From contig NC_016751.1 in NCBI RefSeq assembly GCF_000255135.1, positions 1,984,001-2,048,000 on the forward strand: 64,000 nucleotides of DNA. Direction: 5' to 3'. Below, piece by piece: positions 1 to 64,000 of this stretch (the first letter of the stretch is position 1; every line of letters begins with the position of its first letter). A program made the position numbers and the translations under genes. This DNA is from Marinitoga piezophila KA3. GTDB lineage: Bacteria; Thermotogota; Thermotogae; Petrotogales; Petrotogaceae. The notes below the pieces were generated by a model, which saw only the letters and a list, made by a program, of their open reading frames with translations, had not been told where the DNA came from and ran no database searches.

Positions 1-2411
1 ATAATAATGAATTTAATGAAAATCAGATAAAAGATAAAATAAGAAAAATTTTAATAAAATCAGATTTGAAATTAACTGAAATCAATAAAGGAAATCCTGA
101 TACCAAACACAAAGAAAAAATAATGAAAATAGCAGAGGAAATAATTAATACAGTAGAATCTTATACTAAAACAAAAATATCAAATAAAGATGAAATCAAA
201 GAGAAAGTTTATAAAAAAATTAAAGAATCTGGGATAAATAATCTTAATATCAATAAATTAAATGAAGATAATGAAAAGCTTTTAGAAAGCTTAATAAATC
301 TCTTTGATTTTCATAAAGTGAAAAAAGAAATAAAAAATCCAGAAATAAAGAAAATAATAAATGAAACCGCTGGAAAAATATTTAATATATTAAAAAATAA
401 TCATAATATAAAATATGAAGATAAAAACATAAAAAAAATAGAATATTTAATATTAGAAGCGGTAAAAAATAACAAAGAAAATTCAGAAGAAAAGGAAACG
501 GCAAAGATAATTACCGAAAGTATAATTAAAGAATTAAACATAAATCCATTTCAGAAAAATGAAGGTAAAACTAAAGACTTAAAAATAAAAATTGAAAAAG
601 AAATTGAATCCATGATAAAAAAGATAAATAAACAAATAAAAGAAGGCGATGTCAAAGAGCTCAATATAGATAAAAAAACAACAGAAAATCATAATGAAAA
701 ATTAAATTTTACAAAAGAAGATGTAAAAAAGGTTATAAGATTTATATTATCTTATAAAGAAAAAGATGAAATATTATCCAAAGATACCAGAGAAGAAATA
801 AAGGAAATAAAGAAAATAATTATAGATAATCAGAATAAAAAAAGTGAATCACCAATTGGACAAAAAAAAGAAAAAGATCTTAGTAATATTACTCGAAGAG
901 AGAATAATTTAAATGAACTACAAAATAAAATAGAAAAATTAATAAAAGATATTTTTCATGATGTTGAACAATCTAAATTAACTCCTGAAACATATCCAGA
1001 AGAACTTAAAAAATTAATAAAAGATATTCAAAAAGTTTTCTTTAAATCGCCTGAAAAAAATGAAAAAATCAAATCCTCTCATAATATAAATAATATAAAA
1101 AGAGAAAATGGAGGAAAGATAGAAAAGCGTATAAACAACAAAATAGATCAAAATAATAAAAACAATGAGTTTGAAAGGATACGTATAAATAGAAATAATA
1201 CTGAAAAGTTCAAATATCTGGAAAATAAAGAAGTGGATAATGCGGAATTTATTAAAAATGAAAAAGTTCCAGAAATCTTAAAGGCTAAATCTGTAAAATA
1301 CAAAAAATTAAAAAATACGTTGAATCTAAAAAAAGGTAATAATTATAAAGTTTCAATAAAAAATACCTTTGATAGTAAACAGAAAGTATTGCAGATAAAA
1401 GATAAAAATATCAATATAAAAATATTAATTAATAACAATAAACAAGCCGTAGCATTATTGAAAAGTATAGAATTAAACAAAGCTCATATAAAAAAACCAC
1501 AGAATAATATAGACGTAAATCTATTAAAACACAAAATACAGACTTTTATGGAAAATAACAAAAAACATGTTGAAAAAATATATTCTTCAGAAAAATCAGA
1601 AGGATATATATTAAAAAACAATATCTCTGGAAATAATATCAAGGATTTAAAAGGAGTATTATCGAAAAATAAAATGGATTATACATTAGTTAAAAATTAT
1701 AAAGACATAAAAGTTCTGATTAAATACAGTAAAGAAGGAATAGATGAAGCAAGGGAAATACTAAAAACAGTAGAAAATATTAAGATAAAGAAAAATAACA
1801 AAATATCCTATATACCAGAAAATAAAATAGAAAATTTTAGAAATTTAAAAAGGGATAAAAAAGTAGAATTAAAATCTCCAATATTTGAGAAAAAAGTGGA
1901 ATATTTACATCCGCATTTGTTAAAACAAACATCAGCGCAGGAAACAAGGCAGTTAACAAACAATAATGTTCCAAAAACAATTACAATAAATGAATTACAA
2001 AATCGTATAGTTAATACAATAAAGAAAATAGAAAATGTTCCAAAATACTTTGAAAAAACTGTAGTAAAAGTTAATCCACCAGATCTTGGAGAAGTTGAAA
2101 TAAAAATAATAAAATCAATGAAAAATTTATCCCTTGATATTACAGTTGAAAATGACAGATACGGAAGAGAAATTGAAAAACGGCTTGAAAATGTTATACA
2201 GGTATTTAAGGAAAATTATGAAAAAATGGAATTAAATATAAAGACAGATCAGAGAAATGAGCAAAATCAGGATAATTCTCAAAATCAGCAAAGAGAAAAT
2301 AATCAAAAAGAGAATTTATATAAAGAAAATGACAGCGAAAATGAAAAAAAGAGAAAAGATAAAAGAAATACATTCTGGGAATTTTTGAGAGGTGATCTAA
2401 ATGATCAATAA
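1..2411 (+). CDS. fliK: Flagellar hook-length control protein FliK, 5' end cut by window
   Basis: The reading frame is open to the left edge, so the gene begins upstream and the first in-frame TTG (position 66) is not a trustworthy start. The visible product is about 800 residues. The first 630 are a Lys/Asn/Glu/Ile-rich, low-complexity helical stretch with no recognisable domain. The last 130 residues hold the conserved FliK C-terminal (Flg_hook) domain, including a VNPPDLGEVEIKI motif, followed by a polar Gln/Asn-rich tail. FliK measures hook length and switches the export gate from hook to filament substrates. It overlaps flgD by 11 bases and heads the flagellar operon seen here. The domain is seen directly. 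The unusual length and composition fit a fast-evolving ruler region. Confidence 0.85.
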   Translation, partial: NNEFNENQIKDKIRKILIKSDLKLTEINKGNPDTKHKEKIMKIAEEIINTVESYTKTKISNKDEIKEKVYKKIKESGINNLNINKLNEDNEKLLESLINLFDFHKVKKEIKNPEIKKIINETAGKIFNILKNNHNIKYEDKNIKKIEYLILEAVKNNKENSEEKETAKIITESIIKELNINPFQKNEGKTKDLKIKIEKEIESMIKKINKQIKEGDVKELNIDKKTTENHNEKLNFTKEDVKKVIRFILSYKEKDEILSKDTREEIKEIKKIIIDNQNKKSESPIGQKKEKDLSNITRRENNLNELQNKIEKLIKDIFHDVEQSKLTPETYPEELKKLIKDIQKVFFKSPEKNEKIKSSHNINNIKRENGGKIEKRINNKIDQNNKNNEFERIRINRNNTEKFKYLENKEVDNAEFIKNEKVPEILKAKSVKYKKLKNTLNLKKGNNYKVSIKNTFDSKQKVLQIKDKNINIKILINNNKQAVALLKSIELNKAHIKKPQNNIDVNLLKHKIQTFMENNKKHVEKIYSSEKSEGYILKNNISGNNIKDLKGVLSKNKMDYTLVKNYKDIKVLIKYSKEGIDEAREILKTVENIKIKKNNKISYIPENKIENFRNLKRDKKVELKSPIFEKKVEYLHPHLLKQTSAQETRQLTNNNVPKTITINELQNRIVNTIKKIENVPKYFEKTVVKVNPPDLGEVEIKIIKSMKNLSLDITVENDRYGREIEKRLENVIQVFKENYEKMELNIKTDQRNEQNQDNSQNQQRENNQKENLYKENDSENEKKRKDKRNTFWEFLRGDLNDQ

Positions 2412-3069
2412 TGTTGATCCAGCAGCAAGTTTAGTATTTTCACAGTATTCAAAGCCTAAAAGTTCAGAACCCAAAAAAGAACTGGATAAAGATGCATTTT
2501 TAAAGATTTTAATGACACAGTTAAAGTATCAGGATCCAACCAATACAATGAACGATAGAGAATTTATCTCGCAAATGTCTGAACTGTCAATGACAGAACA
2601 AATAATGAATATGAGTGAATCGTTTCAGGATATGGTTAACTCCCAAATGAGTTTATTTAAAGTACAAACGTCCAATTTAATAGGTAAAAATGTTGTGGTA
2701 GAAAACAATAAAATAAATCTTGTTAATGGATTTTCTGATGCAATAATTTATAATCTTGAAGAACCAACCAAGGTATTTGTGGATATTTATGATGAAAATG
2801 ACAATCTTGTTTTTACAAAGAGTTTGGGTATTCAGGAAGAAGGAATGAAAACATTTAACTGGGATGGAAGAAATACAGATGGTTCTCAGGTTGCAGATGG
2901 AACATACAAGTATGACGTATATACGTACAAAGATGGGAAAAAGGTAAAAATCGGAGGTTTAGATGGAGGAAAGGTAGATGCAGTACAATTTGAAGACAAT
3001 CAATTTTATGTTTTGGTAAATGGAAGAAAGTATAGCACAGACAAAATAGTGGAAATATCAGAAATATAA
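2401..3069 (+). CDS. flgD: Flagellar hook assembly (capping) protein FlgD
   Basis: This 222-residue protein starts at ATG behind GAGGTGA, overlapping the end of fliK. The N-terminal FlgD signature (KDAFLKILMTQLKYQDP, then FISQMSELSMTEQI) lies at about residues 30-70. It is followed by the FlgD Ig-like region with NWDGRNTDGSQVADGTY at about residues 155-175. FlgD forms the transient cap that guides polymerisation of FlgE at the tip of the growing hook. Its place between fliK and flgE is the usual order in hook operons. Length is typical. Nothing is missing. Confidence 0.95.
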   Translation: MINNVDPAASLVFSQYSKPKSSEPKKELDKDAFLKILMTQLKYQDPTNTMNDREFISQMSELSMTEQIMNMSESFQDMVNSQMSLFKVQTSNLIGKNVVVENNKINLVNGFSDAIIYNLEEPTKVFVDIYDENDNLVFTKSLGIQEEGMKTFNWDGRNTDGSQVADGTYKYDVYTYKDGKKVKIGGLDGGKVDAVQFEDNQFYVLVNGRKYSTDKIVEISEI

Positions 3070-3097
3070 AAATAAAATAAATTTGGGAGGAGATTAT

Positions 3098-5722
3098 ATG
3101 TTAAGAGCAATGTTTAGTGGTCAGAGTGGATTGAAAAACTTTCAGACACAATTAGACGTTATAGGTAATAATATCTCCAATGTAAACACCGTTGGTTATA
3201 AAACTTCAAGAGTAACATTTCAGAATACACTTTCACAAACATTATCTGAAAGTAGAGGAGCAAGTGGACAATTTGGTGGAATAAATCCTACACAGGTTGG
3301 ATTGGGATCAAAAATAGCATCAATAGATAAAATAATGACACAGGGGTCACTTCAGAATACAGGAAATAAAACAGATATGGCAATAAAAGGAGATGGATTT
3401 TTTGTATTATCAGATGGATTAACAAAATACTTTTCAAGAGCAGGTAACTTTACATTAGATTCAGAAGGGCATTTTGTAAATCCATCAAGTGGTATGAAAT
3501 TACAGGGATGGAATGCAAAAATAACAGAAACAGGAAAAAGATATATAGATTCCAATGAACCTATTCAGGATATAACAATTTCTCCAAATCTTGTTATGGA
3601 AGCAAGAGAAACAACATTCCTTAATTTAGCGGACAATTTAAATTCTGATGTTGGAATAAAAGAAACAACAATGACAATAAAATCCTCATCAGGTGATGTT
3701 GTTCCGGTAAAATTTACCTTTGAAAGAATAATGTCAGAACAATATAAAGATAGAATTGTATATAGATGGCATGCTCAAAGTATAGATCCAGATAAAAACT
3801 ATACATTACTTGGAGGAAGTAATTACGGTGAAGTTGAACTTGATGAAGTTGGTAATGTATTAAGATGGTCTAACTATCCAGGACATGTTGTTAGAGCCAA
3901 TGCAACAAATGATTTTAACTCTTCATATCCTGCAGATTCAAGAATAGATATAGGTAAAAATGGAATAGATTGGCCATTAAGAGCATATGGAGATATTTCT
4001 GTAACAGATTCTAACGGTAATCCTGTTACATTAAGTTCTCAGGATTCAACAAGAGATAGCAGACCTGATATAGCGATATATAGAGATGCAACAAATCCAA
4101 ATCAGGTAACAATCCAGGTTACAGATTCTGGAGGAACACAATATACAGGAACAATTTCTACAGACGGAACATTTTATGATTTAAACAGAAATTTTGCACA
4201 GGGAGTTACTCTTACCGATAGTGGAGGTAATGAAATAACATTAAAAAATCTTATTTTAGATTCAGGTGTTTCAGAATCAGTTGCATTATTACCAGTAGGT
4301 TCTACAAACGCATTATCCATAGAATTATATCAATCTTCATCTGATGATGCCACTGAGTGGGGACTTGATGGTATATACATGACAGATACAAAAGGAGAAT
4401 TAATTCCAAAATATCAGGATGAAGATAATAGATTACAACTAACAGATGGTACAAATACAAGGAATGTGAAATTCTTAGGCGGTATTTCATTAAAAGACAG
4501 TCAGAACAATGAAGTATATTATGATCCAAGGGATATATCATTTAGTGTAGATAATAATGGAAATGTAACTATAACATTAAAAGTGGAAGAAAGTGGTTCA
4601 TTAAAAACAGTAACCTTTACAGATGCAGATGGAGATAGCGCATCAGCAGATACAGTTGAAGAATTTAATGCAAAAATGGAAAGTGGATGGAAATCAACAG
4701 ATGGAAAATACACAATAGCTGGATTATCAGTAATAGAAGCAAATGCTACAGACACATTTGTTGCAACAACCGGAAACACAGCAGGTGAAACATCAGAAGA
4801 TGGAACAGTTAGATATATTGCAGCAAGAAAAATAATTCAAACTCCAGTTTCAGGTGAATTAAGATTAATAGATACAGAAAATTCTCAGAATTATAAAATA
4901 GCAGAATACGAAAATCCAAATGTGGTTATTTCAACAAAAATATATGATTCACTTGGAAATGATTACGATATAAATATAAAATACACAAAAATTGCTGACA
5001 ACACATGGTACTGGAAAGCAGAAACAGTAGACGGACAGCCATTATACAAAATAACAGAAGATGGTACAACAACATCTGACCCTGCAGAAGGTGTTATAGC
5101 CTTTGATGGAAAAGGTCAATATTTAAGTTCAAGATGGAGATTGGATTCAGTTGGATATGTTGATTATGACACATCAGATGGAAACAATGGAGCTATTGGA
5201 TTCTGGTTTGATCCTGCAAGCACAGGTGAATCTCCAAATGAAAGGGTTGCACCATCATCAGTTGCAGCGGCTGGACCTGTAAAAGTATCTTTAAACATGT
5301 ATGATTTAACACAATTTGCAGCACCAAATTCAGTAAACATTGCAGATCAGGATGGAAATGCAAAAGGCGTATTGCAGAATTTCACAATTAATGATTTAGG
5401 TGAAGTGTTGGGAATATTCTCAAATGGAAAATCAGATTTAATTGCTCAGGTAGCTGTTGCTAAATTCACTAATCCTGGAGGATTGCTTGATGTAGGTAAC
5501 TCAATGTTTATGCAAAGTGATAACAGTGGAATTGCCAAAATAGGATCTTTTGGTGAGGAAGGTGCAGGAACTCTTGTATCAGGAGCGTTAGAAATGTCAA
5601 ATGTTGATTTATCAGAAGAATTTACAAAAATGATTACAGCCCAGAGAGGATTCCAGGCAGCAGCAAGGGTAATAACAACATCAGATCAGATTTTAACAGA
5701 GCTTGTTAACCTCAAGAGATAA
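3098..5722 (+). CDS. flgE: Flagellar hook protein FlgE
   Basis: I place the start at the ATG at 3098, seven bases after GGGAGGAG. The earlier in-frame TTG at 3083 lies before the ribosome binding site. The product has 874 residues. The N-terminus (MLRAMFSGQSGLKNFQTQL, NNISNVNTVGYKT) and C-terminus (LSEEFTKMITAQRGFQAAARVITTSDQIL) are the coiled-coil-forming rod/hook signature regions, and SRAGNFTLDSEGHFV is the FlgE-type core. It polymerises into the hook joining rod and filament. The protein is about twice the length of enterobacterial FlgE. The extra sequence is beta-rich surface domain between residues about 190 and 690. Confidence 0.95.
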   Translation: MLRAMFSGQSGLKNFQTQLDVIGNNISNVNTVGYKTSRVTFQNTLSQTLSESRGASGQFGGINPTQVGLGSKIASIDKIMTQGSLQNTGNKTDMAIKGDGFFVLSDGLTKYFSRAGNFTLDSEGHFVNPSSGMKLQGWNAKITETGKRYIDSNEPIQDITISPNLVMEARETTFLNLADNLNSDVGIKETTMTIKSSSGDVVPVKFTFERIMSEQYKDRIVYRWHAQSIDPDKNYTLLGGSNYGEVELDEVGNVLRWSNYPGHVVRANATNDFNSSYPADSRIDIGKNGIDWPLRAYGDISVTDSNGNPVTLSSQDSTRDSRPDIAIYRDATNPNQVTIQVTDSGGTQYTGTISTDGTFYDLNRNFAQGVTLTDSGGNEITLKNLILDSGVSESVALLPVGSTNALSIELYQSSSDDATEWGLDGIYMTDTKGELIPKYQDEDNRLQLTDGTNTRNVKFLGGISLKDSQNNEVYYDPRDISFSVDNNGNVTITLKVEESGSLKTVTFTDADGDSASADTVEEFNAKMESGWKSTDGKYTIAGLSVIEANATDTFVATTGNTAGETSEDGTVRYIAARKIIQTPVSGELRLIDTENSQNYKIAEYENPNVVISTKIYDSLGNDYDINIKYTKIADNTWYWKAETVDGQPLYKITEDGTTTSDPAEGVIAFDGKGQYLSSRWRLDSVGYVDYDTSDGNNGAIGFWFDPASTGESPNERVAPSSVAAAGPVKVSLNMYDLTQFAAPNSVNIADQDGNAKGVLQNFTINDLGEVLGIFSNGKSDLIAQVAVAKFTNPGGLLDVGNSMFMQSDNSGIAKIGSFGEEGAGTLVSGALEMSNVDLSEEFTKMITAQRGFQAAARVITTSDQILTELVNLKR

Positions 5723-5735
5723 TGAGGTGATTTAA

Positions 5736-5939
5736 TTGATAAAAGTAACTAATCTTGGAGGTAAAGAGTTTTATATAAATCCTGATATGATAGAAAAGAT
5801 AGAGTCCCGTCCAGATACAACAATAATTTTAAACAATGGTCATATCTATATAGTAAAAGAAGATGTAAAAAAAATAATAGAAGAAATAATAAACTTTAAA
5901 AGCAGGATATTTTCCGGGACATACTCAAGGGGTGATTAG
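5736..5939 (+). CDS. flbD: Flagellar protein FlbD
   Basis: This 67-residue protein starts at TTG, exactly 12 bases from the first G of GAGGTGA (5724). That is the same spacing seen for other TTG and GTG starts here. The sequence MIKVTNLGGKEFYINPDMIEKIE and a LNNGHIYIVKEDV segment match the short FlbD family, found between flgE and motA in many Gram-positive and Thermotogota flagellar operons. Its exact role is poorly known. The stop codon abuts the motA ATG, indicating translational coupling. Confidence 0.88.
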   Translation: MIKVTNLGGKEFYINPDMIEKIESRPDTTIILNNGHIYIVKEDVKKIIEEIINFKSRIFSGTYSRGD

Positions 5940-6710
5940 ATGGATCTCTCAAGTTTAATAGGATTGGGTTTGGCTTTTGTTGCTATATTAATTGGTGGTG
6001 GATCAGGATTAGGACAATTATGGGATACAAACTCCTTCTTTATTACAGTTATTGGTTCTATTGGGGGTATGATGATTGCCGCGCCAAAAGATATCTCCTT
6101 TAAAATAGTTAGTGCAATAATGATGGGAATAAAAGAACCAAAAATGGATATGGTCGAAATTTTAAAAACATTATATTCATTTGCAGAAAAAGCAAGAAGA
6201 GAAGGTTTAATATCCCTTGAAGCAGATCTTGAAGGCCTTGATAACGAATTTATGAAAGAAGGTTTAAGGGCTGCAGTTGATGGTACTGATCCAGAAGAAA
6301 TAAGGAAAATCCTTGAAATAAAAATGGAGTTATTTGAAGCGGAACAAAGTAAATGGTCGGGTATCCTAAACACATGGGGTACATTAGCTCCAGCATACGG
6401 AATGATTGGAACGCTGATAGGTCTCGTTTTGATGCTTGGTAGTTTGAACGATCCATCTACTATAGGTCCTAAAATGGCTATTGCTCTTATTACAACGTTA
6501 TACGGTGCTCTTGTTGCAAATATATTCTCTTTGCCAATAGCAGAAAAAATAGGAAGAAGAACATCAATACAGGTAAATCTTTTAAGGATGATAACTGAAG
6601 GAATATTATCAATAGTTTCAGGTGAAAACCCAAGATTAATGGAAGAAAAACTAAAAGCATTTTTAAGCCCTGATGAAAAGAAAAAATATGAATCAGAAAA
6701 AGAAGGGTGA
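5940..6710 (+). CDS. motA: Flagellar stator protein MotA
   Basis: This 256-residue membrane protein belongs to the MotA/TolQ/ExbB family. It has four hydrophobic segments: two near the N-terminus (residues about 2-20 and 30-50), then two after a cytoplasmic loop (about 145-165 and 180-200). The loop carries the charged residues that contact the rotor. The conserved WGTLAPAYGMIGTLIGLVLML stretch and the preceding FMKEGLRAAVDGTDPEEIR are diagnostic. With MotB it forms the proton- or sodium-driven stator. It is immediately followed by motB (5-base gap). Confidence 0.94.
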   Translation: MDLSSLIGLGLAFVAILIGGGSGLGQLWDTNSFFITVIGSIGGMMIAAPKDISFKIVSAIMMGIKEPKMDMVEILKTLYSFAEKARREGLISLEADLEGLDNEFMKEGLRAAVDGTDPEEIRKILEIKMELFEAEQSKWSGILNTWGTLAPAYGMIGTLIGLVLMLGSLNDPSTIGPKMAIALITTLYGALVANIFSLPIAEKIGRRTSIQVNLLRMITEGILSIVSGENPRLMEEKLKAFLSPDEKKKYESEKEG

Positions 6711-6715
6711 TATAA

Positions 6716-7597
6716 ATGGCAGATAAATGTAAAAAAGATGAAGGGCCACCACCACCACCTGGTTGGCTGGCAACATTCAGTGATTTAAATTCGTTGCTTA
6801 TGACATTCTTTGTTATGTTGTTCTCCATGGCAACAATTTCACCCGGTAAATTCCAGCAGGCAGCAGTAAGTTTTAGAAGTCCCTTTAGCGGAACGCCACC
6901 AAGTGTTTTGACGGGTGGAAAAAGTCTATCAGAAGAAAGCTTAATTACATCAAATCCTGGAATTAGAGTTGAACTTTTCAGACTACAGGACAATCCAAAG
7001 TATAAAGGAAGAATAACAATAGAAGAAAATGACAAAGGAACAATAATAAAAATGCAGGATATGGCATTTTTCGAGCCTGGTAGCGCTCAATTAACCAAAG
7101 ATGCAAAAGAGTTGTTATATAAATTGGGTATAATTCTAATAGAACATTCAAACAATGCAATAGAAATATATGGATTTACAGATGACAGACCGCCAAAAGA
7201 ACAATTAATATATCCATCAAACTGGCATTTAGGAGCCGCGCGTGCAGCAAGTGTGGCAAAATTCTTTACAGAAGAAATGAAAAAGAAAAGAACACTTGAA
7301 AGATTGGCAGAAGTAAAAGCCGGGAAATTTGATCCTGATTATTACTATAATCCTGAAAGATTCTATCCAATCTCAGAAGGAGATAAAGACATATTAAAAG
7401 ATATACAAAAATTAAAATCAAACACCGAAGCAGAAAAGATGAAATTAAAAGAGGAATTTGAAAAAGGTATAATAGATATTGCAACCTTGAAAACAAAAGA
7501 AAAAGAATTAGATGAAAAATACAAAAATGATCTTGATAGACTAAGACATCTATACAGAAGAATTGATTTATTGATTTTAAGACAGCGCTTGAGATAA
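6716..7597 (+). CDS. motB: Flagellar stator protein MotB with an inserted coiled coil
   Basis: This 293-residue protein has an N-terminal PPPPPGWLATFSDLNSLLMTFFVMLFSM segment (residues 11-38). It holds the single transmembrane helix and the ion-binding Asp23. An OmpA-like peptidoglycan-binding domain follows, with EIYGFTDDRPP (150-160) and SNWHLGAARAASVAKF (168-183). The usual closing element of that domain (NRRVDIVI-like) appears only at about 279-288 as YRRIDLLIL. It is separated from the rest by roughly 55 charged, heptad-like residues (221-277). The stator function is secure from motif and neighbour. The insertion is unusual. Confidence 0.92.
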   Translation: MADKCKKDEGPPPPPGWLATFSDLNSLLMTFFVMLFSMATISPGKFQQAAVSFRSPFSGTPPSVLTGGKSLSEESLITSNPGIRVELFRLQDNPKYKGRITIEENDKGTIIKMQDMAFFEPGSAQLTKDAKELLYKLGIILIEHSNNAIEIYGFTDDRPPKEQLIYPSNWHLGAARAASVAKFFTEEMKKKRTLERLAEVKAGKFDPDYYYNPERFYPISEGDKDILKDIQKLKSNTEAEKMKLKEEFEKGIIDIATLKTKEKELDEKYKNDLDRLRHLYRRIDLLILRQRLR

Positions 7598-7611
7598 GAG
7601 AGGTGATTTAA

Positions 7612-8160
7612 GTGCCTGAAGAAGAAATCCAGGAAGAAGAGCAACAGGGTGGTAAAAAAGGTCCCAATATAATATTGCTTTTAATTATTGCAATAGTTGT
7701 TTCAGTGGCTTTATCTGTTGGTGGTGCTTTTGTTTTAATAAATATGCTTGGTAAGAATATTGCTCAGCAGGCACAACAACAGGCACAACAGCAGGCTCAG
7801 GGAGTTGAAGAAAAGGCTGTACAGGTTGGATTAGCTGAAATAATAAGGCCTGGTAATCAAAGACAATTTATGTTAAAAGGTGGAAATGAAATAGCAATAG
7901 TAAATGCACTTCAATTAAAGGTTGGAAGTGATGAATGTAGAGAGGCAGTAGCCCAATACAATGTTGAAATTTTAGAAGCGATAGGCCTTATCTTTATTAC
8001 CAAAACACGTGAAGATTTAACTACGGTTGAAGGAAGAGAGATTTTAAAGAATCAGATAAAAAATGCTGTAAATGAAATTACAGGATTTGTTGGAGAAAAA
8101 GAGAAATATGGAGTGATACAGGTTATTATTGATATAGTTGTTATAACTTCAGCCTATTAG
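7612..8160 (+). CDS. fliL: Flagellar basal body-associated protein FliL
   Basis: This 182-residue protein starts at GTG, 12 bases from GAGGTGA. An acidic, Gln-rich cytoplasmic tail is followed by one transmembrane helix at about residues 22-48. A QAQQQAQQQAQ stretch comes next. The periplasmic FliL domain ends with QIKNAVNEITGF and VIIDIVVI. FliL surrounds the stator and supports torque. Its position between motB and fliM is usual in Thermotogota and Firmicutes. No missing parts are seen. Confidence 0.9.
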   Translation: MPEEEIQEEEQQGGKKGPNIILLLIIAIVVSVALSVGGAFVLINMLGKNIAQQAQQQAQQQAQGVEEKAVQVGLAEIIRPGNQRQFMLKGGNEIAIVNALQLKVGSDECREAVAQYNVEILEAIGLIFITKTREDLTTVEGREILKNQIKNAVNEITGFVGEKEKYGVIQVIIDIVVITSAY

Positions 8161-8183
8161 TTTATTAAAAAGGTGGTGAAAGT

Positions 8184-9212
8184 ATGCCTCCAGAAAATGA
8201 AACGTTGTCACAAGAGGAAATAGATGCGTTATTGCAGGCGATGGAGGCGGGTTCTTTAGCTGTCTCAAATGTAAATGAAGAAGAAGATATAATGGCCAAT
8301 ATTCGGGAGTATAACTTCCGAAGGCCAATGAAATTTTCCAAGGAACAGCTAAGGACATTGCAATTAATACATGAAAACTATGCAAGGGATGTTTCAACAT
8401 ATTTATCTTCAAGAGCAAGATCATATGTAAATGTTACCTTTGCCAGTGTAGACCAGATTACATTTAGTGAATTTCAGCAATCTCTAACAAGTCCAACATT
8501 TATATCTGTATTCTCAACAGATATATTGCCAGGAAGTGCAGTATTTCAGATGGGGCTTGATATTGGTTATGTTTTAGTCGATAAATTATTGGGAGGACCT
8601 GGAATTCCTCTCGAAACATTAAGAACCCCTACTGAATTAGAACTTGCAATTTTAAGAAAAGAGGGATTATCTTTAATAAAAGCATTAAGTAAGGCATGGG
8701 CCACAATAGTGCCATTTGACACTATTCTGGAAAAAACAGAGTTTAATCCGCAATTTGTTCAAATTGCGGCTCCAAACGAAATGACAGTGTTAATTACATT
8801 ATCAATAAATTTCAGAGATATACAGGGATTTATAAATGTATGTTGGCCTTCTTCGTTATTAGAACCAATAAATGAAAAATTGACCACAAGATTATGGTCT
8901 CCAGATATAAAAACATCACCAAAACAAATGGAAAAATTAAAAAATTCCGTGTTAATGGCTAAAGCAGATGTTAAAGCTGTATTGGGAAAAACAACGCTTC
9001 AGTTAGGTGAATTTTTAAATATAGACATAGGTGATGTTATAAGACTTGATTCATTTAATGATGAACCAATTGATGTAACCATTCAGGATACACCTGTATT
9101 CAAGGGAACTCCTGGAACACATAAAGGACATTATGCTATAAAAATAGAAAAAGAAGATCCTGAATTGCTTGAAAAAGTGCTTGTGGAAAGATATCTGGAG
9201 AGTTTGCAATAA
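8184..9212 (+). CDS. fliM: Flagellar motor switch protein FliM
   Basis: This 342-residue protein has the N-terminal CheY-binding motif LSQEEIDALLQAME at residues 7-20. The middle CheC-like domain follows, with NVTFASVDQITFSEFQQSL, and a C-terminal SpoA/FliN-like domain (VLGKTTLQLGEFLNIDIGDVIRLD). FliM is the rotor C-ring subunit that receives phospho-CheY. Start ATG follows GGTGGTGAA with normal spacing. The upstream gap is 23 bases and the gap to fliY is 14 bases. Confidence 0.95.
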   Translation: MPPENETLSQEEIDALLQAMEAGSLAVSNVNEEEDIMANIREYNFRRPMKFSKEQLRTLQLIHENYARDVSTYLSSRARSYVNVTFASVDQITFSEFQQSLTSPTFISVFSTDILPGSAVFQMGLDIGYVLVDKLLGGPGIPLETLRTPTELELAILRKEGLSLIKALSKAWATIVPFDTILEKTEFNPQFVQIAAPNEMTVLITLSINFRDIQGFINVCWPSSLLEPINEKLTTRLWSPDIKTSPKQMEKLKNSVLMAKADVKAVLGKTTLQLGEFLNIDIGDVIRLDSFNDEPIDVTIQDTPVFKGTPGTHKGHYAIKIEKEDPELLEKVLVERYLESLQ

Positions 9213-9226
9213 TGGAGGTGTAACAA

Positions 9227-10603
9227 ATGTCTGATGAATTTTTATCTCAAGAGGAGTTAGACGCGCTCTTACAGGGATTAACTCAGGAAGAAAATAGTTC
9301 TGGAAATACAGCTGATTCTGGAAGTTCAGCTTCAGCATCAGCAAGTGGACCAACTGCTTCAAGTGAAAATGCACAGGTTGATGATGTGTTATTAGACCTT
9401 GTTGGAGAAGTTGGAAATATTGCAATGGGTGCTGGAGCAACAACATTATCAACCTTATTAAAAAGAAAGGTTGATATATCAAGTCCAACACCGCTTAAAT
9501 TATTAAAGTCTGAATTAAAAAATCAATTTAGTGGAAAATATTTAATGATATCCATAAACTATAAAGATGGATTACGGGGTACAAATTTCTTTTTATTCCC
9601 TGCTGAAATCTCCTCCATTATTGCAGACTTAATGATGGGTGGTACAGGTGAAAATGTACCGGAAACATTTGATGAAATATCAATAAGCGCATTAGCAGAA
9701 GCAATAAACCAGATGATGGGTGCAGCGGCTACATCGCTTTCGGATTTTTTGCAAACGAAAGTTGATATAACGCCACCTCAGGTAGAGGTTCTGGATTTTG
9801 ATGATCCCAATTTAACCTTTCCACCTGATTTTGAGGGAACAGCAGATACAATAATAGCTGTTAAATTTATATTAAAGATTCAGGGAATGAAAGATGGGGA
9901 AATGTGGCAATTTGTTCCAATAGATATAGCACATGATATAAAAGAAAAAGTTCTTGCAGCACAACAGGTTGATCTTGAAGAAAATGCACAGGCACAACAG
10001 GCTGCAGGAGCTCCGGCTCAAATGCCAGCTCAACAACCAATGCAACAACAAATGCCAATGCAGCAACAAATGCCGATGCAGCAACCAATGCCGCAACAAC
10101 AGATGCCAATGCAACAACCAATGATGCCACAACAACAAATGCCGATGCAACAACCAATGTATCCTCAATATCCACAACAACAAATGCCAATGCAACAGCC
10201 AATGATGTATCCTCAATATCCACAACAAATGCCGATGCAACAACCAATGGGATATATCCCGCCGGAACAACAGGTTAATGTACAACCAAAAACATTTGGG
10301 AATATTTCAGGAAAAACAGTTGAACCAACAGAAGAGATAGACTATGAAAAATTACAATTATTATTTGATGTACCATTAAATGTATCTGTTGAACTTGGTC
10401 GAAGGAAATATTCATTGAGAGATATTCTTAATTTCCATCAGGGATCAATGATTCAATTGGATAAATTGGCCGGTGAACCTGTAGATATATATGTAAATGG
10501 CAGATTAATTGCACGTGGAGAGGTTGTTGTTATAGATGAAAACTTTGGTGTTAGAATCACAGAAATAGTATCTTTAGAAGAAAGGTTGAGAGCGTTAAAA
10601 TGA
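9227..10603 (+). CDS. fliY: Flagellar switch protein FliY (CheC phosphatase domain plus FliN)
   Basis: This 458-residue protein carries an N-terminal [13 protein letters not shown] CheY-binding peptide. A CheC-type domain follows with two intact phosphatase motifs of pattern [DS]-x3-E-x2-N: D57/E61/N64 and S154/E158/N161. Residues about 256-349 form a low-complexity Gln/Met/Pro linker. The C-terminal FliN domain is at about 370-458 ([33 protein letters not shown]). It should act both as C-ring subunit and as CheY-P phosphatase. The linker is longer and more repetitive than I would expect for the family. Confidence 0.93.
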
Positions 10604-11235
10604 TGAGAAAAAGCATCTTTTTAATTCTGATAATAATAATTTCTATAATATCGTTTTCTGATAATATATACGATGAATTTTCAGAATATTCAAAATTGCA
10701 GCAATTTAAAGTTACAATAAAAATGAAATTTGAGGTAGATGCAACACCTACCTCAATTTTTCTTGATTTATATGTGGATAATTATAAATATTATTATTTT
10801 GAAATTCATGAACCGGAAATACTATCCGGAATAGGCTATTATTATGATTATCATAAAGATAAATTTTATACAGAATTAAACGGTAAACCGGCTGATAGTT
10901 ATGATAATATAAAACAAAACCTGAAAGTATTTATTAATTTTATAAAAGTGCTTTCTGTTTCTTATACACCTGAAAAATTTATAATAAAAAAAATAGAGAC
11001 AGATAATTATAATATATATTATTTTTATCCTAAAACAAAAAATCTTCTCAGATTAATGCGTGTTGATTATACACAGTTAAAAATATATATGAAAAAAATT
11101 TATAACACATATTATGCTGAAAAGATGGAATTTTATAATTCAAATAATAAAAAAAAGGTGGAAGTATATTTCAACTTCTCACCTATGAATACAGATTTCA
11201 TAAAAGAAAAATTATTATCATTCTCTGTTGAGTAA
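10600..11235 (+). CDS. Small exported protein of unknown function, possibly LolA-like
   Basis: This 211-residue product starts at ATG overlapping the end of fliY by four bases. An N-terminal hydrophobic signal peptide covers residues about 4-20 ([16 protein letters not shown]). The mature part is rich in Tyr, Lys and beta-strand-like alternation ([27 protein letters not shown]). It recalls outer-membrane lipoprotein carrier (LolA-type) domains, but I see no decisive motif. It is co-directional with the flagellar genes and probably their last member. Its 3' end overlaps the convergent metallo-hydrolase gene by 18 bases. The function is not recognised with certainty. Confidence 0.6.
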
Positions 11236-11955
11236 TTCAGGATATTTAAGTTTTTTGAATTTTTTCAATAATTCTTCAACATTACCTGATTTAAATGTAT
11301 TAAGATAATCAAGTTGAAAATCAATAAGTTCTTTTCCTCCCGGTTTTCCATGACCGGGAATTATTTTATTTATATCCTGTGATTTAAATTCATTTAAAAT
11401 CTTTATCCAGTTATCAATATTGCCATCATCAAGTTCAGAATGGGTTCCTGAAACAATTAAATCCCCCGCAATAAGAATATTATCCGGATAAATCTTATAA
11501 ATAGTGGAATCTGCAGTATGACCTCCCAATGAAATACCACTAATTACAGATTTTGAAGAGGTATTTAAAGTATCATTTCTGAAAATATTAAATTTGCATT
11601 TAGCAAGTTTTTTCTGTAAATCAGAAAAATCGTATTCAGATTCCTTTGAAATTTTTTCAAGAATTTCATTGTCATAATCAAAAAGTTTTATCATAGTCTT
11701 TTCTGATAGGATTATTTCTAATTTTCCATAAAAAATTGCTCCAAATGAATGATCAGGATGATAATGGGTTAAAAATACCTTTTTTACCTTCTTTTTAGTT
11801 CTCAATTCAACTAACTCTATAATTTTTTCTAACTTTTCAGGATAAAGTGAAGAATCGATTAAAATTACCTCTTCATTTAATTCTACAGCTGTAACATTAC
11901 TTGCCATATTTTCAAACCAGAACACCAGAACCTTATTATTAATTACCTCCAGCAT
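11218..11955 (-). CDS. MBL-fold metallo-hydrolase
   Basis: The start chosen is the ATG at 11955 (MLEVINNKVLV), preceded on the minus strand by AAGGAGG at good spacing. An ATG 27 bases further out lies before that site. The product has 245 residues. Metal ligands are visible in order: THYHPDHSFG (HxHxDH), GGHTADS, AGDLI and PGHG. This is the glyoxalase II / beta-lactamase-like fold, which usually binds two zinc ions. The substrate cannot be read from sequence. It stands alone, divergent from the ABC exporter, and overlaps the upstream plus-strand gene tail to tail. Confidence 0.85.
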   Translation of the reverse strand: MLEVINNKVLVFWFENMASNVTAVELNEEVILIDSSLYPEKLEKIIELVELRTKKKVKKVFLTHYHPDHSFGAIFYGKLEIILSEKTMIKLFDYDNEILEKISKESEYDFSDLQKKLAKCKFNIFRNDTLNTSSKSVISGISLGGHTADSTIYKIYPDNILIAGDLIVSGTHSELDDGNIDNWIKILNEFKSQDINKIIPGHGKPGGKELIDFQLDYLNTFKSGNVEELLKKFKKLKYPELLNRE

Positions 11956-12000
11956 TATAGACTCCTCCTTAATCATTTTCATTTAATAGTTCTTTATATA

Positions 12001-12029
12001 TTGATTTTTTTCCTTAAAAATGTTAGAAT
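12001..12029 (+). promoter_or_regulatory. Promoter of the ABC exporter operon
   Basis: TTGATT at 12001-12006 and TAGAAT at 12024-12029 are separated by 17 bases, a good sigma-A-type match. The expected start of transcription falls inside the palindrome at 12028-12048. Confidence 0.6.
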
Positions 12030-12048
12030 TGTTTGTAAGACAAACAAT
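12028..12048. promoter_or_regulatory. Palindromic operator candidate before the ABC exporter
   Basis: ATTGTTTG and CAAACAAT face each other as perfect 8-base arms around TAAGA. The site overlaps the last bases of the -10 box and the expected transcription start, the classic position for a repressor of TetR or MarR type. No such repressor gene is adjacent. Confidence 0.6.
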
Positions 12049-12053
12049 AGGGG

Positions 12054-13790
12054 GTGAATATTATAATCAAAGAATTTGTGAAAAAAAATTGGTGGCGTTA
12101 TTTAATAGGGATAATTTTTTTATTGATGATTGATTATTTTCAAATATTTATTCCTAAAAAAATAGGTGGAATAATTGACAACCTGAAAAATATTGAAAAT
12201 ATGAATGTCATTAAAACCTATATTATTTCAATGCTTACACTTGCTGTTTCAATAATGATAGGAAGATTTATATGGAGATTTTTTATATTTGGAACTTCAA
12301 GATTATTTGAATTCAAAACAGCAAACAAAATGTTTGGTCATATATTGGACCAGTCATATGACTTTTATGACAAATGGAGAACAGGAGATTTAATGACCAG
12401 ATTTACAGAAGATTTAAATTCTGTAAGAATGGCAATGGGGCCGTCAATAGTAATGATGATAGACACATTATTTATGTCTTCTATAACCATATATGCAATG
12501 ATAAACTTTGTCAATTTAAAGCTTACAATATATTCATTATTGCCATTGCCAATAATAGGTTTAATTACACTATTCTTTGGAAAAACAATAAGAAAATTAT
12601 TTAAACATTTACAAAAAACAATTTCTGATTTATCAGACCATACAGAAGAAAGTTATGCGGGTATTCATGTTGTAAAGGTATTTTCTCTTGAAAAAACAAT
12701 GTTAAAAAGATTTAATGACAGATCTCAAAAATACTATGATGCCCAGATGAGCTTAATAAAAACATGGGGATTAATGTTTCCATTAATTCAGTTTTTAGCC
12801 TCAATGTCAGGTGTAATTGCCATATATCTTGGTGGGAAAATGGTAATAAATGAAGAAATTACATTTGGACAGTTAATAATGTTTTACTCATATATTGGTA
12901 TGTTAGTATGGCCTATGATGGCAATAGGATGGGTAGTAAATGTATTACAAAGAGGTAAAGCTTCCTACCAGCGATTAATGGAAATAATGAAATCAAAATC
13001 AAATGTTCCTGAACCAGAAAAAATAGATGAAAATTATAAATTTAAAGGGAAAATTGAAATAAAGAATTTAAACTTTAAATATCCAGGAACAGATAAAATA
13101 GTCTTAAAAAATATAAATATGAATATAGAACCGGGAGAAATGGTAGCTTTTGTTGGAAAGATAGGTTCTGGAAAATCCACAATAGCTAAACTGCTTTTAA
13201 AATTCTATCCTGTGGAAGACGGGAAAATATTTATTGATGGTATAGACATTAACAAATTACATTCTAAGGTAATAAGAGATAATATCGCATATGTTCCTCA
13301 GGAATCATTTTTATTTTCAATGCCAATAGAAGATAATATAAGTTTTGCCCATCCTGAACAGGTAGAAAAAGCGCCGGAATTTGCAAAAATAGCTAATGTT
13401 CATGAAGATATACTTGAATTACCTGAAAAATATAAAACGCTTGTTGGCGAAAGAGGAGTAACATTATCCGGCGGTCAGAAACAAAGGGTAAGTATTGCAA
13501 GAGCATTGGCTAAAGATGCCTCCTTTATAATTCTGGACGATTGTCTTTCTGCTGTTGATACAGAAACAGAAGAAGCAATAATAAACAATTTAAGAAATAA
13601 TGTAATTAACAAAACAATGATAGTTATATCCCATAGACTAAAAGCTGTTCGAAACGCAGATAAAATATTTGTATTTGATGATGGTGAAATAATTGAATCA
13701 GGAACTCATCAGGAATTAATGGCACTTGAAGGCGTATATTATGGTATGTATATGAAACAGCTCATTGAAGAAAAGTTAGAGGAGGAATAA
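12054..13790 (+). CDS. ABC exporter subunit with degenerate ATP site (TM287-like)
   Basis: This is about 578 residues: a six-helix transmembrane domain (residues about 15-300) fused to an ATPase domain. Walker A is GKIGSGKST, the signature is TLSGGQKQR, and Walker B reads FIILDDCLSAVD at about 495. The catalytic Glu is therefore replaced by Asp, the mark of the degenerate subunit in heterodimeric multidrug exporters such as TM287/288. The true start is uncertain. The GTG at 12054 overlaps the only Shine-Dalgarno-like sequence (GGGGTGA, 12051-12057), and the codon at the usual distance is ATA (12063). Its partner follows after one base. Confidence 0.88.
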   Translation: MNIIIKEFVKKNWWRYLIGIIFLLMIDYFQIFIPKKIGGIIDNLKNIENMNVIKTYIISMLTLAVSIMIGRFIWRFFIFGTSRLFEFKTANKMFGHILDQSYDFYDKWRTGDLMTRFTEDLNSVRMAMGPSIVMMIDTLFMSSITIYAMINFVNLKLTIYSLLPLPIIGLITLFFGKTIRKLFKHLQKTISDLSDHTEESYAGIHVVKVFSLEKTMLKRFNDRSQKYYDAQMSLIKTWGLMFPLIQFLASMSGVIAIYLGGKMVINEEITFGQLIMFYSYIGMLVWPMMAIGWVVNVLQRGKASYQRLMEIMKSKSNVPEPEKIDENYKFKGKIEIKNLNFKYPGTDKIVLKNINMNIEPGEMVAFVGKIGSGKSTIAKLLLKFYPVEDGKIFIDGIDINKLHSKVIRDNIAYVPQESFLFSMPIEDNISFAHPEQVEKAPEFAKIANVHEDILELPEKYKTLVGERGVTLSGGQKQRVSIARALAKDASFIILDDCLSAVDTETEEAIINNLRNNVINKTMIVISHRLKAVRNADKIFVFDDGEIIESGTHQELMALEGVYYGMYMKQLIEEKLEEE

Positions 13791-13791
13791 T

Positions 13792-15720
13792 ATGCGAACA
13801 GCTCATACAGATATATTAAAAGAAGAACAGCAAAGAAGTTATTCAAATAGAAAAATATTCAAAGATTTATGGCAATATATAAGAAAATATTATGCAATAC
13901 TTATAGCTGCGTTAATCTTTCTTGTTGCCTCTACAGTAGTTGATTTAACCATACCAACAATAATGAGATATGTAATTGATAATGTTATAAATGCTGCATA
14001 TAAATTTGAAAAAGTCGATGATACATTTAAAAGCACACCAAACGGTGAATATGTTTTAAAACATGAAAATGATTCATATTACATGATAAACGATAAAACA
14101 AATGAAAAGATACCCGTTAAAGATGAATTTGTAAAAAACGTTAAAACAGGTGCATTAAGTGAAATTTCCAAATATTCTATAATAATAATAACCCTTTTCT
14201 TTTTTCAATTCCTTTTTAATTACGGGCAGGTAATATTTTCCAATTTGCTGGGGCAAAAGGTAATATATGATATCAGGGAAAAACTCTATATACATATGCT
14301 ACATGTTCCTCTTGACTTCTTTACAAAAAATCCAACAGGAAAAATAACAACTAGAACTGTAAACGATACTCAAAATCTATCGCAATTTTTCACAGACGTT
14401 CTTACCAGTTTAACAAAAGACGTTGCAATAATAATTGGTGTAATAATAGTAATGTTTAAAATGAATGTTAGATTATCTTTATATGTAACCATAATGTTTC
14501 CAGCTATAATTTTGGTTACATGGATTTTTGGTGTTCTGGATAAAAAGATATATGTAAAAGCAAGAACGAGGATTTCAGCTACAAACTCATTCCTTGCAGA
14601 AAATATTTCTGGTGCAGCAGTAACCAAGGCCTTTAATCAGGAAGAAAGAAAAAGAAAGGAATTTTATGATTTAAGCCATAAACTATATAAGGCAAGAATG
14701 CAGCAAATAATATTAAACGGATTATTCAGACCATTTATGAACGTTATGTATTATATAACCATATCTTTATTATTCTGGTTTGGTGCAGGATTATTTAAAC
14801 AAAATCTCGTTTCATTTGGTGTTCTTGTGGCATTTACCTCATATATAGATATGTTCTTTAGACCTTTATTTGATATTGCAGAAAAATACGATATTATGCA
14901 AAATGCATTTGCATCAGCAGAAAAAATATTCAAATTAAATGAACTTGAAGAAGAGGATTATGGCAAAGGTTTAAAAAAAGAGATTGATAAAGCCAGTATA
15001 AAATTTCACAATGTCTCATTTGCATATGAAAAGGACAATTATATACTTAAAAATGTTTCATTTGAAATTGAAGAACATGAAAATATAGCAATAGTTGGTG
15101 AAACAGGTTCAGGAAAAACAACAATTATAAAATTAATAAATGGCCTATACAGACCGCAAATGGGAGATATATTCATAGGAAATACAAAACTTGAAGATTA
15201 CGATATAAAGGCATTAAGAAGGCAAATAGCTGTTGTTCCACAGGATGTATTTTTATTTACAGGAACAATACTTGATAACATACGAATGTTCGATGAAAGT
15301 ATTAGTGAGGAAGAAGTAATAAATGCAGCGAAACAGGTACATGCTCATGAAATGATAGAAAAATTTCCGGATAAATACTATACAAAAATACTTGAAAGAG
15401 GTAGCACATTATCAGCAGGTGAAAGACAATTAATAGCACTTGCAAGAGCAGTAATATTCAAATCAAAAATAATTATCTTAGACGAAGCAACAGCTAATAT
15501 AGACGTTGAAACGGAATATTTAATACAAAAAGCCATGGAAAATCTCATAGGAAAAGTTACAATATTATCCATTGCGCATAGATTATCCACAATAAAAACA
15601 GCCAATAGAATACTTGTTGTCCATAAAGGAAGAGTAGTTGAAGAAGGAACACATAATGATTTAATGGAAAAAAGAGGCATATATTATGACCTTTATAGAT
15701 TACAGTACGAAACAAATTAA
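13792..15720 (+). CDS. ABC exporter subunit with canonical ATP site (TM288-like)
   Basis: This 642-residue partner of the preceding gene starts at ATG behind GAGGAGG. The transmembrane domain contains an extra extracytoplasmic stretch of about 60 residues between helices 1 and 2 (about 65-125; NGEYVLKHENDSYYMIND). The ATPase has Walker A GETGSGKTT, signature TLSAGERQL and Walker B KIIILDEATANID with the catalytic Glu present. The altered signature and normal Walker B complement the Asp-containing partner, as expected for a heterodimer with one active site. The likely role is export of drugs or lipid-like compounds. A terminator follows at once. Confidence 0.9.
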   Translation: MRTAHTDILKEEQQRSYSNRKIFKDLWQYIRKYYAILIAALIFLVASTVVDLTIPTIMRYVIDNVINAAYKFEKVDDTFKSTPNGEYVLKHENDSYYMINDKTNEKIPVKDEFVKNVKTGALSEISKYSIIIITLFFFQFLFNYGQVIFSNLLGQKVIYDIREKLYIHMLHVPLDFFTKNPTGKITTRTVNDTQNLSQFFTDVLTSLTKDVAIIIGVIIVMFKMNVRLSLYVTIMFPAIILVTWIFGVLDKKIYVKARTRISATNSFLAENISGAAVTKAFNQEERKRKEFYDLSHKLYKARMQQIILNGLFRPFMNVMYYITISLLFWFGAGLFKQNLVSFGVLVAFTSYIDMFFRPLFDIAEKYDIMQNAFASAEKIFKLNELEEEDYGKGLKKEIDKASIKFHNVSFAYEKDNYILKNVSFEIEEHENIAIVGETGSGKTTIIKLINGLYRPQMGDIFIGNTKLEDYDIKALRRQIAVVPQDVFLFTGTILDNIRMFDESISEEEVINAAKQVHAHEMIEKFPDKYYTKILERGSTLSAGERQLIALARAVIFKSKIIILDEATANIDVETEYLIQKAMENLIGKVTILSIAHRLSTIKTANRILVVHKGRVVEEGTHNDLMEKRGIYYDLYRLQYETN

Positions 15721-15748
15721 GCCAGCAATTTAGCTGGCTATTTTTTTA
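15720..15748. terminator. Terminator at the end of the ABC exporter operon
   Basis: AGCCAGC and GCTGGCT pair around AATTTA, followed by TATTTTTTT. The stop codon of the convergent methyltransferase (15738) lies inside the hairpin. On the minus strand the T tract is weak. Confidence 0.85.
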
Positions 15749-16439
15749 TTCCTTTAATAAGGATAAATTGTGGTTTTTTCATAAGTTTTTTATAATTCTT
15801 TTCATCCTGTTCCATGAATTTTTTTATGGGTTTTGGTTCAATAATTCTTTCAATAAATAAATTATTTTTAGCAAAAGCATTTATAATCATTTCAAGCGGT
15901 CTATGATAAAAAAATACAGGAATACCATTAATCCTATCTTCCAGCAAAACTTCTTCAAAATAATTTTCTATTTGAAAATAAAGGTAAGTCATCATAGGAT
16001 GATGTATAGAAATAACAATATGTCCATCTTTTTTCAAAACCCTTGATAATTCTCTAAAAACTTTATTTATATCCTTTACATAGTGTAGAGTAAGTGATGA
16101 GATTATTAAATCAAAATAACTATCTTCAAAAGGTAAATCTTCGTTTAAATTATGAAGAAATACTTTTCCGTTATCTTTAATCCTTCTTTTCGCAGCAGCA
16201 ACCATATTTTCTGAAAAATCAATCCCAACAACCTCTTTTGCACCTTTATTTATCATTAATTCCATATAATAACCTGCACCGCAACCGGCATCGAGAATCT
16301 TCAACCCATTCACATTACCAATTAATCTGGTCATAGCAGGTCTTTCATAATAAGCATTAAAACTTTTAGTATCTACATCCTTCTCATAATGATTTGCCAG
16401 TTTCTCATAAGAATTTTTTAATCTTCTATCTATATTCAT
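15738..16439 (-). CDS. Class I SAM-dependent methyltransferase
   Basis: This 233-residue protein starts at ATG behind GGAGGGAA. Motif I reads ILDAGCGAGYYMELM at about residues 48-62, followed by VVGIDFSENMV and the post-motif DLIISSLTLHYVKDI. This is a type 11 (UbiE/COQ5-like) small-molecule methyltransferase fold. The C-terminal part (GIPVFFYHRPLEMIINAF) gives no specific hint of substrate. It is a single gene. Upstream lies the repeat block at 16482-17160, so its promoter must lie within or next to that block. Confidence 0.85.
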   Translation of the reverse strand: MNIDRRLKNSYEKLANHYEKDVDTKSFNAYYERPAMTRLIGNVNGLKILDAGCGAGYYMELMINKGAKEVVGIDFSENMVAAAKRRIKDNGKVFLHNLNEDLPFEDSYFDLIISSLTLHYVKDINKVFRELSRVLKKDGHIVISIHHPMMTYLYFQIENYFEEVLLEDRINGIPVFFYHRPLEMIINAFAKNNLFIERIIEPKPIKKFMEQDEKNYKKLMKKPQFILIKGIKK

Positions 16440-16483
16440 ATAATTCCCTCCATAACGAAATTAGAAAAAATTTTCATTTTTAC

Positions 16484-16513
16484 GGCCGTTGCAGACTCAC
16501 GTCCATGTTCGTC
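16484..16513 (+). repeat. Mosaic module A, copy 1
   Basis: Thirty bases beginning GGCCGTTGCAGACTCACGTCC recur at 41439-41468 with one mismatch (A or T before TGTTCGTC). Confidence 0.9.
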
Positions 16514-16543
16514 CTTTCTGTTGTAGATTGAAAAAAATAAAAG
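16505..16543 (+). repeat. Left inverted end of block 1
   Basis: ATGTTCGTCCTTT followed by a GTTG-rich stretch, GATTGA and an A-rich AAAATAAAA tail reads as an imperfect reverse complement of 17115-17154, roughly 80 percent alike by eye. Confidence 0.7.
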
Positions 16544-16562
16544 TTCATTCATACGACTTGAG
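16540..16562 (+). repeat. Mosaic module B, copy 1
   Basis: Twenty-three bases (AAAGTTCATTCATACGACTT plus GAG) are identical to 41323-41345. In block 2 this module precedes module A; here it follows it. Confidence 0.9.
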
Positions 16563-16605
16563 CACTAATCCTCAAAAACTGCTCATATCCGCGGAGTCGC
16601 TCAGA

Positions 16606-16623
16606 TTCCCCATCCCTGGGGAA
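16606..16623. repeat. TCC-loop hairpin 1
   Basis: TTCCCCA and TGGGGAA pair around TCCC. The spacer GCTTCGCTC connects it to the next hairpin. Confidence 0.75.
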
Positions 16624-16632
16624 GCTTCGCTC

Positions 16633-16653
16633 AAAAAAACATCCTGTTTTTTT
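16633..16653. repeat. TCC-loop hairpin 2
   Basis: AAAAAAACA and TGTTTTTTT pair around TCC. It is flanked by CGCTC before and GACTC after, the same flanks as the other hairpins of this family. Confidence 0.75.
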
Positions 16654-16657
16654 GACT

Positions 16658-16711
16658 CTCTTCATTCGCAGTTTTTTTCGGGTGCTCTGCGAGTATTCAT
16701 TCACTTTTATT
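16658..16711 (+). repeat. Mosaic module C, copy 1
   Basis: It runs from CTCTTCATT through GCAGTTTTTTTCGGGTGCTC and a T-rich tail to CAATC. It matches 41573-41635 almost exactly. Here it comes before module D; in block 2 it comes after. Confidence 0.85.
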
Positions 16712-16737
16712 TTTTTCAATCATCATTGTTTCTCCTT

Positions 16738-16796
16738 GGGAATTTTCAAGTTTTCGCTCATATTATTATTTCTATTTTCTTTTACATCTCTTCATT
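16738..16796 (+). repeat. Mosaic module D, copy 1
   Basis: Fifty-nine bases starting GGGAATTTTCAAGTTTTCGC are identical to 41523-41581. Confidence 0.92.
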
Positions 16797-16798
16797 TA

Positions 16799-16870
16799 CT
16801 TTTATTTTTTCCAACTGTCCTATAATCTCCATTTCGGAAAATTCTTAGTCTTCGTTCATATTATTTTTCT
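16799..16870 (+). repeat. Mosaic module E, copy 1
   Basis: It begins CTTTTATTTTTTCCAACT and ends near ATTATTTTTCT. It is about 85 percent like 41676-41748 by eye. Confidence 0.75.
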
Positions 16871-16892
16871 ACTTTCATTTATATACTCGAAA

Positions 16893-17087
16893 GAAAACAT
16901 GAATAAAAAGGTGAATGAAGGCTTGAAATTTCCCGAACGGAGATATTGCGTGAGCCGTAAAAATCACATGGATGTGATTTTTAGCGAAGCAGCACAGGAG
17001 GTGATGTCTGAGCGGCGGCGGCAAGCAATATTGGAGTGAGGAATAAGAAATTTCACCGCCTGAATGAACCTTTTTATGAATGTTTTC
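16893..17087. repeat. Long inverted repeat within block 1
   Basis: Arms 16893-16932 and 17047-17087 are imperfect reverse complements (GAAAACATGAATAAAAAGGT against GAAAACATTCATAAAAAGGT, then a GAAATTTC match). Pairing continues inward (GATATTGCGTGAGCC against a region reading AATATTGCTTGCC on the other strand). The centre holds a perfect hairpin, AAAAATCACA/TGTGATTTTT around TGGA at 16959-16982, and a second unit, CACAGGAGGTG. Confidence 0.8.
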
Positions 17088-17114
17088 TTAATAAGAAATT
17101 TTTGGTCTTCATTG

Positions 17115-17154
17115 TTTTTATTTTTCTCAATCAACACCACAAAAGGACGAACAT
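17115..17154 (-). repeat. Right inverted end of block 1
   Basis: It ends in AAAAGGACGAACAT and mirrors the left end at 16505-16543. The MFS promoter begins about 38 bases further on, so it is not interrupted. Confidence 0.7.
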
Positions 17155-17191
17155 ACATATTATTATTTCCAGGAAAATAATAAAAAAATCC

Positions 17192-17220
17192 TTGATTTTT
17201 AATAATTTTTAATATATAAT
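17192..17220 (+). promoter_or_regulatory. Promoter of the MFS gene
   Basis: TTGATT (17192-17197) and TATAAT (17215-17220) are 17 bases apart. The ribosome binding site and GTG start follow about 25-35 bases downstream. Confidence 0.75.
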
Positions 17221-17254
17221 AATTCGGAAAACTAATTTTTATGAGGTGATACCT

Positions 17255-18400
17255 GTGGATTCAAATTTAAGAAAATATCTCATAATAAACTCAATACCAG
17301 CATTTTCATTTATAACAATATTGCTTTCGCCAATGTATGCGAGCAAAATAGGCCTGAACGTATATGAAGCAAGTATAGTATTCTCTGTAGTATATGGAAT
17401 ACAGGCAATACTCACCTTTGCTCTTGGACATTTTTTTGAAAAAAAATCTCCTAATTATGGTCTTGCAGCTGGAAGACTACTATTTGCAATTGGTAATATA
17501 ATTCTCGCTTTTGCATTTAATTCTTATATATATTTAATTGCACAAATAGTTATTGGAAGTATAGATATATTCTGGCCTCTTGTTAGCATGTATGAAAGGG
17601 CTATTGTTCCACCAAATAAAAGAGAAAAATTCTATTTTCTATTGCCTCTTATATCAGAATTTGTAAAGGTTTTATTATTTGTTCCAATAATATTCTTTAT
17701 GGATTACGATAAAACATCTCTTAATTTTTATAGAAATGTCTTTTTATCTGTTTCGGCGTTAAATATATTATATGCTGTTTTAATGGTTAAATATCTTCCT
17801 TTTGTAAAAAGCGGAAGTGATTTACACGAAGAACATATGGAAATTCATAAACCCAATATAAAAAAATATATAACAGTCCTTTTAAACCAGATAATCTTTT
17901 TTGCAAATTTCGGTTTTGGAAGTTACTTAATCATATCATATTATATCAAAGATATACTAAATGCTGATGCAAAGGTTATGTTAACTTATGAGGTTGCATT
18001 TTCTCTCACAGTATTGACATCTGTTTTGTGGAAAAAATATATAAAATTAAAAAATGAAGATGCCATTGTAATTGGAACATTTATAATGTCATTGTTTTAT
18101 GCTATGTTACTGGTAAAAGGATGGATACCATTTTATTTCTCACATGTGTTATTGGGTATAGGTTTTGTATTATGGATTTCGTCGAAAGAACCGTTAAAAC
18201 AGGAATATGCACCTGTTAATTTTGGTAGATATGAAGGTCTTTTTAATGGAATTCAATTATTTTCAAAAATCTTTACACCTGTTGCAGCTGGGTATATAGC
18301 TTCTCAATATTCATATGATATGGTATTTACAATATCTTTCATTGTTTTATTTGCAAATTCAATAATAACTTTCTTTGGGTTAAGATATCCCTCCAGATAA
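17255..18400 (+). CDS. Major facilitator superfamily transporter
   Basis: I chose the GTG at 17255 because it lies 12 bases from the first G of GAGGTGA (17243). The GTG at 17246 is part of that site. The product has 381 residues with about twelve hydrophobic segments, and a central cytoplasmic loop (KSGSDLHEEHMEIHKPNIKK) separates two six-helix halves. I see no diagnostic substrate motif; drug or sugar export are both possible. It is transcribed alone from its own strong promoter, just downstream of the repeat block. Confidence 0.82.
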   Translation: MDSNLRKYLIINSIPAFSFITILLSPMYASKIGLNVYEASIVFSVVYGIQAILTFALGHFFEKKSPNYGLAAGRLLFAIGNIILAFAFNSYIYLIAQIVIGSIDIFWPLVSMYERAIVPPNKREKFYFLLPLISEFVKVLLFVPIIFFMDYDKTSLNFYRNVFLSVSALNILYAVLMVKYLPFVKSGSDLHEEHMEIHKPNIKKYITVLLNQIIFFANFGFGSYLIISYYIKDILNADAKVMLTYEVAFSLTVLTSVLWKKYIKLKNEDAIVIGTFIMSLFYAMLLVKGWIPFYFSHVLLGIGFVLWISSKEPLKQEYAPVNFGRYEGLFNGIQLFSKIFTPVAAGYIASQYSYDMVFTISFIVLFANSIITFFGLRYPSR

Positions 18401-18404
18401 ATTC

Positions 18405-18440
18405 TAAGGTTTTTTTAAGGTTTGAGGTGTATAGTAGAAT
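18405..18440 (+). promoter_or_regulatory. Direct repeats at the -35 position of the lipoprotein gene
   Basis: TAAGGT occurs at 18405-18410 and again at 18416-18421, exactly 11 bases apart. Possible -10 boxes are TATAGT (18430-18435) or TAGAAT (18435-18440), and no good -35 is present. One-turn direct repeats replacing the -35 are typical sites for OmpR/PhoB-type activators. Confidence 0.45.
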
Positions 18441-18473
18441 TGAAAAGAATTTTATTCAGAAGGAGGGATTGAT

Positions 18474-19304
18474 ATGAGAAAAGTATCATATCTTTTAGTG
18501 GCATTGCTTATATTAAGTTTTGCGTTGGTGGGATGTGTAAATACACAGGAAGAATTAAAAACAGAAGAAACATCTACAGTAAAAGTATTATTAACAGATA
18601 TGCCTTTAAACACCATTGATAAATTAGACGTTTATATTGAAAGTTTTGGTTATAAATATTCAATAAATGGAACAAGTTATGATGGAACACCAGTTGAAAT
18701 TAATAAGGCATATGACATTTTATCATTAGCAGGCACTGAAACATCATTATTTTCAATAGAATTACCGGCAAGCGCAGTACTTTCTCAGATAACATTGACA
18801 GTAAAAGATGCAACAGTAACAATTAATGATCAGGAATACCCTGTTGAATTAAAACTCAACGAGATAAAAATTCAAAATGTTGACATTGAAATTGGAGAAG
18901 GTGGAGAATTAGTTCTTGATTTTGATGTTGTAAGATCATTACATGTGCAAGGAAATTTAACTTCTCCAGAAATTTTATTATCCCCTGTATTAAAACCAAC
19001 ATATAGAAGAGGTTTAGCAGACAATCATTATTTAATAAAAGGAGAAGTTGTTAATGGAACAGATCCAGTTTCTATGGCTGTTGTAACAATTAGTGATGAT
19101 TCCACAATTTTAAGAGCAACATTAACAGATGATAATGGTGTATTCTGTCTTGGGAAATATGAAGACGGTAACTATACAATAGAAGTATATTCAAATATTG
19201 ATGTAACTAAAGACCTTAGTGAATACACTCCAGATGCAACAGAAAAAATAACCGTATCCGGTGAAGATATCACAAATATAAAAATAGATATATCAAATCA
19301 GTAA
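18474..19304 (+). CDS. DUF4382 lipoprotein with a carboxypeptidase-regulatory-like domain
   Basis: This 276-residue protein has a lipoprotein signal peptide whose lipobox is LVGC (Cys21 would be lipidated). Residues about 38-170 match the DUF4382 pattern (VKVLLTDMPLNTIDKLDVYIE, a SLAGTETSLFSIELPASAVLSQI stretch, then LVLDFDVVRSLHV). A C-terminal beta-sandwich at 190-276 (IKGEVVNGTDPVSMAVVTIS, DDNGVFCLGKYEDGNYTIEV) resembles carboxypeptidase regulatory-like domains. It probably sits on the cell surface or in the periplasm; the role is unknown. It is a single gene behind a possible activator site, closed by a strong terminator. Confidence 0.8.
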   Translation: MRKVSYLLVALLILSFALVGCVNTQEELKTEETSTVKVLLTDMPLNTIDKLDVYIESFGYKYSINGTSYDGTPVEINKAYDILSLAGTETSLFSIELPASAVLSQITLTVKDATVTINDQEYPVELKLNEIKIQNVDIEIGEGGELVLDFDVVRSLHVQGNLTSPEILLSPVLKPTYRRGLADNHYLIKGEVVNGTDPVSMAVVTISDDSTILRATLTDDNGVFCLGKYEDGNYTIEVYSNIDVTKDLSEYTPDATEKITVSGEDITNIKIDISNQ

Positions 19305-19311
19305 AAAACTT

Positions 19312-19350
19312 AATTTGCCCGCTTTTTAAAAAGCGGGCAAATTTTTTTTA
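19312..19350 (+). terminator. Terminator after the DUF4382 lipoprotein
   Basis: A perfect 32-base palindrome, with arms AATTTGCCCGCTTTTT and AAAAAGCGGGCAAATT, is followed by eight T residues. Confidence 0.92.
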
Positions 19351-19357
19351 TAAAAAC

Positions 19358-19387
19358 TTGTAAATATTCTTTATTTTATGTTATAAT
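19358..19387 (+). promoter_or_regulatory. Promoter of the peptide-type ABC importer
   Basis: TTGTAA (19358-19363) and TATAAT (19382-19387) are 18 bases apart. The -10 is extended by TG at 19379-19380. Strong expression of the binding protein is expected. Confidence 0.75.
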
Positions 19388-19457
19388 AATATTATCAAAA
19401 AATGTCTATTTGTTTTATTTAAGATTAAATTCATCATATTTTAAAGGGAGGGATAGT

Positions 19458-20960
19458 ATGAAGAAAGTATTGTTATTTGTTTTGATTACGTTATTTGTTG
19501 TATTTACTTTTGCTAAAAGTGTTGTGGTAGTAGGAACTACTGATAAGATTAGAACACTTGATCCGGCAAAATGTTATGATTATTTTTCAAGCAACATTCT
19601 TCAAAATGTATTGGTAGGTCTTGTTGATTATGAAGTGAATACTTCAAACCTTATTCCATCACTTGCAGAAAAATGGGAAGTTTCAAGTGATAGTCTTACT
19701 TATACATTCCATTTAAGAAAAGATGCAAAATTCGAAGATGGAACACCAATTGATGCAAAGGTTATGAAATACTCAATTGATAGGGCAATGAAATTAAATG
19801 GTGATCCTGCATTCTTATTAACAGATATAGTTGACAGCACAAAGGTTGTTGATGACTATACATTCCAGATTAAATTAAAATACCCATTCTCAGCATTTGT
19901 ATCAGTTTTAGGATATACAGTAGCATGGCCGGTAAATCCAAAATTGTATCCAGAAAATTCATTCTATGAAGGAGCACCATCAGCATCAGGTCCATATAAG
20001 ATAACAGAATGGATTAGAGATGTAAGAATTGTTCTTGAAAAGAATGACAAATATTACGGTCCAGCACCAAAAACAGATAAAATCATAATTACATTCTATG
20101 AAAGTGCAGCAACATTAAGATTGGCTCTTGAAACAGGACAGATTGATATTGCATTTAGACATCTTGATCCAAGGGATATTAGTGATCTTGAAGCAAATCC
20201 AAATATCACAGTATTAAAAGGTAGCAGTCCACAGATTAGATATCTTGTTTTAAATACAAAACAAAAACCATTTGATAATCCATTGGTAAGAAAAGCTATA
20301 ATGTATGCTGTTGATAGAGAAAGATTAGTAGATGATGTATTTGTAGGACTTGCACAGCCATTATATTCAATGGTTCCAATGGGAATGTGGAGTCATAAAG
20401 ATATATTCCCAAAAAGAAATTTAAATGCAGCCAAGAGATTATTACAGCAGGCTGGTTATTGGTTTGATAAACCATTGACAATAGACTTATGGTATTCACC
20501 AACACATTATGGTACAACAGAAGCAGATGTTGCACAGGTTCTTAAAGAAGCTCTTGAAGAAACAGGAATAATTAAGGTAAATATTAAATATGCAGAATGG
20601 TCAACATATGTTGATTACTTCTTAAATGGTGCAATGGGATTATTCTTACTTGGTTGGTATCCAGATTATATTGATCCTGATGATTACTTATGGCCATTCT
20701 TAAGTATAAACGGTGCAAAATCAATGGGTAGTTTCTATGAAAGCAAAATAACAGAAGATCTCATGAGAGCAGCAAGAGTTTGTGTAGATCAAAACACAAG
20801 ATCAGATCTTTATGAACAGGTACAGAATCATCTTGTTGTTGATGTTCCAAATATCCCATTATGGCAGGGAGTAGCAGTTGTTGCATCACAAAAGAATGTA
20901 AAAGGTGTATTGCTTGAACCAACTCAGATCTTCAGATATTATTTAATCTACAAAAAATAA
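19458..20960 (+). CDS. ABC transporter substrate-binding protein, family 5
   Basis: The start is the ATG at 19458 behind AGGGAGGGA. An in-frame ATG at 19410 is too close to the promoter and has no ribosome binding site. The product has 500 residues: a signal peptide (VLLFVLITLFVVFTFA), then the SBP_bac_5 fold (LIPSLAEKWEVSSDSLTYTF, LRKDAKFEDGTPIDAKVMKYSIDR, PFDNPLVRKAIMYAVDRERL). Family members bind peptides, nickel or, often in Thermotogota, oligosaccharides. The ligand cannot be fixed from sequence. No lipobox Cys is seen. A terminator separates it from the permease genes, so it should be made in excess over them. Confidence 0.92.
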   Translation: MKKVLLFVLITLFVVFTFAKSVVVVGTTDKIRTLDPAKCYDYFSSNILQNVLVGLVDYEVNTSNLIPSLAEKWEVSSDSLTYTFHLRKDAKFEDGTPIDAKVMKYSIDRAMKLNGDPAFLLTDIVDSTKVVDDYTFQIKLKYPFSAFVSVLGYTVAWPVNPKLYPENSFYEGAPSASGPYKITEWIRDVRIVLEKNDKYYGPAPKTDKIIITFYESAATLRLALETGQIDIAFRHLDPRDISDLEANPNITVLKGSSPQIRYLVLNTKQKPFDNPLVRKAIMYAVDRERLVDDVFVGLAQPLYSMVPMGMWSHKDIFPKRNLNAAKRLLQQAGYWFDKPLTIDLWYSPTHYGTTEADVAQVLKEALEETGIIKVNIKYAEWSTYVDYFLNGAMGLFLLGWYPDYIDPDDYLWPFLSINGAKSMGSFYESKITEDLMRAARVCVDQNTRSDLYEQVQNHLVVDVPNIPLWQGVAVVASQKNVKGVLLEPTQIFRYYLIYKK

Positions 20961-20975
20961 TCATTAATTAAAACT

Positions 20976-20998
20976 CCCCGCCATGCGGCGGGGTTTTT
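20976..20998 (+). terminator. Terminator between binding protein and permease genes
   Basis: CCCCGCC and GGCGGGG pair around ATGC and are followed by TTTTT. The next gene begins 15 bases later, so this probably acts as a partial terminator that sets expression levels within one operon. Confidence 0.85.
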
Positions 20999-21013
20999 AG
21001 AGAGGTGATAGTT

Positions 21014-22021
21014 TTGTCCTTAAAAGATTATATACTTACAAGAATATTACTTGCAATACCTATGATTTTTATACTTCTTGCAGTTATCTTTTTTGTTTTG
21101 AGGATTATTCCGGGGGATCCAGTTATGGCTATGATGGGTGGTAAAGCACCCCAAAGCGTAATTGATCAAAAAAGACATGAACTTGGTCTTGATAAACCCA
21201 TTGTAGTACAATTTTTTGATTATCTTGGTGGATTATTGAGAGGTGATTTAGGAACTTCAACATTAACCTCAAGACCGGTATGGAACGAAATAAAAGATAG
21301 ATTTCCTGCAACAGTTGAGTTAACCTTATTTGCCTTTTTAATTGCAGTGTTAATAGGTATATTCTGGGGAAGTGAAGCGGCGGCACATAGAGATGGATTT
21401 ATAGATATTACAGCAAGAGTATATTCAGTATTTATATACGCCATTCCTGTTTTCTGGTTTGGTTTAATGATGCAATATTATTTTGGAATGATCTTAAGAT
21501 GGTTACCAGTTGCCGGTAGATTATCTCCAATAGTATCTCTTGATACCAAAACAGGATTTTTTATAATAGATTCTATAATAACAGGCAATTGGGAAGCATT
21601 AATAGATGTATTAAAACATTTATTAATGCCTGGTATAACGTTAGGATTGGTTATTTCAAGTATATTTTTAAGAATGGTTAGAAATAATACAATTTTAATG
21701 TTATCCCAGGATTTTTCAACAGCGGCAAGAGCAAGAGGAATCAGTCAGAGAAGGGTTTTATACAAACACGCTTTAAGAAATGCCATGGTGCCTATTTTAA
21801 CAGTTATGGGATTACAGCTTGCTATATTATTAGCAGGTGCTGTTTTAACAGAAACAACATTTTCATGGCCGGGACTTGGAAGCTATCTGGTAATGAAAAT
21901 AAGGTATAGAGATTTTCCTGCTATTCAGGGAACAATAGCATTTTTTGCATTGTTTGTTGTCATTATTAGTATAATAGTTGATATTATCAATGCACTTATA
22001 GATCCAAGAGTTAGATATTGA
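21014..22021 (+). CDS. ABC importer permease, DppB/OppB family
   Basis: I start at TTG 21014, 12 bases from GAGGTGA (21002). The GTG at 21005 is inside that site. The product has 335 residues with an N-terminal helix (ILTRILLAIPMIFILLAVIFFVLRIIPGDP), typical of DppB proteins, five more membrane segments, and the coupling EAA-like loop (DFSTAARARGISQRRVLYKHALRNAMVPI). It forms the membrane channel with the next gene. It is coupled to it through a 9-base gap. Confidence 0.92.
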   Translation: MSLKDYILTRILLAIPMIFILLAVIFFVLRIIPGDPVMAMMGGKAPQSVIDQKRHELGLDKPIVVQFFDYLGGLLRGDLGTSTLTSRPVWNEIKDRFPATVELTLFAFLIAVLIGIFWGSEAAAHRDGFIDITARVYSVFIYAIPVFWFGLMMQYYFGMILRWLPVAGRLSPIVSLDTKTGFFIIDSIITGNWEALIDVLKHLLMPGITLGLVISSIFLRMVRNNTILMLSQDFSTAARARGISQRRVLYKHALRNAMVPILTVMGLQLAILLAGAVLTETTFSWPGLGSYLVMKIRYRDFPAIQGTIAFFALFVVIISIIVDIINALIDPRVRY

Positions 22022-22030
22022 GGTGATAAT

Positions 22031-22903
22031 ATGGATAAAGAATTTTATTCACATAAAATAGCATCTTTTTTTAAGGAATTATTCAAAAGTGGAACAGGAT
22101 GGATTACATTTATAGGTGCAATGATATTAATATTTTATATTTTAATGGCAATTTTTGCACCTCAATTAGCTCCATATAATCCAATACAAAGAGTTGGAAG
22201 GGCTTTAAGCGCTCCAAACAGTCAATTTATATTTGGAACAGATAATCTTGGTAGAGATATATTCAGCAGAATATTATATGGTGCAAGAATAGCATTATCC
22301 ATAGCATTTATTTCTGTTGGTTTTGCATCATTATTTGGAATTCCTCTGGGGTTATTATCAGGATATATAGGAGGGCCATTGGACAGAGTTTTAACATTAA
22401 TTATGGATGCAATATATTCATTTCCAGGACTTATACTTGCTATTGCAATAGCAGCAGTGCTTGGACCAGGTATGATAAATATAGCGTTATCCATAGCTGT
22501 TGTATATACACCAACATATTATAGGGTAATCAGGAATCAGGTAACAGCTATAAAAAATGAGTTATATGTAGAAGGAGCAAGAGCATTAGGAGCAAAAAAT
22601 TGGGAAATATTGTTTAAATATATACTTCCTAATGTTTTACCATCTGTTGTAGTTGTTTTATCTATGAATCTTGCTGATGCAATAATGACAGAAGCAGGAT
22701 TGAGCTTTTTGGGGTTGGGAATTGCTCCACCAACACCAGATTGGGGTTATGATTTAAGTAATGGACAGAGATTTGTATTATCAAGAGCATGGTGGGGAAT
22801 ATTATATCCCGGTATGGCAATTATTACAATAGTTTTGGGATTCTCATTATTTAGTGAAGGATTAAATGAATATCTCAATCCTACTATTCGTGAGAGAAGG
22901 TGA
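22031..22903 (+). CDS. ABC importer permease, DppC/OppC family
   Basis: This 290-residue protein starts at ATG after GAGGTGA. The typical DppC N-terminus (FAPQLAPYNPIQ, FIFGTDNLGRDIFSRILYGARIALSIAF) is present, and the EAA loop reads NELYVEGARALGAKNWEILFKYILPNVLP. It ends with EGLNEYLNPTIRERR, usual for this family. It pairs with the preceding permease and the two following ATPases. Confidence 0.93.
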   Translation: MDKEFYSHKIASFFKELFKSGTGWITFIGAMILIFYILMAIFAPQLAPYNPIQRVGRALSAPNSQFIFGTDNLGRDIFSRILYGARIALSIAFISVGFASLFGIPLGLLSGYIGGPLDRVLTLIMDAIYSFPGLILAIAIAAVLGPGMINIALSIAVVYTPTYYRVIRNQVTAIKNELYVEGARALGAKNWEILFKYILPNVLPSVVVVLSMNLADAIMTEAGLSFLGLGIAPPTPDWGYDLSNGQRFVLSRAWWGILYPGMAIITIVLGFSLFSEGLNEYLNPTIRERR

Positions 22904-22909
22904 AGCATT

Positions 22910-23869
22910 GTGATATTACAAATAAAAAATCTCAATATAAATTATGAAGTAAGAAATGGCTGGGTAAGTGCCGTTCAAAATGTAAATTTATCTATTAAAG
23001 AAAATGAAACTGTAGGATTAGTTGGAGAATCTGGTTGTGGAAAATCCACATTGGGTAAATCTTTACTGAAAATATTGCCTAAAAATGCCAGAATTGATGG
23101 TGAAATTTTATTTAAAGGAGAAAATATAGCTCCATATAATGAACGTCAGATGAGAAAAATAAGAGGGAAAAATATATCCATGATCTTTCAGGATCCAATG
23201 ACTTCATTAAATCCAATTATGAAGGTAAAAGATTTATTTTTGGAAACTATAAAGGCGCATTATCCTAAGATTCCGGAAGATGAAGCATTTAAAATGTCAG
23301 CAAAAATACTTGAAGAGGTTGGTATAGATCCTGTAAGAATGAATGAATATTCATTCCAGTTTTCTGGTGGTATGCGACAAAGGGTTATGATTGCATTGTC
23401 TTTGGTCTTAAAACCAGATCTTGTTATAGCAGATGAACCTACAACATCTCTGGATGTTATTGTTCAGGCTCAAATTATGGAAGTTTTAAAAAAGCTTAAA
23501 GATGAACACAATATGTCCATGATTCTTATTACACATGATTTAGGTGTTGTTGCTGAACTGGCAGATAGAATAGGTGTAATGTATGCAGGTCATCTTGTTG
23601 AATTATCCACAGCAGAAAAGATATATTATGAGCCTAAACATCCATATACACAGGCATTATTAAAATCAATTCCAAATACTAACATTGATGATAGAGAATT
23701 AAGGTATATTCCTGGAGATTTACCGAATCTTGTTAAACCACCAAAAGGATGCAGATTTGCAAATAGATGTCCATATGCTACAGAAAAATGTCATAATGAA
23801 GTTCCACCAGATTTTGAAGTTGATGGAACAAGAGTAAAATGTTGGTTATATGAGAAGGTGAAAGCATGA
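22910..23869 (+). CDS. ABC importer ATPase, DppD/OppD family
   Basis: This 319-residue protein starts at GTG. Walker A is GESGCGKST, the Q-loop region is MIFQDPMTSLNPIM, the signature is FSGGMRQR, and Walker B is LVIADEPTTSLDV. The C-terminal oligopeptide extension carries Cys residues in GCRFANRCPYATEKCHNEVPP, the pattern that binds an iron-sulfur cluster in some family members. The stop overlaps the start of the next ATPase gene (ATGA). Confidence 0.93.
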   Translation: MILQIKNLNINYEVRNGWVSAVQNVNLSIKENETVGLVGESGCGKSTLGKSLLKILPKNARIDGEILFKGENIAPYNERQMRKIRGKNISMIFQDPMTSLNPIMKVKDLFLETIKAHYPKIPEDEAFKMSAKILEEVGIDPVRMNEYSFQFSGGMRQRVMIALSLVLKPDLVIADEPTTSLDVIVQAQIMEVLKKLKDEHNMSMILITHDLGVVAELADRIGVMYAGHLVELSTAEKIYYEPKHPYTQALLKSIPNTNIDDRELRYIPGDLPNLVKPPKGCRFANRCPYATEKCHNEVPPDFEVDGTRVKCWLYEKVKA

Positions 23870-24858
23870 GTACTCCATTAATAGAAGTAAAAAATTTAAA
23901 AAAATATTTTCCATTAAAACGGTCTATATCAGAGGTTATAACGAGAAAACCGCAGAAATTTGTAAAGGCTGTTGATGATATTTCTTTTGTTATAAATAAA
24001 GGAGAGACATTGGGATTAGTTGGTGAGTCCGGTTCTGGAAAAACAACCACAGGGCGTTTAGTTTTAAGATTGCTCGATCCAACAGATGGAATAATAAAAA
24101 TAGATGGTGTTGATATCACATCATTATCTCAGGAAGAATTAAGAAAATTCAGAAAAAAAATTCAGATAATTTTTCAGGATCCAATGGCAGCATTAAATCC
24201 GTATATGAAAATAGGTGAAGCAATACGGCATGGATTGCAAATACATAAAATAGGAAAAACATATAAAGAACAGAAAGAAATTGTATATAATATAATGGAA
24301 AGGGTTAATTTAAAGCCAGCTGAGGAATATTATGACAGATATCCTCGTGATTTATCAGGTGGTCAAAGACAGAGAGTTGTTATTGCAAGGGCATTGGCAT
24401 TAAAGCCTGAATTTGTTGTTGCAGATGAAGCAATTGCCATGCTTGATGTTTCTGTTAGATCACAGCTTTTAAAATTAATGATAGATCTTAAAGAAGAATT
24501 TAATCTCACATATTTATTCATTACACATGATTTAGCAACTACAAAATATATTTGTGATAGGATTGCTGTTATGTATCTTGGAAAAATCGTAGAGATAGGA
24601 ACATTTGAGGATATTTATAGAAATCCTGCGCATCCTTACACAAAAGCGTTAATTTCAGCGGTGCCAGAACCAGATCCAAAATTAAACAAAGAAAAGATTA
24701 TACCAAAAGGTGAAGTGCCAAATGCTGTAAATCCGCCAAAAGGTTGTAGATTTCATCCAAGATGCCCATATGCAACAGAAAAATGTAGAACAGAAGAACC
24801 ACCAGTAATAAAGATTGATGATCAACATGAAGTAAGCTGTCATTTATACGCAAAATAA
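23866..24858 (+). CDS. ABC importer ATPase, DppF/OppF family
   Basis: This 330-residue protein has Walker A GESGSGKTT, signature LSGGQRQR and Walker B FVVADEAIAMLDVS. The usual DEPVSALD here reads DEAIAMLD; the catalytic Glu and D-loop Asp remain, so activity is not in doubt. The C-terminal CRFHPRCPYATEKCRTEEPP again has the four-Cys pattern. It is the last gene of the importer operon, closed by a bidirectional terminator. Confidence 0.93.
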   Translation: MSTPLIEVKNLKKYFPLKRSISEVITRKPQKFVKAVDDISFVINKGETLGLVGESGSGKTTTGRLVLRLLDPTDGIIKIDGVDITSLSQEELRKFRKKIQIIFQDPMAALNPYMKIGEAIRHGLQIHKIGKTYKEQKEIVYNIMERVNLKPAEEYYDRYPRDLSGGQRQRVVIARALALKPEFVVADEAIAMLDVSVRSQLLKLMIDLKEEFNLTYLFITHDLATTKYICDRIAVMYLGKIVEIGTFEDIYRNPAHPYTKALISAVPEPDPKLNKEKIIPKGEVPNAVNPPKGCRFHPRCPYATEKCRTEEPPVIKIDDQHEVSCHLYAK

Positions 24859-24860
24859 TA

Positions 24861-24897
24861 AAAATAAATCCCCTGTTAAACAGGGGATTTATTTTTA
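24861..24897. terminator. Bidirectional terminator between importer operon and chemoreceptor
   Basis: ATAAATCCCCTG and CAGGGGATTTAT pair around TTAAA, with A-rich and T-rich flanks on both sides. It can serve the plus-strand importer operon and the minus-strand chemoreceptor that ends at 24904. Confidence 0.9.
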
Positions 24898-24903
24898 TAA
24901 CGT

Positions 24904-26889
24904 TTAGATTTTAAATTGTTTAATAAGAGTATTAAGTTCTTCACTTAAATCTTCAAGTCTATTAGCAACCTTTGTAATCTTTGCAAAGTCTTCGTTCTGT
25001 GCTTTTATTTCATTCTTGAAGTTAATTACATCTTCAGCAACGCTTGTAACAGCTTTATTTGCAGTATCTACAGCAGCTGCAATTTCCTCTGTTGATGCTG
25101 TTTGCTCTTCTGCTGATGATGCAGTGCTGTCAATCATCATTGAAATACCTTCAATTTCCTGTGTGATACTTTCAAATTGTTCTGCAATTTCAAATACCAT
25201 CTTGTTTGCTTCATTTATACTTTCAACAACATTTTCTGTTTCTTTATCAACTTCTGAAGCGCTGTTTTGTATTTTTCCAAGTATATTTGCAATTTCTTCT
25301 GTGGCTTTTTTACTTTCTTCTGCAAGTTTTCTAATTTCATCAGCAACAACAGCAAATCCTTTTCCTGCTTCTCCAGCTCTTGCTGCTTCAATAGCTGCAT
25401 TTAATGCAAGGAGGTTTGTCTGTTCTGTAATTGAATTAATTGTTTCAACAATTTCCTGAATATTAGCAGTTTCACTTGCAAGTACCTTAACTGTTTTTGC
25501 GTTTTCCTTTGCCTTTTCATTAACGTCAATCATTTTTGTTTTAACTTCTTCGACGTTCTTTGAACCTTCTTTAGCAAGTCCTGAAACCTGAGTTGATCTT
25601 TCCATTATTTCCTGAGTTGATCTTGAAACGTTTTGTGCTGCAGCAGCAATTTCTTCAACACCGGCAGTTGTTTCTTCAAGTGAAGAAGAAGCGTCCTGAA
25701 CCTTGGAGTTAATTTCTTCAATTTCATCGTATATTCTCAAGTTTAATTCATAATTCTTATCAATAGAATTAGAAACTTCTGAAGATGTTTCAATTAATGT
25801 TTTTGAAGATTCCTGAACCTTTTCAACAAGTGTTCTTAATGAAGCAATTGTTTGGTTCATAATTTTAGCAAGAACACCCAATTCATTATTTGCATCAACA
25901 TGAACTTTAACGTTAAGATTACCCTTTCCAACCTCTTCCATTTCTTTTGTCATAATTAAAATAGGTTTTGTAATTGCTTTATTAACAAATACAATACCAA
26001 TTACAAAAGCACCAATCATTATTACAAGGAATACAACAATTAATACTGAAGTTTCCTTCCATACTGCGTCTGTAATTGCTTTTTTAGGTATTGCTGTGTA
26101 AATCATCCAGTCAGTGTCAGCAATTTTAGAATAAAATGCATAAACAGTTTTTCCATTATAAGTATATTCAACCAATCCTTTCTTATCCGTTGCTTTCTTG
26201 AAAAATTCCATGTCTTTAACGCTTACACCCCATTTTTTAGGATCTGTGTGCATTAGAGTAATACCTTCGCTGTTTACAAGATATGAATATTCGTCTTTAA
26301 ATACTTTATCATCGCCAAAGAATGTATCAACCAGTTCTTTTATTGATAAATCAATTGCAATTACACCAATAATTTCGTTTGTTTGTGGATCTGTAACTGT
26401 TTTTGATACGGTAATTAATATATCTCCACTTGAAGCATCTGCATATGGATCGGAAATAGCAACTTTACCGGGAGTTTTCATTGCAGCTTTGTACCATGGT
26501 CTTGATGTTGGATCATAATCATCTGGCAATTCTGCGTCTGGCTTCATAAGCATTGTTTTATCCCTTAATCCAATATATACCGCTGCATAATGATAATTAT
26601 TAACAATGTTATCAAACATTTTGAGCATCCAGTTTCGTTCGTCATATTTATTGCTGTAAGAACCTCTTACATTTGCATCGTTTGAAAGCATGTTGGTAAG
26701 ATTTATAATGGGTTTAAAATATGTTTCGAGTAATTTTGCATTGGTATCAGTAACCGAGCGAAGATGTTTTTTGTAATTTTCAAAACTTTTGTTGTAATTA
26801 TTATATGTACTGATACCTGTAAATAATAACATTGGAAGAACAGAAATTAGGATAATAATAGCAATCATCTGCGCTTTTAATGACTTCAT
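24904..26889 (-). CDS. Methyl-accepting chemotaxis protein with dCache domain, copy 1
   Basis: The product has 661 residues. The first transmembrane helix is at about 8-26 and the dCache_1 sensor at about 35-270. The second helix is at about 282-304, then a HAMP domain, then the signalling hairpin with its tip ([41 protein letters not shown] written here by its key residues E-Q-T-N and R-K-L-A). The sensor carries the full amino-acid-binding signature of dCACHE_1AA domains: Y125, R130, W132, Y133, Y149 and D180. I infer an amino acid ligand. No C-terminal CheR-tethering pentapeptide is seen. The C-terminal 395 residues are identical to the protein at 29463-31448. Confidence 0.93.
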
Positions 26890-26967
26890 AAAGATTCCCC
26901 CTTTAAAAAATTTTTTATTGATTTTTATTATTAATATTGATGCCTTTATATGAGTGTATGTATTAAT

Positions 26968-26976
26968 ATTTTATCA
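26968..26976 (-). promoter_or_regulatory. Possible extended -10 of chemoreceptor copy 1
   Basis: On the minus strand this reads TGATAAAAT, an extended -10 shape, about 80 bases before the start codon. I found no convincing -35. Confidence 0.35.
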
Positions 26977-27021
26977 CATTTTCCGGTAAAATAAAAATCA
27001 AAAGAAATAATATAAATTTAA

Positions 27022-27059
27022 AAAACTCCCCTATTTTTTTAAAAAAACAGGGGAGTTTT
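27022..27059 (-). terminator. Terminator of the sCache chemoreceptor
   Basis: CAAAACTCCCCT and AGGGGAGTTTT pair around an A/T-rich loop, 37 bases after the stop codon at 27096, with T residues following on the minus strand. Confidence 0.85.
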
Positions 27060-27095
27060 GCAAAAGTATTAACATATAAATATATATCAGTACAT

Positions 27096-29282
27096 TTATA
27101 TCTTGAATTTTTTTATTAAATCTTCCAATTTCCTTACAGATTCTTCTAAGATTTGAGATGTTTTTAGCAGTTCTTCGCTGCTTTTTTCTATATAAACAAA
27201 TTCGTCTTTTGATTCTCTAACATACTCGTTCACATGAAGAACATTTTTTGACGCCTGATCCATAGCTGCTGCCATTTCTTCTGAAGAAGCGCTCTGTTCT
27301 TCTGAACTTGAAGCAAGGCTATCAACCATACTTACAATATTTACAACAGAATTCTTAATTGCCTCAAATTCTTTTGAAACCTCTGAACTCTTTTCTGAAA
27401 CCCTTTCTATAATTTTTGAAACATTTAATGATTTCTGGCTAACAGCATCTGCTTCGTCTTTTATGCCTTTTAATAAGTCAGAAATATTCTCTGTGGCGTT
27501 TCTTGTTTCTTCTGCAAGTTTTCTAATTTCATCGGCAACAACGGCAAATCCTTTTCCTGCTTCTCCAGCTCTTGCTGCTTCTATTGCAGCGTTTAAAGCA
27601 AGAAGATTTGTTTGTTCAGCGATACTTATAATAGTATCAACTATTTCTCCGATATTTGCAGATTTTTCCTGTAAATTTTTAACGCTTTTTGTATTTTCTA
27701 CTGCCGCATTTCTGGCTTCAGTGGCTATTTCTAATATTTCTCCAATACTCTTTTCTCCTGATTTTACAGAATTTTCAACATCTGTACTCTTTTCGCTTAA
27801 ATCCTGTGCTGCTGAACTTACCATTTGAGCCGCAGAAGCAACTTCTTCAACACCAGATGTTGTTTCTTCAATTGATGATGCAGCGTTATCAGATTCTGTA
27901 AGAGCGATATTTAAGGTTTCTTCGACCTTTTGTGTAACGTCCTTTAGTTTATTTGAGGCATTTAAAAGATTATTTTTTTCTTTAATCAAGTTGGAATTTT
28001 CTGAGATTATTGATTTTATTAATAATCTTAAGGATTTTCTCATATTTTCAAGTGAATGTTCAAGATGTCCAATTTCAGATTTTGATGTAATTTTTATTTC
28101 TTCGTTTAATATGCCGTTTTCAATTTTTTTGATGTTATCAACAAGTCTATTTATGGATTTTGTAACCAGTACTTTCATTATGTAGAATATAACAAATACA
28201 ATAATAACAAGAATTAATAATAGAATAAGAATATTTTGTATAGTGGAGTTATATAATGATTCATAAATCTCATCTTCATAGGCTGTTATTACAACATATA
28301 AGTCGCCGCTCATTTTTTTCACATAAGCGATTTTTTTGTATAATTTATCAGAATTTGTAGATTTTGGAAAATAATATTCATAAAAACCATTTTCCTTTTC
28401 AATGGCAAGATCAACAATTTTTTTACCACTTTTTGGATCAACAGCAGTAGCTTCCTTTCCGATTTTAGATTTGTCCTTATATATAAAATATTTTCCATCT
28501 TTTGTATATACTATAGGATATGTATTATCTCCAATATATGATGTTGAGTATAATTTTTCATATAATGAATCAAGGAATTTTTTCTTTCTTTCATCTAATT
28601 TTTTATCTATATCATCAATATAAATTCCAGTTCCAACCATCCATTTAAATTCAGGAATCCAGAAAGCAACACCTAATTTTGGAAATAATTTATCTTCTGG
28701 TTCTCCAGGTTTTGACCAGTGGAAAAGCAAAATTCCATCATCATTATTTTTATAAGCCTCTTTGGCTCTGTTTATTAATTCTCTAAGGATATATATTCCG
28801 GTTTTATCTTTTAAATCATATAAATTTTTACCTTCAAGAGAAGGTTTAGCAGCATGCATAATATTTACTCCGTGTTCATCGTATATATAATAATATCCAG
28901 TTCCATTGTCATATCTTATTTTTCGAACAGCTTCTTTTGCAAGATTTTGAGCTTCTTCAAAGGACATTTCACCTTTTTTTGCTTTTTCTACATAGCTGTT
29001 AATTATATCTTTCACAACAGCATTTAAGGTTTTTAACCTTAAAATAGAGGCATCCATCATCTCTTCTTTTAATTGTTCTGTTCCTGTACGATATGTTTCC
29101 ATTGTTGTAGCAATGTTTTCCACGCTTTGCTTTAATACGCCGTTTTTTACATATTGATCTGTCAAGTTTTTAAGGTTTTTATACATTGCAATACCGTTTA
29201 TCAAAAATCCGACAATGATAACAATTGAAACAGATAAAATAACCTTAAACCCCAGCGTTTGATGAAAATTTACCTTTTTCAT
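27096..29282 (-). CDS. Methyl-accepting chemotaxis protein with sCache_2-type sensor
   Basis: The start is the ATG at 29282 ([13 protein letters not shown]), well spaced behind AAAGGGGTG. A GTG nine bases earlier overlaps that site. The product has 728 residues. The first membrane helix is at about 12-32. Next comes a sCache_2-like domain ([20 protein letters not shown], then [33 protein letters not shown]) and further extracytoplasmic sequence to about 345. A second helix at about 350-375, HAMP, and a full methyl-accepting domain with the conserved tip follow. sCache_2 domains often sense small carboxylates, but the ligand is not deducible. It lies between two near-twin receptors, is not one of them, and differs throughout. 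Confidence 0.92.
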
Positions 29283-29329
29283 ATTCCACACCCCTTTGAA
29301 TTTTTTTTAATATAGAGATATTTGTAAAT

Positions 29330-29360
29330 ATTATATCATTAAATTTTAAAAAAAATACAA
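29330..29360 (-). promoter_or_regulatory. Promoter candidate of the sCache chemoreceptor
   Basis: On the minus strand TGATATAAT (29330-29338) is an extended -10, with TTGTAT (29355-29360) upstream at a long spacing of 19. Confidence 0.5.
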
Positions 29361-29417
29361 TGGAAAAACTTTAAATTTGCGTAACGAAAAATATTTTTGA
29401 TTTTGAGTTAAATAAAA

Positions 29418-29450
29418 AAAGCACTTCGGTATTGAAATCCGAAGTGCTTT
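29418..29450 (-). terminator. Terminator of chemoreceptor copy 2
   Basis: AAAGCACTTCGG and CCGAAGTGCTTT pair around a nine-base loop, then TTTTTTT on the minus strand, 13 bases after the stop codon. Confidence 0.9.
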
Positions 29451-29462
29451 AAATTTTAGATT

Positions 29463-31448
29463 TTAGATTTTAAATTGTTTAATAAGAGTATTAAGTTCTT
29501 CACTTAAATCTTCAAGTCTATTAGCAACCTTTGTAATCTTTGCAAAGTCTTCGTTCTGTGCTTTTATTTCATTCTTGAAGTTAATTACATCTTCAGCAAC
29601 GCTTGTAACAGCTTTATTTGCAGTATCTACAGCAGCTGCAATTTCCTCTGTTGATGCTGTTTGCTCTTCTGCTGATGATGCAGTGCTGTCAATCATCATT
29701 GAAATACCTTCAATTTCCTGTGTGATACTTTCAAATTGTTCTGCAATTTCAAATACCATCTTGTTTGCTTCATTTATACTTTCAACAACATTTTCTGTTT
29801 CTTTATCAACTTCTGAAGCGCTGTTTTGTATTTTTCCAAGTATATTTGCAATTTCTTCTGTGGCTTTTTTACTTTCTTCTGCAAGTTTTCTAATTTCATC
29901 AGCAACAACAGCAAATCCTTTTCCTGCTTCTCCAGCTCTTGCTGCTTCAATAGCTGCATTTAATGCAAGGAGGTTTGTCTGTTCTGTAATTGAGTTAATT
30001 GTTTCAACAATTTCCTGAATATTAGCAGTTTCACTTGCAAGTACCTTAACTGTTTTTGCGTTTTCCTTTGCTTTTTCATTAACGTCAATCATTTTTGTTT
30101 TAACTTCTTCAACGTTCTTTGAACCTTCTTTAGCAAGTCCTGAAACCTGAGTTGATCTTTCCATTATTTCCTGAGTTGATCTTGAAACGTTTTGTGCTGC
30201 AGCAGCAATTTCTTCAACACCGGCAGTTGTTTCTTCAAGTGAAGAAGAAGCGTCCTGAACCTTGGAGTTAATTTCTTCAATTTCATCGTATATTCTCAAG
30301 TTTAATTCATAATTCTTATCAATAGAATTAGAAACTTCTGAAGATGTTTCAATTAATGTTTTTGAAGATTCCTGAACCTTTTCAACAAGTGTTCTTAATG
30401 AAGCAATTGTTTGGTTCATAATTTTAGCAAGAACACCCAATTCATTATTTGCATCAACATGAACTTTAACGTTAAGATTACCCTTTCCAACCTCTTCCAT
30501 TTCTTTTGTCATAATTAAAATAGGTTTTGTAATTGCTTTATTAACAAATACAATACCAATTACAAAAGCACCAATCATTATTACAAGGAATACAACAATT
30601 AATACTGAAGTTTCCTTCCATACTGCGTCTGTAATTGCTTTTTTAGGTATTGCTGTGTAGATTATCCAGTTTATACCTTTAACCTTCGAATAAAATGTAT
30701 ATATTCTTTTTCCGTTTTGAGTATACTCAATTAAACCGCTATTGTTTGTGGATTTTCTGAAAAATTCCGAATCTTTAACATTAACTCCCCATTTTTCAGG
30801 ATCTGTGTGCATTAAAGTAATACCTTCGCTGTTTACAAGGTAAGAATATTCTTCCTTAAATACTTTATCGTCACCAAAGAATGTATCAACCAGTTCTTTT
30901 ATTGATAAATCAATTGCAATTACTCCAATAATCTCATTTGTTTGTGGATCTGTAACTGTTTTTGATACAGTAATTAATACGTCATTATTTCCTGCATCAA
31001 CATATGGTTCAGAAATTATGATTTTTCCCGGCGTTTTCATTGAAGCCTTATACCATGGCCTTGATGTTGGATCATAATCAGCAGGCAAATCATCACTTGG
31101 GATGGATAACATAGTTTTGTCCTTTAATCCCATATATACTGCTGCATAGTGGTAATTATCAACAATATTTTTAAATATTTTAAGTATATTGGTTCTTTCA
31201 TCATGTTGATTGCTGTATGCCGACTTTACATTAATGTCATTGGATAATGTATTTAAAAGGTTTATAATTGGGTCAAAATATGTTTCTAATAACTTTGCAT
31301 TGGTATCGGTAACTGAACGAAGATGTTTTTTATAATTTTCAAAGCTCTTGTTATAGTTGTTATATGTGCTAATTCCGGTAAATATAGCCATTGGAAGAAT
31401 AGAGATTAAGATAATAATACCTATCATTTGAGCTTTTAATGATTTCAT
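29463..31448 (-). CDS. Methyl-accepting chemotaxis protein with dCache domain, copy 2
   Basis: The product has 661 residues, with the same architecture as the receptor at 24904-26889. From about residue 264 to the end the two proteins are identical, and their DNA differs at only three positions, all silent. The sensor half differs at many residues (for example RLKD region, [14 protein letters not shown] against [14 protein letters not shown]). It keeps the same amino-acid-binding signature (Y-x4-R-x-W-Y, later Y and D). So two receptors probably sense different amino acids with one shared output domain. The ribosome binding site AAAGGAGG precedes the ATG. Confidence 0.93.
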
Positions 31449-31506
31449 ATTTAACCTCCTTTTGTTAGATTGTTATTTTTTTAATTAAGTTAATCCCAAA
31501 AAATTA

Positions 31507-31530
31507 CCCAAAAAGCAAAAGCTTTTTGGG
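31507..31530 (-). terminator. Terminator after the aldolase gene
   Basis: CCCAAAAAGC and GCTTTTTGGG pair around AAAA. On the minus strand a TAATTTTTT stretch follows. Confidence 0.7.
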
Positions 31531-31559
31531 ATATCTAAGATAAATAATAAAAATTATCC

Positions 31560-32192
31560 TTACAAGTTCTTACTATAAGAAGCAATGTATAAATTTCTCA
31601 TCCATTTAATATCTTCTTCTGATAATTTATGTCCTCCGCCCATTAATTCAACATTAAAAGCTATATTAGCGCTTTTTTCTGTTATTTCAGCTGCTATTAA
31701 AGCTTCTTTTAAAGTTCTTCCTATTGCCACAATTCCGTGATTTGCTAATAAAATTCCATAAACTCCTAACTTAAACTTTTTAACTGCTTCTATAGCAAGA
31801 TCCTTTGTTCCGGGAAGCTTATATTCAGCCACTGGTATTTCCCCGCCAATAATTTGTGCCTGGTCTTCAATATAACATGGAACAGGTTTTCTCAAAGCTG
31901 AAAAAATTGAAGCATAAAGACTGTGTGTATGAACTACTGCTGTTATTTCAGGAAAATTCTTATAGATTTCAAGATGTAAAGCTTTTTCGCTTGATGGTTT
32001 TAAACCGTCTATATGTTTTTCTGTTTCAAAATCAAGAACAGATATATCATCCACATTTAAAACATCATATGGAACACCTGATGGAGTAATATATATCCTG
32101 TTTCCGTCTCTAATACTAACATTTCCCCATGTTCCTTTAATTAACCCTTTTTTTTCCAGATACTCAATTGCATAAATAATTTCTTTTTTCAA
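31560..32192 (-). CDS. Class II aldolase/adducin-family protein
   Basis: This 210-residue protein is of the L-fuculose-phosphate aldolase type. Visible are GTWGNVSIRDGNRIYITPSG (phosphate-binding loop), PSSEKALHLEIY (catalytic Glu at about 73), AVVHTHSLYASIF (zinc His pair) and ANHGIVAIG (third zinc His). Family members cleave fuculose-1-phosphate, rhamnulose-1-phosphate or 5-methylthioribulose-1-phosphate, or dehydrate the last. The substrate is open. It lies 11 bases downstream of an aminotransferase gene. Since that pairing could fit methionine salvage, a methylthioribulose role is one possibility, but no other salvage gene is nearby. Confidence 0.85.
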   Translation of the reverse strand: MKKEIIYAIEYLEKKGLIKGTWGNVSIRDGNRIYITPSGVPYDVLNVDDISVLDFETEKHIDGLKPSSEKALHLEIYKNFPEITAVVHTHSLYASIFSALRKPVPCYIEDQAQIIGGEIPVAEYKLPGTKDLAIEAVKKFKLGVYGILLANHGIVAIGRTLKEALIAAEITEKSANIAFNVELMGGGHKLSEEDIKWMRNLYIASYSKNL

Positions 32193-32203
32193 TATATTTT
32201 CAC

Positions 32204-33391
32204 CTACCTATTATTGTAAGCCTTAACAGCTTCAGCGAGTATATATGTTGCCTTTTTCAATTTTTCACTTTCAAGAACATAAGCAATTCTTATTTCCTGT
32301 TTTCCAGAACCTTCTGTAGCATAAAAACCTGTAAGTGGTGCAACCATTACAGTAGTATTGTCAATAGCAAAATCTGTAAGCATCCATTTTACAAATTCTT
32401 CGCTATCGTCAATAGGTAACTTTACAGAAACATAAAATGCACCTTTTGGTTTTTTAAATACAGCACCTTCTATTTTTGACAACTCTTCATAAACAGCTAA
32501 TCTCCTTTTATCATATTCTTCGTAAACTTCTTTTATGTATGAATCATCCATTTCAAGAAGTCCTATAGTTCCTAATTGAGCTGTCATTGGAGGACAGAGC
32601 CTTGATTGAGCCATTTTCATTACCTGGTTGTATAATTCTTTGTTTTTGGTAGCGAAAACACCTACTCTTGCACCACATGCGCTATATCTTTTTGAAATAC
32701 TGTCTACAACAATTGTTCTATCGTATTCTTCAAAGGCCATTGTAGAAATATGTTTTGTTCCGTCAAATGTAAATTCCCTATAAACTTCATCAGAAATAAT
32801 AAACAAATCGTGTTTTTTAGCAAAATCTACAATTCTTTTTAATTCTTCTTCTGAGTATACAGCTCCTGTTGGGTTTGAAGGATTTGAGAAAATAATGCCT
32901 CTTGTTTTTGAAGATAAAGCTTTTTCAAATTCTTCTGTGGAAGGAACTGCATATCCTGTTTCAGGTAAAGCTCTTACAGGAACGAGTTTTACGTTAATCA
33001 TTTCGGCAAATCCTCTGTAATTTGCATAAAATGGTTCAATTACAATTACTTCATCTCCTGGATCAGCAATAGCAGCCAATGCAAATACAATAGCTTCACT
33101 TCCGCCATTAGTAACGATAATTTCTTCTGGTGTAAATGGAATGTCATGCTTATTATAATATTTTGAAAATGCTTCCCTTAATTCCATTAATCCTGCTGAA
33201 TGAGTATAGGCAATAACTTCAGGTTTATAATTTTCAATGTAATCAAAAAATGCTTTTGGAGTTTCAAGATCTGGTTGTCCTATATTTAAATGCAAAACAG
33301 TTTTTCCAGCTTTTTTTGCTTCTTCTGCATATGGAACAAGCTTTCTAATAGGTGATGCCTGCATGTTTAAAACCCTTTGTGAGAAATTCAT
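32204..33391 (-). CDS. Pyridoxal-phosphate aminotransferase, class I (aspartate-type)
   Basis: The start chosen is the ATG at 33391 (MNFSQRVLNM), behind CCGGGAGGG on the minus strand. In-frame ATGs up to 33469 lie before that site and encode an atypical extension. The product has 395 residues. It has the class I fold: LHLNIGQPDLETP, NPSNPTGAVYSEEELKRI, the cofactor Lys in VVDSISKRYSACGARVG (about residue 239), and a substrate-carboxylate-type Arg near the C-terminus in EIRIAYVLES. The substrate is not certain. It forms a two-gene unit with the aldolase. Confidence 0.9.
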   Translation of the reverse strand: MNFSQRVLNMQASPIRKLVPYAEEAKKAGKTVLHLNIGQPDLETPKAFFDYIENYKPEVIAYTHSAGLMELREAFSKYYNKHDIPFTPEEIIVTNGGSEAIVFALAAIADPGDEVIVIEPFYANYRGFAEMINVKLVPVRALPETGYAVPSTEEFEKALSSKTRGIIFSNPSNPTGAVYSEEELKRIVDFAKKHDLFIISDEVYREFTFDGTKHISTMAFEEYDRTIVVDSISKRYSACGARVGVFATKNKELYNQVMKMAQSRLCPPMTAQLGTIGLLEMDDSYIKEVYEEYDKRRLAVYEELSKIEGAVFKKPKGAFYVSVKLPIDDSEEFVKWMLTDFAIDNTTVMVAPLTGFYATEGSGKQEIRIAYVLESEKLKKATYILAEAVKAYNNR

Positions 33392-33475
33392 TTTTTTCCC
33401 TCCCGGTATTAAAAATTTTGATATTTTTTTCATAACTAATTTTACCATAAATGTTAAGCTTTTTTTCATATAAAT

Positions 33476-33504
33476 TTGTAATAATTAAGTGTAGCATTTA
33501 TTAA
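33476..33504 (+). promoter_or_regulatory. Promoter candidate of the rnhB-mazG operon
   Basis: TTGTAA (33476-33481), 17-base spacer, TATTAA (33499-33504). It lies in the 154-base gap between divergent genes. Confidence 0.45.
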
Positions 33505-33545
33505 ATCTTAAAACATAATAATATAAGAATGAAAGAGTGAGAGCA

Positions 33546-34208
33546 ATGGATATTGAGTATTTAAAAAAATATGGTAAAATAATAGGGGTTGATGAAGCTG
33601 GGCGAGGACCGCTGGCAGGACCTGTTGTTGCTGCTGCAATTGAAGTGGAAAATGAGAATCAACTTAAAATACTTGAAGAGATTTCAAATGATTCAAAAAA
33701 ATTATCAGAAAAGAAAAGAGAAGAGATTTATGAAATATTAATAAAAAACTTTAATTATTCAATAGAAATTGCTACACCTGAAGAAATAGATATTTATAAC
33801 ATATTTTCAGCAACGACACTGGCAATTGAAAGGAATTTAAAAAAATATAATCTTTCAAATGCTTATGTTATAATAGATGGCAAGAATTTCAAATTAAGTA
33901 TTGAAAATTATGAATGTATTGTTAAAGGAGATGCAAAGTCTAAAACAATAGGAGCTGCTTCAATACTTGCCAAGGTTTATAGGGATAGATTAATGGTAGA
34001 ACTTGATAAACAATATCCGGAGTATAACATGAAAAAACATAAAGGATATCCAACAAAAGAACATATAAAACTAATAGAAGAAAATGGAATAAAAGAATTT
34101 CATAGAATAACCTTTAATCCAATAAAAAGAATGATTATTGAAAAAAACGTTTCAATTAATAAAAAAGAATTTTCCACCATGCGTTTAATGAGAATAGGAG
34201 TACTTTAA
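33546..34208 (+). CDS. rnhB: Ribonuclease HII
   Basis: I start at ATG 33546 (MDIEYLKKYGK); the GTG at 33537 would add three residues. The product has 220 residues. It has the catalytic GVDEAGRGPLAGPVV (Asp16, Glu17), VIIDGKNFKL and KGDAKSKTIGAASILAKVYRD motifs, and the C-terminal KHKGYPTKEH. It removes single ribonucleotides and RNA-DNA hybrids from DNA. It is the first gene of a five-gene operon ending with prmC. The next gene overlaps or abuts its stop. Confidence 0.93.
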   Translation: MDIEYLKKYGKIIGVDEAGRGPLAGPVVAAAIEVENENQLKILEEISNDSKKLSEKKREEIYEILIKNFNYSIEIATPEEIDIYNIFSATTLAIERNLKKYNLSNAYVIIDGKNFKLSIENYECIVKGDAKSKTIGAASILAKVYRDRLMVELDKQYPEYNMKKHKGYPTKEHIKLIEENGIKEFHRITFNPIKRMIIEKNVSINKKEFSTMRLMRIGVL

Positions 34209-34222
34209 TGAAAGGGGATAAT

Positions 34223-34906
34223 ATGAGGGATAAAGCCAGAGAAAAGTTTGAACAATTGCTTGAAATAATGGAAGAGTTACGTTCTGAACATGGTTGTCCG
34301 TGGGATAGAAAACAGACTCACGAAAGCTTAAAACCATATATGATTGAAGAAGCATATGAAGTGGTGCATGCAATAGACGAAAATAATATGGATGAATTAA
34401 TTGAAGAATTAGGAGATGTAATGTTGCAGGTTGTATTTCATTCACAAATTGCAAGAGAAAATAATGAATTTACAATTGTTGATGTGCTTGAAAGAATTAA
34501 TTCAAAAATGATACGTCGTCATCCACATGTTTTTAAAAATGAAGGGGAATATTCATATGAACAATGGGAAAAAATAAAGGCTAAAGAAAAAGGGAAAAAG
34601 CAATATTCAAAAATAGGTGAGATAAATAAAGGACTTCCACCATTAATGAATTTAAGAAGATTAATAGAAAATTCATTTGCAGTGGATTATGACCCATATA
34701 AAGAAAAAAATATATTTGAATTATTAAAGAGAGATTTGGAAAGTCTTGAAAATGAAGGTAACGAAAATAATGAAATAGAATTATTAACGCATTTAATCTA
34801 TTATTTTGTAAAAAAAGAAAGAAATATAGATTCACTGTTATCAAAGGCTGCAAAGGAATATTTTGAAAAATATAAGAAATTTGAAAACGGGGAGGATAAG
34901 GAATGA
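34223..34906 (+). CDS. mazG: Nucleoside triphosphate pyrophosphohydrolase MazG
   Basis: The start is ATG 34223 (MRDKAREKFEQ), because AAAGGGG lies between it and the earlier ATG at 34208. The product has 227 residues. The first MazG domain is canonical: SEHGCPWDRKQTHESLKPYM, then EEAYEVVHAIDENNMDELIEELGDVMLQVVFH, with the EExxE...ExxD magnesium site. It hydrolyses (d)NTPs to monophosphates and pyrophosphate. The second half contains FKNEGEYSYEQWEKIK and a weaker second repeat. It is in an operon with rnhB and the putative foldase. Confidence 0.92.
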   Translation: MRDKAREKFEQLLEIMEELRSEHGCPWDRKQTHESLKPYMIEEAYEVVHAIDENNMDELIEELGDVMLQVVFHSQIARENNEFTIVDVLERINSKMIRRHPHVFKNEGEYSYEQWEKIKAKEKGKKQYSKIGEINKGLPPLMNLRRLIENSFAVDYDPYKEKNIFELLKRDLESLENEGNENNEIELLTHLIYYFVKKERNIDSLLSKAAKEYFEKYKKFENGEDKE

Positions 34907-35943
34907 AAAAAGGTTTGTTGATTTTGATGATGATTGTATTTGCTATTGTATCTGTTTTTGGTGTAGTTAGTTATCAGGAATTAGAGGATAAAACCATTGT
35001 GAAAATCAATGGTGAAGCTGTAAATTACGATTATTTCCAATCACAGGCAAAGACGCTTGAATTATTAAGAGGAATAAACAATTTAAATGGTGAATTTTAC
35101 AAAGTGCTCGTTGGAAGCAAAGAAGGAAACCAAACAATTCAAAAATATGAAAAAATGAAATTGGATAAATTAAGTGGTGAAATATTATTTATTCAATTTA
35201 CAGAAAAAGAAAAAGGGATAAATCTTGAAAAAGAAGAACTTTTTAATAGCATTTCAAATGATATAAATAATGTATTTAAAAGTTCAGGATTGTCAGAAGA
35301 TAAAATAAAGCTTTATTTATTATCAAAGGGTTTCGAAAATAAAGAGCAATATATTTATAGTATATATCATGAAAAGTTATATAAAAAAGCAATATCAGCG
35401 ATTTATCAATATCTTCTTGAAAATGTAGAAGTATCAGATGAGGAAATAAAAGCGGAGTATGAAGCTAATAAAGATTCATATTATAGTCCTCAACGAGCAA
35501 CATTGGATTTGATTCTTTTTAAAACAAGCGAAGAGGCTTCTCTTGTATATCAGAAAATAATAGATGGGTATTATACATATGATGATGTATATAAAACAAA
35601 ATTGGAAAGTTCAGAAGCAACGTCTTTGACTATTTCTCTTGAAGATAATACAAATGATCTGGTTAATCAAATAAAATCTTCCTTTCCAGGCGCAATATTA
35701 AAACCAATGAAATACAGTGGCTCTATTTATTCTCTTATAAAGATTGAAAAGAAATATCCTAAAAGATCTTTAACTATTGATGAGGCAAAGGAAAGAATAA
35801 TAAACAAATTAAAAGATGAAAAAGCAAAGAAATTATTTGATAAATTGGTCGCTGAAGAATTTGAAAAATTTAAATCAAATTCAACGGTAATAATTAATTC
35901 AAAATATTTCAAAGGAGATGAAAGCAATGGCAAAAATAACTAA
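34903..35943 (+). CDS. Exported SurA/PrsA-like chaperone (peptidyl-prolyl isomerase family)
   Basis: This 346-residue protein has an N-terminal signal peptide (LLILMMIVFAIVSVFGVVSY). Residues 30-190 look like a SurA N-terminal helical domain (IVKINGEAVNYDYFQSQAKTLE, then VEVSDEEIKAEYEANKDSYYSPQRATLDLILFKTSEEAS). The last is the usual lead-in to a parvulin domain. The isomerase core after it is short and lacks clear active-site residues, so it may act only as a chaperone. It closes with a helix (LTIDEAKERIINKLKDEKAKKLFDKLV) typical of SurA/PrsA C-termini. The start overlaps mazG by four bases. Confidence 0.7.
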   Translation: MKKGLLILMMIVFAIVSVFGVVSYQELEDKTIVKINGEAVNYDYFQSQAKTLELLRGINNLNGEFYKVLVGSKEGNQTIQKYEKMKLDKLSGEILFIQFTEKEKGINLEKEELFNSISNDINNVFKSSGLSEDKIKLYLLSKGFENKEQYIYSIYHEKLYKKAISAIYQYLLENVEVSDEEIKAEYEANKDSYYSPQRATLDLILFKTSEEASLVYQKIIDGYYTYDDVYKTKLESSEATSLTISLEDNTNDLVNQIKSSFPGAILKPMKYSGSIYSLIKIEKKYPKRSLTIDEAKERIINKLKDEKAKKLFDKLVAEEFEKFKSNSTVIINSKYFKGDESNGKNN

Positions 35944-36232
35944 AGAAGATGTAATGAATGCTTTAAAAAATGTATATGATATGGAAATAGGTTTTGATGT
36001 AGTCTCATTAGGGCTTATATATGACGTAAATGTTGATGAGGAAAATAACGTTCATGTATTAATGACATTAACAACACCAATGTGTCCTCTCGCAGGGATG
36101 ATTACAGAAGATGCGAAAAATAAAGTTGGATCAATTGAAGGTGTAAAAAGCGTAAAAGTAGAATTAACCTTTGATCCTCCATGGGATCCTTCAAAAGCTT
36201 CAGATGAAGTAAGAACAATACTTGGAATATGA
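35927..36232 (+). CDS. DUF59 / MIP18-family iron-sulfur assembly factor (SufT-like)
   Basis: The start is ATG 35927, nine bases after AAAGGAG; the ATG at 35918 touches that site. The product has 101 residues. It contains VYDMEIGFDVVSLGLIYDVNVD, MTLTTPMCPLAGMI (with the conserved Cys) and VELTFDPPWDPSKASDE, all typical of the family. It helps iron-sulfur cluster maturation. The gene overlaps the end of the chaperone gene and the start of prmC. Confidence 0.9.
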   Translation: MAKITKEDVMNALKNVYDMEIGFDVVSLGLIYDVNVDEENNVHVLMTLTTPMCPLAGMITEDAKNKVGSIEGVKSVKVELTFDPPWDPSKASDEVRTILGI

Positions 36233-37053
36233 GATTAAATGAATATATAAAAAATAATAGGGAAATAATGTTAAAAAAGGGGATATTTAATCCCCTTTCT
36301 TTTGTTGCAAAATTAATTTCAAAAATAAAAAAAATAGAATTTTCAAAGATTATCCTCGATCGTGATTTTGAAATAGATGATAAATTGCTATTACTCCTGA
36401 ATAAGATAATTATTGAAGATTATCCTGTGGAATATATCACCAAATCTGCAGAATTTATGGATTTTGAATTATATGTTGATGAAAATGTATTAATTCCGAG
36501 GATAGAAACAGAAGATCTTGTTAAAATTGCAATGAAAATAATAGAAAAAAATAAATATAAAAATATACTTGATCTTGGAACCGGTAGTGGAGCAATTGCA
36601 ATAGCATTAAAAAAAAGCTTTCCGGAAATTAATATTTATGCATCTGATATTTCTGAAAAGGCTTTAAAAGTTGCTAAAAAAAATGCTGATAAAATTAATG
36701 TGAAAATAGAATTTTTTGAAAGTGATATTTTTTATAACATTCCAGAAGAAGTTTTAAAAAAAGTAGATTTTATAGTTTCCAATCCCCCGTATGTAGAGGA
36801 AAAATTTTATATAAACTCAAATTCATTAAAGTATGAACCTGAAAATGCATTGGTTGCAGGTAAAGATGGTCAGGATTTCTTTCTGCGATTATCAAATGAG
36901 TTTCCAGATTTATTGTTTGAAAAGCATTATTTATTTGAAACAACTGAATTTAATATAGAAAAAACAAAAGAGATTTTGTCTGAATTTGGAATTATAAAAA
37001 TTTACAGAGATTCATTTGAAATTAATAGATTTGTTGAAAAATTAAAAAAGTGA
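36229..37053 (+). CDS. prmC: Release factor glutamine methyltransferase PrmC (HemK)
   Basis: This 274-residue protein starts at an ATGA overlap. An N-terminal helical domain is followed by VDENVLIPRIETEDLV, SAM motif ILDLGTGSGAIAIAL at about residues 115-129, and the catalytic SNPPYVEEKFY at about 183-193. It methylates the Gln of the GGQ motif in RF1 and RF2. Its last codons contain the promoter of the next operon. Confidence 0.93.
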   Translation: MRLNEYIKNNREIMLKKGIFNPLSFVAKLISKIKKIEFSKIILDRDFEIDDKLLLLLNKIIIEDYPVEYITKSAEFMDFELYVDENVLIPRIETEDLVKIAMKIIEKNKYKNILDLGTGSGAIAIALKKSFPEINIYASDISEKALKVAKKNADKINVKIEFFESDIFYNIPEEVLKKVDFIVSNPPYVEEKFYINSNSLKYEPENALVAGKDGQDFFLRLSNEFPDLLFEKHYLFETTEFNIEKTKEILSEFGIIKIYRDSFEINRFVEKLKK

Positions 37054-37059
37054 TATAAT
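37031..37059 (+). promoter_or_regulatory. Promoter of the binding protein-kinase-HD-GYP operon
   Basis: TTGTTG (37031-37036), 17-base spacer, TATAAT (37054-37059), with TG extending the -10. It overlaps the prmC stop codon. Confidence 0.7.
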
Positions 37060-37098
37060 TTAAATAATGTTATCAATATAAATATTGGGGGTGGCAAT

Positions 37099-38526
37099 AT
37101 GAAAAAAAAGGTGTATGTATTAATTGTATTTTTTTTAGCTGTAATAATGGCTTTTTCAGATAAAATAATTTTAAAGACCACCTTTCAAATTGCCCCGCCA
37201 AAATATTATATTGAAGATAATGAAGTAAAAGGTATATGCTATGAAATATATGAAGAGCTTAATAAAAGACTTGAAAAATATAATATAGAGATTCAATGGG
37301 ATGGAAAATTTAAAAACATGACATATATCACAGAAGAATTATCAAAAGGATTTATTGATATTTTTATTGGAATAGCAAAAAATGATTATAGGAAAAATAT
37401 AATGAATTTTTCAGATTTTCCATTATATTCTGTAACCTATATGATTCTTACAAATAAGGATTTTAATAAATCGCTAAACGAATTAAAACTTGGTGTAATT
37501 AAAGGAACTAAGACAGAACAGCTGTTTTTTGAGGTAACCAAAAACAAAAATAAAGCTATTGAATTTGAAAATATAGAAGAAGCAATTAATCCGTATTTGA
37601 AAAATAAAATAGAGGGTGTATTTTATAACTCTCTTACGCTTGGATATTATTACAATAAATCTTTAAAAAAAATCTCGAAAATTGTTAATATGCCGATGCC
37701 TAAATATTATCATTATATAGGATTTTCCAGGAAAGTTTCCGAAGATATAAAAAATATTGTAGATAAGGAAATAAAAGAAATAGTAATTAATGGAACTGTT
37801 GAAAAAATACTGGAAAAATATGGTTTAAAGGAATTTGCAAAACCCGGGAATTATCTTAAATTAGCCAATGTTGATTGGCCGCCATATGAATGGTATGAAA
37901 ATGGTGAATGGAAAGGAATAGACACCGAGGTTTTAAAAAGAGTTTTTGAAAACATGGGATTTAAGGTGGATATTATTTATTTAAACTGGTTGCGCGTATT
38001 GGATTATATAAAAAAAGGTATTATAGATGGAACTTTTTCTCTTTCTGTTACAGATGAGAGAAGAAAGTATATGTTATTTTCAGAAGAACCATTAAGTACA
38101 GGTGCAGATGTATTTATATATAAAAATAAAAATATAAACTTTGAAGATGATATAAGCAATTATAAATGTGGATATGTAAAGGGATTTAATTATAATGACA
38201 GATTAAAAGATTTTAATCTACAATATTATGCTGTATCAGATGATATAATTGGAATAAAGGGGTTTATTAATGATCGATTTGATATATATGTAATAGATAA
38301 AAATGTGGCTTTATATTATTTGAAAAAATTTAATTATAAAGGTCAGGTTTATTTTTATCCAATTAGTAAAAAAAATATGTATTATATAGGGCTTTCCAGA
38401 AAGAATGAATTCTCTGAAGAAATAATAAAAATGTTTAATGAAGAATTAAAAAGATTTAAGAAAACAGAAGAATACAGGGAAATATTGAAAAAATATAACA
38501 TTACATATGAAGATTTATGGCAATAG
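37099..38526 (+). CDS. Tandem family 3 solute-binding protein, probably a sensor partner
   Basis: This 475-residue exported protein has a signal peptide at residues 1-20. Two SBP_bac_3 domains follow in tandem, about 22-245 and 252-475. Each opens with an aromatic ligand-pocket region (APPKYYIEDNEVKGICYEIYEEL and VDWPPYEWYENGEWKGIDTEVLKRV). The second has the standard DGTFSLSVTDERRKYMLFSEEP. There is no membrane anchor at the C-terminus. No transporter genes are near; instead a histidine kinase and an HD-GYP regulator follow. I infer that it is a periplasmic amino-acid-type sensor feeding the kinase, a split form of a BvgS-like receptor. Confidence 0.85.
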   Translation: MKKKVYVLIVFFLAVIMAFSDKIILKTTFQIAPPKYYIEDNEVKGICYEIYEELNKRLEKYNIEIQWDGKFKNMTYITEELSKGFIDIFIGIAKNDYRKNIMNFSDFPLYSVTYMILTNKDFNKSLNELKLGVIKGTKTEQLFFEVTKNKNKAIEFENIEEAINPYLKNKIEGVFYNSLTLGYYYNKSLKKISKIVNMPMPKYYHYIGFSRKVSEDIKNIVDKEIKEIVINGTVEKILEKYGLKEFAKPGNYLKLANVDWPPYEWYENGEWKGIDTEVLKRVFENMGFKVDIIYLNWLRVLDYIKKGIIDGTFSLSVTDERRKYMLFSEEPLSTGADVFIYKNKNINFEDDISNYKCGYVKGFNYNDRLKDFNLQYYAVSDDIIGIKGFINDRFDIYVIDKNVALYYLKKFNYKGQVYFYPISKKNMYYIGLSRKNEFSEEIIKMFNEELKRFKKTEEYREILKKYNITYEDLWQ

Positions 38527-38536
38527 AGGTGATTTA

Positions 38537-39856
38537 ATGAAGTTAAAAACAATATTTATAAATCTTCTGATATTTTTACTATATATTATATTTATGCTTT
38601 ATTATACCCAGAGAACAGAAAGTTATATAAATGATTTTTATAATTACATAAGCCTGTTATTTAAAAATTATCTGTGGGAATATAATGATAAGGCTATGGA
38701 AGATATATCTAATATAATTTTTAAGAATGTTGAATATAGAGAAATAGCTGTTTATGATGAGTCAGGAAATTTATTCTTTAAAATGGAAAATCCCAAAAAA
38801 TTAAATAAAATAGATCTTTTTTTTGAAAAAATGAATTTTATTCATGAAGTTTCATTATCTAAATCACTGGACAACAATGGAATATATATAGGTGAAATGT
38901 ATGTAAAAATGGTCAATAGAAGTTTTTATGTAAAATTGTTGGGGTTTTTAATTTATGTATTATTAGCCTTTTTATATAATCAGATGGTTGTTATAAATGA
39001 AACAAAAAGAAAGCTTGAAAAATCCAATAGAGAGCTTGAAGATACGCTTGAAGAACTGGAAAATACCATAGAAAATCTAAATAGAACGCAGGAATTGCTT
39101 ATAAACTCAGAAAAAATGGCGTCATTGGGTAGACTTGTGGCGAATATTTCTCATGATTTAAATACACCTCTTGGAATTGCATATACATCGGTTACACAAT
39201 TAATGAAAGATTTCAAAAAACTTGAAGAAGGATATATATCCGGGCAGGTATCTAAAAAACTGTTTGAAGATTATTTAAATTCAGGAAACGAATTATTGGA
39301 TATTATACTTGCCAATTTAATGAGAATGTCTGATTTAATAAAAAGTCTTAAAAAAGTATCAGCGCAGGAAGTTTCCAACATAAAATTAAAAGTAAATCTA
39401 AAAGAGGAATTAGAAGCAATATTAAAATCATTAAACCCTGTTATCAGAAAAACATCACATAAAATAAGTTTAAAATGTCCTGATGATATAGAAATGGTTA
39501 CATATCCTGGAGCTATTGCTCAAATAATAACCAATTTTATTGATAATTCTTTAAAGCATGGTTTTAAAAATTATAAAGAAAATGGTAGAATAAATATAGA
39601 GGTATTTAATGAAAAAGATAGTGTGAAAATTATATATTCAGATAATGGTAGGGGTATGGATGAAAAAACTAAAAGTGCCATATTTGAACCATTCTTTACC
39701 ACTGACAATTCCGGTGAAAGCAGTGGTATAGGTATGAATGTCGTATATAACCTTGTAAACACTGTGTTGCAGGGCCAAATATATGTAGAAAGCGCTCCGG
39801 GAAAAGGTGTGAAATTTACAGTTATTCTTCCAAAGGTTGTCTCTGAGTCGAAATAG
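38537..39856 (+). CDS. Sensor histidine kinase
   Basis: The start is ATG 38537, behind AGAGGTGA; the ATG at 38507 lies inside the upstream gene. The product has 439 residues. Membrane helix 1 is at about 5-24, then a small extracytoplasmic domain of about 105 residues, and helix 2 at about 133-153. A coiled coil (155-195) leads into the HisKA domain with phospho-acceptor His206 (VANISHDLNTPLG). HATPase boxes read FIDNSLKHGF, DNGRGMDEKTKSAIFEPFF and GIGMNVVYNLV. It should phosphorylate the regulator encoded next. The small outer domain fits sensing through the tandem binding protein. Confidence 0.92.
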   Translation: MKLKTIFINLLIFLLYIIFMLYYTQRTESYINDFYNYISLLFKNYLWEYNDKAMEDISNIIFKNVEYREIAVYDESGNLFFKMENPKKLNKIDLFFEKMNFIHEVSLSKSLDNNGIYIGEMYVKMVNRSFYVKLLGFLIYVLLAFLYNQMVVINETKRKLEKSNRELEDTLEELENTIENLNRTQELLINSEKMASLGRLVANISHDLNTPLGIAYTSVTQLMKDFKKLEEGYISGQVSKKLFEDYLNSGNELLDIILANLMRMSDLIKSLKKVSAQEVSNIKLKVNLKEELEAILKSLNPVIRKTSHKISLKCPDDIEMVTYPGAIAQIITNFIDNSLKHGFKNYKENGRINIEVFNEKDSVKIIYSDNGRGMDEKTKSAIFEPFFTTDNSGESSGIGMNVVYNLVNTVLQGQIYVESAPGKGVKFTVILPKVVSESK

Positions 39857-39867
39857 GGGGTGATACA

Positions 39868-41289
39868 ATGGACTTCAATGAAGAGTTTATAAAATTCGTA
39901 GATAATGATGCTGAAACTGCTGAAAATGTCATAGAATCAAAACCATGGAAAATACTTATTGTTGATGATGAAAAAGATGTTCATAGAGTAACAAGAATAG
40001 TATTAAAAGGACTAACCTTTGAAGGAAGACCTATAAAGTTAATCAGTGCATATTCTAAAGAAGAAGCGCTTGAAATTTTAAGGAAAGATAAAGATATTGC
40101 ACTTGCAATAATTGATGTAGTAATGGAAGATAAACATGCAGGTCTTGATCTTGTAAAATATATTCGTGAAAATTTAAAAAATCATAAAACACGTCTTGTA
40201 ATCAGGACAGGACAGCCGGGATATGCCCCTAACAAAGAAGTTGTTTTAAATTATGATATAAACGATTATAGAGAAAAAACAGAATTAACATCAGAACGAC
40301 TAATTACAGTAATCCTTTCCGGATTAAGGTCATATAGAGATATAGTAAATCTGGAAAAAGAAGCCGAATCTTTGAAAACAATATTTGGATTTGCTACAGA
40401 ATCAACCAGTGAAACCAATGAAGATATATTTTTAGAGAGTTCATGTAAAGTGGTAAGAAATATGGCAGAAAACTATGATATTATATTAAATACAAAAATA
40501 TGTGAAGATTATCCGGAGTTTCATAGTAATAAAAAGAATTTTATACACTGGGAAAATGAGAAGGAGTTCTTTGTTATATTTAATTCTGATACAGAAAGGC
40601 AAAAAGTATTTTGTGTAAGTTCGGAAAAACCAATTCCTGAAAATTTAAAAAACCTGCTAAACCTTTTCTTGTTGCATATAATTACTACTGTTGAAAAAAT
40701 GAGAATTTCGAATGAATTAAATGAAACGCTATATGAAATAATATTTACCCTTGGTGAATTACTTGAATCACGTTCTGAAGAAACAGGTGAACATGTTTTA
40801 AGAGTTTCAAATATTGTATATGATATTGCACAGGCTGCAGGAATAGAAGAACATAAGGCATTTGAATTTAAAATAGCTTCTATGTTACACGATATTGGAA
40901 AGATTGGAATACCTGATTATATACTAAATAAACCAGGGAAGCTTACAGACTCTGAATTTGAAATAATGAAAGAACACACAGTTATAGGTTATAGAATACT
41001 TGCATCTTCAAATAAAGATATATTTAAAATAGCTGCATCAATTGCAAAATATCATCATGAAAATTGGGACGGAAGTGGTTATCCTGAAGGATTAAAAGGA
41101 AAAGAAATACCAATAGAAGCAAGAATTACAGCTATAGCAGATGTTTATGATGCGCTTGTATCTGATAGGGTATATAGACCTGGCTGGCCAAAAGAAAAGG
41201 TTATAAAGTATATGAAGGATATGAAAGGTAAAAAATTTGATCCCGAATTGCTGGATATTTTCTTAAGTAAAATTGTTGATAAATTTTAA
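39868..41289 (+). CDS. Response regulator with DUF3369 and HD-GYP domains
   Basis: This is a 473-residue protein. The receiver domain covers residues about 25-150 (ILIVDDEKDVHRV, phospho-acceptor Asp83 in LAIIDVVMED). A DUF3369-like middle part spans about 165-285. A complete HD-GYP phosphodiesterase follows: H309, HD 341-342 in MLHDIGKIGIPD, H370, HHENWDGSGYP at 396-406, D425. HD-GYP domains with this full set usually hydrolyse cyclic di-GMP. It is the output of the three-gene cassette. A terminator follows directly. Confidence 0.93.
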   Translation: MDFNEEFIKFVDNDAETAENVIESKPWKILIVDDEKDVHRVTRIVLKGLTFEGRPIKLISAYSKEEALEILRKDKDIALAIIDVVMEDKHAGLDLVKYIRENLKNHKTRLVIRTGQPGYAPNKEVVLNYDINDYREKTELTSERLITVILSGLRSYRDIVNLEKEAESLKTIFGFATESTSETNEDIFLESSCKVVRNMAENYDIILNTKICEDYPEFHSNKKNFIHWENEKEFFVIFNSDTERQKVFCVSSEKPIPENLKNLLNLFLLHIITTVEKMRISNELNETLYEIIFTLGELLESRSEETGEHVLRVSNIVYDIAQAAGIEEHKAFEFKIASMLHDIGKIGIPDYILNKPGKLTDSEFEIMKEHTVIGYRILASSNKDIFKIAASIAKYHHENWDGSGYPEGLKGKEIPIEARITAIADVYDALVSDRVYRPGWPKEKVIKYMKDMKGKKFDPELLDIFLSKIVDKF

Positions 41290-41290
41290 A

Positions 41291-41319
41291 AGACTCACAC
41301 TTAGGTGAGTCTTTTTTTA
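41291..41319 (+). terminator. Terminator after the HD-GYP regulator
   Basis: AGACTCAC and GTGAGTCT pair around ACTTAG, followed by a run of T residues. Confidence 0.92.
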
Positions 41320-41322
41320 TAG

Positions 41323-41345
41323 AAAGTTCATTCATACGACTTGAG
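41323..41345 (+). repeat. Mosaic module B, copy 2
   Basis: It is identical to 16540-16562 over 23 bases. It begins just after the HD-GYP terminator. Confidence 0.9.
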
Positions 41346-41438
41346 AGCTGATCTTAGAAAGTTTTATGAAAAATAGAAATAATAATAATCGCTCAAACAG
41401 GTAGAAAATTCTAATCCTCAAAAATTCTCGTTCCCGCC

Positions 41439-41468
41439 GGCCGTTGCAGACTCACGTCCTTGTTCGTC
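41439..41468 (+). repeat. Mosaic module A, copy 2
   Basis: It differs from 16484-16513 at a single base over 30. Confidence 0.9.
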
Positions 41469-41474
41469 TTCACT

Positions 41475-41498
41475 CAAAATCACATCCGTGTGATTTTG
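41475..41498. repeat. TCC-loop hairpin in block 2
   Basis: CAAAATCACA and TGTGATTTTG pair perfectly around TCCG. It is nearly the same as the hairpin at 16959-16982 read on the other strand. Confidence 0.8.
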
Positions 41499-41522
41499 TC
41501 CGGCTCCACTTCGAATTTTTTC

Positions 41523-41581
41523 GGGAATTTTCAAGTTTTCGCTCATATTATTATTTCTATTTTCTTTTACATCTCTTCATT
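41523..41581 (+). repeat. Mosaic module D, copy 2
   Basis: It is identical to 16738-16796 over 59 bases. Confidence 0.92.
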
Positions 41582-41635
41582 AGCAGTTTTTTTCGGGTGC
41601 TCTGCGAGTATTCATTCACTTTTATTTTTTCAATC
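41573..41635 (+). repeat. Mosaic module C, copy 2
   Basis: It matches 16658-16711 apart from one substitution next to GCAG and one base less in the T run. It overlaps the CTCTTCATT that also ends module D. Confidence 0.85.
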
Positions 41636-41675
41636 GTTTGTAATTTTACCTTGGACACTCTGCGAGCCTTCACTC

Positions 41676-41748
41676 GCTTTTATTTTTTCCAACTATCCTG
41701 TAATCCCCGCTGCGGGAAATTCTTAGTTTTCATTCACATTATTTTTCT
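41676..41748 (+). repeat. Mosaic module E, copy 2
   Basis: It is about 85 percent like 16799-16870 by eye, including CTTTTATTTTTTCCAACT and AAATTCTTAGT. Confidence 0.75.
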
Positions 41749-41863
41749 CAATTATAAAAAATTTCACTTTCCTGAGCAAATGTTATTATTTCTATTTTTC
41801 GAAAAGACTTTTGTAGAGAAACGTTCGAAGTATTCGAGAAAACTTTTTTTCATCATAAAAGAT

Positions 41864-41891
41864 AAAAACTCCCTCAAAAATGAGGGAGTTT
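41864..41891 (-). terminator. Terminator of the tRNA transcript
   Basis: On the minus strand AACTCCCTCA and TGAGGGAGTT pair around TTTT and are followed by TTTT. It abuts the CCA end of tRNA-Arg. Confidence 0.85.
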
Positions 41892-41968
41892 TGGCGTGCC
41901 CGACTGGATTTGAACCAGCAACCTTTGGATCCGCAGTCCAATGCTCTATCCAATTGAGCTACGGGCAC
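41892..41968 (-). tRNA. tRNA-Arg, anticodon GCG
   Basis: This is a 77-base cloverleaf with encoded CCA. Acceptor arms are GTGCCCG and CGGGCAC, the D stem is GCTC/GAGC, the anticodon stem is TTGGA/TCCAA, and the T arm is GCTGG-TTCAAAT-CCAGT. The seven-base loop is CTGCGGA, so bases 34-36 are GCG and base 37 is G. This reads CGC and CGU codons. Most bacteria use an ACG anticodon edited to inosine for these codons, so GCG is unusual. Confidence 0.93.
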
Positions 41969-42001
41969 ATTTGTAAAAACTATAAAAATTGGTAAAAAAA
42001 A

Positions 42002-42091
<90 letters not shown>

Positions 42092-42105
42092 GACGCACAA
42101 TCATT

Positions 42106-42134
42106 ATTATAACATGAAGATTATTCTTTGTCAA
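42106..42134 (-). promoter_or_regulatory. Perfect consensus promoter for the two tRNAs
   Basis: On the minus strand TTGACA (42129-42134), 17 bases, TATAAT (42106-42111), with TG extending the -10. Every base of both boxes matches consensus. The -35 lies inside the last codons of proS. Transcription should begin about eight bases before tRNA-Ser. Confidence 0.85.
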
Positions 42135-43875
42135 TACTGTTAAGGTAAATTTTTGGGTCGTATTCCTTTAATTTTTTATCAATGATTTCTAATAATTTAT
42201 CGAAAGATTCTGTAATTTCAACCTCTTCAGCATTCTTTTCATATCTTAACTTCACTTCAACCTTACCGTCTTTCATCTTTTTACCCAATACAACCTTCAT
42301 TGGAATACCTATTAAGTCTGCATCTTTAAATTTAAATCCTGGTGATGCATCTCTATCGTCGTATAATACATCGTATTTATCCTTTAAAAGATTATAAATT
42401 TCTTCCGCTTTCTCTACAAGCTCTGGTTTTTTCATTGAAACAGGTATAATAACAATTTCAAATGGAGCAATACTTCTTGGCCATAACATGCCATAATCGT
42501 CGTGTAATTGTTCAACAATAGCACCTAAAGTTCTTGAAACACCCCAACCGTAACAACCCATAATAAATGGTTTTGATCTACCGTCTTCATCTGTATAATA
42601 GGCGTTAAGTTTTTCAGAATATTTTGTTCCCAATTTAAATACCTGTCCAACTTCAATTCCCTTTGCTTCTTTTAAAGGTTTTCCGCACTTTGGACAAGGT
42701 TCTCCTTTTTTAACCATTCTAATATCAGCAAAAATGTCCACATTAAAATCTCTATTGAGATTCACATTAACATAATGTGTATCCTTTTCCATGCCACCTG
42801 TGATACCATTTTTTATACCTTTAATGCTTAAATCGCCAACAATTTTCAAATTATCTTTTTTAATTCCAACAGGACCAATAAATCCAGTTTCCACACCAAA
42901 TTCCGCTTTTATTTCTTCAGGTGCTCCCATTTCAAGTGTTTGATCCTTTAATAATCCTCTTAATTTTGCAATGTTAAGATCATAATCGCCGCGAATCAAA
43001 GCGAGTACCCAACCATCTCTTCCTTTAAATAAAAGGGATTTTATAATCTTCTCTTTTGAAGAGTTAAGGAAGTTTGCAACATCATCAATTGTTTTTACAT
43101 CAGGTGTTGAAACCTTTTTAATTTCTTTTTCTTCTTCATTTTCTACTTCAAATGTAAGTTTTGATTCTGCTTTTTCATCTGTTGCGTAATATCCGCAATC
43201 ACAATAATATATAGTGCTTTCTCCGTATTCTGCCAATACCTGGAATTCGTGGGATTTATTTCCACCAATTGCACCTGTATCTGCTTCAACTACTCTATAA
43301 TCCACACCAAGTCTTTTTAAAATATTTTCATAGGCCCTGTAAAAATCTTCGTATGTTTCATCGAGTGATTCTTCTGAATTATGGAAAGAATATGCATCTT
43401 TCATTATAAATTCCCTTGCTCTTAAAACTCCAAAACGTGGTCTTATTTCATCTCTGTATTTGTTAGCAATCTGGAATAATGAAATTGGCAATTGTTTATA
43501 TGATCTCAATTCATTTTTTACTATTGTAGTTATCATCTCTTCATGTGTAGGACCTAATGTAAAATCCCTATTATGTCTATCTTTTAACTTCATCATTTCT
43601 GGTCCATAGTCATCCCATCTTCCGCTTTGCTGCCATATTTCAGCAGGTTGTATTATAGGCATTAATATTTCCTGAGAGCCGATTTTTTCCATTTCTTCCC
43701 TTACAATATTTTCTATCTTTTTCAATACCTTTGTTCCTAAAGGTAAGTATGTATATACCCCAGAAGCTGTTTTTCTTATAAAACCTCCTCTAATTAACAA
43801 TTCATGACTTTTTATTTCAACGTCATTTGGAACTTCTTTTAATGTTGGTGCGTAATATTTTGACATTCGCATCAT
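42121..43875 (-). CDS. proS: Prolyl-tRNA synthetase (bacterial type)
   Basis: This 584-residue protein starts at the first ATG ([12 protein letters not shown]), six bases after AAGGAGG on the minus strand. Class II motifs are present: motif 1 ([24 protein letters not shown]), motif 2 ([31 protein letters not shown]) and motif 3 ([17 protein letters not shown]). Between motifs 2 and 3 lies the bacterial editing insertion, residues about 245-400 ([26 protein letters not shown]), and a CPKCGKPL zinc-type turn. The anticodon-binding domain closes the protein. Its 3' end doubles as the tRNA promoter. Confidence 0.95.
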
Positions 43876-44011
43876 GTATAACCTCCTTAAATCGATTATT
43901 TTTGATTTTCCTTAATTTTAACATATAATCTTGAATAAAAAGATAACGTTTATATTACGAAAATTCGAAAAATAATTTGCTGAAAAATTTAAAATCTTCT
44001 TAATTATAAAG

Positions 44012-44020
44012 TGATATAAT
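44012..44020 (+). promoter_or_regulatory. Extended -10 promoter before metG
   Basis: TGATATAAT has the TGnTATAAT form; the same nine bases occur before other genes here. No good -35 is visible. It is the only clear promoter I found for the long run 44060-62646. Confidence 0.6.
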
Positions 44021-44059
44021 ACGTATAACTGACAAAAAACTTTTTTAGGAGGGATTAAA

Positions 44060-46024
44060 TTGAAAAAATTCTATGTAACAACGCCTATATATTATGTAAA
44101 TGCAGAACCGCATATAGGATCAAGTTATACCACAATAGTAGGAGATATAATTTCAAGATATAAAAGAATGAGAGGATTCGATGTATTTTATTTAACAGGA
44201 ACAGATGAACACGGTCAAAAAATCCTTCAGGCAGCAAGAGCTAAAGGGATTTCACCACAGGAATTATGTGATGAATTATCGGGAAAATTTAAAACATTAT
44301 GGAAAGATTTAAAAATCACCAATGATTACTTTGTAAGAACAACAGACGAGCAACATATGAAAACAGTTCAATTTTTTGTGAAAAAAATGCTTGAAAATGG
44401 TGACATATACAAAGGAAAATACGAAGGTTGGTATTGTGTTCCATGTGAAACATACTGGACAGAAGATGAAATTGAAGAAAAAGACGGCAAAAAAGTATGT
44501 CCTTCATGTGGAAGAGAAGTAAATTGGGTTGAAGAAGAAAATTATTTCTTTAAATTATCAAAATACAATGAACCGTTAAAAAAGCATTTTGAAGAGAATC
44601 CAGATTTTCTTGAACCTGAATTTAGAAAAAATGAAATGCTTAAAATACTTGAAAGCGGTCTTAAAGATTTAAGTATCACAAGAACCACATTTAATTGGGG
44701 CGTTCCAATGCCAGATGATCCAAAACATGTAATTTATGTATGGGTAGATGCATTAATTAATTATGTAAGTGCATTGGGCTATCCGGAAAATATGGAAAAA
44801 TTTGAAAAATATTGGCCTGCTGATTTACATTTAATTGGAAAAGAAATCAATAGATTCCATTCATTAATCTGGCCGGCAATGTTAATGTCAGTAGGATTGC
44901 CTCTACCTAAAAAAATATTTGCTCATGGCTGGCTTACTGTAAATGGACAGAAAATATCAAAATCTCTTGGAAATGCAATTGATCCAAGAATTCTTGTTGA
45001 AGCATATGGAAATGATGTAATAAGATACTATTTATTAAGAGACATTGTATTTGGAAAAGATGGAGATTTTTCAGAAGATAATTTAATTACAAGATACAAT
45101 TCTGATCTTGTAAATGATTTAAGTAATCTTGTTCATAGAACATTATCCATGGTTAATAAATACTTTGATGGAGTTATACCGGAAATCGGTGAAACGGAGG
45201 AAGTTGACAATCAACTTAAAGATCTCATTAACTCAACAGTGGAAAAATACGAAAATTACATGGATAAATACTTATTCACCAATGCGCTTGAAAGTTTATG
45301 GGAATTGGTAAGATTTACAAATAAATACATAGATCTTACAGAACCATGGTTACTTGGAAAAGACGAAAGCAAAAAATCAAGGCTTGGTACTGTAATGTAT
45401 AACCTCATGGATTCAATTAGAATAATTGCATTATTAATTTCACCTGTAATGCCAGATACAGCATTGAAAATACTTGGTAAATTAGGTATTGAAAATGTAG
45501 AAGAATACATAAAAGATGAAAATATAAAAATTGGATTATTAAAAAGCGGTGTAAAGGTAAATATTGGAGAACCAGTATTCAAAAGAATAGATGTAAAAAA
45601 ATGGGAAAAAGTTATAAAAATGAAGGAGGAGAAGAAAATGGAAGAAAAGAAAACAGAAGTAAAAGAAGTAAAGAAAGAAGAAGAAAAAACAGAAAATGTT
45701 TTAATTGATATAAATCATTTTGCGCAGGTTGATTTAAGGGTAGCTAAAATTTTAGAAGCAGAAAAAGTAAAAAAATCAAGAAAGCTTGTAAAATTACAGC
45801 TTGATCTTGGAGAATTAGGTAAAAGGCAGATTGTAGCAGGTATTGCGAATTATTATGAACCTGAAAATCTTGTAGGAAAGAAAATAATAGTTGTTGCTAA
45901 TTTAAAACCAGCAAAATTAATGGGAATTGAATCAAATGGAATGTTATTGGCAGCAAAAATAGGGGATAAATTAACCCTCTTAACAACAGATGAAGATATA
46001 GAACCGGGAGCAAAAATATCGTAA
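44060..46024 (+). CDS. metG: Methionyl-tRNA synthetase with C-terminal tRNA-binding domain
   Basis: This 654-residue protein starts at TTG behind AGGAGGG. The class I HIGH motif is PHIGSSYTT (residues 18-21) and the KMSKS motif is GQKISKSLGNAIDP. A Cys-rich knot (CVPCETYW, CPSCGREV) probably binds one zinc. A charged linker (about 520-560) leads to an EMAP-II/OB-fold domain (INHFAQVDLRVAKILEAEKV) that binds tRNA and promotes dimers. It is the first gene of the long run, followed after 21 bases by gyrA. Confidence 0.95.
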   Translation: MKKFYVTTPIYYVNAEPHIGSSYTTIVGDIISRYKRMRGFDVFYLTGTDEHGQKILQAARAKGISPQELCDELSGKFKTLWKDLKITNDYFVRTTDEQHMKTVQFFVKKMLENGDIYKGKYEGWYCVPCETYWTEDEIEEKDGKKVCPSCGREVNWVEEENYFFKLSKYNEPLKKHFEENPDFLEPEFRKNEMLKILESGLKDLSITRTTFNWGVPMPDDPKHVIYVWVDALINYVSALGYPENMEKFEKYWPADLHLIGKEINRFHSLIWPAMLMSVGLPLPKKIFAHGWLTVNGQKISKSLGNAIDPRILVEAYGNDVIRYYLLRDIVFGKDGDFSEDNLITRYNSDLVNDLSNLVHRTLSMVNKYFDGVIPEIGETEEVDNQLKDLINSTVEKYENYMDKYLFTNALESLWELVRFTNKYIDLTEPWLLGKDESKKSRLGTVMYNLMDSIRIIALLISPVMPDTALKILGKLGIENVEEYIKDENIKIGLLKSGVKVNIGEPVFKRIDVKKWEKVIKMKEEKKMEEKKTEVKEVKKEEEKTENVLIDINHFAQVDLRVAKILEAEKVKKSRKLVKLQLDLGELGKRQIVAGIANYYEPENLVGKKIIVVANLKPAKLMGIESNGMLLAAKIGDKLTLLTTDEDIEPGAKIS

Positions 46025-46045
46025 AAACCAGGAGGTAAGCAATAA

Positions 46046-48475
46046 ATGAGCGAAATTTTAAATAAATCCTTTGAAGAAGAGTTAAAAGAGTCATATTTGT
46101 TATACTCTCTCAGTGTTATTACAAGCAGGGCTATCCCGGATGTCAGGGATGGCCTTAAACCTGTTCAAAGAAGAATATTATATTCTATGGATGAATTGAA
46201 TTTAAAACATAATGCAGCATATAAAAAATGTGCCCGTATTGTTGGAGAAGTTATGGGTAAATATCATCCACATGGTGATGCTGCAATATATGATGCTCTT
46301 GTAAGAATGGCGCAGCCATTTAGCCTTAGATATCCGCTTGTAATAGGGCAGGGAAACTTTGGGTCAATAGATAAAGACCCTGCTGCAGCAATGAGGTATA
46401 CCGAAGCTAAAATGCATGAACTTGCAGAATATATGTTAATGGATATAGATAAAAATACCGTTGAAATGATGGACAACTTTGATGGTTCATTAAAGGAACC
46501 ATGGGTATTGCCAACAAGATTACCAAACTTGCTAATGAATGGTGTAAACGGTATTGCTGTTGGAATGGCAACTAATATCCCTTCACATAACCTTACAGAG
46601 CTTGCAGAAGGAATTAAATATCTTATAGATAATCCAGATGCATCAGTTGAAGAACTTATGAAATTTATTAAAGGACCTGATCTTCCTACTGGTGGTATTA
46701 TTGTTGATGGAGATAAATTAAAAGATATATATGAAACAGGAAGAGGAACATTCCATATAAGATCAAAGTACGAATTTGAAGAAAACAAAAATGGAATGAG
46801 CATAGTTATAAAAGAAATACCATATGGTGTTTCAAAAGCTGATCTTATAACTCAAATAGCAAATTATGTTACAAAGCAAAAGGAAAATAAAAAAGATGTA
46901 GGAATAAGAAATATTAGAGATGAATCAGATAAAGAAGGAATAAGAGTTGTAATAGAGTTAAAGAAAAATGTAAATCCACAGAGAGTTGTAAATCAGTTAT
47001 TAAAGCATACACAAATGCAGATTTCATTCCCTGTTCAGATGACTGTTATAGATAACAGAAAACCAAGGGTAATGAATTTAAAGGAAATACTTCAGGCATT
47101 TATTAATCACAGGGTAGATGTAATTACAAGAAGAACTCAATTTGAACTTGATAAAGCAAGAAAAAGATCACACATTGTAGAAGGTTTAATGAAAGCTTCA
47201 GAAGGAATTGAAGCGGTAATTGAAATAATCAGACAGTCCGAAGGAAGAGAAGAAGCAATAAATAGCTTAATGGAAATAATTAATGTAACAAAAGAACAGG
47301 CAAATGCTATTGTTGATATGCGATTAATAAGCCTTTCTAAGTTAGAAGGACAGAAATTGGAAAAAGAATATGCTGAATTAACAGAAAAAATAAAAATCGC
47401 ACTTGAAATATTAAACAACAGAGAAAAATTAATGGAAATAATAAAAGAAGAAACAGAGGAAATAAAACTAAAATTTGGTGATGAAAGAAGAACGGTAATA
47501 ACAAATTCTGGGGCCAAAATAGAAGAATCAGACAACATTGAAGAAGAAGATCTTGTAATTGTCTTAACCCAATGGGGATACATAAAAGCAATGAAAAGCA
47601 GTGAATATAAAGTTCAAAATCGTGGCGGAAAAGGTGCTAAGGCTATAAAAAAATCAGATAATGATTTTATTATTCAGGTATTACAGACAAATAGTCTCTC
47701 AAAATTGTTATTTATCACCTCAAAAGGAAAGGCTTTTGAGTTAAATGCATATAAAATAGAAAAAAGCAGCAAAGATACAAAAGGAAAGCATATAAGCACA
47801 TATCTATATCTTGAAAATGATGAAAAGATAAAAACAATAATTCCAATTGAAAACAAAAAAGATATAGAAAATAAATATATAATGCTCTTTACAAAAAAAG
47901 GAACGGTAAAAAGAACAGCGCTTGAAGAATTTTCTAATATAAGAAGAAATGGATTAAAAGCAATTACAATAAAAGAAGATGATACAGTGGTAGATGCGCT
48001 TATTGTAGAAGAAAAGGATGAAGTTCTTGTAATAAGTGCAAAAGGGATGAGTTTAAGATTCAGGGTTAGTGATGTAAGACCTATGGGAAGAAGTGCTGCA
48101 GGTGTAAGATCCATAAAATTAAGGGAAAATGATGAAGTGGTAAATGCAGTAATGGTTGATAATGAAAAAAGTCTTCTTCTAATTACAAAATATGGATTTG
48201 CCAAACGAGTAGATTTTAAAGATTTCAGGCTTCAAAATCGTGGTGGTGTAGGATTAAAATGTGTGAAAGAAACAAGTAGAATAGGTGATATAGTAAAAGC
48301 ACTTGCAGTTACAGATGAAAGTCATGTAATAGTATTTACCAAGCTTGGAAAGGCTATAAGAGAAGAGGTGTCAACAATTTCCTCATTAAGTAGATATGCC
48401 ATAGGTGTAAGAGCAATAAGGCTTGACAAAGAAGATATAGTAGCAGATGCAGCAGTGGTGATAGAAGATGAATAA
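46046..48475 (+). CDS. gyrA: DNA gyrase subunit A
   Basis: This is an 809-residue type IIA topoisomerase subunit. The active-site Tyr118 is in [11 protein letters not shown], and the region before it ([31 protein letters not shown]) is standard. The C-terminal beta-pinwheel carries the GyrA-box [11 protein letters not shown], which marks gyrase rather than topoisomerase IV. The residue matching E. coli Ser83 is Ala79 and that matching Asp87 is Asp83; loss of the Ser is a known cause of lower quinolone binding. gyrB is not in the window. The gene overlaps the archease gene by eight bases. Confidence 0.95.
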
Positions 48476-48842
48476 AGAATTAGAACATCCAGCAGATATT
48501 ATGTATGAAATTTCTGGTGAAGATATAAAAGAAATATTAGAAGATTTCGTTGAAGTATTAAATAAAATCTATAGTCCAGTTGTCGAAGGAATAAATAGAG
48601 AAAATGAATATACTATCAGCGAAAAAGAAATAGATGATATATTATTTGACCTTGGGAATGAATTTTTAAGAGCGATAATGGAAGGGGAATTTCCCTCAAA
48701 AATAGAAACTGATAATGAAATTATAAAAATTTCATATTCAAAAATATATAAAATAAATTCTGACATTGAAATTAAAGCTGTAGCATATCCAAAAATAATT
48801 GATGAAGAAAGCAAAAAAATCAGGGTAATATTTGACGTGTGA
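48468..48842 (+). CDS. Archease-family protein
   Basis: This 124-residue protein begins [28 protein letters not shown], matching the archease opening (His-x-Ala-Asp). The final [17 protein letters not shown] resembles the conserved end that carries the metal-binding Asp. Archease activates the RNA ligase RtcB. No rtcB gene is visible in the window, so the partner must be elsewhere or the role differs. It overlaps gyrA upstream and the LexA-like gene downstream. Confidence 0.78.
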
Positions 48843-48844
48843 TT

Positions 48845-49309
48845 ATGAAAGGATTAACGGAGAAACAGAAGAGAATATATGAATATATCAATTTTTATAT
48901 TAATGTAAAGGGATATCCACCGTCGATGAGGGAAATAGCGGAATATTTAAATTTAAAAAGCGTATCGACGGTATATTCTCAATTAAAATCCCTTGAAAAA
49001 AAAGGATATATAGAATTATCAGGAAAATCAAGAGGAATAAATATATTAAAGAACGAAAAAAGTGGATTTATAGAAGTTCATGGAGAAATTGCTGAAAATA
49101 AATTAAAACTTTATTCCACACCATTTTACCTTAAAACTATAAGTAGTTTAACAATAAGAAAAATCAATAATTTTTATAATGTTTTTGTAGTTGAAAAATA
49201 TAAAGATTTTAGTAGCGATTTTATTCTAATTGTAAATGAAAATCTTGAAATAATAGGAACAATAAAAATTAGTGAGGTGATTTTAGATGAAAATAGCTAT
49301 AGGTTCTGA
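48845..49309 (+). CDS. LexA-like DNA-binding protein lacking the self-cleaving peptidase
   Basis: This 154-residue protein starts at ATG 48845; a GTG at 48839 overlapping the previous stop is an alternative. Residues 4-68 are a clear LexA winged helix-turn-helix (LTEKQKRIYEYINFYI, YPPSMREIAEYLNLKSVSTVYSQLKSLEKKGYI, SRGINIL). The C-terminal 85 residues correspond in place to the S24 domain. They are too short, and the cleavage site reads HGEIAEN instead of AG. I see no GDSM-type Ser and no catalytic Lys. It probably binds DNA but cannot be inactivated by RecA in the usual way. Confidence 0.8.
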   Translation: MKGLTEKQKRIYEYINFYINVKGYPPSMREIAEYLNLKSVSTVYSQLKSLEKKGYIELSGKSRGINILKNEKSGFIEVHGEIAENKLKLYSTPFYLKTISSLTIRKINNFYNVFVVEKYKDFSSDFILIVNENLEIIGTIKISEVILDENSYRF

Positions 49310-49730
49310 TCATGCAGCATTTAAAATGAAAGAACATTTAAAAGAATATTTATCAAAAAAAGGTATTGAAGTAATTGATATGGGACCGGAAACAGAAGAA
49401 AGAGTGGATTATCCTGTATATGCAAAAAAAGTTTGTGATAAGGTTGTAAATAATGAAGTTGATTATGGTATACTAATGTGTGGAACAGGTTTAGGAATGT
49501 CTATAGCAGCTAACAAAGTAAAAGGGATTAGAGCTACACTTGCATACTATCCAAAAATGGCAGAACTAGCAAGACAACATAATAATGCAAACGTATTGGT
49601 TCTTGGTGGAAGAACAATGGGTTTTGAACTGGCAGAATGGACAGTAGATACATTCTTATCAACAGATTTTGAAGGAGGGAGACACGAAAGAAGGATAAAC
49701 CTTATATCCGAAATGGAGGAAAACTTATGA
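49287..49730 (+). CDS. rpiB: Ribose-5-phosphate isomerase B
   Basis: This 147-residue protein shows the whole family pattern: MKIAIGSDHAAFKMKEHL, DMGPETEERVDYPVYAKKV, GILMCGTGLGMSIAANKV with the active-site Cys, YYPKMAELARQHNNANVLVLGGR, and FEGGRHERR. It interconverts ribose-5-phosphate and ribulose-5-phosphate in the pentose phosphate pathway. GAGGTGATTTTAG precedes the ATG. The start lies inside the end of the LexA-like gene. Confidence 0.95.
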   Translation: MKIAIGSDHAAFKMKEHLKEYLSKKGIEVIDMGPETEERVDYPVYAKKVCDKVVNNEVDYGILMCGTGLGMSIAANKVKGIRATLAYYPKMAELARQHNNANVLVLGGRTMGFELAEWTVDTFLSTDFEGGRHERRINLISEMEENL

Positions 49731-50695
49731 AAGTAATCTATGATCCCCGTCATGTATTTTATTCTCCCAAAAATGAATTTAATGGATTTGAAATAGTAGA
49801 TAATAAAGATAAACCAGGAAGAGTTGAAGTAATAAAAGAAGTAATTCAATTAAAATATGGCAACATCATTAAAAGTACAAGGGATTTTTCAAGATCCTAT
49901 TTATACTTTGTGCATTCTTCGGATTATGTAAGCTGGCTTAAAGAAAAACAATATACTTTAAATGAAAATCAGGAATATTTTTCAACAGTAGTTGGATATG
50001 ACATGTGTATGGATTCAATTACACCAATAAGCAAAAATACATTTGAGATGGCCTGGATTAGTGCAAAATGTGCACTAACAGGCGCATCTTATCTTTTAGA
50101 AGACGAAGAACTTGTATATACACTTTCAAGGCCAATGGGGCATCATGCAGGTATTGCCCATTGTGGAAGATATTCATACTTCAATAATGCAGCATTGGCA
50201 GCAAGATATCTTCAAAAAAACGGAGATATATACGTGGCAATACTTGATCTGGATTTCTATCATGGCAATGGAACTCAGGAAATCTTCTATGAAGACAATA
50301 CTGTATTAACAATAAGTATACATGGAAATCCTTCAAACCATTATCCGTATACTTCGGGTTATGAATGGGAAATTGGTGAAGGTGAAGGAAAAGGATATAA
50401 TATAAATTTTCCATTAAAAGATGAAATAAATGGAAGAGTATATTTAAGAGTGCTTGAAAAAGCATTGCTGGAAATAGATGATTTTGATCCAGATTTTCTT
50501 ATAATCTCTTTTGGAACAAATACACATTATGAAGATCCAGATACCACATTTAACTTAAAAGAAGAGGATTATAAAGAAATGGGAAATATGCTCTCGTATT
50601 TAAATGTACCAAAATTAATTGTACACGAAGGTGGTTTTAATATAAATATAAATGAAAAAGTTATAACCAGATTTATGGACGGATTAAAAACATGA
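49727..50695 (+). CDS. Histone deacetylase/acetylpolyamine amidohydrolase-like protein with altered active site
   Basis: This 322-residue protein has the arginase-deacetylase fold. YFVHSSDYVSWL, SRPMGHHAGIAHCG (His139, His140), ILDLDFYHGNGTQEIFY, SIHGNPSNHYPYTSG and FGTNTHYEDPDTTF (Asp270) match acetylpolyamine amidohydrolases. Two key residues are changed. The zinc-ligand His of the DxDxHHG motif is Tyr178, while Asp176 and Asp270 remain. The catalytic Tyr of EGGY is Phe304 in HEGGFNINI. The frame is intact. It may bind metal poorly, catalyse something else, or only bind ligand. It overlaps rpiB by four bases. Confidence 0.8.
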   Translation: MKVIYDPRHVFYSPKNEFNGFEIVDNKDKPGRVEVIKEVIQLKYGNIIKSTRDFSRSYLYFVHSSDYVSWLKEKQYTLNENQEYFSTVVGYDMCMDSITPISKNTFEMAWISAKCALTGASYLLEDEELVYTLSRPMGHHAGIAHCGRYSYFNNAALAARYLQKNGDIYVAILDLDFYHGNGTQEIFYEDNTVLTISIHGNPSNHYPYTSGYEWEIGEGEGKGYNINFPLKDEINGRVYLRVLEKALLEIDDFDPDFLIISFGTNTHYEDPDTTFNLKEEDYKEMGNMLSYLNVPKLIVHEGGFNININEKVITRFMDGLKT

Positions 50696-50705
50696 GGTGG
50701 AAATG

Positions 50706-51701
50706 TTGAAAAGTATTTATTATAACCCTGGCACAGGAAAAAGTATTCCAATAATAATAAAAAAGGGGAAATACAAAGAATATATAAACGTCAAGAAAAG
50801 TAATATCATTATATATGATAAAAAAATAAAACTCATAGATGAATTAAATCTTTCTAACAGCATTTCTGTAATAGGTAATGAAAATTTGAAGAGTTTTGAT
50901 AAATATCTGTCTTTAATAATGAAATTATCTGATAAAAATATAAAAAATGTTGTGATAGTAGGAGGATATAGCGTAATAGATTTACTTGGATATACCATGG
51001 AAAGCTTTGAAAGAAGAAATGAATATATATATTTTCCTTCAACATTACAATCAGCAATAATGCCACCGTTAAGAGGAAAATATTATTTAAATTTTAACTG
51101 GAAAAAGGATTTTTTAGTGCAGAAAGGATATCCTGATGCAATAATAATAGATACAACCTTTTTTGAAAGCTTATCTCCGCAGGAACTAAAAAAAGGATTT
51201 GTTATTCCTTATCTATTGGGAAGGGTTTTAAATTCCAGAATATCTAAAATAGCTCTAAATTATTCAAAATTAAACTTTTCCGATATAGATCTGGAGGAGT
51301 TTATATATTATTCTCTGAAACAATGGGTATATTATATAGAAAATGAGTCAAAAGTTTTTCCGGGGGAAAATATAATTAAATTATTTTATAATAAAAAAAC
51401 AGGTATTAATAGAAATTTTCTTGATATTTTTGGATTGAGCTTTTTAATAGAGTTATACATGTCATGGTATTTTGGATTTTTAGAATATGAATTATTTGAA
51501 GAAATAAAAAAGGAATTAATAGAGAATTTTGATATACAATACAAAAATATAGAATATCTTAATTTTGACGAAGCAAATTTCAACAATGAGTTTGTTTTAT
51601 TTACATCCTCAGGAAGAATAATAAATTATAAAACCACATATGATGAACTTAATATAGTTTTAAAAGAAATCAAGAACCATTTTAGAGGTGGATTTTTGTG
51701 A
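50706..51701 (+). CDS. 3-dehydroquinate synthase-like protein lacking zinc ligands
   Basis: I start at TTG 50706, 12 bases from GAGGTGG; ATG 50703 is the alternative. The product has 331 residues. Residues 82-155 follow the AroB nucleotide-binding and active-site pattern: IVGGYSVIDLLGYTMES against GGGVVGDLAGF, YFPSTLQSAIMPPLRGKYYLNF against [21 protein letters not shown], then PDAIIIDTTFFESLSPQEL. The HTxGH zinc motif reads FGLSFLIELY (242-251), so both His are gone, and the Glu ligand region (KKGFVIPYLLGRV) is not conserved. It is therefore unlikely to be a dehydroquinate synthase. Confidence 0.6.
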   Translation: MKSIYYNPGTGKSIPIIIKKGKYKEYINVKKSNIIIYDKKIKLIDELNLSNSISVIGNENLKSFDKYLSLIMKLSDKNIKNVVIVGGYSVIDLLGYTMESFERRNEYIYFPSTLQSAIMPPLRGKYYLNFNWKKDFLVQKGYPDAIIIDTTFFESLSPQELKKGFVIPYLLGRVLNSRISKIALNYSKLNFSDIDLEEFIYYSLKQWVYYIENESKVFPGENIIKLFYNKKTGINRNFLDIFGLSFLIELYMSWYFGFLEYELFEEIKKELIENFDIQYKNIEYLNFDEANFNNEFVLFTSSGRIINYKTTYDELNIVLKEIKNHFRGGFL

Positions 51702-52480
51702 TAAAAAAACAAAAAAATTATGCTCTTATATTTATAACAATAATGGTTATATTATTACCAACATTTGTCGCATTGCTTACTTCGTATACAATATATCTAA
51801 AATACAAAATAAAAAATCTCGAATTAAAAATTTATGAATTAAAAGATAAAGATATAATTTCCAGTAATGGAAGAAATAAAAAAATAGAAAATAATATGAA
51901 CTACGAATTAAATATAGAAGAAATAGAAAAATTTTTAAATATAAAACCAAAAGGAATCTATGAAAATCAGAAAATAGATTATTTTTATCTTGTAAAAAAA
52001 GCAAAAAGTAGTTTCGAAGATAATACATTTGGTGGATTAAAATTAATGAATTATGAAGAAGCTTTCAGAAAAAGTGTATCTAACCTTGAATTCAATAAAG
52101 AATATTTTATCACCAATATAGCAACAAACCTATATTCAGTATATTCGGAAGATTTTAGCATAAAAAACAAAAATAACGATAATATTCAAAAAGTATTTAC
52201 AGTTCAAATGAGATTATATTTAAAAGAAGAAGATGCATTTTTCACGACATTAACATTAAGGAATGCTGGAATTCCTGTTTTTGTTTACAAAGGGCATTTT
52301 AAAAACAGTGGGAAAAGTTATTTTGCAATTTGTGCAGGATTATTTCCTGATATAACCCTTGCCAAAAATTATCTTGAAAGCATAGATGATGAAAAAATAA
52401 AACAATTAACAGGTATAAGTGTAAAAGATAGATTTTTAAAGAGTTTTACATTAATAGGTGAGAATGGTGTTCAGGAATAG
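51698..52480 (+). CDS. Membrane-anchored protein with SPOR-like domain
   Basis: This 260-residue protein starts at GTG behind GAGGTGG. One N-terminal membrane helix is at about 9-31. A polar, Asn/Lys-rich linker follows. The C-terminal 80 residues (FTVQMRLYLKEEDAFFTTLTLRNAGIPVFVYKG, SYFAICAGLFPDITLAKNYLES) have the repeat layout of SPOR domains, which bind denuded peptidoglycan. Identity of the domain is inferred from pattern only. It overlaps the ComEA-like gene by 17 bases. Confidence 0.6.
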   Translation: MIKKQKNYALIFITIMVILLPTFVALLTSYTIYLKYKIKNLELKIYELKDKDIISSNGRNKKIENNMNYELNIEEIEKFLNIKPKGIYENQKIDYFYLVKKAKSSFEDNTFGGLKLMNYEEAFRKSVSNLEFNKEYFITNIATNLYSVYSEDFSIKNKNNDNIQKVFTVQMRLYLKEEDAFFTTLTLRNAGIPVFVYKGHFKNSGKSYFAICAGLFPDITLAKNYLESIDDEKIKQLTGISVKDRFLKSFTLIGENGVQE

Positions 52481-52988
52481 CAAAACAATTTTTATCATAA
52501 GTCTTATATTCTTTTTAACAATATTTGGGGGAATATTTTATATTCAAACTGGGAATAAAAGAACAGAAGAATTAAACGGTGAAATAAAAATAGATTTATA
52601 TACAGCGAGTGAAACACAATTAACAAAAATTCCAGGAATAGGTCCTAAAACAGCAAAAAAAATAATTCAATACAGAGAAAAATATGGTTTTTCATCAGTA
52701 AAAGATTTAATGAAAATAAAAGGAATAGGTGAAAAAACATATGAAAAAATAAGGAAATACGTATATCTTTCAAAAAGCAAAATCATTTTAAAGAAAAAAG
52801 AGAAAAAAAATATAAATAATATTACATATGAAGAATTAATTGAAATACCGGGAATAGGACCGGTAAGTGCCGGAAAAATTATAGAATACAGAAAATACAC
52901 AAAAATAAGAAATGAAGAAGACTTAAAAAATATAGGACTTACAAATAGCCAGATAAACAAATTAAAGGGGGTTGTAGAGTTTGAATAA
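52464..52988 (+). CDS. ComEA-like protein with two helix-hairpin-helix units
   Basis: The start is ATG 52464 (GTG 52467 also possible), close to AGGTGA. The product has about 174 residues. An N-terminal membrane helix (TIFIISLIFFLTIFGGIFYIQ) anchors it. Two HhH pairs follow: IDLYTASETQLTKIPGIGPK with TAKKIIQYREKYGFSSVKDL and IKGIGEKTYEKI, then ITYEELIEIPGIGPVSAGKI with IEYRKYTKIRNEEDL. ComEA binds incoming DNA in natural transformation and usually has one HhH pair plus another domain. Here the HhH unit appears duplicated. No other com genes are adjacent. Confidence 0.8.
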   Translation: MVFRNSKTIFIISLIFFLTIFGGIFYIQTGNKRTEELNGEIKIDLYTASETQLTKIPGIGPKTAKKIIQYREKYGFSSVKDLMKIKGIGEKTYEKIRKYVYLSKSKIILKKKEKKNINNITYEELIEIPGIGPVSAGKIIEYRKYTKIRNEEDLKNIGLTNSQINKLKGVVEFE

Positions 52989-53781
52989 AATTCTATTACA
53001 TGTATGTTGTGCCCCGGATCTTGTTCTTGCGCATAAAAGATTAAAAGAAGAAAATATCGAATACGATACTTTTTTTTATAATCCCAATATATATCCTGAA
53101 AAAGAATACATAAAAAGATATGAAGCATTTAAACAATTAAAAAAAATGTGGAAATTTAAAGAATTAAAAAGCGAATATAATCATGAAGAATTTTTAGAAT
53201 TAATGAAAAATGTTGATGTAAAAAATGAAAAAGAAAGATGCTATAAATGCATGTATCAAAGGATGGAAAAAACAGCTCAACTTGCAAAAGAAAAAGGATA
53301 TAAAATATTTTCCACAACATTGCTGTCAAGCCCCCGAAAAAGCCATGATGAAATAAAAAGAATAGGTAATGAACTGGCCAACAAGTATAATATAATGTTC
53401 TATTACAATAATTTTAGATCAAACAATGCTATTTCAGAGGGAGCAAAATTTTGTAAGGCTAATAATATATACAGGCAACAATATTGTGGATGTGAATTTT
53501 CATTAATTGAAGCAGAACAATTAAGAAAAAAGTCTTACGAACAAAGAAAGGAAAGACTCAAAAAAGTGCTTGATTTTGATTTTGAGCATCTAATGAACAA
53601 AGAACTTCTGAAAATCCCTGAAGAACTATATCCTAAATATTTATATGAAAACGGTCTTGAAATAATAAAGGATTTAAAACCAAGAATAATCATTATAAAA
53701 AAGGATATAGCGAGAGATTTAAAGATCAAAAATGGTAGAAATAAAATAGGAAATTGGAAATCAAAATTTATAGTAATTTAA
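52981..53781 (+). CDS. queH: Epoxyqueuosine reductase QueH
   Basis: This 266-residue protein of the former DUF208 family starts at TTG overlapping the previous gene. It has all the paired Cys motifs: HVCCAPD (Cys9, Cys10), RCYKCMYQRM (Cys87, Cys90) and QQYCGCEFS (Cys169, Cys171), together with FSTTLLSSPRKSHDEI. It reduces epoxyqueuosine to queuosine in tRNA wobble positions. The C-terminal 75 residues beyond the core are basic and may contact tRNA. Confidence 0.93.
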   Translation: MNKILLHVCCAPDLVLAHKRLKEENIEYDTFFYNPNIYPEKEYIKRYEAFKQLKKMWKFKELKSEYNHEEFLELMKNVDVKNEKERCYKCMYQRMEKTAQLAKEKGYKIFSTTLLSSPRKSHDEIKRIGNELANKYNIMFYYNNFRSNNAISEGAKFCKANNIYRQQYCGCEFSLIEAEQLRKKSYEQRKERLKKVLDFDFEHLMNKELLKIPEELYPKYLYENGLEIIKDLKPRIIIIKKDIARDLKIKNGRNKIGNWKSKFIVI

Positions 53782-53792
53782 AGGTGATAGGT

Positions 53793-54203
53793 ATGGAAAG
53801 ATTGAAAATAACTATAAACAGCGATGTGAAGTATATAAAAATTTTAAGAGAAGCCATGAAGTATTTTTTAAAGTTTAATGATTATGAAGATGAAGAACAG
53901 ATATTCTTTATGGAATTGGCTTTAAATGAAGCTGTAGCCAATGTAATAGAACATACTTATAATTATGATAATACAAAAACAGTCGATATAATATTTGAAA
54001 TTGAAAATAAGAATTTTAAAGTATATATTAGAGATTATGGAGAAAAAATAAATCTGGAAGAGGTTAAATCAAGGGATTTAGACGATATTAAGGAACATGG
54101 ATTGGGAGTACACATAATTTCTCAGGTTTTTGACCATATGATGTGGAAAGATATAAATGAGGAAGGGAATTTGCTAATTTTAGAAAAAAGTCTGGGGGAT
54201 TAA
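53793..54203 (+). CDS. RsbW/SpoIIAB-like ATP-binding protein
   Basis: The start is ATG 53793, behind AAAGGTGATAGGT; an earlier in-frame ATG (53754) lies in queH. The product has 136 residues. HATPase_c_2 boxes are visible: MELALNEAVANVIEHTY, VYIRDYGEKINLEEV and HGLGVHIISQVFDHMMW. Such proteins are anti-sigma or partner-switching kinases acting on anti-anti-sigma proteins. No sigma factor or STAS-domain gene is in the window. It lies four bases before fapA. Confidence 0.88.
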   Translation: MERLKITINSDVKYIKILREAMKYFLKFNDYEDEEQIFFMELALNEAVANVIEHTYNYDNTKTVDIIFEIENKNFKVYIRDYGEKINLEEVKSRDLDDIKEHGLGVHIISQVFDHMMWKDINEEGNLLILEKSLGD

Positions 54204-54206
54204 CAA

Positions 54207-55586
54207 ATGGCTATAACTAAAATAAAAATATCAGATGACAGATTAAAAGCATATCTTACTCTAATATACGATGGAAGAATTTCATCAGACGGCGAATTAT
54301 TGCGTGCTTTACAACAGGCAGGCATAAAGCATGGTATTAAATATGATGTTCTAAGAGAACTGGCTCTCAAACCAACCTATAACGAGAGCATAGTTGTTGC
54401 TGAAGCAATACCCCCAAAAAAAGGTAAACCTGGATATGTTGAAATCTTTGATCTCTCAGAGGAAAAACAGGATTTAACCCATAATAAAAAAATAGACTTT
54501 AGGGAATTTGCAAAAAATATAATTACAGTAAAATTAGGTGATAAGATAGGGGTAATTCATCCACCTACGCTGGGAGAACCCGGGAAAGATGTAACCGGCG
54601 AAGAAATACCGGGATTACCAGGACCTAAAGCAAAAGTCGTTCTTGAAAAAAATGTGGATAAAGATGAAGATGGAAATATTATAGCAATGGCATCAGGAGA
54701 ATTAAGAATAAGCAAAGATATGGATGGAACAGTTCATATTGAAATAGAAGAAGTATATGAAGTTAATGGTGATGTTGATTTTAGTACAGGAAATATCAAT
54801 TTCCCGGGTAAAGTTGTAATCAGAGGCTCAGTAAAACCGGGGTTTATTGTTGAAGCTGAAGGAGATATAGAAATATATGGAGAAGTAGAAGCTGCAAAAG
54901 TTGTATCTAAGAAAAATGTAAAAATAAATGGAATAAAAGGTGGAAATAAAGGTTTTATAAAAGCAAAAAATATTACAGCGAAATTTGCGGAAAATGCTAT
55001 TTTAGAAGCTGAAGAAAAAATAGAAATAGATAAATCACTTATAAATTGTCAGGTAACTTCTGCAAAAGAGGTTATACTCGATGGTTACAACAGCAAAATA
55101 GTTGGTGGTGAAATAAAAGCTTTAAATATGGTTGATGCATATTATTTAGGAAGTCCTATGGGTGTTGGAACAGTAATAGAAGTTGGGATTGATCCTAAAT
55201 TATATAATGAATATAAACAACTTATTGAGATTACAAAGAAAAACGCTGAAGAACTTAAAGCAATAACTCCACAACTAAACAGCATAATGTCAAAAATAAA
55301 AAAGATGAAAGTAAAAAATGAAAATATAATGTATGCTAAAAAAATGATAGATAGAGCAACATTATTAAAAGCAAAAATAGAAGGAAATAAAAAGAGAATT
55401 CTTGAATTAAAAAAGGCGATAGAGGAATCAAAAAATGCAGGTGTTGTAATTGCAAGGAAGATGTTATATCCTGGGGTAGAAGTTACTATTAATAATAAGA
55501 AATTTACAACAGAAAAACCTATTAGTAAGGTTAAACTTATGAATATAGACAATAAAATTCAAATGTATGGATACAGCGAGAGTTAA
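54207..55586 (+). CDS. fapA: FapA (DUF342) family polymer-forming protein
   Basis: This is a 459-residue protein. The N-terminal part holds VVAEAIPPKKGKPGYVE. A central repeat-like beta-helix follows (GELRISKDMDGTVHIEIEEVYEVNGDVDFSTGNINFPGKVVIRG region, then VEAEGDIEIYGEVEAAKVVSKKNVKINGIKGG). A long coiled coil (residues about 340-415) closes the protein. DUF342/FapA proteins are linked to flagellar and cell-envelope processes in clostridia and Thermotogota, but the biochemical role is unclear. It is coupled to the RsbW-like gene. Confidence 0.85.
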   Translation: MAITKIKISDDRLKAYLTLIYDGRISSDGELLRALQQAGIKHGIKYDVLRELALKPTYNESIVVAEAIPPKKGKPGYVEIFDLSEEKQDLTHNKKIDFREFAKNIITVKLGDKIGVIHPPTLGEPGKDVTGEEIPGLPGPKAKVVLEKNVDKDEDGNIIAMASGELRISKDMDGTVHIEIEEVYEVNGDVDFSTGNINFPGKVVIRGSVKPGFIVEAEGDIEIYGEVEAAKVVSKKNVKINGIKGGNKGFIKAKNITAKFAENAILEAEEKIEIDKSLINCQVTSAKEVILDGYNSKIVGGEIKALNMVDAYYLGSPMGVGTVIEVGIDPKLYNEYKQLIEITKKNAEELKAITPQLNSIMSKIKKMKVKNENIMYAKKMIDRATLLKAKIEGNKKRILELKKAIEESKNAGVVIARKMLYPGVEVTINNKKFTTEKPISKVKLMNIDNKIQMYGYSES

Positions 55587-55596
55587 GGGGGATGGT

Positions 55597-56799
55597 ATGA
55601 AAAAAGCGTTCTTATTATTATTAATAACGGTGTATGTGGTTATAGGGATAAATGCTGAAAACATTGCTGAAACATATTTAAAAACATTTGATATAACAAA
55701 ATTAATGGATTCTGAAAATGTAGCGGTAAAAACATTTGCATATTTTGAACTCTATTACGAAAAAAATTATAGCGGGTATTTAAAAGCTGCAAATGAATTA
55801 AGAGCAAAATACAACAATCTTCTAACCTACAGAGAAAAAGAAATATTCGATATAATGTCCGGTGTAAATCCAATAACAACATTAAAGCCAATAGAACGAT
55901 TTAAAGAATTATTAAAAAAATATCCAGATGATCCACTTATAAACATATTATTATTGGAATTTGAATATAAACAATGGAAAATAACAGGGGATCCAAAATT
56001 AGCAAAAGAAATATTAAATAAAATAGAATATATTGAAAAAAAATATGGTAACACACCATTTTCGATTTATTATAAATCGAATTTTTTATTTAAATCCAGA
56101 ATATATGGAAACAAAGAAGATGCATATAATCTTATAAAAAACGGTGTAAAAACATATCCGGATAATAGAAAAATAATAGAAACTTATATAAAAATAGCTG
56201 GATATCTTGAAAAATATAAAGAAGATAAAGAATTATTTGGAGAAATAGCTCATACATATATAGACATGCCAGAACCTTCAATGGATTTAATGCTTATAAT
56301 AGTTAATTACTATATTTACCTTAATGATACACAAAAAGCTGAAAAAACCTTAAAAGAAATAATTATTCCAAATACACGTAATTCCAAAATACTTGCTTTA
56401 AGTTATGAATTACTGGGTGATATATCAGAAACATATACACAAAAAATGAATTATTATAAAAAAGCCCTTCAAATAATACCTGATAATGGAAGGGTATTGT
56501 CAAAATGGGCTCTTGCAATGTTAAAAGTTGATAGAGAAAAATACAAAACACTTGCAAGAATATCGTTAAATAAAGCATTAACAATAGATGGAAAACTATC
56601 AGATGAAGCAGAAAAAGCGTTAGAAGATTTGAGAAATGAAATTAAAATACATGTTATGTTAAATTATGTTCTGCCACTTGTTCTTTTTGTTGTAGTGGCA
56701 TTGGGGATAATAATATTCTATGAAAAATGGAAAGAAAAAAAAGAAATGGAAAAACTTCAAAATGAAATAGAAGGGGAAAACGAAGATGGAAGAAATTAA
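55597..56799 (+). CDS. Exported TPR-like protein with C-terminal membrane anchor
   Basis: The start is ATG 55597, behind AAGGGGGA; the ATG at 55567 lies inside fapA. The product has 400 residues. A signal peptide covers residues 1-20. The body is made of helical repeats of TPR type (for example [30 protein letters not shown] and [17 protein letters not shown]). A membrane helix is near 360-380 ([20 protein letters not shown]), followed by a charged tail. Most of the protein should lie outside the cytoplasmic membrane. The partner is unknown. It overlaps thyX by 14 bases. Confidence 0.7.
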
Positions 56800-57469
56800 G
56801 ATTTTAGATAAAGGATTGGTAAAACTTGTTGATATGCTTGGTAGCGATAGAGCTGCAGTAAGAGCAGCACGTGTTTCATACGGAAAAGAGTTATCTACAG
56901 ATGAAAGAGATAAAAAGCTTATTTTCTATTTAATGGAACACAAACATCACAGTCCATTTGAACATCAGGTATTTACATTTCATATAAAAACACCAATATT
57001 TATTGCAAGACAATGGATGAGACATAGAATAGGCAGTTATAATGAAATCTCAAGAAGATATACCACAAAATATGCAGAAGAATTTTATATTCCTGACCAT
57101 ATCAGAGTTCAGGATACAAAAAATAAACAGGGTTCAAATAAAATTGAAGATGAAAATTTAACCAGAGAAGCTCTGGATATAATACAAAAAATATATGAAG
57201 AAACATATAATGCATATAATAAATTAATGGAATTAGGTGTTGCAAGGGAAATGGCAAGAATGGTTTTGCCTGTTGGACAATACACGCAGTTTTACTGGAC
57301 AGTAAATACAAGAAGTTTAATGAATTTCTTAAATTTAAGGGCAGATTCTCATGCTCAATGGGAAATACAACAATACGCAATAGCTGTTGCAAAAATATTT
57401 AAAGAAAAACTTCCATGGACATATGAGGCATTTATGAAATTTGAATATAGAGGGGATTTGTTAAAATGA
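56786..57469 (+). CDS. thyX: Flavin-dependent thymidylate synthase
   Basis: This 227-residue protein contains the ThyX signature [15 protein letters not shown] (Arg79, His80, Arg81, Ser84). It also has [22 protein letters not shown] before it and [29 protein letters not shown] after it. It makes dTMP from dUMP with FAD and methylenetetrahydrofolate, without ThyA. The ATGA overlap couples it to the DRTGG gene. Confidence 0.96.
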
Positions 57470-57834
57470 AACTAAAAGAACTTGCAAAAGAACTAAAAGC
57501 GAAGTTTATACATATACCTGAAAATTATAAAGATATAGATATAAAATTTGCAGGAGCATCAGATTTAATGAGTGACTTTTTAGCATTCTCAACACCGGGA
57601 ATGCTGCTTGTTACTGGTTTAACAACACCACAAACATTAACCACTGCCTCTGTAATAGAGGCAGGAGCTATATTATTTGTAAGAGGTAAAACAATACCTA
57701 AAACATTTTTAGAAAATATAGAAGATTGTGAAATACCTCTCTTAACAACAGATTATTCAATGTTTTATGCTTGTGTAAAATTATACAAATTGGGAATAAA
57801 AGATGCAATGAAAACAGATGAGGAGAGTTTATAA
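57466..57834 (+). CDS. DRTGG-domain protein
   Basis: This 122-residue protein is a single DRTGG-type domain ([50 protein letters not shown]). The same domain occurs in some phosphotransacetylases and near CBS proteins. It is the first of five small signalling genes (57466-60378). In Clostridia and Thermotogota such genes often sit with [FeFe]-hydrogenase and NuoE-like genes. Here none of those are adjacent. A regulatory nucleotide-binding role is inferred, not shown. Confidence 0.8.
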
Positions 57835-58769
57835 TGCCCGGCGAACCAACGGAATTAGTTGAAAAATTATTGCAAATATTTTCAAACACCAAAATAGGTG
57901 AAATAATGACATCACCGGCTATAGTAGTAACTCCTGAAACATCAATAAGACAGGTAAAGGATATTATGAAAATAAAGAAAATATCCGGATTACCTGTTGT
58001 AAAAAAAGGGTTAAAACTTGTTGGGATAATTAGCATTGAAGATATAATAAAAGTTCTTGAAAAAGGAAACTTATCAGATTTTGTATTAAAATGGATGACA
58101 AAAAGTGTAGTAACAATAAATGAAGAGGATACATTATCAAAATTTGTTGAATTATCACAAAGCCATAAATATGGTCGATATCCTGTTTTAAACAATGAAG
58201 GGAAGGTTGTTGGGATAATTACCAAATATGATGTAATAACATGGTTATTTGGTAAGTTAGGAAGTATATACGTACATGATCAGAGACGTGAAAAGGTTCT
58301 TAACAGGGAAGAATATATATCCAAACTTACAGGAGATATATTACAGAATAAAACGGCGTCTTTTGAATTTAAAATAGATTATAATGATATCACAAAAATA
58401 GGAATAGGAGCAACAAGACTTAAATCATTTTTAAAGAAAAAAGGAATAGATGAAAAATTAGTGAGAAAAATTTCCATAGCTACATATGAAGCAGAGGCAA
58501 ATGTTGTAATACATTCTGAATCATATGGTGAAATATATTGTTGGGAGCTTGAAGATAGTATAAGATTGCTTATAAAAGATTATGGAAAAGGAATAGAAAA
58601 TGTTGAACTGGCAATGCAAGAAGGATATTCAACAGCAACAGAAGAAGTAAGAGCGCAGGGATTTGGTGCAGGAATGGGTCTTCCAAACATGAAAAGATTT
58701 TCTGATAAAATGACAATAATATCAGAAAGTGGAAAAGGGGTAATAATAGAAATGTTATTCTTTAAATAG
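57834..58769 (+). CDS. CBS-domain pair fused to an RsbW-like ATPase
   Basis: This 311-residue protein starts one base into the previous stop codon. Two CBS motifs lie at residues about 22-78 (IGEIMTSPAIVVTPETSIRQV, GLPVVKKGLKLVGIIS) and about 85-145 (WMTKSVVTINEEDTLSKF, YPVLNNEGKVVGIITKYDV). A HATPase_c_2 domain follows at about 175-311 (ISIATYEAEANVVIHSESYG, LIKDYGKGI, GAGMGLPNMKRFSDKM). CBS pairs bind adenosine nucleotides or NAD-type ligands. A partner-switching kinase gated by energy state is a reasonable inference. Confidence 0.88.
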   Translation: MPGEPTELVEKLLQIFSNTKIGEIMTSPAIVVTPETSIRQVKDIMKIKKISGLPVVKKGLKLVGIISIEDIIKVLEKGNLSDFVLKWMTKSVVTINEEDTLSKFVELSQSHKYGRYPVLNNEGKVVGIITKYDVITWLFGKLGSIYVHDQRREKVLNREEYISKLTGDILQNKTASFEFKIDYNDITKIGIGATRLKSFLKKKGIDEKLVRKISIATYEAEANVVIHSESYGEIYCWELEDSIRLLIKDYGKGIENVELAMQEGYSTATEEVRAQGFGAGMGLPNMKRFSDKMTIISESGKGVIIEMLFFK

Positions 58770-58779
58770 GGGTGATTTT

Positions 58780-59112
58780 ATGAAAATAAAAGATATATTA
58801 AAAAGAGAATATATAGAAAAAATATATGTTCATGATGAAGAAACAGAAGTGAAGAATGGATATATAGGTGACTTATTAAGCGAAATAATGAGAAATGCGC
58901 CAGAAGAAAGCATATGGCTTACCCATCAAACACATCCTAATATAATAGCTGTTGCTTCTATTGTTGGAGCGAAAGTTATTATAATTCCAGAAGGATTTAA
59001 CTTTGCTGAAGAAACAATTGAAAAGGCAAAAGAAAATCAAATAACCCTTTTAAAAAGCAAAAAGAATATTTTCGAAACAACTGGTGAAATATATAACTTA
59101 ATTAACAGGTGA
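58780..59112 (+). CDS. Small DRTGG/HPr-kinase-N-terminal-like protein
   Basis: This 110-residue protein starts at ATG behind GGGGTGA. The pattern LKREYIEKIYVHDEETEVKNGYIGDLLSEIM, SIWLTHQTHPNIIAVASIVGAKVIIIPEG is a DRTGG-like or serine-kinase-associated fold. It seems related to the protein at 57466-57834 by shape (ASIVGAKVIII against [11 protein letters not shown]). Its place between the CBS-ATPase and the PHP gene is the usual order in this cassette type. The function is unknown. Confidence 0.7.
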   Translation: MKIKDILKREYIEKIYVHDEETEVKNGYIGDLLSEIMRNAPEESIWLTHQTHPNIIAVASIVGAKVIIIPEGFNFAEETIEKAKENQITLLKSKKNIFETTGEIYNLINR

Positions 59113-59116
59113 TAAA

Positions 59117-59842
59117 GTGGCAAAATTTTATGGGAACTTTCATATACATACAGTTTTATCACCATGTGCTGATATTACAATGACTCCAGACATTTTTCTT
59201 GAAAAAATTTCTGAAACAACCTTAAACTGGATAGCAATTACTGATCATAATACAACAAAACACATAAAAACATATAAAAACGTTTTATCTAAAATAGATG
59301 TTAAGGTTATTCCCGGGATTGAAGTTACAACCAGGGAAGAAATACACATACTTGTTTATTTTAAAAAAATTGATGATGCAGAAGAATTTGGTAAAATAAT
59401 AGAATCTAAACTTATTATAAAAGAATATGACCCTGAAAAACTTGGGTATCAGGTATTGGCAAATGAAAAAGGTGAGTTAATAGAAATAATTAAGACGCCG
59501 TATTTAGGCAGTTCAACAGATTTAACAATAGAAGAGGTTTATAATCTATCTAAAAAATATGAAAGTATGTTTATTCCTGCGCATATATTTAGATATGCAG
59601 GTTTGATAACAAATCTTGGGTTACCTCCTGAGAATATAAATATAAAAATCGTAGAAGTAAAATCTGAAAAAGAAAAACAGATGGCAAAACAATTGGGATT
59701 TAATAGATTTATACATAACACCGATGCACATTTTCCAGAACAGCTTATACCTTCGTGTATAATAGAATCGGAAAGAAGAACATATGAAGAATTTAAAAAA
59801 GCATTATTAAATGGAAAGGTGGAACCACTTTGGCAACCTTAA
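59117..59842 (+). CDS. PHP-domain phosphoesterase
   Basis: This 241-residue protein starts at GTG behind AGGTGATAAA. Metal-binding motifs of the PHP family are in order: NFHIHTVLSPCADITMTP (His-x-His), IAITDHNT (Asp-His), IPGIEVTTREEIHILVYF (Glu and His), IPAHIF, and NTDAHFPEQL (Asp-x-His). It is likely to hydrolyse a phosphoester; the substrate is not known. It overlaps the following ATPase gene by 13 bases. Confidence 0.88.
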   Translation: MAKFYGNFHIHTVLSPCADITMTPDIFLEKISETTLNWIAITDHNTTKHIKTYKNVLSKIDVKVIPGIEVTTREEIHILVYFKKIDDAEEFGKIIESKLIIKEYDPEKLGYQVLANEKGELIEIIKTPYLGSSTDLTIEEVYNLSKKYESMFIPAHIFRYAGLITNLGLPPENINIKIVEVKSEKEKQMAKQLGFNRFIHNTDAHFPEQLIPSCIIESERRTYEEFKKALLNGKVEPLWQP

Positions 59843-60378
59843 GAACAATAGCAGATCATATTATGGATATTGGTGAAAATGCAGTTAAATCTGGAGGAAA
59901 TAAAGGATATTTAATAATCATTGAAACAAAAAATCATTTTCGATTTACAATTTCAGATAATGGAAGAGGGATGGATCAGGAGACATTAAAAAAGGCTCTT
60001 GATCCATTTTATACTACTAAAAAACAGAGAAAGAAAAAATTTGGATTAGGACTTGCATTTTTAAAACAATCATTGGAACAAACAGATGGAACTTTTATAA
60101 TAAACTCAAAAAAAGACGTTGGGACAACTGTAATAGCGGATTTTAATCTCGAAAATATAGATTGCCAGCCAATAGGTGATATCCCATCAATGCTGATTAA
60201 TGTATTAACCATGTCATATGAATTTAATTGGGAGATTTATAGATATTATGAAAAAAAAGGATATTATTTAAATTCTCAAATAATAAATGATAACTTTGAT
60301 TTAACAAAACCGCAAGAAATAATGACATTAAAAAAATATATAATTGAACTGGAAAAAGAAATAAAGGGAGGTATTTAG
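59830..60378 (+). CDS. HATPase-domain protein of the signalling cassette
   Basis: This 182-residue protein starts at TTG, preceded by AAGGTGGAA. The HATPase boxes are HIMDIGENAVKSGGNKGY, SDNGRGMDQETLKKALDPFYTTK and FGLGLAFLKQSLEQTDGTF. They are closer to histidine-kinase ATPases than to RsbW. There is no phospho-acceptor His domain. The C-terminal 60 residues after the ATPase are of unknown fold. Together with the CBS-ATPase it gives two such domains in the five-gene cassette. The gene abuts bamA without a gap. Confidence 0.85.
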   Translation: MATLRTIADHIMDIGENAVKSGGNKGYLIIIETKNHFRFTISDNGRGMDQETLKKALDPFYTTKKQRKKKFGLGLAFLKQSLEQTDGTFIINSKKDVGTTVIADFNLENIDCQPIGDIPSMLINVLTMSYEFNWEIYRYYEKKGYYLNSQIINDNFDLTKPQEIMTLKKYIIELEKEIKGGI

Positions 60379-62646
60379 ATGAAGAAAAGCTTATTGTTGA
60401 TTCTTGTGTTTCTTATAGGAGCTTTAAACGTTTTTGCTCTTATGAATGTAAAGAAAGTTGTATATGATGGAAATGTTGATTTCCTCAAAAAAGATATTGA
60501 AAAAGTATTAAGTGATTATGATATTAAAGATGGTTCTATAGTGGGAGATATAGACTTAAAATTGGCCATTGAAAGTATTCAAAAAAAATATCCATATTTT
60601 TCATATATAAATTATAAATATGATGAAGAAAGTGGTGAATTAACCTTTACTTTCAAAACAAATCCTGTTGTAAAAAAAGTGGAATTTAAGGTTCTTGGAG
60701 ATAAATTATTGGATTTAAGCAAAATTGCCACAAAAGTTTATACTGAAAAAGAATTACCTTTAAATTTAAATGAATATAAAAAAGGGCTTGGAGAAATACA
60801 GAAATATTATAATGAACAGGGATATCCATACATTGAGATATCAAGTAATATAAAAATCTCCTCAGATTCGTTGACATTGGAATCAACGATGATAGACAAA
60901 AAAGAAACAGATAAAAATACATTGGTATATGTAATAAAAGAATATGATCTCTGGGATATAGAATTAAAGGATGAAATTTCTCAACTTGATAAAAAAGAAT
61001 TAAAAAAAGAATTTGGTTTTGAATTTAGAAAAGATTGGGAAAATAAGTTTTTCTTATTCAGGGAAGATTCAAAAGAAACATATCCTTCAATGGAAGATAT
61101 GCAAAAAATATTCCAGAAATTAAGAGAATTACCATACTTTTCTGAAAAAACACAAATAACCATGAATGCCACAAATATTTCAAAAACTCCAGGAGGAGAT
61201 CTTGTACTGGTAATTGGTGGTGAATTAAAAAAAATCATAGAAAAACCGGAAAAGATAAAACAAATAAAAATTATAAATAATGAAAGTTTAAAAACATTTG
61301 AATTATTAGAACAATTGAATAAAGTTGGAATTAGTAATAATGCAACAGTAGATAATATAACAGTTTTAAATGGAATAAAAAGATTAAAAGAATATTATAC
61401 AAATTCTGGATATCCATTTGTTAATATAAATACATCATTTGAAAATGGAGAGCTTATTATTAAAATATTGGAATACAAAGTTGGAAATATCGATATAAAT
61501 GTATCTCCAGAAAAGAAAACAAAAGACTATTTAATAAATTCAGGAATAAAACTCAAAACAGGTAAAGTTATTACTACAAAAGCAATTCAGGATACATATT
61601 ATGCTTTATCAGGAACAGGGTTTTTTGATAAAGTAAATGTATATCCGTATGCTCAACACGAAGACAAAATAGACTTTAAAATTGATATTACAGAAAAAAA
61701 CAAACCTGGAAAATTTGTAGGTGGTATTACATATACCATGCCTGAAAATGCACCATGGTATATGGGATTCTTTGGTCAATTAGAATTACAATGGAAAAAT
61801 CCTCTTGGATATGGACAATCTTACAATATAACAACAAATATAAATCCTCTTTCAAAAACATATTTATTCAATTTGGGTTATGGTATTACCAAAATAAATA
61901 ATACACCTTTATCCATGAAAGTTAACTTCAATTATGGTTTATATGATGAAAATGCAGGTATTCCCGAAGAGAATATAAGCGGATTAGCTACAGTAACAAA
62001 TAAATTTTCAATAGGCTTTTCTCCATCATATAGCTTTAATAGCTTTAATAATTTAAATATGAATTTAAGTTATAGTAAAACAGAATACAATTCACTAATA
62101 ATAGACAAAAAAGAAGAGATTTCAGGTGGTCTGGGATACACATATTCACGTCTCGACTATCCATTTAGACCATATAATGGAACATATTATACATTACAAT
62201 CATTTGGTGGTTTAAATATATCAAACACAGAAGAATATTATTATGGTGGATATACAGAATTTAAAGAATTCTATACATTATACAAATTTACATTTGCTGA
62301 CAGATTAAAAGCAGGATATGTAAAAGATGACTTTAACCTATACGATTTTTATATAGGCGGAATGTATACAGTAAGAGGATATAATTTCTCAGAAAGAAAA
62401 GGAAATATCATGTATTTAAACAATGCTGAAATTCAATATCAAATACAGAAAGAGGCAGTTCCAGTAGATGCATATATATTCTTTGATATAGGAAATGCTG
62501 GGGACAATCTAAATTATGATCCTCTATGGGCATATGGCGCTGGTATAAAAATTACTTTACCAATGATAGGTCCAGTTAGATTTGAAGGTGTATTTGATAA
62601 AGAGAATAAATTTAAATGGGCATTTGGATTTGGTCCTGTATTTTAA
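60379..62646 (+). CDS. bamA: Outer membrane protein assembly factor, BamA/TamA (Omp85) family
   Basis: This 755-residue protein has a signal peptide at residues 1-20. Several POTRA-like units span about 22-450. Clear examples are LNLNEYKKGLGEIQKYYNEQGYPYIEI and TVLNGIKRLKEYYTNSGYPFVNINTSF, then TKAIQDTYYALSGTGFFDKVNV. A C-terminal beta-barrel begins near 455 and contains the conserved MYTVRGYNF (VRGY type), ending in Phe as outer membrane proteins do (FKWAFGFGPVF). It inserts barrel proteins into the outer sheath (toga). The presence of this gene shows that the organism has an outer membrane. Confidence 0.93.
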   Translation: MKKSLLLILVFLIGALNVFALMNVKKVVYDGNVDFLKKDIEKVLSDYDIKDGSIVGDIDLKLAIESIQKKYPYFSYINYKYDEESGELTFTFKTNPVVKKVEFKVLGDKLLDLSKIATKVYTEKELPLNLNEYKKGLGEIQKYYNEQGYPYIEISSNIKISSDSLTLESTMIDKKETDKNTLVYVIKEYDLWDIELKDEISQLDKKELKKEFGFEFRKDWENKFFLFREDSKETYPSMEDMQKIFQKLRELPYFSEKTQITMNATNISKTPGGDLVLVIGGELKKIIEKPEKIKQIKIINNESLKTFELLEQLNKVGISNNATVDNITVLNGIKRLKEYYTNSGYPFVNINTSFENGELIIKILEYKVGNIDINVSPEKKTKDYLINSGIKLKTGKVITTKAIQDTYYALSGTGFFDKVNVYPYAQHEDKIDFKIDITEKNKPGKFVGGITYTMPENAPWYMGFFGQLELQWKNPLGYGQSYNITTNINPLSKTYLFNLGYGITKINNTPLSMKVNFNYGLYDENAGIPEENISGLATVTNKFSIGFSPSYSFNSFNNLNMNLSYSKTEYNSLIIDKKEEISGGLGYTYSRLDYPFRPYNGTYYTLQSFGGLNISNTEEYYYGGYTEFKEFYTLYKFTFADRLKAGYVKDDFNLYDFYIGGMYTVRGYNFSERKGNIMYLNNAEIQYQIQKEAVPVDAYIFFDIGNAGDNLNYDPLWAYGAGIKITLPMIGPVRFEGVFDKENKFKWAFGFGPVF

Positions 62647-62653
62647 TAAAAAG

Positions 62654-62685
62654 AAAAAGGGTTGTTCGAAAGAACAACCCTTTTT
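62654..62685. terminator. Bidirectional terminator after bamA
   Basis: AAAAAGGGTTGTTC and GAACAACCCTTTTT pair around a GAAA tetraloop, with T-rich flanks on both strands. It is the first clear terminator after 41319 for plus-strand genes and also serves the minus-strand amidotransferase. Confidence 0.93.
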
Positions 62686-62687
62686 AA

Positions 62688-63341
62688 TTAAATATAAAGA
62701 ATATTTTCCATTTTTCCATTAACTATTTTTGCCAGCATACCATTTTCAAAAGGGATAAATGAATTATCCATTTTTTCAGAAGCAACAATAAACCCTGTAT
62801 CATTTTCTGTATACCACAGAGTAAAATAATCTTCTGTGCGTGTATAATTACAAAATACATATAATTCATTATTTCTAATCATTAAGAAATTTATACCCGA
62901 ATAAGAATTTTTAGAAATAAACTCCTTAATCTTTTCCTTTAAATCATTGAAATTGTTAAAATCATACAAAGCCTTAAAATATTCAAAGCTATCTGTACCA
63001 AAAACATTATCTATCTTATCGAGATATATTGTCCCGTTATGTGAAAAAAAGGTATCTTTTATAAAATATGGATGCAACTGTAAAAAAGTTTTTTCAAGAT
63101 TATCAGAAGCTTTCCTTGCATGAATCATACCAAGGTATGATTCTATATTTAAATCATCTTCATTAAAAACCGGTTGCATGGATTTATGAAAAACCACTTC
63201 CTTATCAGAAACAAAAGCTGCAATCCCCCAGCCATCATCATGAGGAGCTTTAATTCCATCCTTCGCCATAGTCTTCAAATGATTAAACAAAAAATTTATA
63301 TTTTCATTTTTTTTAAATGAATAACCAATCATTCTACACAA
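62688..63341 (-). CDS. Class II glutamine amidotransferase (YafJ-like)
   Basis: The start is the TTG at 63341, behind AAGGGGGGA on the minus strand. This gives MCRMIGYSF, so that Cys2 becomes the N-terminal nucleophile after Met removal. An earlier in-frame ATG (63374) would bury it. The product has 217 residues. DDGWGIAAF, MIHARKASD and FFSHNGTIY are the Ntn-hydrolase glutaminase motifs. No second, acceptor domain is present. Single-domain members of this family have an unclear role. It lies alone between two terminators or gaps. Confidence 0.88.
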   Translation of the reverse strand: MCRMIGYSFKKNENINFLFNHLKTMAKDGIKAPHDDGWGIAAFVSDKEVVFHKSMQPVFNEDDLNIESYLGMIHARKASDNLEKTFLQLHPYFIKDTFFSHNGTIYLDKIDNVFGTDSFEYFKALYDFNNFNDLKEKIKEFISKNSYSGINFLMIRNNELYVFCNYTRTEDYFTLWYTENDTGFIVASEKMDNSFIPFENGMLAKIVNGKMENILYI

Positions 63342-63489
63342 AAAAATCCCCCCTTTTAGTTTTGAATTATACAACTTTATCTTCTCTTTACAAAATGTAA
63401 AAAAATAATAAATTATACGAAAATTTAAGAAAGTAAGAGTATTTTAATTTTTATTGGAAATATTGGATAAATTTCAGAGATTTTTGAGG

Positions 63490-63518
63490 TTGAATTAAAA
63501 ATAAAATAAGGATATTAT
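63490..63518 (+). promoter_or_regulatory. Promoter candidate of the carboxypeptidase gene
   Basis: TTGAAT (63490-63495), 17 bases, TATTAT (63513-63518). It lies 84 bases before the ATG at 63602. The rest of the gap 63342-63601 shows nothing else I recognise. Confidence 0.5.
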
Positions 63519-63601
63519 CATCTTAGGGAGATTTAATTAACCTTCTTTTAAATAAAAATTAAAATTATCATATAACTATTAATATTATTTGGGGGTTTCA
63601 A

Positions 63602-64000
63602 ATGACTTATATTGAAAAGAAGATAAAAGAATTCAAGGGATTTTGTGGTATTTTAGTAAAAGATTTAAAAAAGAATGAAATAATTTATTCTTATAATGAG
63701 AATAAATTCTTTACACCTGCTTCTGTGACAAAGTTATTTACCACATTTGCGGTATTTGAAATTTTTAAAAAAGAATATATATTTAGCACAAAATTTTATT
63801 TCACAAATGGCGATCTTATAGTAAAGGGGTGTGGAGATCCAACTATTGATTTAAAGACATTTGATATGATTTTAAACAAAATAAAAGAAAGATCAGGAAA
63901 GGTTTTTTTTGACACCTTAGTAATAGATGATTCACTATTTAATAACAATGAATTTTTTGGATATGGATGGATGTATAACGATGAAGAAAATCCTTATATA
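63602..64000 (+). CDS. D-alanyl-D-alanine carboxypeptidase/endopeptidase (S13, PBP4-like), 3' end cut by window
   Basis: The open frame runs from ATG 63602, behind GGGGG, to the right edge (133 codons seen). FFTPASVTKLFTTFAVFEIF contains the SxxK catalytic motif (Ser and Lys of SVTK), and LIVKGCGDPTIDL and LVIDDSLF match the PBP4 family. It trims or cleaves peptidoglycan peptides. The N-terminus (MTYIEKKIKEFKGFCG) has no evident signal peptide, unusual for a periplasmic enzyme. Confidence 0.85.
   Translation, partial: MTYIEKKIKEFKGFCGILVKDLKKNEIIYSYNENKFFTPASVTKLFTTFAVFEIFKKEYIFSTKFYFTNGDLIVKGCGDPTIDLKTFDMILNKIKERSGKVFFDTLVIDDSLFNNNEFFGYGWMYNDEENPYI

Follow-up and report, generated by a model that had tools for sequence, protein, structure and literature searches.

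Paired hairpins with CsrA-type loops in a Marinitoga genome as copies of the TwoAYGGAY RNA in dispersed structured repeats, and their possible role as a distributed CsrA decoy

The RNA-binding proteins CsrA and RsmE share a well-known high-affinity site, a CA(N)GGATG loop held in a stem, which has been defined by SELEX and by RsmE structures. Classical sponges of CsrA, a global post-transcriptional regulator, come from a small number of dedicated genes, sometimes a single one, each of which has many sites. The TwoAYGGAY RNA (RF01731) displays AYGGAY-type loops on two hairpins, set in a junction with an outer closing stem; Weinberg et al. (2010, PMC2864571) listed it from the human gut, gamma-Proteobacteria and Clostridiales. 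The family was already known to have tandem G.A pairs. RF01731 was subsequently matched to the CsrA-binding motif, and a sponge was proposed (Gardner and Eldai 2014, PMC4333381). Both the TwoAYGGAY family and the idea that it is a CsrA sponge are already published.

At the DNA level, three kinds of described elements are relevant. MITEs are short, non-coding and present in many copies, with inverted-repeat ends and target duplications. REP/BIME palindromes are dispersed and intergenic. IS1272/TnSha1 elements (IS1182-family; Furi et al. 2016, PMC4923244) target terminator hairpins without a fixed sequence; IS1272 removes part of the terminator stem and creates no duplication.

The window analysed here is a stretch of 64,000 nt from a two-contig genome with a total of 2,244,793 bases, of which 2,231,407 are in the larger contig (hereafter, the source genome). 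An earlier note on this window had described hairpins with a TCC loop, variable stems and fixed flanks, and had named as likely explanations a REP-like mobile palindrome and a protein-binding hairpin. All the hairpins that it claimed are located in the sequence, with a GGA loop on the strand opposite to the TCC (table 1), and so is the further unit that it had placed nearby (CACAGGAGGTG). The shared design reads stem-CA-(N)GGA-TG-stem. The window contains four CA(N)GGATG hairpins whose stem has 7 bp or more, compared with a mean of 0.08 and a maximum of 1 in 60 dinucleotide shuffles. These GGA hairpins are paired, and each pair sits in a junction whose long closing stems compensate. The fixed flanks are also real; they correspond to the stem that closes the two-hairpin junction and to the linker that joins its hairpins. 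Two partner hairpins beyond the list of the note, at 16494-16513 and 41449-41468 (both minus strand), share GACGAACANGGACGTGAGTC, an AYGGAY-type loop on a stem that includes a tandem G.A step.

Table 1. Coordinates of the two-hairpin elements and their GGA hairpins in the window
Feature	Position	Strand	Sequence or remark
Inner long-hairpin element with TwoAYGGAY RNA	16529..16718	-	outermost stem of 16 bp
GGA hairpin 1 of inner element	16631..16655	-	TCAAAAAAACAGGATGTTTTTTTGA
GGA hairpin 2 of inner element	16606..16623	-	TTCCCCAGGGATGGGGAA
Remaining GGA hairpin of outer element	16494..16513	-	GACGAACATGGACGTGAGTC; tandem-GA stem
Second long-hairpin element	16893..17087	+	nearly fully paired; opposite strand to first
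GGA hairpin 1 of second element	16958..16983	+	TAAAAATCACATGGATGTGATTTTTA
GGA hairpin 2 of second element	16993..17003	+	CACAGGAGGTG
Third two-hairpin RNA copy	41413..41521	-	R1 103 bits
GGA hairpin 1 of third copy	41475..41498	-	
GGA hairpin 2 of third copy	41449..41468	-	GACGAACAAGGACGTGAGTC

The region 16494-16718 is a nest, in which an inner element replaces the first hairpin of an outer element. The inner element has tandem-GA internal loops and carries its two GGA hairpins at the apex (fold of -67.7 kcal/mol, z -6.7); the second element folds at -74.8 kcal/mol (z -9.4). More generally, the outer stem is interrupted by symmetric internal loops, e.g. GAAYGAAR opposite YTGARNGA, which may be read as two tandem G.A steps. 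Beside the third copy, at 41520-41700, these repeat stems recur in further partial copies.

It is near certain that the hairpins of the window are copies of the known RNA TwoAYGGAY within dispersed structured repeats. The match to RF01731 at 16553-16694 (minus strand) scores 43.4 bits, only 0.4 above the cut-off of 43, and the match at 16935-17039 (plus strand) scores 31.8 bits, below the cut-off. Genome-wide there are 16 RF01731 matches, 4 of them over the cut-off, and the unit at 41413-41521 is absent from these matches. Covariance model R1, which was built in this analysis, gives 102 bits at 16567-16677 and 75.1 bits at 16936-17044; the second and third units, being below the RF01731 cut-off or unmatched, are placed in the family by R1 only. 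The features that characterize TwoAYGGAY are all found: AYGGAY-type loops on two hairpins, a junction with an outer closing stem, and compensatory support for both the closing and the hairpin stems. Unlike the TwoAYGGAY RNA described in 2010, the copies studied here occur in Thermotogota, in tens of copies and within transposable elements. Other weak Rfam matches in the region (to miRNA families) lie far below the cut-off and were dismissed as chance.

Two alignments were used to examine the structure. The first, which was not fitted to a model, contains 30 non-redundant copies from the source genome and four congeners, with a hand-drawn structure. In it, 92.4% of the cells pair, compared with 34-48% when one side is slid by 1-3 columns; both sides change in 20 of the 30 pairs, and the covariation score is reached by none of 500 shuffles. 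The second comprises 104 distinct copies and was fitted to R1. Nearly all of its stem positions are variable, and the GGA of the first loop is kept in 102 copies and that of the second loop in 91, with a spacing between the two motifs that is mostly 24-26 nt. The compensatory changes that the earlier note had asked for appear in both alignments, with the caution that the second was fitted to R1, and its description of varying stems and constant loops holds: CsrA-type loops are kept across copies whose stems compensate. GU pairs exceed AC mismatches only slightly (37 versus 30), so the strand test is indecisive and does not prove selection on an RNA strand over a DNA cruciform.

The genome scan for more copies proposed in the note returned 82 DNA matches and 32 covariance-model matches in the source genome. 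Across 103 Thermotogota genomes, R1 has matches in all seven genomes of the source genus, with 42, 5, 25, 1, 71 and 1 copies in the six congeners, and weak matches in five further genomes from two other families; those inspected in these other families form long palindromes, each with a pair of GGA hairpins, and number up to tens of copies. Beyond Thermotogota, only those pattern-scan matches that were confirmed by RF01731 were used, and matches in coding sequence (Streptomyces, Pseudomonas and others) were set aside as chance. RF01731 is matched 39 times at E 0.01 or better in Desulforamulus aquiferis Bs105, and 21 times in a Lachnospiraceae MAG. The Desulforamulus copies have lost the GGA of the second loop. 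In the family of this MAG, RF01731 is found in 54 of 348 genomes; about half of these carriers have at least seven scored candidates, and carriage of several copies is therefore common. Matches in Armatimonadota are weak (31-35 bits) and are not claimed. As a separate observation, Armatimonadota MAGs E14 (L123, L124, L160, L171, L175) show several CCNGGACATGGATGTCCNGG palindromes per genome, again with weak RF01731 matches.

A high copy number raises the question of whether the repeats are purely selfish; that is, whether their structure descends from an ancestral captured sRNA and now serves neither the host nor the element. The high copy number, nesting and partial copies would fit such an origin, as would the two congeners with single copies only, which indicate that a high copy number is dispensable. 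These single copies (L078 in G044 and L079 in G042) have the same flanking sequence and look like one inherited insertion. On the other hand, divergent copies show continued compensation in their stems and conservation of their loops, which speaks against this explanation; we consider it very improbable.

The evidence for mobility comes mostly from the congeners. In G043 and others, copies of ~187 bp start with TGTCCA and end with TGGACA, and flanking direct repeats of at least 8 bp are present in 20 of 24 TGTCCA-ended copies, compared with 2.9% when left flanks are set against mismatched right ones. The second end type (CAGACTGTTGACAA with its counterpart) is found in G039 and G041, with a similar form in D. 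aquiferis, and sits at intrinsic terminators (a flank hairpin of at least 6 bp in 17 of 18 cases). Its flanks share at least 9 bp in 11 of 18 cases (2.9% in cross pairs), and whole terminators of 19-28 bp are exactly duplicated around the element in the flanks of L098, L251, L280, L281 and L282. At L068, L059 and L290, the duplicated terminators have unchanged stems and differing loops, as if both had been kept functional. Copies in Lachnospiraceae have, by eye, long near-perfect inverted ends. We conclude with high confidence that the copies are mobile in the congeners, as elements with inverted-repeat ends.

In the source genome, inverted-repeat ends and a target duplication are combined in one copy (L027), and most copies have inverted ends but are without TGTCCA ends or a clear target duplication. 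The copies of the window have long inverted ends; a clear target duplication was not found around them, and nesting and decay are seen there. Nesting recurs in the source genome, where 6 of 18 tandem-GA-stem hairpins follow a nested element that stands in place of hairpin 1. One locus (L030, G000:C2:824683-824794) is a chimera of two elements back to back in opposite orientation. A search of three genomes for an autonomous partner found exact TGTCCAAWWAGT ends paired at ~187 bp and none at transposon length.

Of the REP-like mobile palindrome suggested in the note, the mobility is supported by the inverted-repeat ends and target duplications in the congeners and by the second end type at terminators; the REP likeness does not hold strictly. 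The elements share with REP/BIME palindromes a dispersed, intergenic distribution, but their units are much larger and have target duplications; at ~190-240 bp and with such duplications they are closer to MITEs. They resemble MITEs in being short, non-coding and numerous, with inverted-repeat ends and target duplications, and differ from them in carrying a conserved structured RNA and in having outer stems that compensate. Their use of terminator hairpins without a fixed sequence recalls IS1272/TnSha1, except that in Marinitoga and Desulforamulus the elements frequently leave a duplicate of the entire terminator.

The loops point to a particular protein. The source genome has a single csrA of 85 codons, adjoining a gene that we take, from its sequence, to be that of FliW. 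The latter (L025:1667-2647 (G000:C2)) encodes a 326-aa protein in which two FliW-like halves, with a repeated GIPGFENLKKF, can be seen by eye. The CsrA of the source genome can be aligned to CsrA and RsmE proteins of solved structure, and its L4, R6 and YREE positions, which have a role in RNA binding, are conserved. In the paired loops, the two GGA motifs lie 24-26 nt apart, close enough for one CsrA dimer given the generally known range of suitable spacings. Among Thermotogota, csrA is present in 12 of 12 genomes with R1 matches, and in 78 of 103 overall. One family of the source order (f2) is missing csrA in 17 of 17 genomes, none of which carries the element.

In the 348-genome Lachnospiraceae family, csrA is found in 52 of 54 RF01731 carriers and in 132 of 294 non-carriers, from a table compiled by reading two genome lists (odds ratio 32, p 5.5e-14, by a test that ignores ancestry). 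One of the carriers without csrA (G277) is a small genome that may be incomplete. Flagellin tracks csrA almost exactly in this family, and 53 of the 54 carriers have it; the two genes are almost collinear and not separable here, so the link may be to motility in general. Taken with the CsrA-type loops and the RF01731 match, the co-occurrence supports the second suggestion of the note, a protein-binding RNA hairpin, alongside the first. From these we infer that CsrA probably binds the two-hairpin RNA.

The same hairpins could act as DNA, e.g. as cruciform or single-strand transposition signals, in which case the resemblance to CsrA sites would be incidental. The transposition hallmarks are indeed clear, the palindromes are near-complete, the bias of GU over AC is not strong and the orientation to genes is mixed. 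However, structures for transposition do not need a CsrA-type loop, and here a strand-specific CA(N)GGATG loop is found in 102 of 104 copies, with a second GGA at a nearly fixed distance. Moreover, different phyla show similar loops with unrelated ends, and the co-occurrence with csrA adds to these points. We therefore regard a role at the DNA level only as unlikely.

The reading that we favour, with moderate confidence, is that the hairpins are paired candidate CsrA-binding sites of a TwoAYGGAY-type RNA on MITE-like elements, which together form a distributed CsrA decoy. As DNA, the element would spread through intergenic regions via at least two end types, one making ~9 bp target duplications and the other inserting at intrinsic terminators and duplicating them. 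As RNA, a copy transcribed with GGA on the sense strand would form a long stem that encloses the two CA(N)GGATG hairpins. One CsrA dimer could then bind both GGA motifs of a copy, and the set of copies would together titrate CsrA. Several observations count against this reading: promoters at chance level, mixed orientation to neighbouring genes, GU pairs in no clear excess over AC mismatches, the lost second-loop GGA in Desulforamulus, and the many copies of the source genome that are without TGTCCA ends or a clear target duplication. Copies that lie between duplicated terminators may also be silent. We infer that the copies are transcribed, that they are bound by CsrA and that CsrA is thereby titrated; titration in the cell is held less firmly than binding. 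Such a decoy would resemble the CsrB and RsmYZ sponge sRNAs in its multiple GGA-loop hairpins matching the CsrA/RsmE site. It would differ from them in that each candidate decoy unit has two sites only, with as many as 71 units in one genome.

A broader proposal, which we put forward tentatively and would not yet favour, is that these repeats might represent a class of transposable elements with a CsrA decoy RNA as cargo. Transposition would then change the host's dose of CsrA-binding sites, and the RNA module would have been acquired by mobile elements with unrelated ends in Thermotogota, Desulforamulus and Lachnospiraceae. Insertion at terminators, with duplication, would supply each new copy with a ready terminator on either side.

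In the papers searched, mostly outside subscription journals, TwoAYGGAY was not found as a mobile or multi-copy RNA or in Thermotogota. As far as these papers show, the transposable multi-copy spread, the presence in Thermotogota, the nesting and the csrA co-occurrence are new. CsrA-sponge RNAs outside gamma-Proteobacteria have been a published hypothesis since 2014, and the source genome, which offers csrA, fliW and some 30 candidate decoys together, allows a direct test. The csrA co-occurrence lends quantitative support to this hypothesis and, with the mobility of the copies, suggests that a global post-transcriptional regulator may be tunable by transposable elements bearing its binding site.

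The setting of the copies among genes bears on how they might be expressed. A promoter scan of the copies was at chance level, and their orientation to flanking genes has no fixed pattern (19 same/same, 13 opposite/opposite, 9 and 6 mixed, among those counted). These counts also bear on whether the copies are cis-acting, each regulating the adjacent gene via CsrA. Rfam types RF01731 as Cis-reg, and the gene at 15738-16439 starts ~55 nt downstream of the hairpin at 16494-16513, which speaks for this possibility. Given the mixed orientation of the neighbours, we find this explanation highly unlikely, and a reading as cis-regulatory leaders was rejected because the orientation is inconsistent. 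Short ORFs overlap 16 of 63 copies and are taken to be spurious.
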